Source: an uncultured Granulosicoccaceae bacterium (lineage in GTDB: Bacteria > Pseudomonadota > Gammaproteobacteria > Granulosicoccales > Granulosicoccaceae). From it: a stretch of 42,157 nucleotides of DNA. The stretch lies in contig CALJNA010000027.1 in NCBI GenBank assembly GCA_937981955.1, positions 1 to 42,157 of the forward strand, given 5' to 3'. The stretch's first letter is position 1; every line of letters starts with the position of its first letter. The translations under genes were made by a program, and so were the position numbers. Shown in pieces: positions 1 to 42,157 of the stretch. The notes beneath the pieces were generated by a model. It was given only the letters and a program-made list of their open reading frames with translations. It made no database searches and was not told the origin of the DNA.

Positions 1-1
1 G

Positions 2-26
2 TAAGTGGTGCCGAGAAGAGGACTTG
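2..26. repeat. Duplicate of the 3' end of the neighbouring tRNA-Leu
   Basis: Positions 2-26 are identical over 25 bases to 99-123, the T-arm/acceptor 3' end of the complete tRNA-Leu plus its CCA and flank, 97 bp away in the same orientation. With one mismatch the match extends to about position 29. Read on the minus strand, the bases beyond it (about 40-67) also loosely resemble the variable-arm part of the tRNA, but no intact cloverleaf can be folded. It could be a decayed second tRNA-Leu or an attachment-site-like remnant of integration at the tRNA 3' end. The window begins here, so what lies to the left is unknown. Confidence 0.75.
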
Positions 27-102
27 TACGCGCAGTGCAACTGGTCTCACGAGCTATGCTCACCAGTAGATTCAGATAAAGCGTGATTTTAGCTGTGATA
101 AG

Positions 103-189
103 TGGTGCCGAGAAGAGGACTTGAACCTCCACGAGCATAAGCTCACTAGCACCTGAAGCTAGCGCGTCTACCAATTCCGCCACCTCGGC
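103..189 (-). tRNA. leuT-like: tRNA-Leu(CAG)
   Basis: An 87-nt class II tRNA with CCA encoded. The 7-bp acceptor stem starts GCCGAGG, followed by the D-loop element GGTAGACGCG. The anticodon stem CTAGC/GCTAG encloses the loop TTCAGGT, giving anticodon CAG for leucine codon CUG. A long variable arm built on GAGC/GCTC and the T-loop GGTTCAAGTCC follow. Size and sequence match gammaproteobacterial tRNA-Leu. It is transcribed divergently from rnr, a neighbourhood also known in Pseudomonas. The symbol is only indicative. Confidence 0.97.
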
Positions 190-228
190 AAAGGTCGTAA
201 CGTTCGGAATTCTTCGAAAAGAGCGCGA

Positions 229-257
229 AATGTACCGAAGCTTAGCCAAACTGTCAA
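229..257 (-). promoter_or_regulatory. Promoter of tRNA-Leu
   Basis: On the minus strand a perfect -35 TTGACA (252-257) is separated by exactly 17 bp from a -10 TACATT (229-234). A GC-rich discriminator TCGCGC follows, as in stringently controlled stable-RNA promoters. Transcription would start about 30 nt before the mature tRNA 5' end. The near-consensus spacing and position make this one of the better promoter calls in the window. Confidence 0.7.
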
Positions 258-329
258 TGTTGTTTAGATCTAAATGTTTGAAAAGTCACTTTTAGCGTAC
301 CCTTGTCGTAATTCGTTTAGTAATTACCT

Positions 330-3248
330 ATGAACAAACCCAAGCACAAAAAAAATAAAAAAGCCGCCCGAAACAAAAAAGCGGGTGATCCGCATCTGGA
401 ACGGGAGAAAGCCAAGTACGGCGAGCCCATTGCCAGTCGTGAGTACATTCTGGCCATGCTACGGCGCGAAAAAGCTCCGTTACATTTCGACTCGTTGGCG
501 AACAAACTTGGCCTGGCTGAAGACGCAAAGGCGTTGGACGCATTAAGTCGACGTATACGTGCAATGCAGCGTGATGGTCAGCTTATCGAGAACCGGAAGC
601 GTGGCCTGGTACCTGTTGATACCGAAGCTTTGATGGCCGGGCGAATCACAGCTCACCCCGATGGCTTTGGCTTTCTAGTGCCTGATAAGAACGATGGTAA
701 GGGCGACGTCTATCTCAATGGCAAACAGATGCGACTTGTGTTGCATGGCGACAGGGCGGTAGTTTGCTTAAGCGGTGTTGATCGTCGGGGTCGACGCGAA
801 GGCCGAATTGTTGATGTAGTGGAGCGGGCAAACAAGTCGATTGTTGGTCGATTTCTGGAAGAGAAGGGCGTGATCGTTATTGCCCCTGACAACAAAAGAA
901 TCCATTTGGATTTAATGGTGCCAGAGGCGGAGCGTGGTCAGGCCGTGCATGGCGATATTGTGGTTGCTGAAATTACCGAACAACCCAGCCGTCATAACCC
1001 GCCAGTGGGCAAAGTCATCGAAGTACTCGGTAAACACATGGAACCTGGGATGGAGATTGATATGTCTCTGCGTTCTCATGACATTCCATTTGAGTGGCCT
1101 CAAGGTGTGCTTGATCAGGCGAACGCTTTTGCAACTGGCGTGCAGGAAAAAGACAAAATGGGGCGCAAAGATATTACGCGTTTGCCTCTGGTTACTATCG
1201 ATGGTGTTGATGCACGCGATTTTGACGATGCGGTGTATTGTGAAAAAACCAGCAGTGGGTGGCGACTACTCGTGGCCATTGCCGACGTTGCACACTATGT
1301 GGAAACTGATGGGTCGCTGGATAAAGAAGCCGAAAATCGTGGTACGTCGGTTTATTTTCCTGGCCGTGTTGTGCCAATGCTGCCAGAAGTACTATCCAAC
1401 GGTCTTTGTTCGATAAACCCGGATGTAGAAAGGCTTTGCATGTTGTGCGAAATGACGCTGGAAGAAACAGGCGCTATTAAGCGTGCTCGTTTTTACAATG
1501 CGGTCATGCTATCTCATGCAAGGTTAACTTATGCGCAAGTCAACGAGATTTTAACCGAAGAAAAAAGTTCGCTGCATGACACTTTCGGCGAGGTCGTACC
1601 GCATCTTCAGAACTTGCACGATTTGTATAAAGTGCTTGCCGAAAATCGATCGGGCAGGGGCGTCATTGAATTTGCGTCGACTGAGACAAGAATCGTTTTT
1701 GACGAGAACAAAAAAATCAGTGAGATTGTTCCGATTGTTCGTAACGATGCGCATAAGCTCATAGAAGAATGCATGATTCTGGCTAATGTAGCGGCCGCTG
1801 GTTTTCTCGAACAGCACAATGTGCCTGCCCTGTATCGTGTGCACCATGGACCTAAATCTGACCGATTGGAAGACTTGCGCTCATTTTTGTCATTGCGCGG
1901 CTTGAGTCTTGGTGGAGGAGATAAACCCACCGCACTTGACTATGCTGTTCTGAGTAGACAAATAGAAGACCGGCCGGACAGTTCAGTTATATCAACCATC
2001 ATGTTGCGCTCTATGCAGCAGGCAGTCTACCAGCCTAAAAATGAAGGTCACTTTGGTTTGGCGCTGAATCAGTATGCGCACTTCACCTCACCAATACGGC
2101 GTTATCCTGATTTGCTTGTGCATCGTGCGATAAAACATATTCTTAAGCGCGACAGCATTATTAACTATCGCTATTCGCGTGAGCAAATGAATGCACTGGG
2201 CGAGAGTTGCTCAACTACAGAGAGAAGGGCCGAAGAGGCTACCCGCGATGTGGTTAGCTGGCTTAAATGTGAGTTCATGCAAGACCATATCGGAAGTGAG
2301 TATCCTGGTGTGATCACAGCCGTAACCTCATTTGGCCTGTTTATAGAGCTGACCGACATTCACGTAGAAGGTTTGTTGCATGTGACTAACCTTTCGCACG
2401 ATTACTACAGTTTCGATCAGGCTGCACAGGCAATGGTTGGTGAACGTACCGGAAAGCAATACCGCCTTGGTGATCCGATAATGGTGCTGGTGGCTGCAGT
2501 CAACCTTGAAGAGCGCAAAATCGACTTCGCCGAGCTTGGTGCTGAGAATAAACAAGCTGGCAAGACCAAACGCAAGTCAGCTTCACCGTCGAGAAAGAGG
2601 CGGGAGAAGCTAGAAGAGACTTCGCCGAAAACAGATAAGAAACCAAAGAAGCCAAAGAAACAGAAGGATAAGAAAAAAGCCAAGGACCAGATAAAACCAA
2701 CGCCGGTGCAGAGCCTGGATGATTCACTTCTGTCCGATGGCAATGTAGCTGCAACAGTTGCATCCAAGCAGAAAAGCGCGGCTGGGCAAAGTGAAGCAGT
2801 AACAAAAGGGACCGGTAGTGGTTCGACGTCTGAAAAGCCGGTAACCAGTAAGAAAGCTGCCAAAAAGACCAAATCGAAAAAGACTGCAGCGAAGAAAACA
2901 GCAGCGAAGAAGAAAGTTGCGAAAAAGCAGATAGGTAAAAAAGTAACTACGAAGAAAACCGCAACAAGAAAGACGGCTCAGAAAAAGCCTGCATCGAATA
3001 AGAGCAGTGAACAGAAAAATCCGACCGGGAAGAAGGTAACTGGGAAAAAGACAACAAAAAAAACCGCGTCCGGGAAAACGGCATCCAGCAAAGTTGCCGC
3101 GAAGAAAACAACGTCAAAGAAAAAAGTGACTAAACCATCCGCGTCAAAGAAGGTGGCTGCGAAAAAGAAAGCGAGCAAAAAAGTTGCTTCGAAGAAGACA
3201 AGCGCGAAGAAATCGGCAGCGAAAAAACAGCGTTCAAAGAAATCATGA
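330..3248 (+). CDS. rnr: Ribonuclease R with a long histone H1-like Lys/Ala tail
   Basis: Processive 3'-5' exoribonuclease of the RNase II/RNB family, which degrades structured RNA and takes part in rRNA and tmRNA quality control. The 972 residues contain an N-terminal winged-helix region (about 35-100), cold-shock/OB domains (about 105-270), the RNB catalytic domain with the metal-binding acidic cluster IDGVDARDFDD (D291, D297, D299, D300), and an S1 domain (about 645-728). Escherichia coli RNase R is 813 residues with a short basic tail. Here about 235 residues follow the S1 domain: first a charged Lys/Glu/Pro/Ser linker, then from about residue 836 a Lys-Ala-Thr-Ser stretch made of KKTAAKK-type repeats. 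The N-terminus is also very Lys-rich. The ATG at 330 lacks a clear Shine-Dalgarno. A perfect palindrome TTTAGATCTAAA lies at 263-274 upstream. rlmB follows after 69 bp, probably co-transcribed. Confidence 0.97.
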   Translation: MNKPKHKKNKKAARNKKAGDPHLEREKAKYGEPIASREYILAMLRREKAPLHFDSLANKLGLAEDAKALDALSRRIRAMQRDGQLIENRKRGLVPVDTEALMAGRITAHPDGFGFLVPDKNDGKGDVYLNGKQMRLVLHGDRAVVCLSGVDRRGRREGRIVDVVERANKSIVGRFLEEKGVIVIAPDNKRIHLDLMVPEAERGQAVHGDIVVAEITEQPSRHNPPVGKVIEVLGKHMEPGMEIDMSLRSHDIPFEWPQGVLDQANAFATGVQEKDKMGRKDITRLPLVTIDGVDARDFDDAVYCEKTSSGWRLLVAIADVAHYVETDGSLDKEAENRGTSVYFPGRVVPMLPEVLSNGLCSINPDVERLCMLCEMTLEETGAIKRARFYNAVMLSHARLTYAQVNEILTEEKSSLHDTFGEVVPHLQNLHDLYKVLAENRSGRGVIEFASTETRIVFDENKKISEIVPIVRNDAHKLIEECMILANVAAAGFLEQHNVPALYRVHHGPKSDRLEDLRSFLSLRGLSLGGGDKPTALDYAVLSRQIEDRPDSSVISTIMLRSMQQAVYQPKNEGHFGLALNQYAHFTSPIRRYPDLLVHRAIKHILKRDSIINYRYSREQMNALGESCSTTERRAEEATRDVVSWLKCEFMQDHIGSEYPGVITAVTSFGLFIELTDIHVEGLLHVTNLSHDYYSFDQAAQAMVGERTGKQYRLGDPIMVLVAAVNLEERKIDFAELGAENKQAGKTKRKSASPSRKRREKLEETSPKTDKKPKKPKKQKDKKKAKDQIKPTPVQSLDDSLLSDGNVAATVASKQKSAAGQSEAVTKGTGSGSTSEKPVTSKKAAKKTKSKKTAAKKTAAKKKVAKKQIGKKVTTKKTATRKTAQKKPASNKSSEQKNPTGKKVTGKKTTKKTASGKTASSKVAAKKTTSKKKVTKPSASKKVAAKKKASKKVASKKTSAKKSAAKKQRSKKS

Positions 3249-3317
3249 ATCGATATGGAGCAAGCTTCGGGCAGGAACTCTTTGTGAGGCTCGGACATTG
3301 GCCTGGTTGTCGAGCCC

Positions 3318-4058
3318 GTGGCTGATACGTCGTTCGTTGGGGGCATGCACAGCGTAAAAGCGCTGCTGAAGGCCAACGCAGCCGACACCGAACTGCTGCT
3401 GATTCAGAAAGGGCGCAAAGATTCAAGAATCAGAGCGATCGTGTCTTTGGCGCAAAAAGCAGGTGTGCCGGTTCGAGAGGTGTCGAAAAACGAACTCGAC
3501 AGCGTTGCAAGTGGCGTCGAACACCAGGGCGTTTTGGCTGAATTTCGTGGAGAGCCGGTCGGTAACGAAGCCAGTTTGTTTGAACAGATCTCTGCCAGCG
3601 ACGGGGCATTGTTTGTACTGGTCCTGGACGGAGTGCAAGACCCGCATAACCTCGGCGCCTGCATTCGAAGCGCTGATGCCGCGGGCGTGGACGCACTGGT
3701 TGTGCCAGTGGATAACAGCGTTGGCATCACACCAGTGGTGCGAAAAGTGGCATCAGGTGCTGCGGAGACGGTGCCAGTGTTTCAGGTAACCAATCTTCAA
3801 CGGGTGCTGAAAAAGCTGCAATCAGCTGGCATCTGGGTGTATGGCGCTGCAGGAGAGGCGGATTCGTCGATCTACGACCTCGATCTGACGGGTTCGGTGG
3901 CATTGGTGATGGGCTCGGAAGGCAGCGGTCTGCGGCGTTTGACGCGGGAAGTCTGCGATGGCCTGTTCAGTATTCCGATGCACGGTAGTGTCAGCAGCCT
4001 GAACGTGTCCGTGGCTGCGGGCATCAGCCTTTTTGAGGTTCGTCGGCAGCGACGCTGA
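3318..4058 (+). CDS. rlmB: 23S rRNA 2'-O-ribose methyltransferase (G2251)
   Basis: SPOUT-family methyltransferase that uses SAM to methylate the ribose of G2251 in the 23S rRNA peptidyl-transferase region. The 246 residues show the N-terminal substrate-binding domain (GGMHSVKALL near residue 8, HQGVLAEF near 75) and the C-terminal trefoil-knot domain with the TrmH/RlmB motifs LDGVQDPHNLGACIRSADA, LVMGSEGSGLRRLTRE and IPMHGSVSSLNVSVA. Length and motifs match E. coli RlmB (243 residues). The start is GTG at 3318; no ATG fits the expected N-terminus (ADTSFVGG...). The gene lies between rnr and rpsF, as in Pseudomonas and E. coli. The rpsF promoter begins just after its stop codon. Confidence 0.97.
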   Translation: MADTSFVGGMHSVKALLKANAADTELLLIQKGRKDSRIRAIVSLAQKAGVPVREVSKNELDSVASGVEHQGVLAEFRGEPVGNEASLFEQISASDGALFVLVLDGVQDPHNLGACIRSADAAGVDALVVPVDNSVGITPVVRKVASGAAETVPVFQVTNLQRVLKKLQSAGIWVYGAAGEADSSIYDLDLTGSVALVMGSEGSGLRRLTREVCDGLFSIPMHGSVSSLNVSVAAGISLFEVRRQRR

Positions 4059-4083
4059 TCGGATAATTTGCCGCAAAACATCG

Positions 4084-4112
4084 TTGTCACTGGCGTTCTT
4101 GTGATGTAAACT
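4084..4112 (+). promoter_or_regulatory. Candidate promoter of the rpsF-rpsR-rplI operon
   Basis: A -35 TTGTCA (4084-4089) and -10 TAAACT (4107-4112) are separated by 17 bp, with TG directly before the -10. They sit only 26 bp after the rlmB stop and about 95 bp before the rpsF start, leaving room for a regulated leader. The -10 matches consensus at 4 of 6 positions, so this is a reasonable but unproven call. Confidence 0.5.
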
Positions 4113-4184
4113 TAGCCGGCTAAGCAGTACGGCAATATTGCCATTCTCCTTGTTCCGGCGAACTGACACGAGTTTCTGACCGGA
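4111..4184 (+). promoter_or_regulatory. rpsF leader with two palindromes and a stem-loop
   Basis: Between promoter and gene are a perfect 14-bp palindrome CTTAGCCGGCTAAG (4111-4124), a perfect 12-bp palindrome GGCAATATTGCC (4131-4142), and a hairpin with TCCGG (4154-4158) pairing CCGGA (4180-4184) and an inner AACT/AGTT stem. rpsF leaders of many bacteria bind the S6:S18 dimer for feedback control through a structure containing a conserved CCG. The third hairpin contains CCG, but I could not confirm the full S6:S18 consensus. The palindromes could instead be operator DNA. Confidence 0.4.
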
Positions 4185-4205
4185 CAAAACCCATAGGGAG
4201 CAGTT

Positions 4206-4664
4206 ATGCGACATTATGAAATCGTGTTCCTCGTCCATCCGGATCAGAGCGAACAGGTGCCCGCCATGGTTGAACGCTACCGCGGCATCATCGAGGCCCA
4301 GGAAGGTGTGGTCCATCGTCAGGAAGATTGGGGGCGCCGCCAGTTGGCCTACCCGATTAACAAGGTTTACAAAGCCCACTACACGCTGATGAACATTGAA
4401 TGCAATCAGACTGCACTTGATGAGCTTGGCAGTGCATTCAAATTTAATGACGCAGTTATCCGCCACATGGTGCTGCAGCAAAGCGGTCCCGTTACCGGTG
4501 CATCGCCACTTATCAAGAAAGAAGAAACTCGTGGCGATGAAGAACGTCGCGCGCGAAGTGCGGATAGTGAGATTGGCTCAGGCGGTGATGATGACACCGA
4601 CGCGCCCGCCAGCGACAACATCGTAGAAGGTGCTGCTGACGAATCGGCCGAGCCGGCCTCTTAA
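4206..4664 (+). CDS. rpsF: 30S ribosomal protein S6 with acidic tail
   Basis: Small-subunit protein S6, which binds the central domain of 16S rRNA together with S18. The N-terminal ~95 residues show the ferredoxin-like S6 fold: [14 protein letters not shown], then [13 protein letters not shown] and [11 protein letters not shown]. The remaining ~55 residues are a low-complexity Asp/Glu/Ala/Ser tail ([18 protein letters not shown]), longer than the E. coli tail that RimK glutamylates, so the whole protein is 152 rather than about 135 residues. A strong Shine-Dalgarno AGGGAG precedes the ATG. rpsR starts 18 nt after the stop; no priB lies between them, unlike in enterobacteria. Confidence 0.97.
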
Positions 4665-4682
4665 AAGAATTGGAGTAAACCT

Positions 4683-4907
4683 ATGTCACGTTATTTTCGT
4701 CGTCGCAAATATTGTCGCTTCACAGCAGAAGGTATCACCGAGATTGATTACAAAGATCTGGAGCTTCTCAAGGGCTTTGTAACCGAAACCGGCAAAATTG
4801 TACCAAGTCGTATTACGGGTACTAAAGCGCGTTACCAGCGTCAGCTGTCAACCGCAATCAAGCGTGCGCGGTACATAGCGTTACTGCCGTATACCGATCA
4901 GCACTAG
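4683..4907 (+). CDS. rpsR: 30S ribosomal protein S18
   Basis: Small-subunit protein S18, partner of S6 on the 30S platform. The 74-residue length and the motifs [45 protein letters not shown] and [12 protein letters not shown] are diagnostic of the family. It is preceded by the Shine-Dalgarno GGAG and lies in the ribosomal operon rpsF-rpsR-(membrane gene)-rplI. One cysteine (C11) is retained, as in most gammaproteobacterial S18 proteins. Confidence 0.98.
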
Positions 4908-4946
4908 TTGCAACGATTCGAATGAATCGTACTGAGGCAAGCAGTC

Positions 4947-5870
4947 TTGTTGGGCATTGCTCGAATTGCTGAAAAAGGACTGTTGCCTGCCGCAGCGATA
5001 ACGGCTGCGATTGCGTTTTTGGGTGTTATGGCATTCGATATGAGTGTCATGCTCGGATTGCTGATTACACCCATAGCCATGATGATCAGCTCTGCGGTAT
5101 TGGCATTCGTTCTACTGAGGCATCAGGAACAATCTGCAATGACCGTGACTATGGTTGCTGCAGTGGTTGTCTTTATAGCGGCGTTGTTAACACAGCAGTT
5201 CTCGACTCAGGTATTGGTGTTTAACTGCATTTGCTGGGCCGGGGTTTTGTTGGCTGCCAGTGTGTTGCGTCAAACGATCAGTTTAAAGCTTGCTGTGCTG
5301 ACTGTCGCTCCAATAACCATAATAGTCGGTTTAATGGGCAGTTCGCTCAGATCGGAAATCGTTCACTTCTGGCAAAGCATTTTGCTGAAGAGTGTATCGT
5401 CTTTCAGTGAAGCTGAGCTGCAGCAACTGGGTCCGGAAAAGCTGGATTTAATGCAAAATCGCTTGCCGGAACTGCTGTCAGATTCGCTGGGTAGTTGGGC
5501 ATTTTTTATAGTTTTATGCGCCTTGTTCATTGGCCGATATTGGCAAGCGCAGTTGTACAACGCGGGTGGTTTTCAAAAAGAATTTCATTCGTTGCGTTTT
5601 GGCAAAGAGGCGGTTGCAGCGTTTGCGATTGCGACCGGGATTAGCCTGGCATTCGCAAGCTCGATTTTCGCGTTGATTGCTTCTGCGCTGATGTTTGTTT
5701 TTTTTATACAAGGCTTATCGGTGCTGCACAGCGTAACCAAGCAGCGTGGATGGAGTCGAAGTTGGTTGACCGGTATGTACATCATTTTGTGGCTACCACC
5801 AACCATGCTTCTATTAAGTTTACTGGGAATGGTTGATAATTTTTTCCGGTTGCGACAGCCGTCTTCGTAA
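4947..5870 (+). CDS. DUF2232-like integral membrane protein in the S18-L9 gap
   Basis: A 307-residue, very hydrophobic protein with about eight predicted membrane segments (for example residues 10-50, 60-110, 118-135, 185-205, 225-260 and 275-300) and one longer extracytoplasmic or cytoplasmic loop around residues 135-185. Position and topology match the uncharacterised YybS/DUF2232-type membrane proteins found between rpsR and rplI in Pseudomonas and other gammaproteobacteria; the function is unknown. The start is TTG at 4947, supported by GAGG at 4934-4937. There is no ATG near the expected N-terminus. rplI starts 40 nt downstream, so the gene is very likely co-transcribed with ribosomal protein genes. 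Confidence 0.8.
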   Translation: MLGIARIAEKGLLPAAAITAAIAFLGVMAFDMSVMLGLLITPIAMMISSAVLAFVLLRHQEQSAMTVTMVAAVVVFIAALLTQQFSTQVLVFNCICWAGVLLAASVLRQTISLKLAVLTVAPITIIVGLMGSSLRSEIVHFWQSILLKSVSSFSEAELQQLGPEKLDLMQNRLPELLSDSLGSWAFFIVLCALFIGRYWQAQLYNAGGFQKEFHSLRFGKEAVAAFAIATGISLAFASSIFALIASALMFVFFIQGLSVLHSVTKQRGWSRSWLTGMYIILWLPPTMLLLSLLGMVDNFFRLRQPSS

Positions 5871-5910
5871 CGGCAACGAAATTTATTCAGGAACTGTTTC
5901 GGGGAAACAC

Positions 5911-6366
5911 ATGCAGGTCATACTTTTAGAAAAGATCGATAACGTTGGAAGTCTTGGCGATCTTGTTGATGTCAAGTCGGGCTTTGCTCGCAACTATTTG
6001 TTGCCACAAGGCAAAGCTGAAATGGCGACAAAAGACAACGTTGAAGCATTTGCTCAGCGTCGCGCTGAACTGGAGCAGCAACAGGCACAGGCATTATCAG
6101 CGGCACAGCAACGGGCTGCACAACTCGAAGGGGTAAGCGTTACCATTACTTCGCGAAGCGGAACGGAAGGAAAGCTGTTTGGTTCTGTTGGTACAGAAGA
6201 AATTCGTCAGGCAATTGAAGATGCTGGCATCAGTGTTGAGAAAAAAGAGATTCGCATGCCAGACGGTCCATTGCGAACGGTTGGTGAACACCCCATATCA
6301 CTGCACTTGCACGCCGATGTTGACTCCGAAGTTACGGTCAACATTGTTGGTGAAGAAGCCGACTAA
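5911..6366 (+). CDS. rplI: 50S ribosomal protein L9
   Basis: Large-subunit protein L9, which binds 23S rRNA at the L1-stalk base and helps maintain frame. The 151 residues begin MQVILLEKIDNVGSLGDLV and contain the signature GFARNYLLPQGKA, a long connecting helix rich in Gln/Ala/Glu (about residues 45-75), and the C-terminal domain with SRSGTEGKLFGSVGTEEI. Length and motif match E. coli L9 (149 residues). An upstream in-frame ATG at 5833 would add 26 non-homologous residues and overlap the preceding gene, so the start at 5911 after GGGGAAAC is preferred. dnaB follows after 176 bp. Confidence 0.98.
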   Translation: MQVILLEKIDNVGSLGDLVDVKSGFARNYLLPQGKAEMATKDNVEAFAQRRAELEQQQAQALSAAQQRAAQLEGVSVTITSRSGTEGKLFGSVGTEEIRQAIEDAGISVEKKEIRMPDGPLRTVGEHPISLHLHADVDSEVTVNIVGEEAD

Positions 6367-6386
6367 GGCGACCTGAAACTGTACAC

Positions 6387-6416
6387 ATGTCCTGTTTTTG
6401 AACAAGAACAGGACAT
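6387..6416 (+). terminator. Stem-loop after rplI
   Basis: A perfect 10-bp stem ATGTCCTGTT (6387-6396) / AACAGGACAT (6407-6416) with a 10-nt loop lies 20 nt after the rplI stop. No run of T follows, so it may be a weak or Rho-assisted terminator, or an mRNA-end stabiliser, separating the ribosomal operon from dnaB. Confidence 0.5.
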
Positions 6417-6542
6417 CGTCAAATGTTTGTGTCAATTCTAGTATGTGATGCTCAGTGCTGTTAAGGTAGTTGGACACAGCGCACGAGCTGGTAAGCTGCA
6501 TAGTTTGATGCACATTTAATTTCATGTTGTGGGGCTCATCAG

Positions 6543-7967
6543 ATGGCTTTTACTCCGGATGACTTTGCTGTTGAGTTCGAGTCAACAAGCGAGTTGGCAG
6601 AGCAGCTCAGCGCTGCACGTATGCCGCCTCATTCCATTGAAGCCGAGCAGGCCGTTCTGGGTTGCTTGTTATTAAATTCAGAAGCGTTCGATAAAATATC
6701 TGAAACCGTTACCGAAACGGATTTTTATCAGTACAACCATCGCGTTATTTTCCGCGCTATCAACGTGCTTGTTTCCGAGAACCTTGTTCCAGACGTTGTC
6801 ACCGTAACCGGTCAATTGCAAACCATGGGTTTGCTTGAAGATGCCAATGGTGTGCATTACGTCGGTGCTATCGCGCAGGAAACTCCCAGCGTGGCAAACA
6901 TCAAGGCCTACGCTGATATTGTTCGTGAGCGCTCGGTGCTCCGGCAATTAATCGGGGTGGCCAATGAAATTGCCGACAGCGCGTTTGAGAGTGATGGAAG
7001 AAGTACCAAAGACTTACTTGATATAGCTGAATCAAAAGTGTTCGCGATTGCCGACCAGACCGGTCGCAGTGGCAGTGGAGGTTTCAGCAATATCAAGTCC
7101 GTGCTAGCCACTGCAATCGAGCGCATCAACATCCTGTACGAATCGGATGCAGCCATTACCGGTCTCTCCACAGGCTTTGACGAGCTTGATGAAAAAACCA
7201 GCGGTATGCAAAATTCAGACTTGATTATTGTTGCTGGACGTCCGTCAATGGGTAAGACAACGTTTGCAATGAATCTCGCTGAACATGCTGCACTGACTGC
7301 CGATGCGCCTGTGGCGGTTTTTAGTATGGAAATGCCGGCTGAACAGTTAGGCATGAGAATGATTTCCTCACTGGGACGGGTGGAGTTGCAAAAGCTACGC
7401 ACCGGGAATCTGGCCGAGCAGGATTGGCCGCGCGTGACATCTGCCATTACCTTGTTGAACCAGAAACGCAATCTGTTCATTGACGATACGCCGGCATTAA
7501 CTCCGGTGGAATTGCGCGCCAGGTGTCGACGCCTTGCACGGGAGCACGGTATTAGCATGATTGTGATCGATTACCTGCAGTTGATGCAGGTGGCCGGAGG
7601 TGGTGAAAACCGGGCAACCGAGATATCTGAAATTTCGCGTTCGCTTAAAGCACTTGCCAAAGAACTAAACGTACCGGTCATCGCATTATCGCAATTGAAT
7701 CGGAGTCTGGAGCAACGCCCCGATAAACGACCAGTAATGTCAGATCTGCGCGAATCAGGTGCCATAGAGCAAGATGCTGATGTGATCATTTTCATCTACC
7801 GCGACGAGGTCTATAACCCGGAAGATGAACAAAGTAAGGGCAAGGCCGAGATTTTAATCAGAAAGCAGCGTAATGGACCCATTGGTTCGGTTGTGCTTAC
7901 TTTCCTCGGTAAATACACCCGGTTTGAAAACTATTCTCCTGAAGTTTATTCGGGCGAATTTAGCTAA
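6543..7967 (+). CDS. dnaB: Replicative DNA helicase DnaB
   Basis: Hexameric 5'-3' helicase that unwinds the replication fork on the lagging strand and recruits primase. The 474 residues show the N-terminal domain (MPPHSIEAEQAVLGCLLL near residue 27), a linker, and the RecA-like C-terminal ATPase with Walker A GRPSMGKT (about 232-239), the helix FSMEMPAEQLGMR, the Walker B region MIVIDYLQLM and the motif SQLNRSLEQRPDKRPVMSDL. Length matches E. coli DnaB (471). No intein interrupts it, which is worth noting because dnaB is a frequent intein host. It sits between rplI and alr, the usual order. Confidence 0.98.
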   Translation: MAFTPDDFAVEFESTSELAEQLSAARMPPHSIEAEQAVLGCLLLNSEAFDKISETVTETDFYQYNHRVIFRAINVLVSENLVPDVVTVTGQLQTMGLLEDANGVHYVGAIAQETPSVANIKAYADIVRERSVLRQLIGVANEIADSAFESDGRSTKDLLDIAESKVFAIADQTGRSGSGGFSNIKSVLATAIERINILYESDAAITGLSTGFDELDEKTSGMQNSDLIIVAGRPSMGKTTFAMNLAEHAALTADAPVAVFSMEMPAEQLGMRMISSLGRVELQKLRTGNLAEQDWPRVTSAITLLNQKRNLFIDDTPALTPVELRARCRRLAREHGISMIVIDYLQLMQVAGGGENRATEISEISRSLKALAKELNVPVIALSQLNRSLEQRPDKRPVMSDLRESGAIEQDADVIIFIYRDEVYNPEDEQSKGKAEILIRKQRNGPIGSVVLTFLGKYTRFENYSPEVYSGEFS

Positions 7968-8035
7968 CGTACAACGTGGATCTATTGCATGTACCAAGGC
8001 TTGTGTTTGCACTTGCGCGGCCCGAGCGATAGCAT

Positions 8036-9103
8036 TTGAAAACACGAGCACTGGACATCTGCGTTGACCTATCGGCGATAACGCATAACCTGTCTTTGGC
8101 AAGACAGCTTTCACCTGGACAAAAACTATTTGCCGTCATCAAGGCAGATGCTTACGGACATGGCGCTGTGCGTGTTGCAAAAGCGCTCGACGATGCCGAT
8201 GCATTTGCCGTTGTTACCCTGAATGAAGCGTTTGAATTGCGTGAGTCGGGAATAGATAAACCCATACTGGTTTTACAGGGAGCTTATACCCAGTCCAGCT
8301 ATGCTGATTTTATCCAATATGCACTCTGGCCTGTGGTGCACTGTGAAGAGCAGCTTGAATGGCTGTTAGCGTTACACGCTAATAGCGGTATACAAGCGTG
8401 GATAAAATTTGATACGGGTATGGGGCGTCTGGGTTTTCAACCGGCCAGGGCGCAGGCAATACTGGATGAACACCACGATATCGAATGGGTTGGAGCACTG
8501 ACACATTTCGCGTGCGCTGATGAAACCGACAACCCGATGACAACCGAACAGATAAAGATTTTTCGTTCGATAAAGTCCCAGCGCAGTATACAAACCAGTA
8601 TGGCGAATTCTGCAGGTGTACTGGCCTGGCCAGCTGCAAAGGCTGACTGGTCTCGTCCAGGCATCATGCTATATGGTTGCAACCCTCTTGATAAAAACCA
8701 CGTTAATACAAAAATGTTGAGACCCGCCATGCGAGTCAGCACAACATTGATTTCCTGCAAGCACTACGCTGCCGGCGCTACCATTGGCTACGGTGCCAAC
8801 TACGTCTGCCCGGAACCGATGACTGTTGGTTACGCAGCAATCGGATATGGGGACGGCTTTCCAAGAGTGCTTGACGATACTGCAACGGTCTGGATAGCCG
8901 GGCAACAATGTCCGATAGTTGGACGCGTATCGATGGATTCGATAGCGATTGATTTACGTCAGATTAAGCGGCCTGAGCCAGGTGTAGAGGTTGTGTTGTG
9001 GGGACCTGAGCATTCAATTGATATTCTGGCAAAGGCAGCAGGCACCATCAGTTACGAATTGTTGACGTCAATTGCGGGAACAACAACGTACACGGAGACA
9101 TAA
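8036..9103 (+). CDS. alr: Alanine racemase
   Basis: PLP-dependent fold-type III racemase interconverting L- and D-alanine for peptidoglycan. The 355 residues show the PLP lysine in AVIKADAYGHG (K36), the barrel motifs KFDTGMGRLGF and HFACAD, and the tyrosine-containing motif TIGYGANY (Y252), followed by VGYAAIGYGDGFPR and GRVSMDSIAIDL in the C-terminal beta domain. The N-terminus matches the family only if translation begins at TTG 8036; the nearby ATG at 7989 is out of frame. No strong Shine-Dalgarno is visible. It lies 68 bp after dnaB, as in E. coli. The stop codon falls within a tandem duplication. Confidence 0.95.
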   Translation: MKTRALDICVDLSAITHNLSLARQLSPGQKLFAVIKADAYGHGAVRVAKALDDADAFAVVTLNEAFELRESGIDKPILVLQGAYTQSSYADFIQYALWPVVHCEEQLEWLLALHANSGIQAWIKFDTGMGRLGFQPARAQAILDEHHDIEWVGALTHFACADETDNPMTTEQIKIFRSIKSQRSIQTSMANSAGVLAWPAAKADWSRPGIMLYGCNPLDKNHVNTKMLRPAMRVSTTLISCKHYAAGATIGYGANYVCPEPMTVGYAAIGYGDGFPRVLDDTATVWIAGQQCPIVGRVSMDSIAIDLRQIKRPEPGVEVVLWGPEHSIDILAKAAGTISYELLTSIAGTTTYTET

Positions 9104-9121
9104 ACGTACGCGGAGACATAA
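9086..9121. repeat. Tandem 18-bp duplication at the alr stop codon
   Basis: Two adjacent 18-bp copies (9086-9103 and 9104-9121) differ at one base, and each ends in GGAGACATAA. The first copy supplies the last codons and stop of alr. The second repeats them, stop included, in the same phase. It looks like a recent slippage or duplication event with no effect on the protein. Confidence 0.85.
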
Positions 9122-9303
9122 AGGTCATATTACCCATTTGCCCGGGAAATGTTCGTTGTAAGATTTTCAACTCCGCACTAGGATTAATACAAAAGGCGAG
9201 TAAAAATGAGAGAAACGCGCGTCAGGTAAAGCATTGTTGCGCGTAACGTGTTCGCAAGGTACGTACCTACCGAACTCGTTAATATAAGCTCGGCTGATGG
9301 GTG

Positions 9304-9352
9304 ACCCCCGGGCGGGGTTGGCGCATGTTACCTGAACTAACGTTCAAGTAAC
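9304..9352 (-). terminator. Hairpins at the end of fdxA, between convergent genes
   Basis: Two inverted repeats lie in the alr/fdxA convergent gap. GTTAC-c-TGAAC (9327-9337) pairs GTTCA-a-GTAAC (9342-9352) with a 4-nt loop and spans the fdxA stop codon. ACCCC (9304-9308) pairs GGGGT (9314-9318) around CGGGC. No good T-tract follows either, so termination is plausible but not certain. The rest of the gap, 9122-9303, shows nothing I can name. Confidence 0.4.
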
Positions 9353-9660
9353 TCCAATTTGTTCGGTTTGTCTTCCCATTCCTTGGCGTCCTCTGGCGGG
9401 TCCTTCTGAATGGTGATGACAGGCCAGATTGCCGATAGTTCGGCGTTCAGGGCAAGGTAGGGCTCGTCTTCGGGCTTCATGTCCTCTTCAGCCACAATGG
9501 CGTTAATAGGGCATTCTGGTTCGCAGAGGGAGCAATCGATGCACTCCTCGGGGTCGATAACGAGAAAATTGGGGCCCTCGTGGAAGCAGTCCACAGGACA
9601 TACTTCGACGCAATCAGTGTATTTACACTTGATGCAGTTCTCGGTAACGATGAAGGTCAT
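9337..9660 (-). CDS. fdxA: 7Fe ferredoxin (3Fe-4S plus 4Fe-4S)
   Basis: Small electron carrier of the Azotobacter FdI/FdxA type. The 107 residues carry C9, C12, C17, C21 and C25 in [26 protein letters not shown] and a second set in [14 protein letters not shown], the pattern that binds one 3Fe-4S and one 4Fe-4S cluster. The acidic C-terminal extension ([24 protein letters not shown]) is typical of the ~107-residue form. A TTG six bases upstream (9664-9666) could extend it by two residues, but the ATG at 9660 lies 8 nt after GAGAG and gives the canonical N-terminus. It is divergent from galU and convergent with alr; its redox partner is unknown. Confidence 0.95.
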
Positions 9661-9800
9661 GGTCAAGTCTCTCGCAGGTTTGGCTTTTTACTTGCAAATG
9701 GTACCAAAATTGTCCGTTACTAGGGCAAGGCACAGAAGTCTGGTTTGGGCTTCTATCGAAAAGAGTCTGACAAGAGCGGCCCATGTAGGCTGGAGCAAAA

Positions 9801-10718
9801 ATGAAGCAGATTAAAAAAGCAGTATTCCCGGTAGCCGGTATGGGCACACGTTTCCTGCCAGCCACCAAGGCAAATCCAAAAGAAATGCTGCCGGTGGTTG
9901 ATAAACCGCTGATCCAGTACGCTGCAGAAGAAGCAGTCGCCGCTGGTGTGGACACGCTGATTTTTGTAACAGGTCGAAACAAGCGATCTATTGAGGATCA
10001 TTTTGACACGGCTTATGAGATGGAACGCGAGCTTGAAGCCAAAGGTAAAGAAAAAATGCTGGCGGTGCTTCGAGATATTTTGCCAGACCACGTCAATTGC
10101 GTATTTATCAGACAGTCTCAGGCGCTGGGTCTGGGACACGCAGTATTGTGTGCCAAGCCAGTCGTGAACAATGAACCGTTTGCAGTCATTCTGGCTGATG
10201 ATCTGATCAACTTCAGCGATCAGGCTTGTTTAAGTCAAATGGTTGATGTGTTCAACTATCAACACTGTTCCATACTTGGTACAGAGCCGGTGCCCAAGGA
10301 AGATGTAAGCTCATACGGAATTGTTGCCGGTCACGAGGTTAAACCCGGATTAATGGAAGTGTCAGGCATTGTTGAAAAACCTCCAGTGGCTGAAGCACCA
10401 AGTAACATTGCGGTGGTTGGGCGATACATATTAACGCCACGCATTTTTCATCTACTTGAAAACACCCCTCGTGGAGCCGGTAATGAAATTCAGTTGACCG
10501 ATGCTATTGCTGAGTTACTGTCCGAACAACGCGTACTGTCTTACAATTTTGAAGGACGACGGTTTGATTGCGGTAGCAAGCTTGGTTATTTGAAAGCGCA
10601 AGTCGAGTTTGCATTGGCTCACGATGAAGTCGGTGAAGAGTTTGCAGACTATTTGGTTGAATTAAATTCGCGTATGGGTGGAAAAGTTGTTCCCATAGCC
10701 AAGAACGCAAAAATTTAG
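9801..10718 (+). CDS. galU: UTP-glucose-1-phosphate uridylyltransferase
   Basis: Makes UDP-glucose from UTP and glucose-1-phosphate for lipopolysaccharide, exopolysaccharide and osmolyte synthesis. The 305 residues show the nucleotidyltransferase signature [17 protein letters not shown] with the catalytic [13 protein letters not shown] (about residues 9-40), [21 protein letters not shown] (metal-binding Asp pair), GIVEKP and the C-terminal [14 protein letters not shown]. Length matches bacterial GalU (about 300). The gene stands alone, divergent from fdxA, and ends at a strong stem-loop at 10768-10799. No sugar-biosynthesis genes adjoin it here. Confidence 0.97.
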
Positions 10719-10767
10719 GTCACACTCTCCAGCAGAAAAACTGACCATCTACGGTCAGCATCAACAC

Positions 10768-10799
10768 GTTAGCCAGGTTTAAGCGTAAACCTGGCTGAC
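10768..10799 (+). terminator. Terminator between galU and the convergent FAD/GcvT gene
   Basis: A long stem GTTAGCCAGGTTTA (10768-10781) / TAAACCTGGCTGAC (10786-10799), 14 pairs with one G-U, closes a 4-nt AGCG loop and is followed by AAGCATTTT. A smaller hairpin CTGACC/GGTCAG (10741-10758) precedes it. The position between convergent stops suits a bidirectional terminator. Confidence 0.75.
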
Positions 10800-10831
10800 A
10801 AGCATTTTAAGTCATATCCGTTTAGGCGATT

Positions 10832-13255
10832 CTACGCACGCAGTTTTTCGTTTTTGGGATCAAATAGCGGTTCTGCAACTACCGTTGCGTTCACCGGTGA
10901 ACCGAATATCTGCACCGAAAGCTTGGTACCGGGTGTTGCCAGATTGGCATTGACATATCCCAGCGCAATACTTTTATCAAGCCGGTAACCAAAGCCTCCG
11001 CTGGTGGTATAACCGACGGCCTTACTATTATCCATTATGGTGCAGCCGTATATAGCATCGTATTCGGTGTCATCGAGTTGCAGCTGAACATACAGCAACT
11101 CAGTGCCTGTCTGCTGATGTTGCTTCAACGCATCCTTACCAGGAAAGTCTGCATCTTTTTCGGGTTTGATGAATCTTCCAAGGCCAGCCATAACAGGTGA
11201 GGTCTCGTGATCGAGTTCGGCTTGCATGGCACGATAGCCTTTTTCAAGCCTCATTGCATCCATTGCATACTGACCAAAATCCCGTAAATCGACACCAGCA
11301 GTTTTAGCTGACTCAAACAACGCATTGTATACAGGCAAGGTCGAATCATTATCCAGATGCAGTTCCCAACCCAACTCGCCGATATAGTTAACGCGAAGCG
11401 CCATTACCTTGTGACCGGCAACGCTGATTTGTTGCATGGTCAGCCACTTGAAATTGTCGTTGCCAAGATCAACATCACAAATCGGTTGCAGCACTTTGCG
11501 TGATTCAGGACCGGCCAGCACCAATGTGCTGTTGTCGTCTGTCACGTCTGATACGCTCAAATTACTGTTCTCAGGCAAGGCTTTTTGTAACCAGTCAAAA
11601 TCGTGTACTCGGGCTGGCGCACCACCAATTAGAATGAAGTGGTCTTGATTGATGCACGTTATCGTCATCTCGCTCGCAATACCGCCATTCGGATAGCAGA
11701 AGTAGCTCAGTGACAGTTTACCCGTTGAGGGCACATGACCTGCTATTAACCCGTCAAGCCAATCCGCAGCACCTGTGCCTTTTAATTCAAATTTGGCAAA
11801 GCCACACAGGTCCAGTAATCCTGCATGTGAGGCAACGTGCAGGCTTTCGCGTTTAGCTGCGTCAAACCATGGTCCATGACCAAAACCGTGTTCGGCATTG
11901 AGATCATCGCCGTCTTGTGCGAACCATTGCGCTCGTTCATAACCACCGCGTGCGCCGAATTGTGCTGATTTGGCTTTCAGGGTTTCGTACAGTGGACTCG
12001 TTAAACGAGGGCGTCCACCCGGCCATTCTTCGTGTGGAAAAAAGATCGCGTACTCTCGACCATAAAGTTCTGCGGCACGTTCAACAACATAGTCCTGATC
12101 GGCGTAGTGACCATAGCGTCGTGCGTCCATTGTCCACATATCCCATTCCGGGCGCCCATCAACAATCCATTCAGCCAGTGTTTTACCAGCACCACCACCC
12201 TGGCAAATGCCGAAGCTGAAACTGTTGCAATGAAACACGTTGGGCAAACCGGCGGCGGGGCCCACGTTCGGGATACCGTCTGGTGTGTAAGGGATGGGAC
12301 CGTTGATAACGCGCTGTACTCCGACACTGCCAAGAATGGGCAAACGCTCACACGCTTGTTCGATATACCATTCAAGCCGTTCAAGATCGTCCGGGTATAA
12401 CTGATAGGCAAAATTTTCCGGCAACTTGCCGTCCGCCCAATGCGGTCGGGCATCTTTCTCGTAAGGGCCAAGAATAAGTCCGGTTTTTTCCTGACGTAAA
12501 TAGTACGAATCGTCCGGGTCTCTGATCAACGGCATCAGGCCTTCCTGCTGCTCAAGTTCCGGCACAGACTCGGTAACAAGATACTGGTGTTGCATAGATA
12601 CTACCGGTAAGTACTGCCCGAGTAGTTCGCTGACTTCACCTGCACGATAGCCGGCTGCGTTCACCAAATATTCACATGTGTATGTCTGTTCCGGAGTGGT
12701 GACCTGCCACAGGTTGCCTTTACGCTCAATGGCGGTGACCCGGGTAAAACGTTTGATTTGTGCACCCATTTTTCTCGAAGCGGAGGCGAGTGCTTGAGTC
12801 AGCTGACTGGGGTCGATATCACCGTCGTGTGGATCCCACAAACCGCCAATCAGACCTTCCGTATTCATTAGTGGCAGGCGCTCCTGCATTTGCGCCGGGT
12901 CGAGCAATTCGTATCCGAGGCCCATGGCGTTCGCCATATCAGTCACATGCTGAAATTCCTGCCAGCGAGATTTGCCTTGAGCCAGACGAATGGAGCCGGT
13001 CTGGTGATAATTGATTGGGTACTCCGGGCTCTTGGACAGCTTTGCGTACAGTTCGGTGCTGTAGTGCTGCAATTTGATGATGTTCCGGCTACCGGAGAAA
13101 GTAGGGATGTTACCTGCCGCATGCCAGGTGGAACCCGACGTTAGCTCATCCATTTCAAGCAACAAGGTGTCGGTCCAGCCAAGTAACCCTAGATGGTATT
13201 GCGCACTACATCCGGCAACGCCGCCGCCAATAATAAGAACTTTTGCATCGCTCAT
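10832..13255 (-). CDS. FAD-dependent dehydrogenase fused to GcvT domain (dimethylglycine/sarcosine dehydrogenase family)
   Basis: A two-domain enzyme of 807 residues. The N-terminal ~400 residues form a DAO-family FAD domain: dinucleotide-binding GGGVAG (10-15) and STWHAAGN with H45, the position of the covalent FAD histidine in dimethylglycine and sarcosine dehydrogenases. The C-terminal half (about 430-800) is a GcvT/aminomethyltransferase-like tetrahydrofolate-binding domain (VNYIGELGWELH, AMDAMRLEKGYRAMQAEL, GYTTSGGFGYRLDKSIALGYV). Such enzymes oxidatively demethylate N-methylated glycines or related osmolytes and pass the one-carbon unit to folate. The exact substrate cannot be read from sequence; proteins of this class are common in marine bacteria that consume betaine-type compounds. 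No glycine-betaine genes adjoin it, and the neighbouring MFS gene is divergent. Confidence 0.88.
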   Translation of the reverse strand: MSDAKVLIIGGGVAGCSAQYHLGLLGWTDTLLLEMDELTSGSTWHAAGNIPTFSGSRNIIKLQHYSTELYAKLSKSPEYPINYHQTGSIRLAQGKSRWQEFQHVTDMANAMGLGYELLDPAQMQERLPLMNTEGLIGGLWDPHDGDIDPSQLTQALASASRKMGAQIKRFTRVTAIERKGNLWQVTTPEQTYTCEYLVNAAGYRAGEVSELLGQYLPVVSMQHQYLVTESVPELEQQEGLMPLIRDPDDSYYLRQEKTGLILGPYEKDARPHWADGKLPENFAYQLYPDDLERLEWYIEQACERLPILGSVGVQRVINGPIPYTPDGIPNVGPAAGLPNVFHCNSFSFGICQGGGAGKTLAEWIVDGRPEWDMWTMDARRYGHYADQDYVVERAAELYGREYAIFFPHEEWPGGRPRLTSPLYETLKAKSAQFGARGGYERAQWFAQDGDDLNAEHGFGHGPWFDAAKRESLHVASHAGLLDLCGFAKFELKGTGAADWLDGLIAGHVPSTGKLSLSYFCYPNGGIASEMTITCINQDHFILIGGAPARVHDFDWLQKALPENSNLSVSDVTDDNSTLVLAGPESRKVLQPICDVDLGNDNFKWLTMQQISVAGHKVMALRVNYIGELGWELHLDNDSTLPVYNALFESAKTAGVDLRDFGQYAMDAMRLEKGYRAMQAELDHETSPVMAGLGRFIKPEKDADFPGKDALKQHQQTGTELLYVQLQLDDTEYDAIYGCTIMDNSKAVGYTTSGGFGYRLDKSIALGYVNANLATPGTKLSVQIFGSPVNATVVAEPLFDPKNEKLRA

Positions 13256-13456
13256 CGCAGTCTGGATCCAAGACAGATAATAGGAAGTACAATAGTAACT
13301 TGTGCCTCGTTGGTCAGGGACCAGTTTGGCTTATCTTTTAGCGACAATTCCAAGCTTGCCATCGGCGGTTTCTGCCAAGTCGCTAGAATATGCTCACCAG
13401 CTCACAAAGAGATTACGTTCGCTCGCTCTTAATGACACTACGCTCTCCAGCTCACA

Positions 13457-14623
13457 ATGAATTCAGACAACAAAATTATTAGTGCCATTTTTGGGGTGTT
13501 CTTCATTGAAGCGGCGGTTTTGGGTAACTGGATTCCACGTATACCTGATTTTAAGGAGGCGCTGTCCTTAAGCGATGCCGGTTTGGGCGTTTGTTTACTC
13601 GCTGTCCCGCTGGGTACCATGTTGGGCTTAATGGTGGCGGGACGGATAACAGAACGCACCGGGCTGAGAAAGGCATGTCAACTATTCCTGCCAGCCTGGG
13701 CACTTTCATTTCTATTGCCGCCGTTTGCGTCATCGCAACTGATGTTCATTGTATTGCTGTTCATTTGTGGTTTAGCCGTCGGGCTGATCGAGGTCGCCAT
13801 GAACACGGAAGCCGATCGCATAGAACAGGCGTTGGGACGTAAAATTATGTCGCGTTGCCACGGATTCTGGAGTCTTGGATCAATGGCTGGTGCGCTTATT
13901 GGTGGAGCGCTTGCTCACGTTGGTGTATCAGTGGTTGTTCATTTTCTCATCGTCATGCCAGTGATGGCGGTGTTGGGATATTTGTTCGCGTCCGGCTTAC
14001 CGCGAATTCAGTCTGGCACGACAACAGTGGAGAACGACGAAGCTTCTGCTTTGTTTTTATTACCGTCTAAAGCCATTATGCTGCTGTGCATGATGCCTAT
14101 TGGTGCCATGGTGGTGGAGGGTGCGTTTATTGATTGGTCGGCCGTGTTCGTGCGATCAATTCTTGATGCATCGCCGCTGATAATCAGTATTGTCTATTCG
14201 TTTTTTGCCATCGTGATGGCGTGCGTAAGAATGTCCGGAGACTACATAGGCGATCGCATGCCTGCAATACGCATTGTACAAATATCCGGTCTGGCTACGG
14301 CCGTTGGTATTGCAGTTTTTGCACTATCGCCAAATGTGTTTGTCGCCATGATTGGTGCGGCCATCAGTGGAATGGGCGTCGCCATTGTATACCCCATAGC
14401 CATGACGGCCGCTGCTCGTCGCCCGGGTCGGTCCGCGGATAACGTGGCAGCACTAACGATGGTTTCATTCTCAGCGTTTCTATTTGCGCCACCACTGATC
14501 GGGTTTATCTCTCATGAATTTGGCTTACGCATTGCTCTACTAATGCTTGTACCGATAGCACTAAGTACAGTTTTCTTATCGAAAGAAGTGGAGCAAGCTC
14601 CGGCACCCAATACAGCCGATTAG
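13457..14623 (+). CDS. MFS transporter, YbjJ-like
   Basis: A 388-residue inner-membrane protein with about twelve hydrophobic segments and the usual central cytoplasmic loop near residues 190-205 (SGTTTVENDEAS). The motif between TM2 and TM3, GRITERTGLRKA, is the MFS loop. NTEADRIEQALGRKIMSRCHGFWSLGS and the general layout resemble, from memory, E. coli YbjJ and related transporters of unknown substrate. The ATG at 13457 has no visible Shine-Dalgarno. Upstream, an 11-base direct repeat CCAGCTCACAA occurs at 13397-13407 and 13447-13457, the second copy running into the start codon. Divergent placement beside the FAD/GcvT enzyme suggests, but does not show, a link to uptake of its substrate. 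Confidence 0.85.
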   Translation: MNSDNKIISAIFGVFFIEAAVLGNWIPRIPDFKEALSLSDAGLGVCLLAVPLGTMLGLMVAGRITERTGLRKACQLFLPAWALSFLLPPFASSQLMFIVLLFICGLAVGLIEVAMNTEADRIEQALGRKIMSRCHGFWSLGSMAGALIGGALAHVGVSVVVHFLIVMPVMAVLGYLFASGLPRIQSGTTTVENDEASALFLLPSKAIMLLCMMPIGAMVVEGAFIDWSAVFVRSILDASPLIISIVYSFFAIVMACVRMSGDYIGDRMPAIRIVQISGLATAVGIAVFALSPNVFVAMIGAAISGMGVAIVYPIAMTAAARRPGRSADNVAALTMVSFSAFLFAPPLIGFISHEFGLRIALLMLVPIALSTVFLSKEVEQAPAPNTAD

Positions 14624-14665
14624 TGACAATGCGACTGTGAATCTCATGTTATCGCTGAAACGTGA

Positions 14666-15316
14666 TCAGACTTCTATCAGGTGATTGGGGAGCTCATCTG
14701 GTCGACCGTGCTCGGCCGGGAAGTGGGTGGTTAAAATATCGCGACAGTGCTCAACGGTTTCTGAGAAACCTTTTGCAATGTCACCTGCGCGAATGTCTGA
14801 TACAAAACTATCAACAGTATTTTGCCAGACACTATTGTCGACAACATCGGCCACACCTTTGTCGACAATGATTTCAACATAATGTTCTGCAACCGAAACA
14901 AATATAAGTACACCGGTTTTATTGTTGGTTGAATGCAGGTTCTGTAAATAGAATTGTTCATGTGCATGGCGCCTGGCACGTTGAATCTTTACCGCTTTGG
15001 GTACAAACCACATGCGCACATTGGATAACTGAAGCAGTGTGCCCAAACCCAGAAACACCAGTACCTGCAACTGATACAAGCGAGCCAATGACCAGGCGGA
15101 ATCTCCGGGGTAGGACCAGCCGGAATTAGCGAAGTGCTGAAACAGGAAAAAGAATCCGGGGATACTTAACGAAATCAGCGCTGCCCATAGCAACGGAATA
15201 TAGCGGTAGCCATCGCTTTGCTTCGCAATCACAGTGACTATTTCGCCGCTCGTACCACTCTCGGCCTGTTGAATTTGATCACGAAGATTCTTTTTTTCAG
15301 TTTCGGTTAAAAACAC
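14666..15316 (-). CDS. Membrane-anchored TPM-domain protein
   Basis: 216 residues. An N-terminal piece of a TPM (TLP18.3/Psb32/MOLO-1) fold (GTSGEIVTVIAKQSDGYRY) is followed by two hydrophobic segments (about 43-62 and 86-105), then the rest of the TPM-like domain (NKTGVLIFVSVAEHYVEIIVDKGVAD, FSETVEHCRDIL). The membrane hairpin thus appears inserted within the domain. The start is GTG at 15316, two bases after the stop of the preceding TPM gene, so translation is probably coupled. Lacking a signal peptide, it differs from its neighbour. Last gene of the lemA-TPM-TPM operon; the role in the envelope is unknown. Confidence 0.82.
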   Translation of the reverse strand: MFLTETEKKNLRDQIQQAESGTSGEIVTVIAKQSDGYRYIPLLWAALISLSIPGFFFLFQHFANSGWSYPGDSAWSLARLYQLQVLVFLGLGTLLQLSNVRMWFVPKAVKIQRARRHAHEQFYLQNLHSTNNKTGVLIFVSVAEHYVEIIVDKGVADVVDNSVWQNTVDSFVSDIRAGDIAKGFSETVEHCRDILTTHFPAEHGRPDELPNHLIEV

Positions 15317-15318
15317 TT

Positions 15319-16242
15319 TTACCAGCTCCCCGAGGCGCCACCGCCTCCAAAGCTTCCACCACCGCCGCTGAATCCGCCGCCACCAAAGCCACCACCAGAC
15401 CCACCTCTATAATCATTCCGGGTTCGTCCGCCACCAGTTCCACCACCACTTCCTCCGCTGTATGAGCTGAAGATATAGATTGCGGCGAATATGCCGAGCC
15501 CAATCAGTATTCCGATAATGATGTTGCCGCTGAGTACGGTTGCGGCAAGGCCGAAAAATCCACCTGGGAAAGCGGCATTAGCGAGTCGATGGAGTCCGCG
15601 GCTTCGCAGCAATGCGGGTAATGCCACCATGCCAATAAAGAACAAGGGGATAAAATCAAAGGCTCGACCATTTTGATTGTTTCGTTTTGCCGATTGCGTT
15701 GGTGCCGCTTTGTACTCGCCAACTACTGCCTGCAGTATGGCCGTTACACCCGACTGAATGCCTGTCGGATAATCAGATTCTTTAAAGGCGGGTAAGATGT
15801 TGCGACTGATAATTTGTCCGGCCAGCCCATCTGGCAGCGCACCTTCCAAACCATAGCCAACCTCTATTCTGACCTTTCGCTCGTTTGGCGCAACCAGCAA
15901 TATGACACCGTTATTTTTTTCTGCTGTGCCAATGCCCCATTCGCGGCCAAGGCGCAGCGCATAGTCAGCTTCGTCGCGGCCATCAAGAGTATCGACTGTC
16001 ACGACGACAATCTGGTTAGATGTTTCAGCTTCGTGTGCAGCGAGTTGTTCCGTTAGCGAATCTTCTTCAGCAACGCTGAGTAATTCGGCCTGATCAACAA
16101 CTCGTCCGCTCAAGGTCGGAAAAGTTGGCTGCGCCCGAGCCACTGGTACTGCAAAAGCCAAACACAAGATCAGTAGCAAGCTTGTTCTACTGGCCCATGT
16201 CAGGGTTGCCAGAGCGAGTGTTCGCAAAGCTAACGTACTCAT
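15319..16242 (-). CDS. Exported TPM-domain protein (YgcG-like) with Gly-rich tail
   Basis: 307 residues. An N-terminal signal or anchor (about residues 15-37, ending AVPVARAQ) precedes a TPM domain (about 38-180: LSGRVVDQAELLSVAEEDSLTEQL, QIVVVTVDTLDGRD, NNGVILLVAPNERKVRIEVGYGLEG). A hydrophobic region follows (about 200-265), then a tail of Gly/Ser repeats (about 266-305) ending ASGSW. This architecture is common in YgcG-family proteins, which are encoded beside LemA lipoproteins in many bacteria. TPM domains have been linked to phosphatase activity and photosystem repair in plants; the bacterial role is open. It lies 78 bp downstream of lemA and overlaps no other gene. Confidence 0.87.
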   Translation of the reverse strand: MSTLALRTLALATLTWASRTSLLLILCLAFAVPVARAQPTFPTLSGRVVDQAELLSVAEEDSLTEQLAAHEAETSNQIVVVTVDTLDGRDEADYALRLGREWGIGTAEKNNGVILLVAPNERKVRIEVGYGLEGALPDGLAGQIISRNILPAFKESDYPTGIQSGVTAILQAVVGEYKAAPTQSAKRNNQNGRAFDFIPLFFIGMVALPALLRSRGLHRLANAAFPGGFFGLAATVLSGNIIIGILIGLGIFAAIYIFSSYSGGSGGGTGGGRTRNDYRGGSGGGFGGGGFSGGGGSFGGGGASGSW

Positions 16243-16320
16243 TCGTGAGCACGCCTCAGGCTGGTGCTTTTGCTGCTCAGGTTTACGTTCATGCCGTTGC
16301 CACAGTCGTGTTCGGCCGAC

Positions 16321-16932
16321 CTAATTCGTATTGAAGTTAACCGTTGGATTCTCAGTGTCAGCCGGGTCGATTGAAAAGGTTTCCTTAGCAGTCGACTCTG
16401 CATACATGAATTTTCTCCACCAACGGCCGGGAATGGTTCGCAATTCGGTGTTGTATTTCTGCACGGCTTTTATGTAATCCCCACGAGCAACAGCAATTCG
16501 GTTTTCCGTGCCTTCGAGTTGAATTTGCAGTGTTTTGAAATTTTCGTTGGACTTAAGGTCAGGGTAGCGTTCCGCAACCAGCATGAGTTTGGACAGGGCA
16601 CCGCCGAGATTCGCCTGATTTTGCTGAAACATCTCGAACGCGGCCGGATCGGATAGCATTTCAGGTGAGACGTTCATTTGAGATACCTTTGCACGCGCTT
16701 CGGTAACTTCAATAAATACTTCCCTTTCCTGCTCGGCAAAACCCTTAACGGTCTCCACCAGATTCGGCACCAGATCGGCACGACGCTTGTACTGATTCTG
16801 TACTTCGCTCCATGCGCCATCGACGGCTTCATCGAAAGTGGGAATATTATTGATACCACAGCCTGTTAGCATGATGGCTGCCGCCAGAATCAAGGCTGAT
16901 TTAGAAATGGTTTTCGATAGTGCTGAGTACAT
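16321..16932 (-). CDS. lemA: LemA family lipoprotein
   Basis: 203 residues. The N-terminal signal ends in lipobox LTGC (C25), followed by a mostly helical LemA domain with the characteristic FDEAVDGAWSEVQNQYKRRADLVPNLVETVKGFAEQE-type block (about 33-70), RYPDLKSNENFKTLQIQLEGTENRIAVARGDY, and the conserved RTIPGRWW. The longer reading frame from 17004 would add 24 residues before a clean lipoprotein signal; the ATG at 16932 follows AGGT with good spacing and is chosen. LemA proteins are predicted to form helical bundles at the membrane. First gene of a three-gene operon with two TPM proteins, divergent from yheS. Confidence 0.93.
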   Translation of the reverse strand: MYSALSKTISKSALILAAAIMLTGCGINNIPTFDEAVDGAWSEVQNQYKRRADLVPNLVETVKGFAEQEREVFIEVTEARAKVSQMNVSPEMLSDPAAFEMFQQNQANLGGALSKLMLVAERYPDLKSNENFKTLQIQLEGTENRIAVARGDYIKAVQKYNTELRTIPGRWWRKFMYAESTAKETFSIDPADTENPTVNFNTN

Positions 16933-17021
16933 GATTTCTACCTGCGAATGCTTACGCATAATAATAACAGGAAGCGCAATTGCGATGAGACCAGAGTGTC
17001 GCAAGCGTGTAACAATACCGT

Positions 17022-18947
17022 ATGCTCACCTTTAACAATATTGCCTGTCGGCGTGATCGTTCTCTGTTGTTCGACAAAGTCAGTCTGGTCGTTCATCGAG
17101 GCCAGAAAGTCGGCCTTACAGGCAGCAATGGTTGCGGGAAATCGTCACTATTCGCCATGATACAAGGGGAACTGGAGCCCGACGATGGCGAGATCTCCCT
17201 GCAACAGAATGTGACAGTGACTCACGTTGCGCAGGAGTCACATGCCAGTGATGCGCCAGCGATAGAGTTTGTTATCGATGGCGACCGGCGTTTACGTGAA
17301 ATTGAATCCCGGTTAGAGCAGGTCAACGACAACGGCGAAAGGCATGCTGAGCTCTTGGCCGACTATGAGCAAGCTGGTGGCTATAGCGTCAAAGCGCGTG
17401 CCGGTTCACTGCTAAACGGATTGGGCTTTCTTACCGAACAACACCATTCACCGGTTTCTGATTTTTCCGGTGGCTGGCGCATGCGACTGAATCTTGCTCA
17501 GGCGCTGATGAGTCCGAGTGATTTACTGTTACTCGATGAGCCGACCAATCATCTGGATCTCGATGCTGTGTTGTGGTTGGAAAACTGGCTTAGAGCACGT
17601 GAAGGCACACTATTAATGATTTCACACGATCGTGAATTCCTTGATCGAATCACCACACATACGCTGCATATAGAGCAGCAAAAGGCAAATCTGTATACGG
17701 GTAACTATTCTGCGTTTGAAACACAGCGGGCTGCGCGACTTGCCAACCAGCAGGCCATGTTCGATAAGCAGCAGCAAACCATGGCGCAAATGCAATCGTT
17801 CGTTGATCGCTTTCGTGCAAAGGCAACCAAAGCCAAACAGGCACAAAGCCGCTTAAAAATGCTGGAACGCATGACCAAACTGGCTCCGGCACACGTTGAT
17901 TCACCGTTCCGCTTCTCTTTCCGAGCACCAGATGCGTTGCCCAATCCCCTGGTTCTGCTTCGCGATGCCAACATCGGCTACGGTGAGAATATTGTTTTGA
18001 ACAAAATCGGTCTGAATATTCAAAGCGGTGATCGCATCGGTTTACTCGGCGCCAATGGCGCTGGTAAGTCCACACTGATTAAAGCCATCGTTGGCGATCT
18101 TGAATTACTAAGTGGTGAGCGACTGCCAGCGCAGAAGCTCAAGCTTGGCTATTTTGCCCAGCATCAGGTTGACCAGTTGCGCGATGAACACACCGCATTG
18201 CAAGCTTTGATGGATGTTGATTCCTCGCTAAGTGACAGTGACGCGCGAAATTATCTGGGCGGTTACGGCTTTACCGGTGATCAGGCACTGCAAAGCGCCA
18301 AAACAATGTCAGGTGGTGAGCGAGCTCGACTTGCGCTGGCTCTCATTGTCTACACCAAACCGAATTTATTACTGCTCGATGAGCCAACTAACCATCTTGA
18401 CATTCAAATGCGAGATGCGCTTGCCGAAGCATTGCAACAGTATGGTGGCGCTTTAATGGTTATCTCGCACGACCGGAGTCTGTTGCGATCAGTTGTCGAT
18501 GATCTGGTACTCGTTGCAGATGGTGAGGTGCGACCGTTTGACGACGATCTTGACGGTTACGCTCGATGGTTAAGCGATTACCGCGCGCGCAGCAGTGCGG
18601 CTGCACAGGCAAAGCAGCATGACGGAACCGTCACGAACCCGGAAAACAGCATTGATCGTAAACAGCAAAAACGTAATGAAGCGGCTATCAGAGCAAAACT
18701 GCGCCCGTTGCGTCGAGCCGTAGAGCAATCTGAACGAAAATTGGAAAAATGGGTAACCCAACTGTCAGAGACGCGCAACAGTTTAGCTTCCAATGAGCTA
18801 TACAATTCTGAGAACAAATCAAAGCTTGCAGAGTTGATGGCCCTGGAAGCGACACAAAAACAGCAAGTGTCCGCGTTCGAAGATGAACTATTGGAAAATA
18901 TGCAGGCGTTGGAACAGGCCGAAAGCGAACAGGCTGCTGATAATTGA
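17022..18947 (+). CDS. yheS: ABC-F ATPase YheS
   Basis: Soluble ABC-F protein with two nucleotide-binding domains and no membrane domain; the family acts on ribosomes at the E site. The 641 residues show a first Walker A GSNGCGKS (34-41), signature FSGGWRMRLNLAQAL, Walker B LLLLDEPTNHLDLDAV, the interdomain linker with RFRAKATKAKQAQSRLKMLERM (P-site tRNA interaction motif region), a second Walker A GANGAGKST (near 344), MSGGERARLALAL and a second LLLLDEPTNHLD. The C-terminal coiled-coil extension (about 540-640) is Lys/Glu/Gln-rich. Both catalytic glutamates are present. Similarity to E. coli YheS is high throughout. It starts close to lemA on the other strand. Confidence 0.95.
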   Translation: MLTFNNIACRRDRSLLFDKVSLVVHRGQKVGLTGSNGCGKSSLFAMIQGELEPDDGEISLQQNVTVTHVAQESHASDAPAIEFVIDGDRRLREIESRLEQVNDNGERHAELLADYEQAGGYSVKARAGSLLNGLGFLTEQHHSPVSDFSGGWRMRLNLAQALMSPSDLLLLDEPTNHLDLDAVLWLENWLRAREGTLLMISHDREFLDRITTHTLHIEQQKANLYTGNYSAFETQRAARLANQQAMFDKQQQTMAQMQSFVDRFRAKATKAKQAQSRLKMLERMTKLAPAHVDSPFRFSFRAPDALPNPLVLLRDANIGYGENIVLNKIGLNIQSGDRIGLLGANGAGKSTLIKAIVGDLELLSGERLPAQKLKLGYFAQHQVDQLRDEHTALQALMDVDSSLSDSDARNYLGGYGFTGDQALQSAKTMSGGERARLALALIVYTKPNLLLLDEPTNHLDIQMRDALAEALQQYGGALMVISHDRSLLRSVVDDLVLVADGEVRPFDDDLDGYARWLSDYRARSSAAAQAKQHDGTVTNPENSIDRKQQKRNEAAIRAKLRPLRRAVEQSERKLEKWVTQLSETRNSLASNELYNSENKSKLAELMALEATQKQQVSAFEDELLENMQALEQAESEQAADN

Positions 18948-18963
18948 ACACAGGAGAATGCAT

Positions 18964-19677
18964 ATGACTCGTTTTATTGGCTTGATGTTATTGCTCGGAG
19001 CTACTGCCTCGCAGGCTGCATCGTTCAACACTTTGCAGGCTTTGTCGCAGGAACAGTTCAGACAACTGTCTGAAAATGTGGCTGCCGCCGCCCAGTTCAA
19101 AGGAGTAACCCCACCAGAACCATTGGGTGTGATCGGATTCGATATTGGCCTTGGTGTTTCCTACACCACTATTGAAGCGGATGAGGTATTCGATATTGCC
19201 AGCGAAGGTGATTTTGACGTGGCTGGACTTGCTTTACCGAGATTAACGGTTCATAAGGGTCTGCCGTTTGGAATAGATGTTGGCGTGTCTGCCAGCGGTG
19301 CTCCCGGCACCGATATTAAAATACTGGGTGCCGAGGTGCGCTATGCGATTATGGAAGGCGGCGTGGCGCTGCCAGCCATTGGTATTCGCGCCAGTGGTTC
19401 GGTGGTGCAGGGTGTCGATGAAATGGACATGCAAAACGTGGGTTTGGATATATCGGCATCGAAAGGTTTTCTCATGCTAACTCCCTACGCGGGCATTGGT
19501 GTTCTACGCAGCACCGTCACACCTAACGATGCACCCGATCTTGAAGAAGAAACGCTGAGTCTGACAAAAATGTTTGCCGGAGTGAATCTGAATCTGGGGT
19601 TGCTCAATTTGACGCTGGAAGCTGACAAAACCGGTGACTACAGTACCGGTAGCTTGAAGGCTGGGTTCAGGTTCTAG
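18964..19677 (+). CDS. Exported beta-barrel-like protein, unknown
   Basis: I do not recognise the family. The 237 residues start with a clear signal peptide (MTRFIGLMLLLGATASQA, cleavage before ASF). The remainder is rich in alternating hydrophobic/polar stretches and Gly (IGFDIGLGVSYTTIEADEVFDI, GIDVGVSASGAPG, AIGIRASGSVVQG, LTPYAGIGVLRSTV, LNLGLLNLTLEAD) and ends SLKAGFRF, a terminal Phe like outer-membrane barrels recognised by BamA. A small outer-membrane barrel is the best guess. Of three in-frame ATGs, the one at 18964 is 7 nt from AGGAG; those at 18883 and 18958 are less likely. It begins 16 bp after yheS, perhaps co-transcribed. A weak hairpin TGCCAT/ATGGCA follows the stop. Confidence 0.8.
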   Translation: MTRFIGLMLLLGATASQAASFNTLQALSQEQFRQLSENVAAAAQFKGVTPPEPLGVIGFDIGLGVSYTTIEADEVFDIASEGDFDVAGLALPRLTVHKGLPFGIDVGVSASGAPGTDIKILGAEVRYAIMEGGVALPAIGIRASGSVVQGVDEMDMQNVGLDISASKGFLMLTPYAGIGVLRSTVTPNDAPDLEEETLSLTKMFAGVNLNLGLLNLTLEADKTGDYSTGSLKAGFRF

Positions 19678-19799
19678 CCTGTGCCATTTTGCACCCATGG
19701 CAAACCGTTTCATTTTGTCGTTGGTGGCTTGATTGGCACCTTGATTTATTGTTGATGATTTTGTTATTGGTTAAGTATTTAATTGCGACGAACTAGCCA

Positions 19800-19831
19800 T
19801 TGACATCGTTCTGATTGTGCGATGCTATATA
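19800..19831 (+). promoter_or_regulatory. Candidate promoter of the 19919 lipoprotein
   Basis: TTGACA (19800-19805) lies upstream of an extended -10 TGC-TATATA (19823-19831). The spacing to TATATA is 20 bp, long for a sigma70 promoter, but the TG extension may compensate. The transcript would have a leader of about 80 nt. The rest of 19678-19918 shows only a weak hairpin after the preceding gene. Confidence 0.4.
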
Positions 19832-19918
19832 CGTGGTCATACTGAACGAACTGCGTGTGCGTTATCACAGTTTTGGCCATGCATCCGGCCTCAACTACAA
19901 TAATCAAGGACAGAAAAT

Positions 19919-20845
19919 ATGAAACGCTCGCCACTTGCTGTTTTACTCACATGCGGCATTTTGTCAGCTTGTGGAGGCGGTTCAAGTTCTTCTGATAACG
20001 CCCCGGTTGATATTGCTACGCTCGACAATGAGGGTTTGCCGGTCATAACCGATAACAATCCGCTTGTACTCGGCGATTCAGATACTCTTGCGATCCATGC
20101 TGCTTCGATCGATTTCTACCGTTCGGCACAAGACAGTTGTAGCGATCCTGAAGATTCTCAGTATTTAAGTCTTAGCGAGACGTTCGAGCAAAAAACGCTG
20201 CTGTGTGTCGAGTTCAGGACCGAACTAAGATCGTGGCGAAATTATACGCTTCACTACACCATAGACTACCCAGGTTCGGCAATTGACTTTGAAGACACCT
20301 ACAATGGAATGCAGACTACAAGCAACGATAATGTTAATGCTACAAATATCGTCACCACCGTCACTACCGTATTCGCCACACCAGAGTTATTAGGGGATTT
20401 GCCGCAAAACATAGTTGCTAGTTCAGGTATTTACGACCTTGATGGAAATGTTGTTCCACTAACTTCTTCGTCGCTTCAGCTTAACGGGAAATTACCGAGC
20501 ACCGATGAAACGTCGCCTGAAGGTACCAACATTTCTGTCACCTATTCAGACGATACGATTTTTGTTTTAACTCGCCACCGGAACTTGCCTAGAGATAAGG
20601 CTTATTGCATCAATCATGATCGTATCCTGGTTGATTCAGCCACCCGCACACGCGACCGTGAGCATGTTCTCGCGCAGGTAATGACTGACACAGAAAGAGG
20701 TTTTCACGTTGCCTATGTTTCGCTGGGCGATGTTGCACCTGGTGAATACGAAGCGCGCGTCTACGAGTTATCAGACGATGGAGAGCTTTGTTTGATTAGC
20801 GGGGCCGAGTTTGCGCCTGCCATTGCGTATCAGATAAGGGACTGA
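19919..20845 (+). CDS. Putative lipoprotein, unknown
   Basis: 308 residues; the family is not recognised. A lipoprotein signal peptide ends in LSAC with C18, followed by GGGSSSSD, the flexible linker typical of many exported lipoproteins. Asp does not occupy position +2, so outer-membrane sorting is likely if the usual rule holds. The mature part is acidic and Thr/Ser-rich with several cysteines (DSCSDPED, LLCVEFR, YCINHDR, ELCLISG) that could form two disulfides, and looks like beta-sandwich sequence. It has its own candidate promoter and lies in a row of three unknown exported proteins between yheS and valS. Confidence 0.8.
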   Translation: MKRSPLAVLLTCGILSACGGGSSSSDNAPVDIATLDNEGLPVITDNNPLVLGDSDTLAIHAASIDFYRSAQDSCSDPEDSQYLSLSETFEQKTLLCVEFRTELRSWRNYTLHYTIDYPGSAIDFEDTYNGMQTTSNDNVNATNIVTTVTTVFATPELLGDLPQNIVASSGIYDLDGNVVPLTSSSLQLNGKLPSTDETSPEGTNISVTYSDDTIFVLTRHRNLPRDKAYCINHDRILVDSATRTRDREHVLAQVMTDTERGFHVAYVSLGDVAPGEYEARVYELSDDGELCLISGAEFAPAIAYQIRD

Positions 20846-21024
20846 CCATGTCAGTAGTGATGCCCGAAAGCTGGTGAACTGCGGCTTATTGTTGCGTTCA
20901 CGCTCCGAATCTGAATCTATGAATGTAACTAATTGTCAGATGGGCTTTTTTTCTGATGAAAGTAAGGGTGTCTGACAACATGATAGTAGTGATGAAATCA
21001 CCATCGTAATTCAAGGAAAACCCC

Positions 21025-21525
21025 ATGGTTGATCAGACAAAACGCACAACGCTAAAAAAAGCTGCGGGAATTGCCGTTGGCGGCATAGCATTGGCATCCT
21101 CAGCCAGCTCGCTTGCGAAACTCCCAAGTTCAGGTGAATTGCCGGAACGATCGGTTGGTGTCAGTGGCGATCTTGCTGATATTCAAATTCGATCGAGAGT
21201 ATCAGCGCAAACCAACGATCTGGAAGTCATCATAACGAATGTCGGGTCTGAAACTGCAAACATTACTGACATGACACCGGCAGAAATCAATACTGCTCGA
21301 GGTCGGTTCGACTTTGATGCACTGCTTAAAGATGGCCCTATCAATTTGGACGTCGGTCAAAGTGTTTCCGTGCCTATGCAACACCACACAGTTGTACTTG
21401 ATGGCAACACCATTAACAAGCGTTCAGCCATCTTATCGGCTGCCTTAAAGCAAAACGTGTCTATTGTGACTGATGGAGACTCGTTGGCAGCGATTCGCAT
21501 AGTCGACCAATTTACAGCAGCCTGA
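21025..21525 (+). CDS. Small exported protein with Tat-like signal, unknown
   Basis: 166 residues; the family is not recognised. The N-terminus TKRTTLKKAAGIAVGGIALASS resembles a twin-arginine signal (S/T-R-R-x-F-L-K) but has Lys-Arg instead of Arg-Arg, so Tat export is possible but unproven. The mature region reads as a small Ig-like or CARDB-like beta-sandwich (DIQIRSRVSAQTNDLEVIIT, NVGSETANITDM, LDVGQSVSVPMQHHTVV). No cysteine is present and no cofactor motif is visible. It starts 179 bp after the lipoprotein gene, with AAGGAAAA before the ATG, and converges on valS. Confidence 0.75.
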   Translation: MVDQTKRTTLKKAAGIAVGGIALASSASSLAKLPSSGELPERSVGVSGDLADIQIRSRVSAQTNDLEVIITNVGSETANITDMTPAEINTARGRFDFDALLKDGPINLDVGQSVSVPMQHHTVVLDGNTINKRSAILSAALKQNVSIVTDGDSLAAIRIVDQFTAA

Positions 21526-21564
21526 ACGGCTTAACAGAACAGCATTTTTAACAAAACTCAATCG

Positions 21565-21590
21565 CCGCCCAGCGTGTGGCCAGTCGATGG

Positions 21591-21601
<11 letters not shown>
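21565..21601. terminator. Stem-loop at the valS stop
   Basis: CCGCCC (21565-21570) pairs GGGCGG (21596-21601), with an inner stem TGGCCA/TGGCTA (21577-21582 and 21588-21593, one G-U) and a 5-nt loop. It spans the valS stop codon between convergent genes. On the minus strand it is followed at a distance by GTTTTG, so it is a plausible terminator for valS. Confidence 0.55.
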
Positions 21602-24389
<2,788 letters not shown>

Positions 24390-24404
24390 GAAAATGCAGG
24401 TTTG

Positions 24405-24791
24405 TCAGGTATGTTGTTTTACGCGATTCAATAATCGCCGGATGTCTTTTCGCAGTTCAGTTATGTGCCGGTCCACGACGTCGTCAATCATAAGCTCAAT
24501 TTCATCGTCGTTGTTGACCGATGATGCCCTATCTAGCGACGAGTTTGCACTTGAATCGCCCATCATGAGAGCCAATTGGCTTTCTGAAGCGATAGACTCG
24601 TCGCCTTCTTCTTCCTCATCCGCATCCAGGATATGCTCCTGCAGTACAAATTTGACGGGCTCGGATTCTTGCAAAACCTCGAGCTCGCGAAGCACCTCAC
24701 GGCCGAGGCGGCTGGATTGTATGATGGATTCGTTTCCAGACTCGACCACTGCATTGAGTACTGGCACGCTGTCTTCTTTATCCTGTCTCAT
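24405..24791 (-). CDS. Small acidic protein between holC and valS, unknown
   Basis: 128 residues from ATG 24791, preceded by GAAGGGTG; the reading frame is open further upstream but overlaps holC and lacks a good start. The N-terminal motif DSVPVLNAVVESGNES resembles, from memory, the (I/V)PVLT-(D/E)-V motif of small beta/gammaproteobacterial proteins such as the DUF2486 group, and is followed by a basic helix (SSRLGREVLRELEVL). The middle is a highly acidic, Ser-rich linker (DADEEEEGDESIASES). The C-terminus is an amphipathic helix (MIDDVVDRHITELRKDIRRLLNRV). Placement between the polymerase III chi subunit and valS suggests a conserved but uncharacterised operon member. No function can be assigned. 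Confidence 0.72.
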   Translation of the reverse strand: MRQDKEDSVPVLNAVVESGNESIIQSSRLGREVLRELEVLQESEPVKFVLQEHILDADEEEEGDESIASESQLALMMGDSSANSSLDRASSVNNDDEIELMIDDVVDRHITELRKDIRRLLNRVKQHT

Positions 24792-24840
24792 CGATTCACC
24801 CTTCTTTTGACTTAAGCAGTGCATAAAGAAGAGTATAGAA

Positions 24841-25275
24841 CTACATTTTGTGGTGGTGCAGCGGATAACCCCTTTGTTGGTAGAACCGGTAGCGATCACG
24901 GCCGGAATCGCGCACATTTTTGGCTTGGTTGACCACTTCCAGCGTTCGCTCGAACCGGCTGAAGAAAGTCGGTACCTGGCTGGCCAGATTAATCAGCACA
25001 CGCCGGTCGTTACCCGGCTCTCCGCAAGAGAGCTGAACGGGGTCGATGTCGACCTGATTAGTCAATTCGGAAGCATCCAGGAGCCTGTGCGGGACAAAGC
25101 TGTCACGACGGAATTGCCAGAGCTGTTCGTCGAGCTGTTGTAGCAAGGAAACATCGTCTGAATGGATGAACACCGGTTTGTCATGCCGAAAGGCTTTTTC
25201 AGCCAGTTTGCAAATCAGCATACAACGGTTCATTGCATCGTCATCGGACAACACATAAAAGTCGACTCTGGTCAT
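24841..25275 (-). CDS. holC: DNA polymerase III subunit chi
   Basis: The chi subunit of the clamp-loader assembly, which connects SSB to the polymerase III holoenzyme through psi. The 144 residues show the family pattern: MTRVDFYVL, then CKLAEKAFRHDKPVFIHSDD (about residues 22-41), LDEQLWQFRRDSFVPHRL (about 48-65), RRVLINLASQVP, and FSRFERTLEVVNQ. E. coli HolC is 147 residues. No clear Shine-Dalgarno precedes the ATG. It lies 119 bp downstream of pepA and is followed by the small acidic gene and valS, the standard gammaproteobacterial order with one extra gene. Confidence 0.95.
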   Translation of the reverse strand: MTRVDFYVLSDDDAMNRCMLICKLAEKAFRHDKPVFIHSDDVSLLQQLDEQLWQFRRDSFVPHRLLDASELTNQVDIDPVQLSCGEPGNDRRVLINLASQVPTFFSRFERTLEVVNQAKNVRDSGRDRYRFYQQRGYPLHHHKM

Positions 25276-25394
25276 AATTTAATTTCTATGCCATTGATGG
25301 ATGAGTGCAGGCATTGAGGGTGAACAGGATGCTTGCACCGATTCGGTTCGCTGACATTCAGTTCGCTTAAACAAACTGCAGTCACGTCCAGCTG

Positions 25395-26879
25395 CTATGC
25401 GTGGTTCAACACGTAATCCATTAGCAACGATACCGGTTTGCCTGTCGCACCTTTTTCGCTACCGCCTTTCCATGCAACGCCGGCAATATCCAGATGAGCC
25501 CAGCGATAGTTTTGTGCAAACCGGGACAGAAAACAGCCAGCCGTAATTGCCCCGGCGGGGCTTCCACCAATATTGGCCATGTCTGCAAAATTCGAATCGA
25601 GTTGAGTTTGGTATTCGTCCCATAAAGGCAGTTCCCAGGCAAGATCGCCACTGGTCTGACCCGACTGGTACAACTGGTCGGCAAGCTCATCGTCGTTACT
25701 CATAACGGCTGTGCAAACTTTTCCAAGCGCCACAACGCAGGCACCCGTCAAAGTGGCCACATCAATGACAGCGGCGGGCTTGTAACGCTCAACATATGTC
25801 AGCGAGTCACACAAAACGAGTCTGCCTTCTGCATCGGTATTGAGTATCTCAACGGTTTGCCCCGACATGGTAGTGACCACATCGCCTGGTCGCGAAGCGT
25901 CTCCGTCGGGCATGTTTTCGGCAGCCGCGACAACGCCGATGACGTTACTTTTCGGAGATAGCTCGCTAATGGCCCGCATTGCACCAAAAACGCTTGCCGC
26001 ACCGCACATATCAAATTTCATCTCGTCCATAGAAGCCGAAGGCTTTATAGAGATGCCGCCGGTATCGAAAGTGACACCTTTACCTAACAACACGGTCGGC
26101 TTTTTCTTTTTATCAGCGCCGCGATACTCCATGCAAATAAGTCGACCCTCTTGTTTGCTGCCGCGCGATACTGATAAAAATGCACCCATACCAAGTTTAG
26201 ACATTTGCGCTTCGGTCAAAATTTTGGTGGTGAACTTCGAGTTAGTTTTCGCTAGCTCCTGGGCCTTTTTTGCCAGATAAACCGGGGTGCATATGTTTGG
26301 CGCAAGATTCCCGAGATCGCGCGCCAGTGATTGCCCGTTGGCAATAGCCAAGCCTTGTCGTGCTGCAGTTGCACATGCCCGCTGCTCCTTTTCAGGCACC
26401 ACAAAGATGGCTTTTTTCAGCCGGTTGGCTGGTGTTTTTTCTTTGCTGTGGAGTGTGAATTGATATTGCGAGTCAACCAGAATACGCGCAAGCGTAGACG
26501 CATGCCAGGCAGCAGATTCGCTATCGACATAAACACTTTTTTCCAAATGAATGATGGCCAGTGCGGCGCCACTTTTTTGCAGTGCATTTGCGATTTCCGT
26601 ACAAACTGTTCGAAATTGAGCTCGCGAAGCCTGGTTGCTTTCTCCTGCACCGACCAGTAAAACTCGATCACTGCTTATTTTATCCAGCTCGAATAGCATC
26701 AGCGAGGAGCCGATATCGGTTTTCGCATCGCCGCGTTTAATTGCCCGTGAAATTGCATTGCCGCTGCGACTATTGATCGAACTGGCAGCACCACTGAGTT
26801 TCGATGCGGTGTGAACAGGCACGACTATGCAGGCATTTGTCTGTTTTGCCGGTGCTTTGGCTGCAACTTTGATATCCAT
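25395..26879 (-). CDS. pepA: Leucyl aminopeptidase (PepA, M17)
   Basis: Di-metal cytosolic aminopeptidase that removes N-terminal residues; in E. coli PepA also binds DNA in Xer recombination at cer and in carAB control. The 494 residues have the N-terminal macro-like domain, then the catalytic domain with LLGKGVTFDTGGISIKPS, MKFDMCGAASV, AAENMPDGDASRPGD and the family signature NTDAEGRLVL (about 344-353). All metal-site Asp/Glu/Lys residues expected in these motifs are present. AGAAGG precedes the ATG. It heads the pepA-holC-X-valS operon and is divergent from lptF. xerD lies 5 kb away, but that is not evidence of a shared role. Confidence 0.97.
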   Translation of the reverse strand: MDIKVAAKAPAKQTNACIVVPVHTASKLSGAASSINSRSGNAISRAIKRGDAKTDIGSSLMLFELDKISSDRVLLVGAGESNQASRAQFRTVCTEIANALQKSGAALAIIHLEKSVYVDSESAAWHASTLARILVDSQYQFTLHSKEKTPANRLKKAIFVVPEKEQRACATAARQGLAIANGQSLARDLGNLAPNICTPVYLAKKAQELAKTNSKFTTKILTEAQMSKLGMGAFLSVSRGSKQEGRLICMEYRGADKKKKPTVLLGKGVTFDTGGISIKPSASMDEMKFDMCGAASVFGAMRAISELSPKSNVIGVVAAAENMPDGDASRPGDVVTTMSGQTVEILNTDAEGRLVLCDSLTYVERYKPAAVIDVATLTGACVVALGKVCTAVMSNDDELADQLYQSGQTSGDLAWELPLWDEYQTQLDSNFADMANIGGSPAGAITAGCFLSRFAQNYRWAHLDIAGVAWKGGSEKGATGKPVSLLMDYVLNHA

Positions 26880-27048
26880 TTTTACCTTCTACGGTTAAAT
26901 TTAAGCAATGAATCGGGTCGGAAACACTTTTCGAGCAGGAAACGACCCACAAAGGTTGCAGTTTAATGTGTCTAAATCATTCCGTCATCTATGCGTCCGG
27001 TTCGAGGAAGTGCTAGATTCACCCTGATAAAACTAATTCTTCTCTCTT

Positions 27049-28146
27049 GTGCGCATACTCGATCGCTATTTGATGAAAGAGATGTTGGTGACGTGGATTG
27101 CGGTCACCCTCGTGCTTCTTGTCATCATGATTGGCAACGTATTGGCTCGTGGCCTTAGCAAGGTCACCGACGGTGCGATTTCTGCTGATGTTCTATTGGT
27201 GCTGGTGGCTGTTCAATCAATCAGTCTGCTGGTCACACTTATCCCGTTAGGACTCTATCTGGGCATCCTTTTAGCCCACGGACGTTTCTATCGCGATAAT
27301 GAAATGACTGTCATGCAGGCGACTGGATCCGGCTGGCTGGACCTGTTGCGTCCAACAGCGCTGGTCGGTTTGCTTGGTGTATTCCTTATCGCGACTTTGA
27401 CGATATTCGCATCCCCCTGGGCGGCACGCTACGAACAGTTGATCAAGAAAGAATTTCAGGAAAAATCGGCCATTAGTTTGCTGACTCCCGGCAAATTTAT
27501 CGAATCAAGCGATGGCAGCACGGTGCTGTTTGTCAAAGACATCAGCGCCGACAAGTCACAATTCAACGATGTTTTCATGTACCGGAAGCAGGAAAAAACG
27601 CCACCTGTAATCGATACCGCGCGTATTGCTTCTTATCAGGTGGACAGCGAAACGGGCAACGAATACCTTATCTTTAGCGATGGTCAAACCAGTATCGGAA
27701 AACCCGGCGATGCTGACTACACAGTCACGGAGTTCAAACGGCAAGGAGTACTCAGACCGAAAACCGAATTGGCAGAACCGAGATTGCAGAGACGCAGTAA
27801 AACCTTGAAACAGTTACTGGCCAGCGATGATCTGGTTGATCTGGCAGAAGTGCAGTGGCGAATATCAATTCCGTTGGCGGCACTGTTGCTTGCGCTACTG
27901 GCCGTTCCACTGAGTTATACATCGCCGCGTGAAGGGCGCTTTGGCAAGATTGCTATAGCAATTCTCATTTACATTCCTTATGCAAACTTACTCGTACTGG
28001 CCAGAAAATGGATCGCAAACGGTACGATTTCACCGTGGGTTGGACTTTGGCCGGTGCACATCGCTGTACTGATGTTGGTTATCTATCTGTTGGTTAAGCG
28101 GGTAGGTTGGTCTTGGTTTCGACACGGTAGGAAAGTCGCCGCATGA
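27049..28146 (+). CDS. lptF: LPS export permease LptF
   Basis: Inner-membrane subunit of the LptB2FG ABC transporter that extracts LPS and passes it to LptC. The 365 residues have three N-terminal transmembrane segments (about 10-35, 55-80, 98-120), a periplasmic beta-jellyroll domain (about 130-265) and three C-terminal segments (about 272-355). MRILDRYLMKEML and SGWLDLLRP are typical. The start is GTG at 27049. The 3' end overlaps lptG by 4 bp (ATGA), so translation is coupled. Divergent from pepA with 169 bp between, as in E. coli. Confidence 0.95.
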   Translation: MRILDRYLMKEMLVTWIAVTLVLLVIMIGNVLARGLSKVTDGAISADVLLVLVAVQSISLLVTLIPLGLYLGILLAHGRFYRDNEMTVMQATGSGWLDLLRPTALVGLLGVFLIATLTIFASPWAARYEQLIKKEFQEKSAISLLTPGKFIESSDGSTVLFVKDISADKSQFNDVFMYRKQEKTPPVIDTARIASYQVDSETGNEYLIFSDGQTSIGKPGDADYTVTEFKRQGVLRPKTELAEPRLQRRSKTLKQLLASDDLVDLAEVQWRISIPLAALLLALLAVPLSYTSPREGRFGKIAIAILIYIPYANLLVLARKWIANGTISPWVGLWPVHIAVLMLVIYLLVKRVGWSWFRHGRKVAA

Positions 28147-29261
28147 TATTTGGCATTCTTGATCGCTACATCGGTCGATCGATTCTGACGACCAGTCTGC
28201 TGGTGCTTTTAACGCTGGTAGCGCTGGCCGGTATATTTGGCTTTATCAGCGAGTTAGATGACGTTGGTAAAGGAAATTATACGGTTGCGAATGCATTGCA
28301 ATACATCTTCTTAACGCTACCGAGTAAAGCTTATTTACTGTTTGCACCCGCAGTGCTGCTTGGCAGTTTATTGGGCTTGGGTGCGATGGCTTCGAACAGC
28401 GAATTAACCGTTATGCGAGCGGCTGGAATATCTAATGGAAGAATAATTCGTGCCGTATTGATGACGGGTGTTGCATTGATGCTGCTGATTGCGTTGCTTG
28501 GCGAAACCATTATGCCCAAGGCGGAGCAAATCGCTGAAGAAATACGTTTAACCGCGTTAGAACAAAGATTATCAGTGAAGGGTAGAAACGGTTTATGGAT
28601 TAAATCAGGTGATAGATACGTCAATATTTCAACGGTTATGCCCGATTTCACGCTTTTGGATGTACACATACATGAATTCGATGGTGTTGAACTTATCAGT
28701 TCCATTCGTGCAGCACGCGCTATTAAAGCAACTGAGTTCGACGCAAAAGACTGGTTGCTACAGGAAGTTGAAACAACCCGATTTGATGCGGAATCGGTTG
28801 AAATTACTCAAACTGATGAACAGTTGTGGAGTGACGTAACTGATGTGGCCAACACCGGAGAAGTGTTGCCTAATTTGATCAGTGTTGATGTATTGAAAAG
28901 CCTGAAAGGCTCATCTGAAAGCCTTTCAGCCCGAAATCTTTATGATCAAATGCAGTATCTAAAAGAGAATCAACTTGATAGTCGCAGTGTTGAACTAGCG
29001 TTTTGGACAAAGATTGCAAGTCCTTTGGCTACTATAGTGATGCTGATGCTTTCTTTACCATTTGTGTTTGCTTCTCAGCGTTCCGGAGGTGCCGGACAGA
29101 AAATATTCATCGGCATTATGCTCGGGATAGTTTATGTGCTTGTTAACAAATTGTTAACGCAACTTGCACTTGCAAATGGCATGTCGCCATTGGTTAGCGC
29201 GTCATTGCCACTTGTCTGCTTTCTCGTTATCGCAATTTTAGGTATACAAAGAAGCGCTTAG
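28143..29261 (+). CDS. lptG: LPS export permease LptG
   Basis: Partner of LptF in LptB2FG. The 372 residues have the same 3 TM - periplasmic jellyroll - 3 TM layout (TM about 15-35, 60-80, 100-122, then 285-370). The start GILDRYIGRSILTTSLLVL and the motif MASNSELTVMRAAGIS are characteristic of the family. The periplasmic domain carries GLWIKSGDRYVNI. The ATG lies inside the lptF stop. The last third of the gene is more AT-rich than lptF and runs toward the AT-rich region at 29.3-30.2 kb. lptB and lptC are not in the window. Confidence 0.95.
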   Translation: MIFGILDRYIGRSILTTSLLVLLTLVALAGIFGFISELDDVGKGNYTVANALQYIFLTLPSKAYLLFAPAVLLGSLLGLGAMASNSELTVMRAAGISNGRIIRAVLMTGVALMLLIALLGETIMPKAEQIAEEIRLTALEQRLSVKGRNGLWIKSGDRYVNISTVMPDFTLLDVHIHEFDGVELISSIRAARAIKATEFDAKDWLLQEVETTRFDAESVEITQTDEQLWSDVTDVANTGEVLPNLISVDVLKSLKGSSESLSARNLYDQMQYLKENQLDSRSVELAFWTKIASPLATIVMLMLSLPFVFASQRSGGAGQKIFIGIMLGIVYVLVNKLLTQLALANGMSPLVSASLPLVCFLVIAILGIQRSA

Positions 29262-29334
29262 CAGTGTTGCTCATAAGTTTGTATTGCACATCCCTCCAAG
29301 TACTAAAAACACGCTTTTCAAGTCGCTGATTCGG

Positions 29335-29763
29335 TCAACGTTTCTTCTTTAACTCTTTGTTTTTAATAACTATTTTTGTTTTCGACCATGTGTCGTGAAA
29401 ACCTTGTCCGGACTTGCGTAACACGGCTGCGAAAAGCGTTATACCGAATAAAAACGTACCTGCTAAATAGCGTTGAACACATTGTTTATAAGTTATTTGT
29501 TCATTTGATTCGCTAATAACTTTTATACGCCAGGCTTGCATACCCAATGTTTGTCCGCCATGACGCCAAAACCAACTGAAGAATAAAAAACCAACGCCGT
29601 ATAAAACAAGTTTGAATGCATGATTTTCGATTGCCTGACCCTGATTAAATGCGATTGAGATGCTTGCAACGACAAAAAAAATGGCAATTAGCAATAAACT
29701 GTCATAAAAAAATGCGGCAATGCGTCGAAACACAAATGAGGGTAAAGATGAATTGTTTTGCAT
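29335..29763 (-). CDS. RDD family membrane protein
   Basis: 142 residues with three or four hydrophobic segments (about 14-36, 48-66 and 92-112). The family motif region appears as SFVFRRIAAFFYDSLLL (the R..A...D arrangement after which RDD is named), plus GGQTLGMQAWRIKVIS and GQGFHDTWSKTKIV, all typical of RDD proteins. The C-terminus is Lys-rich (NKELKKKR). Function unknown; some relatives act in ion or osmotic homeostasis. It converges on lptG with a 73-bp gap. Codon use is noticeably AT-rich. Confidence 0.88.
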   Translation of the reverse strand: MQNNSSLPSFVFRRIAAFFYDSLLLIAIFFVVASISIAFNQGQAIENHAFKLVLYGVGFLFFSWFWRHGGQTLGMQAWRIKVISESNEQITYKQCVQRYLAGTFLFGITLFAAVLRKSGQGFHDTWSKTKIVIKNKELKKKR

Positions 29764-30051
29764 GTTCGCAAAGTTAATTTTTATGCTGAAACGCTATATA
29801 TACAGTAAAAAAACGAATTCGAACAATTTGCGTGTCGAACTTGCAGCACGCGAATAATTTGTAAATCCGACAACTTGGTCTACGTTTATTTTAATAAAAA
29901 TATAACTTGTAGTTGAAATAAGTTTGAACTATGTGGACAATGCGCACCTTGAAGCGAAGTATTTGCGTTCGTTGTTATAGTTAATTTTGAACAAGATCGA
30001 TTTGCTTTTAAACGTTTTAAGTAACAATGAACTAAGTTAAAACGTTAAATT
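29764..30051. other. AT-rich intergenic region
   Basis: About 290 bp of strongly AT-rich sequence between the RDD gene and the H1-like gene's control region, part of a 450-bp gap. I see no convincing reading frame, tRNA or strong terminator. TATATATACAG near 29795 and runs of T/A could serve promoters on either strand, including one for the RDD gene. The composition suits a protein-bound or curved regulatory region. Confidence 0.6.
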
Positions 30052-30114
30052 AAACGCAAGTTGATATGAATTCTAAAACGCAAGTTGATAAATTTTTATT
30101 TGTTGGCCTGTATT
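30052..30114 (+). promoter_or_regulatory. Direct-repeat operator and candidate promoter of the H1-like gene
   Basis: The 15-mer AAACGCAAGTTGATA occurs twice, at 30052-30066 and 30076-30090, with a 24-bp period. The second copy ends in TTGATA (30085-30090), which can serve as a -35, with TGTATT (30109-30114) as a -10 after 18 bp. The repeats would thus overlap and precede the promoter, the usual arrangement for a regulator binding side by side. Transcription would start near 30121. Confidence 0.5.
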
Positions 30115-30151
30115 TTGGATGTGTGTATGCAGTCATTAGGTTGGCTGCTTG

Positions 30152-30210
30152 AGGAGTCTGGTTTACCTGGCTCCTGATTTTTTGTTTAACAATTCATTCG
30201 TCAGGAGTTA
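30152..30210 (+). promoter_or_regulatory. Leader with intrinsic terminator and alternative SD-sequestering pairing
   Basis: AGGAGTCTGG (30152-30161) pairs CCTGGCTCCT (30166-30175) around a TTTA loop (one G-U, one U-U mismatch) and is followed by six T (30178-30183), a typical intrinsic terminator. It is 38 nt before the start codon of the H1-like gene, inside its leader. CTCCTGA (30171-30177), the right arm, is perfectly complementary to TCAGGAG (30201-30207), which contains the Shine-Dalgarno. With flanking wobbles about 11 pairs form. The two structures are mutually exclusive. No known riboswitch aptamer is recognised upstream. Confidence 0.55.
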
Positions 30211-30213
30211 TCC

Positions 30214-30552
30214 ATGGCTCGAATCAGTAAACCGGTGAAAGCATCACCTGCTAAAGCTGGCAAAAAGAAGGCAGCTGGTAAAAAGGCTGGAAAGAAGAAG
30301 TCAACTGTCCGCAGAAAGAAAAAGGCAGCTGGCAAGAAAAAAGCGACCAAAAAGAAGGCCGCTAAGAAGAAAGTAACCAAAAAACGCACTAAGAAGAAGG
30401 CAGCGGGTAAGAAACGCGCCAAAAAGAAGGCCGCTGGTAAGAAGCGCGCCAAGAAAAAGGCCGCTGGTAAGAAGCGCGCTAAGAAAAAGGCCGCAGGAAA
30501 GAAGCGCGCGAAGAAAAAGTCAGCCGGTAAGAAACGCGCCAAGAAGGGCTAG
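30214..30552 (+). CDS. Histone H1-like Lys/Ala repeat protein
   Basis: 112 residues, almost entirely Lys, Ala, Gly and Arg, with no hydrophobic core. The first ~59 residues are irregular KKAAGKKAGKKKSTVRRKK-type sequence, then five exact-length decapeptide repeats KKKAAGKKRA (the last is KKKSAGKKRA) and a terminal KKG. Proteins of this composition resemble eukaryotic H1 C-terminal domains, chlamydial Hc proteins and Pseudomonas AlgP, and bind DNA or RNA nonspecifically through charge. The Shine-Dalgarno AGGAG (30203-30207) is well placed. The gene stands alone, with an elaborate leader upstream and two hairpins downstream. The opposite-strand frame is a shadow. Confidence 0.9.
   Translation: MARISKPVKASPAKAGKKKAAGKKAGKKKSTVRRKKKAAGKKKATKKKAAKKKVTKKRTKKKAAGKKRAKKKAAGKKRAKKKAAGKKRAKKKAAGKKRAKKKSAGKKRAKKG
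30391..30540 (+). repeat. Five tandem 30-bp repeats in the H1-like gene
   Basis: Five consecutive 30-bp units (30391, 30421, 30451, 30481, 30511) each encode KKK(A/S)AGKKRA. Units 2-4 are nearly identical in DNA, with mostly third-position differences. Such an array can change copy number by slippage or recombination without breaking the frame. Confidence 0.93.
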
Positions 30553-30574
30553 AAGACCGACCAATCGCTTGATA

Positions 30575-30659
30575 GAAACCGTGGCGAACCACTCGCCATG
30601 GTTTCAGTCGGGCGATCTGGCTTTTTACAAACGGGTTCGCTGTGAAGCGGCCCGTTTTT
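30575..30659 (+). terminator. Two hairpins after the H1-like gene
   Basis: GAAACCGTGGCGA (30575-30587) pairs TCGCCATGGTTTC (30593-30605) over 13 pairs with one G-U, around a 5-nt loop. A second hairpin built on ACGGG/CCCGT with an inner TCGCT/AGCGG (30631-30654) is followed by five T (30655-30659). The second is a good intrinsic terminator; the first may protect the mRNA 3' end. Confidence 0.75.
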
Positions 30660-30779
30660 GCGTTTAGGCAGAATTATAATTCAAGCACGTTAGTTTTGAT
30701 TGTCTCCGGTGCCATTTTGGAAGCGCCAACCCACCCACCATGCATAAATTCGTAAATCAGTAGCACGGTTGTCTGTCGC

Positions 30780-32036
30780 TCACAGAATCGATTCCGAGAA
30801 ATGTTCAAAAGGAATCACGGACACGGTGGTCCCTTTTTTTACGCCAGCGTTGTCAAACCCTAACTCGACAAAACAATTTGCCCGGTGCAATGAAGTAATC
30901 ACATGCGAATCCTGCAATCCGGTTGTTGAAACCTCCCAAGTGTCATCACTGGTACGTATAAGCATTCCACGTTGGTATTCCACGCGACCTGGCAGTTTTT
31001 TCAAATCGGTATTCAAAGTCGCGGATATGCGAGGCAGCTCTGTTGCAGGCTGATTCAGCAATTTTTGAATCGTTGGTATAACAAACATCATGCAGGTAAC
31101 CGCTGCAGAAACAGGGTTTCCCGGTAATCCAAAATACGGCTTGTGTTTGTCCAATAAACCAAAGGTCAGTGGTCGACCTGGTTTCATGGCGATTTTCCAC
31201 ATGTGTAATTCTCCCGCCTTTTCGAGCACAGGACGAACAAAATCAGCATCACCGACGGAAACACCACCGGATGATATAACCAGATCAAACGCTTTACATC
31301 GCTCGAAGGCATCTTGCATAGCCTCGATGCTGTCTTTAACAATTCCCAAATCGGTGACTTGAACGGCTGGATTATTCAGTAACGCTGCAAGCAGCGCGCG
31401 ATTCGCATCGTAAATGTGGCCTTCGGGAAGTGTTTCTCCAGTCTCTGCTAACTCGTCTCCTGTAGAAAAAACGCAGACACGTAGCGGTTTAAGTACATCA
31501 ACATGTGTGATGCCATGCGAATACAAACAAGCAATCTGTGCTGCCGCCAAACGTTGTCCCGCACTCATCAGTGATGAACCTTTTACGCTATCTGAACCCG
31601 GTGGACGTACATGAAAACCTTTTACCGGTTTTTTCACGATGTGTACTTTGCCATTGCGAACTTCAATGTTTTCCTGCTGAACGACGGTATCGGCAAAATC
31701 CGGTACACGGGCGCCAGTTGTAATTCGATGGCATTCATTTTTGCCAGCGTCATTGTCGCTTGGATGCCCGGCCAGTGAATGAGCACTGATGTTCAGTGCT
31801 GTAGATGCTTCATTAAAACGGAAAGCATAACCATCCATCGCCGACGCTCTAAAAGGTGGAACATTTATCGGTGAAGCGACCTCATCTGACAAGACACGTC
31901 CAAGCGCACTTGCAACCGGAATGCGTTCGGTCTGTGACAGTGTTGGTAACCGAGAAAATATGATGTCTCTTGCCGCTTGCATGCTAATCGACGTTGGATC
32001 GGCATCGCTGTCATTGACTGGTGTTTGATCGGTCAT
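30780..32036 (-). CDS. moeA: Molybdopterin molybdenumtransferase MoeA
   Basis: Inserts molybdate into adenylylated molybdopterin to complete the molybdenum cofactor. The 418 residues show the MoeA domains in order: PPFRASAMDGYAF (about 60-72), RITTGARVPDFADTVVQQE, then the MogA-like domain with VFSTGDEL, GHIYDANRALL, DLVISSGGVSVGDADFV and MAMKPGRP-type sequence (IAMKPGRPLTFG), FGLPGNPVSAAV, and the C-terminal beta domain. Length matches E. coli MoeA (411). It stands alone, divergent from xerD with 44 bp between; no other cofactor genes are in the window. Confidence 0.96.
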   Translation of the reverse strand: MTDQTPVNDSDADPTSISMQAARDIIFSRLPTLSQTERIPVASALGRVLSDEVASPINVPPFRASAMDGYAFRFNEASTALNISAHSLAGHPSDNDAGKNECHRITTGARVPDFADTVVQQENIEVRNGKVHIVKKPVKGFHVRPPGSDSVKGSSLMSAGQRLAAAQIACLYSHGITHVDVLKPLRVCVFSTGDELAETGETLPEGHIYDANRALLAALLNNPAVQVTDLGIVKDSIEAMQDAFERCKAFDLVISSGGVSVGDADFVRPVLEKAGELHMWKIAMKPGRPLTFGLLDKHKPYFGLPGNPVSAAVTCMMFVIPTIQKLLNQPATELPRISATLNTDLKKLPGRVEYQRGMLIRTSDDTWEVSTTGLQDSHVITSLHRANCFVELGFDNAGVKKGTTVSVIPFEHFSESIL

Positions 32037-32080
32037 GGTGTTTCGACGAAGTTCGTGTGTTTGTTTGCTAACATGTACCT

Positions 32081-33010
32081 ATGCAAAGCGCAATAAAAGA
32101 CGAGAAACCGGTTCTCGATTCAGATTCCCGGCGCCTGCTTTTACAGTTTAGCGATATGTTGCTTGTGGAGCGCGGATTAAGCAAACACACCGTATCCGCC
32201 TATGAGACCGATATCAAACTATTTGCATTGCATTTGCAGTCCATTGGCAGTGTTTCGGTTAAAAACGCAAACAGAGCCGACATTATGGGGTTTCTCGGTA
32301 CCCGAGTTGAATCCGGCGGGAGCGCCCGAAGTGCAGCGCGTATGTTATCCGCGCTAAGGCGTTTTTACGGGTTTCTAGTGCGTGAACGGTTTGTCAGTGA
32401 AGACCCCACCGTTTTAATTGATGCACCTACTATCGGGCGACCGTTACCGTCTACGTTGAGCGAGACAGAAGTGCGAAAGCTGCTAAACGCGCCGGTGATC
32501 AGCACCGATATTGGTCTGCGCGACAGAGCCATGCTCGAATTATTGTATGCGTGTGGACTCAGAGTTACCGAGCTGGTCTCGTTAAACGTTGATCAGGTCA
32601 ATTTGCAGCAAGGTGTGGTTCGCGTTTGGGGTAAAGGCAACAAAGAGCGACTGGTACCTATGGGTGAAGCAGCTTCAGACTGGATTGAACGCTATACGCG
32701 TGATGCACGTGATAATTTGGTAAAAGGACTCACCAGCACACTGTTTCTGTCACTCAGAGGCCGAGAGATGACGCGACAGAGCTTTTGGCATCGAATAAAG
32801 GCGCATGGGCTTGCTGCTGGAATAAACGCGCATTTGTCGCCTCACACGCTTAGGCACGCATTTGCAACGCATTTGGTCAACAACGATGCTGATTTAAGAG
32901 TGGTTCAGCTATTGCTAGGACATAGTGATCTCTCGACAACACAAATTTACACACACGTTGCAAGAGAAAGGCTCAAATACATCCACGCCGCACATCACCC
33001 ACGCGGGTAA
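32081..33010 (+). CDS. xerD: Tyrosine recombinase XerD
   Basis: Site-specific recombinase that with XerC resolves chromosome dimers at dif. The 309 residues have the N-terminal SAM-like core-binding domain (about 20-105) and the catalytic domain with R161 (CGLRVTEL), K185 (WGKGNKER), H255 and R258 (HTLRHAFATH), H281 (LGHSDLSTTQIY) and nucleophile Y290. All six catalytic residues are present. The family choice (XerD rather than XerC or a phage integrase) rests on length, sequence and the dsbC gene that follows, the same pairing as in E. coli. Confidence 0.95.
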   Translation: MQSAIKDEKPVLDSDSRRLLLQFSDMLLVERGLSKHTVSAYETDIKLFALHLQSIGSVSVKNANRADIMGFLGTRVESGGSARSAARMLSALRRFYGFLVRERFVSEDPTVLIDAPTIGRPLPSTLSETEVRKLLNAPVISTDIGLRDRAMLELLYACGLRVTELVSLNVDQVNLQQGVVRVWGKGNKERLVPMGEAASDWIERYTRDARDNLVKGLTSTLFLSLRGREMTRQSFWHRIKAHGLAAGINAHLSPHTLRHAFATHLVNNDADLRVVQLLLGHSDLSTTQIYTHVARERLKYIHAAHHPRG

Positions 33011-33167
33011 ATCCCTGTGGCCAAGTTTGCGTGGTTGAAATCGTCAGACCTTATTAATCGTTACAAATAACTTGGGTGGGTTTTCGTGAAATCCTGATTA
33101 CAACGGTAAAACTGAACTTAATTTAACGAAAACACACTAAAACAAATTACCCGCAGGTAACTTACAC

Positions 33168-34019
33168 ATGTCGATACTCACTTCTATATCTAACAACACC
33201 GCGGTTGCAATTGCAATTGCTGCTGCGATTGGCTTTGCTGCGCCGGTTTTTGCTCAAGACTCCGCGGCGAAAACAACCATGGCTGAAACGCACGATGGAA
33301 AACCGGCTATGGCGGAAGAAATCGCGGGCATGATCAATACACCAACCGATGAAAAACACAAAAAAGTGTTTGATGCATTCAGAGCGCGACTGCCAGGTGT
33401 GCCCATTGAATCACTGAGTGACGGCCCTTACCCCGGCTTGTACGAAATCATCACAAATTCGCAAGTGATCTACGTCGACGAAGAGGTGTCTTTATTGTTT
33501 CAGGGTGATCTGATCGATATGAACACTGGCACCAACCTGACAGAAGCGCGCCTTACCGGAATTCATATGGGACTGATAAACGCCGTTGGTGAAGAGAATA
33601 TGCTGGTGTACAAATCAGAAAAACCTTCTGACCGGAATATCACAGTTTTCACGGATATAAACTGCGGCTATTGCCGTTTGTTACACGGTGAAATAGATAC
33701 CTTGCTCGAAGGAGGGGTCAATGTGCGTTACCTCATGTTCCCGCGCGCAGGTCTTCAGAGTGATTCACGTACAGCACTTGAGAGTGTCTGGTGCGCGGAC
33801 GATCCTCAAGCCGCAATGACTTCTGCCAAAGCTGGTAATCCAATTGAACCAAAATCCTGTACAACACCTGTGGAGGAGCACTACGCGTTGGCTGAACAAG
33901 TAGGCCTGCGAGGTACGCCGCTCATCTATTTGGACAACGGAACGGCTATCCCAGGCTACCGGGAAGCCAAGATTCTGGTCGAGATGATTAACAGCACAGA
34001 GCCGCAACCCCAGCAGTAA
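33168..34019 (+). CDS. dsbC: Periplasmic disulfide isomerase DsbC-like
   Basis: 283 residues with a signal peptide (cleavage near FAAPVFAQ, about residue 30), a 35-residue low-complexity linker rich in Ala/Glu/Met, an N-terminal dimerisation domain (about 65-130) and a thioredoxin-fold domain with FTDINCGYCRLLH, redox motif C166-G-Y-C169, the cis-Pro region RGTPLIYLDNG (P following G-T) and a second cysteine pair (VWCADD...SCTT). DsbC isomerises wrong disulfides and is kept reduced by DsbD. It is about 45 residues longer than E. coli DsbC, largely from the linker. It follows xerD after 157 bp. Confidence 0.93.
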   Translation: MSILTSISNNTAVAIAIAAAIGFAAPVFAQDSAAKTTMAETHDGKPAMAEEIAGMINTPTDEKHKKVFDAFRARLPGVPIESLSDGPYPGLYEIITNSQVIYVDEEVSLLFQGDLIDMNTGTNLTEARLTGIHMGLINAVGEENMLVYKSEKPSDRNITVFTDINCGYCRLLHGEIDTLLEGGVNVRYLMFPRAGLQSDSRTALESVWCADDPQAAMTSAKAGNPIEPKSCTTPVEEHYALAEQVGLRGTPLIYLDNGTAIPGYREAKILVEMINSTEPQPQQ

Positions 34020-34056
34020 TTAGCTGGTTAACTGGCGAAGCTGCTGATACCCCGAT

Positions 34057-34078
34057 ACCGAAGCTGATATGCTTCGGT
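34057..34078 (+). terminator. Stem-loop after dsbC
   Basis: ACCGAAGC (34057-34064) pairs GCTTCGGT (34071-34078) perfectly around a 6-nt loop, 37 bp after the dsbC stop, followed by TTAG rather than a long T-tract. Probably a modest terminator. Confidence 0.5.
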
Positions 34079-34173
34079 TTAGAAACAGGTTCAACAGCGC
34101 GACTAACGAGATGTTGAAATAAGGATTGCCTGCGTTGTTGTCTGTAGTAAGACTTGAGGAGGTCTGTGCTGCT

Positions 34174-34836
34174 ATGTCCACGCGCCGTATTCTAATAAAT
34201 CTTAGTTTATTACATCTTAGCTTGCTAAATCTTAGTTCGCTCACTTTCTGGCAAAACAGGCACGCCCGGCCAGGGTATCTGAATCTACCCGCAATCGCTG
34301 GTGCATTCATTCTGCTGACGGCTTTTGCGCACCCAACATTCGCCAATGCTGATCAAAGTGACCCCCAGCTCGACGAGCTTTTCGACTCACTTAAACTGGC
34401 GCAATCCAATTCTGAATCAAAAGAAATAGAGAATCAGATATGGCGTATCTGGCTTGAAGCGCCCGATGAATACAGTGCAGATTTACTTTCTCAGGTCACC
34501 TACGCCATGTCGGTTGGACAGCATGAGCTTGCACTGCGTATATCCAATGAGCTTGTCGACAGTGCACCAGAATACGCTGAAGGGTGGAACAAGCGGGCTA
34601 CCTTGCAATACATTCTTGGCAATCATGGCTTGTCGGTAGCTGACATAAAAGAGACCTTGATACTCGAGCCCAGACACTTCGGAGCGCTGTCTGGCCTGGG
34701 TCTGATATTCATGCGTTCGGGCAATCTGGAAGCGGCGCATGATGTGTTTAGTCGCGTGGTTGAAATTACTCCCGGGTCGGAAAATGCGCGCGGTTCTCTG
34801 GAAAGAGTTGAATCAATGTTGGGTGAAAAAATCTGA
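34174..34836 (+). CDS. Exported TPR-repeat protein
   Basis: 220 residues from ATG 34174, with GGAGG 11 nt upstream; an in-frame upstream start (34126) would add 16 residues before a basic MSTRR N-terminus and is less likely. The N-terminus has an unusual Leu/Ser-rich stretch (NLSLLHLSLLNLSSL) from three 15-bp tandem repeats, then a second hydrophobic segment ending in AHPTFANA that could be the true signal or anchor. The rest is helical with at least three TPR-like units (YAMSVGQHELALRISNELVDSAPEYAEGWNKRA, LGNHGLSVADIKETLILEP, RSGNLEAAHDVFSRVVEITP). It likely acts as a scaffold in the periplasm; its partner is unknown. Confidence 0.8.
   Translation: MSTRRILINLSLLHLSLLNLSSLTFWQNRHARPGYLNLPAIAGAFILLTAFAHPTFANADQSDPQLDELFDSLKLAQSNSESKEIENQIWRIWLEAPDEYSADLLSQVTYAMSVGQHELALRISNELVDSAPEYAEGWNKRATLQYILGNHGLSVADIKETLILEPRHFGALSGLGLIFMRSGNLEAAHDVFSRVVEITPGSENARGSLERVESMLGEKI
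34197..34241 (+). repeat. Three tandem 15-bp repeats in the TPR gene leader
   Basis: Units at 34197-34211, 34212-34226 and 34227-34241 share the pattern (A)ATCTTAGNTT. They encode repeated Leu-Ser-Leu residues between the start codon and the second hydrophobic segment. They lengthen the N-terminus in frame, so copy-number variation would change its length by five residues per unit. Confidence 0.85.
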
Positions 34837-34921
34837 TTGCACCCTTGTCACTCACTCTGAGCTTATCGTTTGTCTAAAAGCGCTAAACTCAACCGGGTAA
34901 TGAGCCTGGAAAAGTGTTGTA

Positions 34922-35899
34922 ATGCTCCATCGTTTTATCGCAGTGTTGTTATCGCTTTTGCCTGTTTCATTCGCTGCTGCCAGTTCGGTTACCGGTAACT
35001 TTATTCAGCAGCGTGCGCTCGATCCTTTCAAGTTACAAACCGGCTTACCCTCTGCGGCGAGTCGGTTGGTTTCCTCCAGTGAACTGCAGCTCTCAGTTGT
35101 GCACAACAACGTATTTATGGGCGGTTCAACTCTGAATGAGCGACTTATACTTGATGGCGAGAGTAGCCAGGTCAATTTACGGTTCCGTCATCGGCTAAAT
35201 CAATGTTGGCAGGTAAATGCCAGTGCGAGTTGGCTGTCCCATTCTGGTGGCTGGTTCGATAACCCGGTTGACGATTGGCATCAGTTCTTTGGCTTGCCTG
35301 ACGCCATGCGTGGTGAAACCCCAGCCAACCAGCTCGAATACTCCTACGAAAATGGTACAGAAAGACGCGCACTCACTGATGAAAGCCACGGTTGGGGTGA
35401 CAGTCAGCTGCACCTTCAACGCAGTATCGGGTGTGTGGACAATGCACCGATTTTACGATTTGGTTTGAAGTTGCCTATCGGTGCAATCAATGAATTCCGT
35501 GGCAATGGCAGGCTGGACGCATTTGTTGATCTGCAATCATCATGGCAACAACGAGCGCCGAGTTCACGCTGGAAATGGGCAGCGAGTGTCGGTGCACTGA
35601 CCACCAGTGGTGATTCCGGGCAGGTGTTGGAGCAGGAAGCACTTGTAGGGTTCGGTGTGATCGGGTTGAACGCAAGACTGGGGCCGCGCATTCAGTTGCT
35701 GAGCCAACTCGACTGGCATACGGCTATGTTTAAAAGTGATTTACGCGAACTGAGTGAAACCGCAGTGCAGTTATCGCTCGGGTTGCGTTACTTGACGCAC
35801 TCCCGTGGTTCCTGGGAAATCAGTTTTTCGGAAGATGCAGTCATCGATACGGCACCGGATATTGTTGTCAGGCTTGCCTGGATATCACGTTTCGATTAG
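34922..35899 (+). CDS. DUF3187 family exported protein
   Basis: 325 residues with a signal peptide (MLHRFIAVLLSLLPVSFAAA, cleavage near residue 20). The sequence is rich in short beta strands (LQLSVVHNNVFMG, VNLRFRHRLNQCWQVNASASWLSHSGG, LHLQRSIGCVDNAPILRFGLKLPIG) and contains the pattern W-H-Q-F-F-G-L-P-D (about residues 119-127) that I associate with DUF3187, a group of predicted outer-membrane barrel proteins of unknown function. Two cysteines (near 96 and 173) may pair. It ends in FD rather than a terminal aromatic residue. It follows the TPR gene after 85 bp and converges on lon. Confidence 0.78.
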   Translation: MLHRFIAVLLSLLPVSFAAASSVTGNFIQQRALDPFKLQTGLPSAASRLVSSSELQLSVVHNNVFMGGSTLNERLILDGESSQVNLRFRHRLNQCWQVNASASWLSHSGGWFDNPVDDWHQFFGLPDAMRGETPANQLEYSYENGTERRALTDESHGWGDSQLHLQRSIGCVDNAPILRFGLKLPIGAINEFRGNGRLDAFVDLQSSWQQRAPSSRWKWAASVGALTTSGDSGQVLEQEALVGFGVIGLNARLGPRIQLLSQLDWHTAMFKSDLRELSETAVQLSLGLRYLTHSRGSWEISFSEDAVIDTAPDIVVRLAWISRFD

Positions 35900-35902
35900 C
35901 CC

Positions 35903-35940
35903 TTTGCCACCATAGAGCTCTCTACCCAGCTGGTGGCAAA
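35903..35940. terminator. Bidirectional terminator between the DUF3187 gene and lon
   Basis: TTTGCCACCA (35903-35912) and TGGTGGCAAA (35931-35940) form a perfect 10-bp stem; the 18-nt loop contains the palindrome AGAGCTCT. A-rich and T-rich ends flank the stem on both strands, as expected between convergent genes. Confidence 0.75.
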
Positions 35941-35963
35941 TGTGTGCTTGAAAATATCAAAAC

Positions 35964-38387
35964 TTAAAACAATATCTTGTAAACATCGTCGTATGTGGCG
36001 GCAAAGTGTATTTTCAATCCTTTGGTTATGTGCTTTGGGAGCTCTTTTACATCACCCTGATTGGCATCCGGCAGTACCACAGACTTGATGCCAACACGTC
36101 TTGCTGCGATCAGTTTCTCTCGAATACCTCCCACTGGCAGCACTTTGCCTGTTAATGTTATTTCTCCGGTCATGGCAAAGTCCTTTTTTACCGGTTTTTT
36201 CAACGCCAAAGAAAGCAGAGCGCTGGTCATGCTGATACCTGCACTCGGTCCATCCTTTGGTGTTGCTCCCTCAGGTACATGCAAGTGCAGACTGTTCTTC
36301 ATGAAATACTCATCTGTCACACCAAAACGCGTGCCGTTGGTGGTAACAAAGCTGTGTGCGATCTGGGCAGATTCTGTCATGACTTTACCAAGCTGGCCGG
36401 TCAGTCTGATGCTTCTGTCTTTGCCGTGTACGCGAGTTGCTTCAATGGGCAGTGTCGCACCGCCCATAGCCGTCCAGGCAAGACCGGTGACCACACCAAT
36501 GCCGCTCAAGCGTTTCTCGTTTTTAAACGGTGCTTCACCGACAAACTCAACCAGATTCTTGTTAGAGATGCTGACGCTTTTTTCTTTGCCTAGTAGTTTG
36601 ACAATGCTTTTGCGCAAAATGCGATTCAATAATTTTTCAAGGTTTCGAACCCCGGCCTCTCGTGCGTAACCTTCGATTAAGGTACGCAGAGCGGAGTCTG
36701 AAATTTTGACCTGACTTTTTTGTACTTTGTTTCTCTCGAGCAACCGTGGCCACAGGTGTTTTTGCGCAATTTCCAGTTTTTCCTCGGCTATGTATCCACC
36801 GTGACGGATCATATCCATGCGATCGAGTAACGGGCGCGGAATGGTATCGAGCTGATTGGCAGTACAAATGAAAAGCACTTTTGACAGATCGACTCGCAGA
36901 TCGAGGTAGTGATCAAGAAATTCGCTGTTCTGTTCGGGGTCGAGTACCTCGAGCATGGCCGAAGCAGGATCGCCCTGATAGGACTGACCCATCTTGTCGA
37001 TTTCGTCGAGCATAATAACGGGGTTGCAGACATCGACTTCTTTCAATGCTTGCACAAGTTTTCCGGGCATCGCACCTATATAGGTCCGCCTATGACCTTT
37101 TATTTCAGCTTCATCGCGCATGCCACCGACACTGAAACGATAAAATTTGCGGCCGAGACTTTCTGCAATCGATTTGCCGATAGAAGTTTTACCAACGCCC
37201 GGAGGCCCGACAAACAGCAAGATAGACCCGCTGACTTCGCCCCTAAACGCTCCCATGGCAAGAAATTCGAGAATACGGTCTTTTATGTCGGCCAACCCTG
37301 CATGGTCGCGATTCAAGATGGTTCTGGCCGATCGCAAGCTGAACTTGTCTTTGGAGTGATTACCCCAGGGGACAGAGCATAACCAGTCAACATAGTTTCG
37401 TGTAACACCGTATTCGGGTGAACCGGTTTCGAGTACGCTCATCTTTTTGATTTCTTCATCAAACCGATTTTGCACGTGCTCCGGTGGGGTACGCTTCTCC
37501 ATGCGTTGTTTGAAGTCGTCAATATCGGACGTTCGATCGTCTTTGGCGATACCCAGTTCGCGCTGAATAATTTTTAGTTCTTCGCGCAGGAAAAATTCGC
37601 GCTGGTGTTTCGTCATCTTCTGCTCGACCTCAGAGCGAATTTCGCTTTGCAGTCGCGCTACTTCGAGTTCCTTTTGCAATAACACCAGCACTTTTTCCAT
37701 ACGCTTTTGCAGCGGTACTGTATTCAGAATCAATTGCAAGTCAGCACCTGGAGCGGTGGTAATGGCAGCAGCAAAATCGGCCAATGGTGAAGGCTCATTC
37801 AGATTGAAGTGATTGAGAAAATTCTTCAGCTCTTCGTTGTACAGCGGATTAAGTGGGATAAGCTCTTTGATCGACTGAATCAATGCCATTGCATAGGCTT
37901 TAATTTCTGGCGTCTTAACCACTTTCTCTGGTGGATAGGTTACTTCAGCGGCAAACGGCGGTTCCCTGCTAATCCAGTCTTGCAATTTGAAGCGCTGCAG
38001 GCCTTGTGCGATAAATTGAATTTTTCCATTGCTGCTAACGACATTATGCAGCTTGACCACGCAGCCAATTTTGGCAAAATCGTCCGGGTTGGCTTTAGCG
38101 CCTTCCTGATCGCCTGCGTAACACAGCCCAAGCAGGTGCGAGTCCATTTTGGCAAGGCTGGCAAAGGTTTCCTGCCAGGGGTCTTCATCAATGACCAGTG
38201 GCTGGACCTGTGCTGGAAAGAAAGGGCGCTCGAATATTGGCAATAACAACAGGTGGTCGGGCAGGTTCTGATCCGGCAGTATTAGATTGGTTCGGGACTC
38301 GAAATCGGAACCAAGCGTTTCCTCGCCACCTGATTCATCAGTCTCATCCATAACGATGCCGGATTCGTCGTCGTTGCTACTATTCAT
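35964..38387 (-). CDS. lon: ATP-dependent Lon protease, AsrA-like
   Basis: AAA+ serine protease that degrades damaged and regulatory proteins. The 807 residues have an acidic extension (1-30), a LAN substrate domain (about 40-250), a coiled-coil segment, the AAA+ module with Walker A GPPGVGKT (394-401), Walker B IMLDEID (458-464), sensor region FICTAN, and the protease domain with catalytic S715 in KDGPSAG and K758 in GGIREKLIAA. All catalytic residues are intact. The N-terminal wording (LLPIFERPFFPAQVQPLVID, LIPLNPLYNEELKNFL) matches, from memory, the second Pseudomonas Lon, AsrA, more than canonical Lon. It is not beside clpPX or hup, where canonical lon usually lies. Confidence 0.93.
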   Translation of the reverse strand: MNSSNDDESGIVMDETDESGGEETLGSDFESRTNLILPDQNLPDHLLLLPIFERPFFPAQVQPLVIDEDPWQETFASLAKMDSHLLGLCYAGDQEGAKANPDDFAKIGCVVKLHNVVSSNGKIQFIAQGLQRFKLQDWISREPPFAAEVTYPPEKVVKTPEIKAYAMALIQSIKELIPLNPLYNEELKNFLNHFNLNEPSPLADFAAAITTAPGADLQLILNTVPLQKRMEKVLVLLQKELEVARLQSEIRSEVEQKMTKHQREFFLREELKIIQRELGIAKDDRTSDIDDFKQRMEKRTPPEHVQNRFDEEIKKMSVLETGSPEYGVTRNYVDWLCSVPWGNHSKDKFSLRSARTILNRDHAGLADIKDRILEFLAMGAFRGEVSGSILLFVGPPGVGKTSIGKSIAESLGRKFYRFSVGGMRDEAEIKGHRRTYIGAMPGKLVQALKEVDVCNPVIMLDEIDKMGQSYQGDPASAMLEVLDPEQNSEFLDHYLDLRVDLSKVLFICTANQLDTIPRPLLDRMDMIRHGGYIAEEKLEIAQKHLWPRLLERNKVQKSQVKISDSALRTLIEGYAREAGVRNLEKLLNRILRKSIVKLLGKEKSVSISNKNLVEFVGEAPFKNEKRLSGIGVVTGLAWTAMGGATLPIEATRVHGKDRSIRLTGQLGKVMTESAQIAHSFVTTNGTRFGVTDEYFMKNSLHLHVPEGATPKDGPSAGISMTSALLSLALKKPVKKDFAMTGEITLTGKVLPVGGIREKLIAARRVGIKSVVLPDANQGDVKELPKHITKGLKIHFAATYDDVYKILF

Positions 38388-38493
38388 ACCGCTGTGCCTT
38401 GGGTTCGTCCGTCGAGGTCGGAATGACTAAAGATATGTAATATTGTGTTCTTTTCAAGGCTCATGCCGTTGATGGTAAGGCGGCGCAAAATGG

Positions 38494-38515
38494 CAAAACC
38501 AGGCAGACGCCGGTT
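38494..38515 (-). terminator. Terminator after rep
   Basis: On the minus strand AACCGGC pairs GCC-t-GGTT (one bulge) around the 4-nt loop GTCT and is followed by TT, 15 nt after the rep stop, before lon. A short but plausible intrinsic terminator. Confidence 0.45.
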
Positions 38516-38529
38516 CGGTAAAGTGCTGA

Positions 38530-40539
38530 TTAATCGTCAGCCAGCATGTCCATCAAGCCCTGCAACGCCTGTTTACCGGCCACTCGCTGCGCACCAGTAT
38601 CTTCCGTGCCCACTTCACCTAACACCAGGACATCTTCCGGGGGCAGATCGGCGAGATACCTGCTCGGTTCGCAGGCACTTAATTCGCCATACTTCTGACG
38701 CGAGCGCGCCCGGGTAAACGTCAAAGTATGCTGCGCTCTGGTCATTCCAACATAGGCCAGACGACGTTCCTCTTCCAGCGCGTTATCGTCTACGCTATTG
38801 CTGTGTGGCAGAATTTCTTCTTCCATTCCGACCATGAAAACGTGTGGAAATTCCAACCCTTTTGCAGCATGAAACGTCATTAGCTGAACCTGGTCGTGGC
38901 CTGCGTCTTCTTCCTGTCTCGATAGCATGTCATGCAGACACATACGAGACACGGCATCGCTTAATGGGACATCCTTGCCATCTTCATCAACCAGCATTCG
39001 ACCCAGCCAGCCGAGAAACTCTTCAACGTTAGCGATTGCTTTCTCTGCTTGCTGTGGCGTATCGGCTTGTCTTTCAAGCCAGCCTGTATAGTCCATATCG
39101 TGGAACAGGGTATTGACCACATCTTTCGCATTACCGCGCTCCGCGTTATCAGCGGTCAGGGTTAGCCAGTTGGCAAAACGCTGCAAGCGATGCAGCGGCT
39201 TGCCACTGAGCGATTCGGCAAGTCCCATGCTATGACACGCGTTAAACAAAGTGGAGTTGGACTGTCGGGCATATTCACCCAGTTTTGACAAAGTAGTTGG
39301 CCCAATTTCCCGTCGCGGTGTATTGATGCATCGAAGGAACGCTGTGTCATCATCCGGGTTCACTAACAGCTTCAGATAGGCGAGCATATCCTTGATTTCA
39401 ACGCGATCGAAAAACGAACTGCCGCCACTGATGGAATAAGAAATCTGTTTTTCCCGCAACGCTTGCTCGAACACACGTGACTGGAAGTTACTACGATACA
39501 AAATGGCAAAATCACCAAAGCGTCTGCCTTTTTGAAAATGTTGCGTCATGATTTCAGCGACAACCCATTCCGCTTCATCGATTCCGTGTCTGCAAATGGA
39601 TATGCGCAATTCATCACCGATACCCAATGCACTCCAAAGCCGCTTTTCAAAGATGTGCGGGTTGTGACTAATCACCTCGTTCGCACAGCGAAGGATTCGC
39701 TGACTCGACCGATAATTTTGCTCCAGCTTGATGACTTTTAAGTTCGGGTAATCGGTTTGCAGGTTCATCAGGTTTTCAGGTTGCGCACCGCGCCACGAAT
39801 AAATTGACTGATCATCGTCGCCAACTGCCGTTAAAGCACCAAAACGGTCAACCAGTAAGCGGATAATCTCATATTGAGCAGCGTTGGTGTCCTGGTACTC
39901 ATCGACTAACAGATGTCTGGTTTTGTTTTTCCATCGTTCCTGTACTTCGGGGTGTTCGCGTAACAGTTGCACAGGCAGGCTGATTAAATCGTCGAAGTCG
40001 ACTGAATTGCAGGCGCGCAGCAAGCGCTCATAGTCCTTGTAGAGCAGGGCGGCTACTCTGGTCTGGTCATCAGTTGAATCGCTGAGCGCTTTGTCGGGTG
40101 TAACAAAGTTGCTTTTCCAATTGGAAATAATCGACTGCGCTGTTCGTTCTTCCATCGCACTGTTCTGTTCGCTGATGATTTCGCGCAGTGCTGATTGTGA
40201 ATCGCTTTGGTCCATAATCGTGAAGCCGCGACGTAATCCAATGTGCTGGCCGTCCTTGTGCAACATGTTCAGACCAAGGCGATGAAACGTTGAAATCGAC
40301 AAACCACGCACGGTTTTCGCGTCGAGTTTTTTGCGCAAACGATCGCGCATTTCCGTGGCAGCTTTGTTGGTAAACGTTACTGCGATAATGGAGCTTGGGG
40401 AGTACTGCTTATCGGTTATCAGGTGAGCGATTTTCTCGGTGATAACCCCGGTCTTTCCGCTGCCTGCACCGGCGAGTACAAGCACAGGTGTGTCAATGTG
40501 AAGCACAGCGGCTCGTTGCTGAGGGTTAAGCTTATTCAT
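38530..40539 (-). CDS. rep: ATP-dependent DNA helicase Rep
   Basis: SF1A 3'-5' helicase that clears proteins ahead of the replisome through its link with DnaB. The 669 residues show motif I AGAGSGKT (23-30), TFTNKAATEMRDRL (Ia), VDEYQDTN (II), VGDDDQSIYSWRGA (III), LEQNYRSSQRIL (IV), QLMTFHAAKGLEFPHVFM (V) and EERRLAYVGMTRAQ (VI). Similarity to E. coli Rep (673 residues) holds over the whole length, for example in KISTFHRLGL-type and NPDDDTAFLRCINTPRREIGP segments, distinguishing it from UvrD and PcrA. A 13-bp palindrome lies 23 bp upstream of the ATG. It is separated from lon by 142 bp. Confidence 0.95.
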   Translation of the reverse strand: MNKLNPQQRAAVLHIDTPVLVLAGAGSGKTGVITEKIAHLITDKQYSPSSIIAVTFTNKAATEMRDRLRKKLDAKTVRGLSISTFHRLGLNMLHKDGQHIGLRRGFTIMDQSDSQSALREIISEQNSAMEERTAQSIISNWKSNFVTPDKALSDSTDDQTRVAALLYKDYERLLRACNSVDFDDLISLPVQLLREHPEVQERWKNKTRHLLVDEYQDTNAAQYEIIRLLVDRFGALTAVGDDDQSIYSWRGAQPENLMNLQTDYPNLKVIKLEQNYRSSQRILRCANEVISHNPHIFEKRLWSALGIGDELRISICRHGIDEAEWVVAEIMTQHFQKGRRFGDFAILYRSNFQSRVFEQALREKQISYSISGGSSFFDRVEIKDMLAYLKLLVNPDDDTAFLRCINTPRREIGPTTLSKLGEYARQSNSTLFNACHSMGLAESLSGKPLHRLQRFANWLTLTADNAERGNAKDVVNTLFHDMDYTGWLERQADTPQQAEKAIANVEEFLGWLGRMLVDEDGKDVPLSDAVSRMCLHDMLSRQEEDAGHDQVQLMTFHAAKGLEFPHVFMVGMEEEILPHSNSVDDNALEEERRLAYVGMTRAQHTLTFTRARSRQKYGELSACEPSRYLADLPPEDVLVLGEVGTEDTGAQRVAGKQALQGLMDMLADD

Positions 40540-40561
40540 GGGTGTAACGCGATAAGTGGAG

Positions 40562-40574
40562 CGCTAGTCTAGCG
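40562..40574. promoter_or_regulatory. Palindrome upstream of rep
   Basis: CGCTAG-T-CTAGCG is a perfect 13-bp palindrome 22 bp before the rep start codon. It could be an operator for rep or a short transcript hairpin. The remaining part of the rep/phosphatase divergent gap (40575-40779) shows only a TTGACA at 40597-40602 without a convincing -10. Confidence 0.35.
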
Positions 40575-40779
40575 GCTTCGACGCCAAAGGTCAGCGTTGA
40601 CAAATCGTGAAATAGAAGATTCAACTTGCACGCACAACTGCGATGCTGAGTATCGCCTTATAATTGGCATGAAGCGGTGATGGTGTCGATCGGCAGCGGC
40701 TAATATTTGTTTAAATTCTGATCAACTGTTTCTGGCGTATCTTTGCTGACTTATCAACTTATCTACTGTTGCGAACCTT

Positions 40780-41622
40780 ATGAACCCTGCGGAACTGGAA
40801 CAAGCACTCAACGTTGCGATAAAGGCGTCTGATGCGGCTGAGAACACCATAAAAGATCATCTTGCTGCAGAAGACTGGTCTGTGAGTTACAAAAGTGACG
40901 ATAGTCCGGTAACGGAAGTCGATGTGGCTGCCGAAAAAGCGATTCATACCGTGCTGACTGAACATTCTCCGAACGCAGCTTTTTTTGGTGAAGAAACAGG
41001 CCACACGGAAGCGGCAAACCTGTCGAGTGACGCCGAGCCTTTGGTCGCCGGTGCCAGCACTGAGCTGCTGTGGCTGGTGGATCCAATCGATGGCACGAAG
41101 AGTTTTATTCGCAACATGCCTTTTTACTCTGTACAGATTGCGTTGCAGGATGCAGGTGAATTGTGCGTGGGTGTATCGAACGCTCCGGCTTATGGTGAAC
41201 GATTAATTGCCAGCAAGGGTGGTGGTGTACTGCTTAATGGTGAGCAAGTCGTTTGTAGAAAAACGCAAGGTTTGTCGGACGCATTTTTGTCCACAGGCAA
41301 TCTTGACAGGCTTGCCAAAAACCCCGATGCCTGGAACGTGTTCGGCCAAATTGTCACAACGGTTCGTCGCGTTCGCGGCTACGGTGATTTTTGTCATTAT
41401 CATCAATTGTGTTGCGGCCAAACAGATTTAATTATCGAATCAGACGTGAACATTCTCGACATAGCTGCTTTAACGGTCGGCGTTCGCGAAGCCGGTGGGA
41501 TCATCACAGATTTGGCTGGAAAGCCTGTGGGACTCGAAACGACGTCTGTTTTGGCGGCAGGGACTAAAGCTTTACATGAGCAAGTGTTGGGGATGCTTCA
41601 GCCGACGGGTGTGGGCTTTTAA
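40780..41622 (+). CDS. Inositol monophosphatase-family phosphatase, HisN-like
   Basis: 280 residues of the Mg-dependent, Li-sensitive phosphatase superfamily. Metal-site motifs are present: FGEETGH (Glu pair), WLVDPIDGTKSFI (D-x-I-D-G-T-x-x-F) and NILDIAALTVGVREAGGIITDLAG (C-terminal Asp). The wording DPIDGTKSFIRNMPFYSVQIAL and VRRVRGYGDFCHYHQLCCGQTDLIIES is closest, from memory, to HisN-type histidinol-phosphate phosphatases rather than SuhB or CysQ; the histidine pathway role is therefore an inference. A 27-residue insertion-like stretch (TEAANLSSDAEPLVAGASTEL) sits between the first two motifs. The gene stands alone, divergent from rep, with no his genes nearby. Confidence 0.82.
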   Translation: MNPAELEQALNVAIKASDAAENTIKDHLAAEDWSVSYKSDDSPVTEVDVAAEKAIHTVLTEHSPNAAFFGEETGHTEAANLSSDAEPLVAGASTELLWLVDPIDGTKSFIRNMPFYSVQIALQDAGELCVGVSNAPAYGERLIASKGGGVLLNGEQVVCRKTQGLSDAFLSTGNLDRLAKNPDAWNVFGQIVTTVRRVRGYGDFCHYHQLCCGQTDLIIESDVNILDIAALTVGVREAGGIITDLAGKPVGLETTSVLAAGTKALHEQVLGMLQPTGVGF

Positions 41623-41734
41623 TTGGCAGACAGGGAAGTTGATACTATTTTTTAGATAGATTCAGCGTACGCAACATGTTAGTAGCGTTTGGATGACCTG
41701 ATTGGTTGAGCGCAAGCGAAGAACTAGCAACTGT

Positions 41735-41962
41735 TTATCGTTGCCTTCTTCGCGTCGCATCTGTTTCTTTGTTTTTCGCTATGAGAGCGTAAACAGTGAT
41801 GGCCACAAAAATACCCAGTGCAGGCAATAGTACATAATCTAGCCAACCGACCATTGCTGACAACCCCACAGCCCCCAACAACAGCACTAGCATCGGCGTG
41901 AAGCAACAGAGCGCTGCGATTACGGTACCGATTAATCCGGTCGTGAAGAGTTTTTTATTCAT
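41735..41962 (-). CDS. merF: MerF-like small mercury-transport protein
   Basis: 75 residues with two transmembrane segments (about 8-36 and 42-62), the first carrying the vicinal cysteine pair C19-C20 in ALCCFTPMLVLLLGAVGLSA, and the conserved WLDYVLLPALGIFVAITVYAL of the second. MerF moves Hg(II) across the inner membrane using two cysteine pairs; here the second, C-terminal pair is missing and replaced by TDATRRRQR. A GTG at 41986 could extend the N-terminus by eight residues; neither start has a clear Shine-Dalgarno, and the ATG is chosen by homology. No merA, merP, merT or merR is in the window, so mercury resistance is not established. Confidence 0.75.
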   Translation of the reverse strand: MNKKLFTTGLIGTVIAALCCFTPMLVLLLGAVGLSAMVGWLDYVLLPALGIFVAITVYALIAKNKETDATRRRQR

Positions 41963-42032
41963 GAGCGTGTTTTTTGGCAGTTGCACTATTTAGAGCGACA
42001 AATGAGCCAATCGTTCCAAAACTGCTCCAGAT

Positions 42033-42063
42033 GAGTGGGGCTGGTATCACGCTAGCCCCACTC
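42033..42063 (-). terminator. GC-rich stem-loop near the window end
   Basis: GAGTGGGGCT (42033-42042) and AGCCCCACTC (42054-42063) form a perfect 10-bp stem with an 11-nt loop. It overlaps the stop codon of the possible gene entering from the right and precedes merF. No T-tract follows, so termination is uncertain. Confidence 0.45.
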
Positions 42064-42157
42064 GTTAGTTTGCTTAGCAGCGCGCTGTTGCAGCGTGCGG
42101 GGAGCAAGATTTAATAGTTTCAATCGATCACAAAACACATCGATGAAAATATCCATG
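42052..42157 (-). CDS. Possible 3' end of a gene entering from the right
   Basis: On the minus strand a frame is open from the window edge to a TAG at 42052-42054, encoding about 34 residues that begin MDIFIDVFCDRLKLLN and end KQTNEWG. The ATG lies at the very edge (42154-42156), so this could be a small complete ORF or only the C-terminus of a larger gene. The sequence is not recognised. The stem-loop at its stop codon gives weak support that a transcript ends here. Confidence 0.25.
   Translation of the reverse strand, partial: MDIFIDVFCDRLKLLNLAPRTLQQRAAKQTNEWG

Follow-up and report, generated by a model that had tools for sequence, protein, structure and literature searches.

A genus-restricted terminator-like leader upstream of an H1-like gene in Granulosicoccaceae, with a hairpin arm complementary to the Shine-Dalgarno sequence

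The window, i.e., the whole stretch of 42,157 nucleotides analyzed here, belongs to a draft genome (G000; 177 contigs, 77% complete), and among named records those closest to its lptG come from Granulosicoccaceae and Granulosicoccus. Here lptF and lptG are followed by an RDD-family gene on the opposite strand, an H1-like gene, moeA (again on the opposite strand), a xerD-like gene of the phage-integrase family and a dsbC-like gene. The H1-like gene (30214-30552, + strand) encodes a lysine/alanine-rich protein of 112 amino acids. No Pfam match at E ≤ 0.001 was obtained for this protein, and its score against NCBIfam NF038053 (histone H1-like; 11.5 bits, E 0.26) was below the curated cut-off of 80; the label H1-like is used because of the lysine/alanine-rich composition. 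The nearest upstream gene on the same strand is indeed lptG, as the first-pass annotation had it; lptG ends at 29261, 890 bp upstream, with the RDD-family gene on the - strand in between. Downstream of the H1-like gene, a long near-perfect hairpin without T-run was seen by eye at 30575-30605, followed by a second hairpin at about 30631-30659 that ends in TTTTT.

The + strand upstream of the H1-like gene carries a terminator-like stem, hairpin P2 (30152-30175). It consists of the 5' arm AGGAGTC (30152-30158), the 3' arm GGCTCCT (30169-30175), inner GG/CC pairs (30160-30161 with 30166-30167), a U-U mismatch between these pairs and the arms, and a loop at 30162-30165. P2 is followed by GA and the T-run TTTTTT (30178-30183), and the start codon at 30214 lies 38 nt past the stem. 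The first-pass annotation had placed a terminator-like hairpin and T-run at exactly these positions, which was correct. Folded alone, P2 reached -13.3 kcal/mol (z = -3.3), and none of 200 shuffled sequences was equally stable. P2 was not listed in a pattern scan, because its uninterrupted 7-pair stem leaves a 10-nt loop and the scan was limited to loops of 8.

A covariance model built from 21 leaders was searched against 27 genomes of the window's genus. A strong match to the P2 element (E ≤ 2.7e-9) was found in 24 of the 27 genomes, once per genome and each time before the H1-like gene, including three genomes (G006, G013 and G020) absent from the model. Of the genomes lacking a match, G005 has a contig that begins within the H1-like gene, and in G004 (74% complete) and G011 (63% complete) the locus was not found when sought through its moeA neighbor, G004 giving just a more distant moeA copy and G011 none. 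The element was kept although the best MoeA proteins of the other genus genomes were mostly only 45-64% identical to that of the window. Elsewhere in the 27 genomes there was no strong match, weaker second matches having E values of 0.0029 to 0.1. In a plain DNA search, 24 of 57 genomes (the source genome included) produced a match, 21 of these being genus leaders; the match in G020 was elsewhere, and those in G028 and G035 covered only the start region.

Anchored counting across the 24 genus leaders showed P2 positions 0 to +4 paired in every leader, position +5 in 22 and position -1 in 20. Clear variation on both sides was confined to position +4 (U-G in 18, U-A in 4 and A-U in 2 leaders), where pairing in 24 of 24 leaders compares with 20.3 expected if the two sides were independent. 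A MAFFT alignment, which shifts one arm base in many rows, showed both-sided change in only one of seven pairs, with 11 rows set aside at that pair. Thus, comparison of related leaders, as suggested in the first-pass annotation, found the core pairs of P2 intact in all 24 leaders, with limited covariation. The core GGAG/CUCC of P2 was nearly invariant, as expected if the 3' arm must remain complementary to the Shine-Dalgarno (SD) sequence of the H1-like gene; the stems of the hairpin located upstream, P1, drift. P2 was more stable than its shuffles at p ≤ 0.05 in 15 of the 24 leaders (L024 being one base off register in this count). The sense strand folded better than the antisense strand in 20 of 24, and this, together with the U-G pairs of the 18 leaders at position +4, which are not palindromic in DNA, disfavors a DNA operator. 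P2 is very probably a conserved RNA element of the H1-like gene.

Outside the genus, the pattern GGAG...CTC(C/T) of P2 was present in none of 15 distinct H1-like leaders, as compared to 23 of 24 within it, and a weak terminator-like hairpin was seen in three of the 15. Of these 15 leaders, L029, L032, L045, L048 and L050 were tied by identity to genomes of other genera in our set, eight came from genomes of other genera, and L055 and L066 belong to more distant Gammaproteobacteria. A wider spread across the class was rejected: model R1 matched in 12 of 369 genomes of the class, nine of them outside the genus (E 1.6e-5 to 0.001), and none of the six of these nine places that were inspected lies before an H1-like gene. 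Spread to other genera of the family was likewise rejected: the order-level and family-level searches, which covered the identical 48 genomes, returned weak matches (E 0.0012 to 0.1), and among six inspected loci (L091-L096) the P2 pattern occurred in L092 only, with no H1-like frame behind it. Judged from these comparisons, the leader RNA appears to be real, restricted to the genus and, in kind, a premature-terminator leader. In one sister genus (g4; L127-L130, L132-L135, L048 and L050), inspection by eye revealed no P2-like hairpin upstream of the H1-like gene; instead, a promoter of the TTGAAT...TATAAT type lies some 35 nt from its start.

The T-run is widespread as well. At least five T within 8 nt followed P2 in 21 of the 24 leaders and at least six in 19; the run was weak in L015 (4 of 8), L016 (5) and L019 (5), and missing in L027 (2) and L030 (1), which kept the hairpins. 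A mechanical scan of the last 110 nt found a stem plus T-run in 22 of 24 leaders, L027 and L030 giving none. The stem was mostly P2; L025 and L026 gave P1 as the best match, and L013 an overlapping register. P2 likely terminates transcripts in most of the species. In transcripts that still lack the 3' arm, pairing of the 5' arm with upstream sequence has a predicted probability of 0.00 to 0.79 and involves helices that differ among the 24 leaders; a strong shared antiterminator upstream of the T-run was not seen among them.

Upstream of P2 lies hairpin P1 (30129-30148; GCAGTCA/TGGCTGC). In 14 leaders with a homologous P1, pairs 1-6 were intact throughout and pair 7 in nine, and compensatory changes occurred at pair 1 (G-C/A-U) and pair 5 (U-A/C-G). 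The remaining ten leaders have a different or weak hairpin at this place. Shuffle tests at p ≤ 0.05 supported P1 in nine of 24 leaders, compared to four of 24 for an upstream control (L024 again one base off), and a wider stretch gave seven versus four; these counts rule out P1 as a significant hairpin in every leader. The covariation in 14 leaders is better evidence for P1 than the shuffle tests.

Further upstream, the conserved sequence TTGGCCT-N5-TTGGAT (30103-30120) forms a promoter-like box. It was found as TTGGCCT-N5-KTGGAT 50-93 nt upstream of P2 in nine of the 24 genus leaders (with one base different in L021), and also in L029 and L045, which lie outside the genus and lack P2. The exact box occurred 15 times in the 27 genus genomes, nine times at the H1-like gene and six times elsewhere, the latter being at chance level since a reversed control pattern matched seven times; it occurred once in the window's genome. 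The -24/-12 sites recognized by sigma54 have GG and GC elements with a spacing of 12 bp. The box has GG pairs at 30105-30106 and 30117-30118, also 12 bp apart, but the second of them stands in place of GC, and the box is a putative promoter. With sigma54-like spacing, transcription would start at 30130, at the base of P1. In the other box-bearing leaders P1 begins, by eye, within about 5 nt of the equivalent point. A scan for sigma70-type promoters found no + strand site between 29942 and 30849. In L012 (genome G015, 1340-1550), the box lies further upstream, and an extra P1-like hairpin with T-run is visible by eye between the box and P1-P2; this arrangement resembles duplicated hairpin units, and the spacer of L013 is, by eye, longer and contains a repeat.

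The 3' arm of P2 can pair not only with the 5' arm. As noted in the first-pass annotation, the SD of the H1-like gene, TCAGGAG (30201-30207), is perfectly complementary to CTCCTGA (30171-30177), and wobbles extend the helix to 11 pairs; the whole anti-SD segment (30169-30177, i.e., the 3' arm plus GA) pairs with 30201-30209. The GGAG of the SD is present in 24 of 24 leaders, and so are the four core pairs of CTCC with GGAG (in L022, CTCT pairs via U-G). The SD helix ranges from 4 to 11 pairs, with the core alone in the two leaders that also have no T-run, and pairing beyond the core is about what would be expected if both sides were independent. A change from AGGAG to TGGAG in the SD of four leaders is uncompensated. 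No covariation of the SD helix was detected in the 24 leaders, the core never varying on both sides, and pairing of the loop with the spacer was hardly better for cognate sequences (-3.84) than for swapped groups (-3.33, sd 2.17), L024 being one base off register in both analyses. Of the two helices for which covariation had been suggested as a test, P2 thus showed it to a limited extent at position +4 and the SD helix did not. An outer helix, nested outside the SD helix, is possible between the P2 5' arm (30154-30158) and GGCTC at the start codon (30216-30220); five pairs can form in 21 of the 24 leaders, again with no covariation.

For the 120-nt leader of the window, the minimum-energy fold contained P2 and the centroid paired the P2 3' arm with the SD, so that the two folds are close in energy. 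Each fold was then imposed on every leader, using either a shorter stretch that began 36 nt before P2 and took in 18 nt of the gene, or a longer one (45 nt before P2, 24 nt of the gene). On the shorter stretch, the SD-paired state was predicted to be at least as stable as the P2 state in 19 of 24 leaders, and in 22 it was no more than 1 kcal/mol less stable; on the longer stretch, these numbers were 15 and 21. L027 and L030 clearly favored P2 with either stretch, their SD-paired state being 7-10 kcal/mol worse on the shorter one. The predicted barrier from P2 to the SD-paired state was 7-22 kcal/mol (median 13.8). The mean predicted probability of pairing between 3' arm and SD was 0.77 over the 24 leaders, as compared to 0.015 with permuted or flipped P2 stem pairs, and mean openness of the SD was 0.07 versus 0.27 (leader shuffled) and 0.35 (stem permuted). 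The predicted SD-masked fold depends on the actual P2 sequence. The 24 rows are homologous rather than independent, and the small Wilcoxon values therefore make the evidence look stronger than it is. The effect was seen in five of seven sequence groups drawn by eye, was weak in L014 and absent in L027 and L030. With the longer stretch, the mean pairing probability was 0.64, with at least 0.5 in 16 of 24 leaders, 0.08 in L021 and 0.39 in the window. The predicted balance between the folds thus shifts with the stretch folded. SD masking may matter in vivo, although we would put the chances a little below even.

Riboswitches and related leaders switch between terminator and antiterminator folds or between folds that mask or expose the SD, and in an ordinary attenuator the competing strand precedes the T-run. 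The leader described here resembles them in having mutually exclusive hairpins that involve the SD. It differs in that no aptamer or antiterminator was found and in that the SD comes after the T-run, so that the folds are not the ON and OFF states of one decision. The competing strand, the SD itself, is made about 18 nt after the T-run; therefore, SD pairing can neither prevent termination nor act as an antiterminator. Opening of P2 gives read-through but masks the SD, and output requires read-through with P2 still folded. Either fold lowers expression, except when RNA polymerase continues past a P2 that remains folded, and for this reason a switch is only partly supported. The first-pass annotation had proposed cis control by alternative terminator and SD-masking folds: a conserved cis element with a nearly isoenergetic SD-masked alternative was borne out, whereas the classic attenuator or riboswitch logic was not supported, given the position of the SD and the lack of covariation in the SD helix. 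At gathering score, Rfam identified just a tRNA (106-189) in the whole window and nothing in the seven relatives searched; with relaxed filters, the region 29900-30700 gave one sub-threshold suhB hit on the other strand at the gene end (19.2 bits versus 41, E 0.25). It is very improbable that the P2 leader is a metabolite riboswitch. The leader probably restrains or tunes the level of the H1-like protein.

The reading we prefer, tentatively and at slightly less than an even chance, is a genus-specific 5' leader in which P2 terminates part of the transcripts and, once opened, masks the SD. Transcription would start just upstream of or at P1, as suggested by the box at 30103-30120. P1 and P2 would fold on emerging, and P2 with its T-run would end a fraction of the transcripts, releasing a leader RNA which, from the anatomy, would be about 55 nt long. 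Read-through transcripts would hold P2 for a while (predicted barrier of about 14 kcal/mol), with a weakly structured ribosome-binding site. When P2 opens, its 3' arm would pair with the SD and often its 5' arm with the start codon, and translation would be off. Termination and masking may each limit the output of a very basic DNA-binding protein or make it depend on ribosomes loading promptly.

It is quite possible, if somewhat doubtful, that P2 is an intrinsic terminator or attenuator only and that the SD complementarity is a by-product of its SD-like, G-rich 5' arm. Any regulation would then act through a termination or antitermination protein that reads this conserved hairpin stem; an equivalent argument has been published for the rimP-leader (PMC2965389). 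The T-run (at least six of eight in 19 of 24 leaders), the SD helix without covariation, the lack of a strong shared antiterminator and the fall from 19 to 15 leaders favoring the SD-paired state on the longer stretch all fit this explanation. It accounts less well for the leaders that keep the hairpin with a missing (two of 24) or weak (three more) T-run, and for folds that lie within 1 kcal/mol or favor the SD-paired state in 22 of 24 leaders (21 with the longer stretch). L027 and L030, which have hairpins without T-run, and the P1 hairpin, kept in many leaders while its sequence changes, would suit hairpins that stabilize the 5' end of the mRNA or set ribosome standby, termination and SD masking being irrelevant; we regard this as improbable, given that 21 of 24 leaders have a T-run (at least five of eight) immediately following P2 and that P2 is conserved in sequence, not in structure alone.

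The first-pass annotation had also considered a separate small RNA of about 60 nt starting near 30121. If there is a short RNA, its 5' end would lie nearer 30130, and P1, P2 and the T-run would form an sRNA of about 55 nt before the gene, with possible targets in trans that include the H1-like mRNA. Two hairpins and a T-run resemble a compact sRNA, P1 is placed where a box-driven transcript would begin, and a trans-acting RNA, IhtA, represses the H1-like HctA in Chlamydia (PMC4355289). This explanation is nevertheless unlikely: the sigma70-type scan showed no promoter for the gene between T-run and SD, the 27 genus genomes hold no strong match elsewhere, and in 23 of 24 leaders CTCC and GGAG are spaced 30-33 nt apart, a constancy indicating that the element evolves as part of the mRNA. 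As a further unlikely reading, we mention a use-it-or-lose-it switch based on a hairpin GGAGUY...GGCUC present as two near-copies, one being P2 and the other the ribosome-binding site itself. Fresh, P2-folded transcripts would be translated, and idle ones would undergo strand exchange into the nested fold, in which SD and start codon are buried; the leader RNA released by termination, with the same anti-SD arm, might silence the mRNA in trans. If this were true, output of the H1-like protein would report ribosome supply.

The only bacterial H1-like protein that we know to be controlled at the RNA level is HctA of Chlamydia, through IhtA. A conserved cis leader before an H1-like gene in a marine genus would be a second, independent case and would offer a compact model for restraining a sticky, highly basic DNA-binding protein. 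It would also illustrate that a terminator arm can double as an anti-SD sequence though the folds cannot serve one classic attenuation decision. In the IhtA/hctA system, RNA pairing at the start region controls translation of the H1-like protein, as predicted here; unlike the present leader, for which pairing in cis and mainly with the SD is predicted, IhtA acts in trans and occludes the AUG without SD pairing (PMC4355289). The rimP-leader, a premature terminator upstream of rimP, shares with P2 a conserved terminator stem near the gene start with G-rich 5' arm, C-rich 3' arm and T-stretch, and no visible antiterminator (PMC2965389). Some of its members are described there as having tandem terminators, and L012, L025 and L026 have a T-rich stretch after the P1-like hairpin; gene and stem sequence differ, and the present leader occurs in one genus only and has a predicted SD-masked alternative. 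AlgP is another H1-like protein (PMC9239181). A literature search, mostly without subscription papers, returned no report of the P2 leader and none joining Granulosicoccus and riboswitch; papers joining Granulosicoccus, genome and histone contained, by title, nothing on gene regulation.

Two kinds of upstream reading frame were rejected. A leader peptide of 16 codons (ATG at 30127 to TGA at 30175-30177, by eye) is lost in L011 and L012, and a conserved upstream ORF starting from an AUG in the P2 loop or 3' arm (AUGGCUC/AUGACUC), present in ten of 24 leaders, has frames and ends that differ by eye. As a separate observation, P2 contains GGAG...ATGGCTCC in L015-L020, L023, L024, L039 and L069 (ATGACTCC in L020). 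This segment nearly duplicates the authentic ribosome-binding site with its start (GGAG...ATGGCTCG) and may represent a decoy start.
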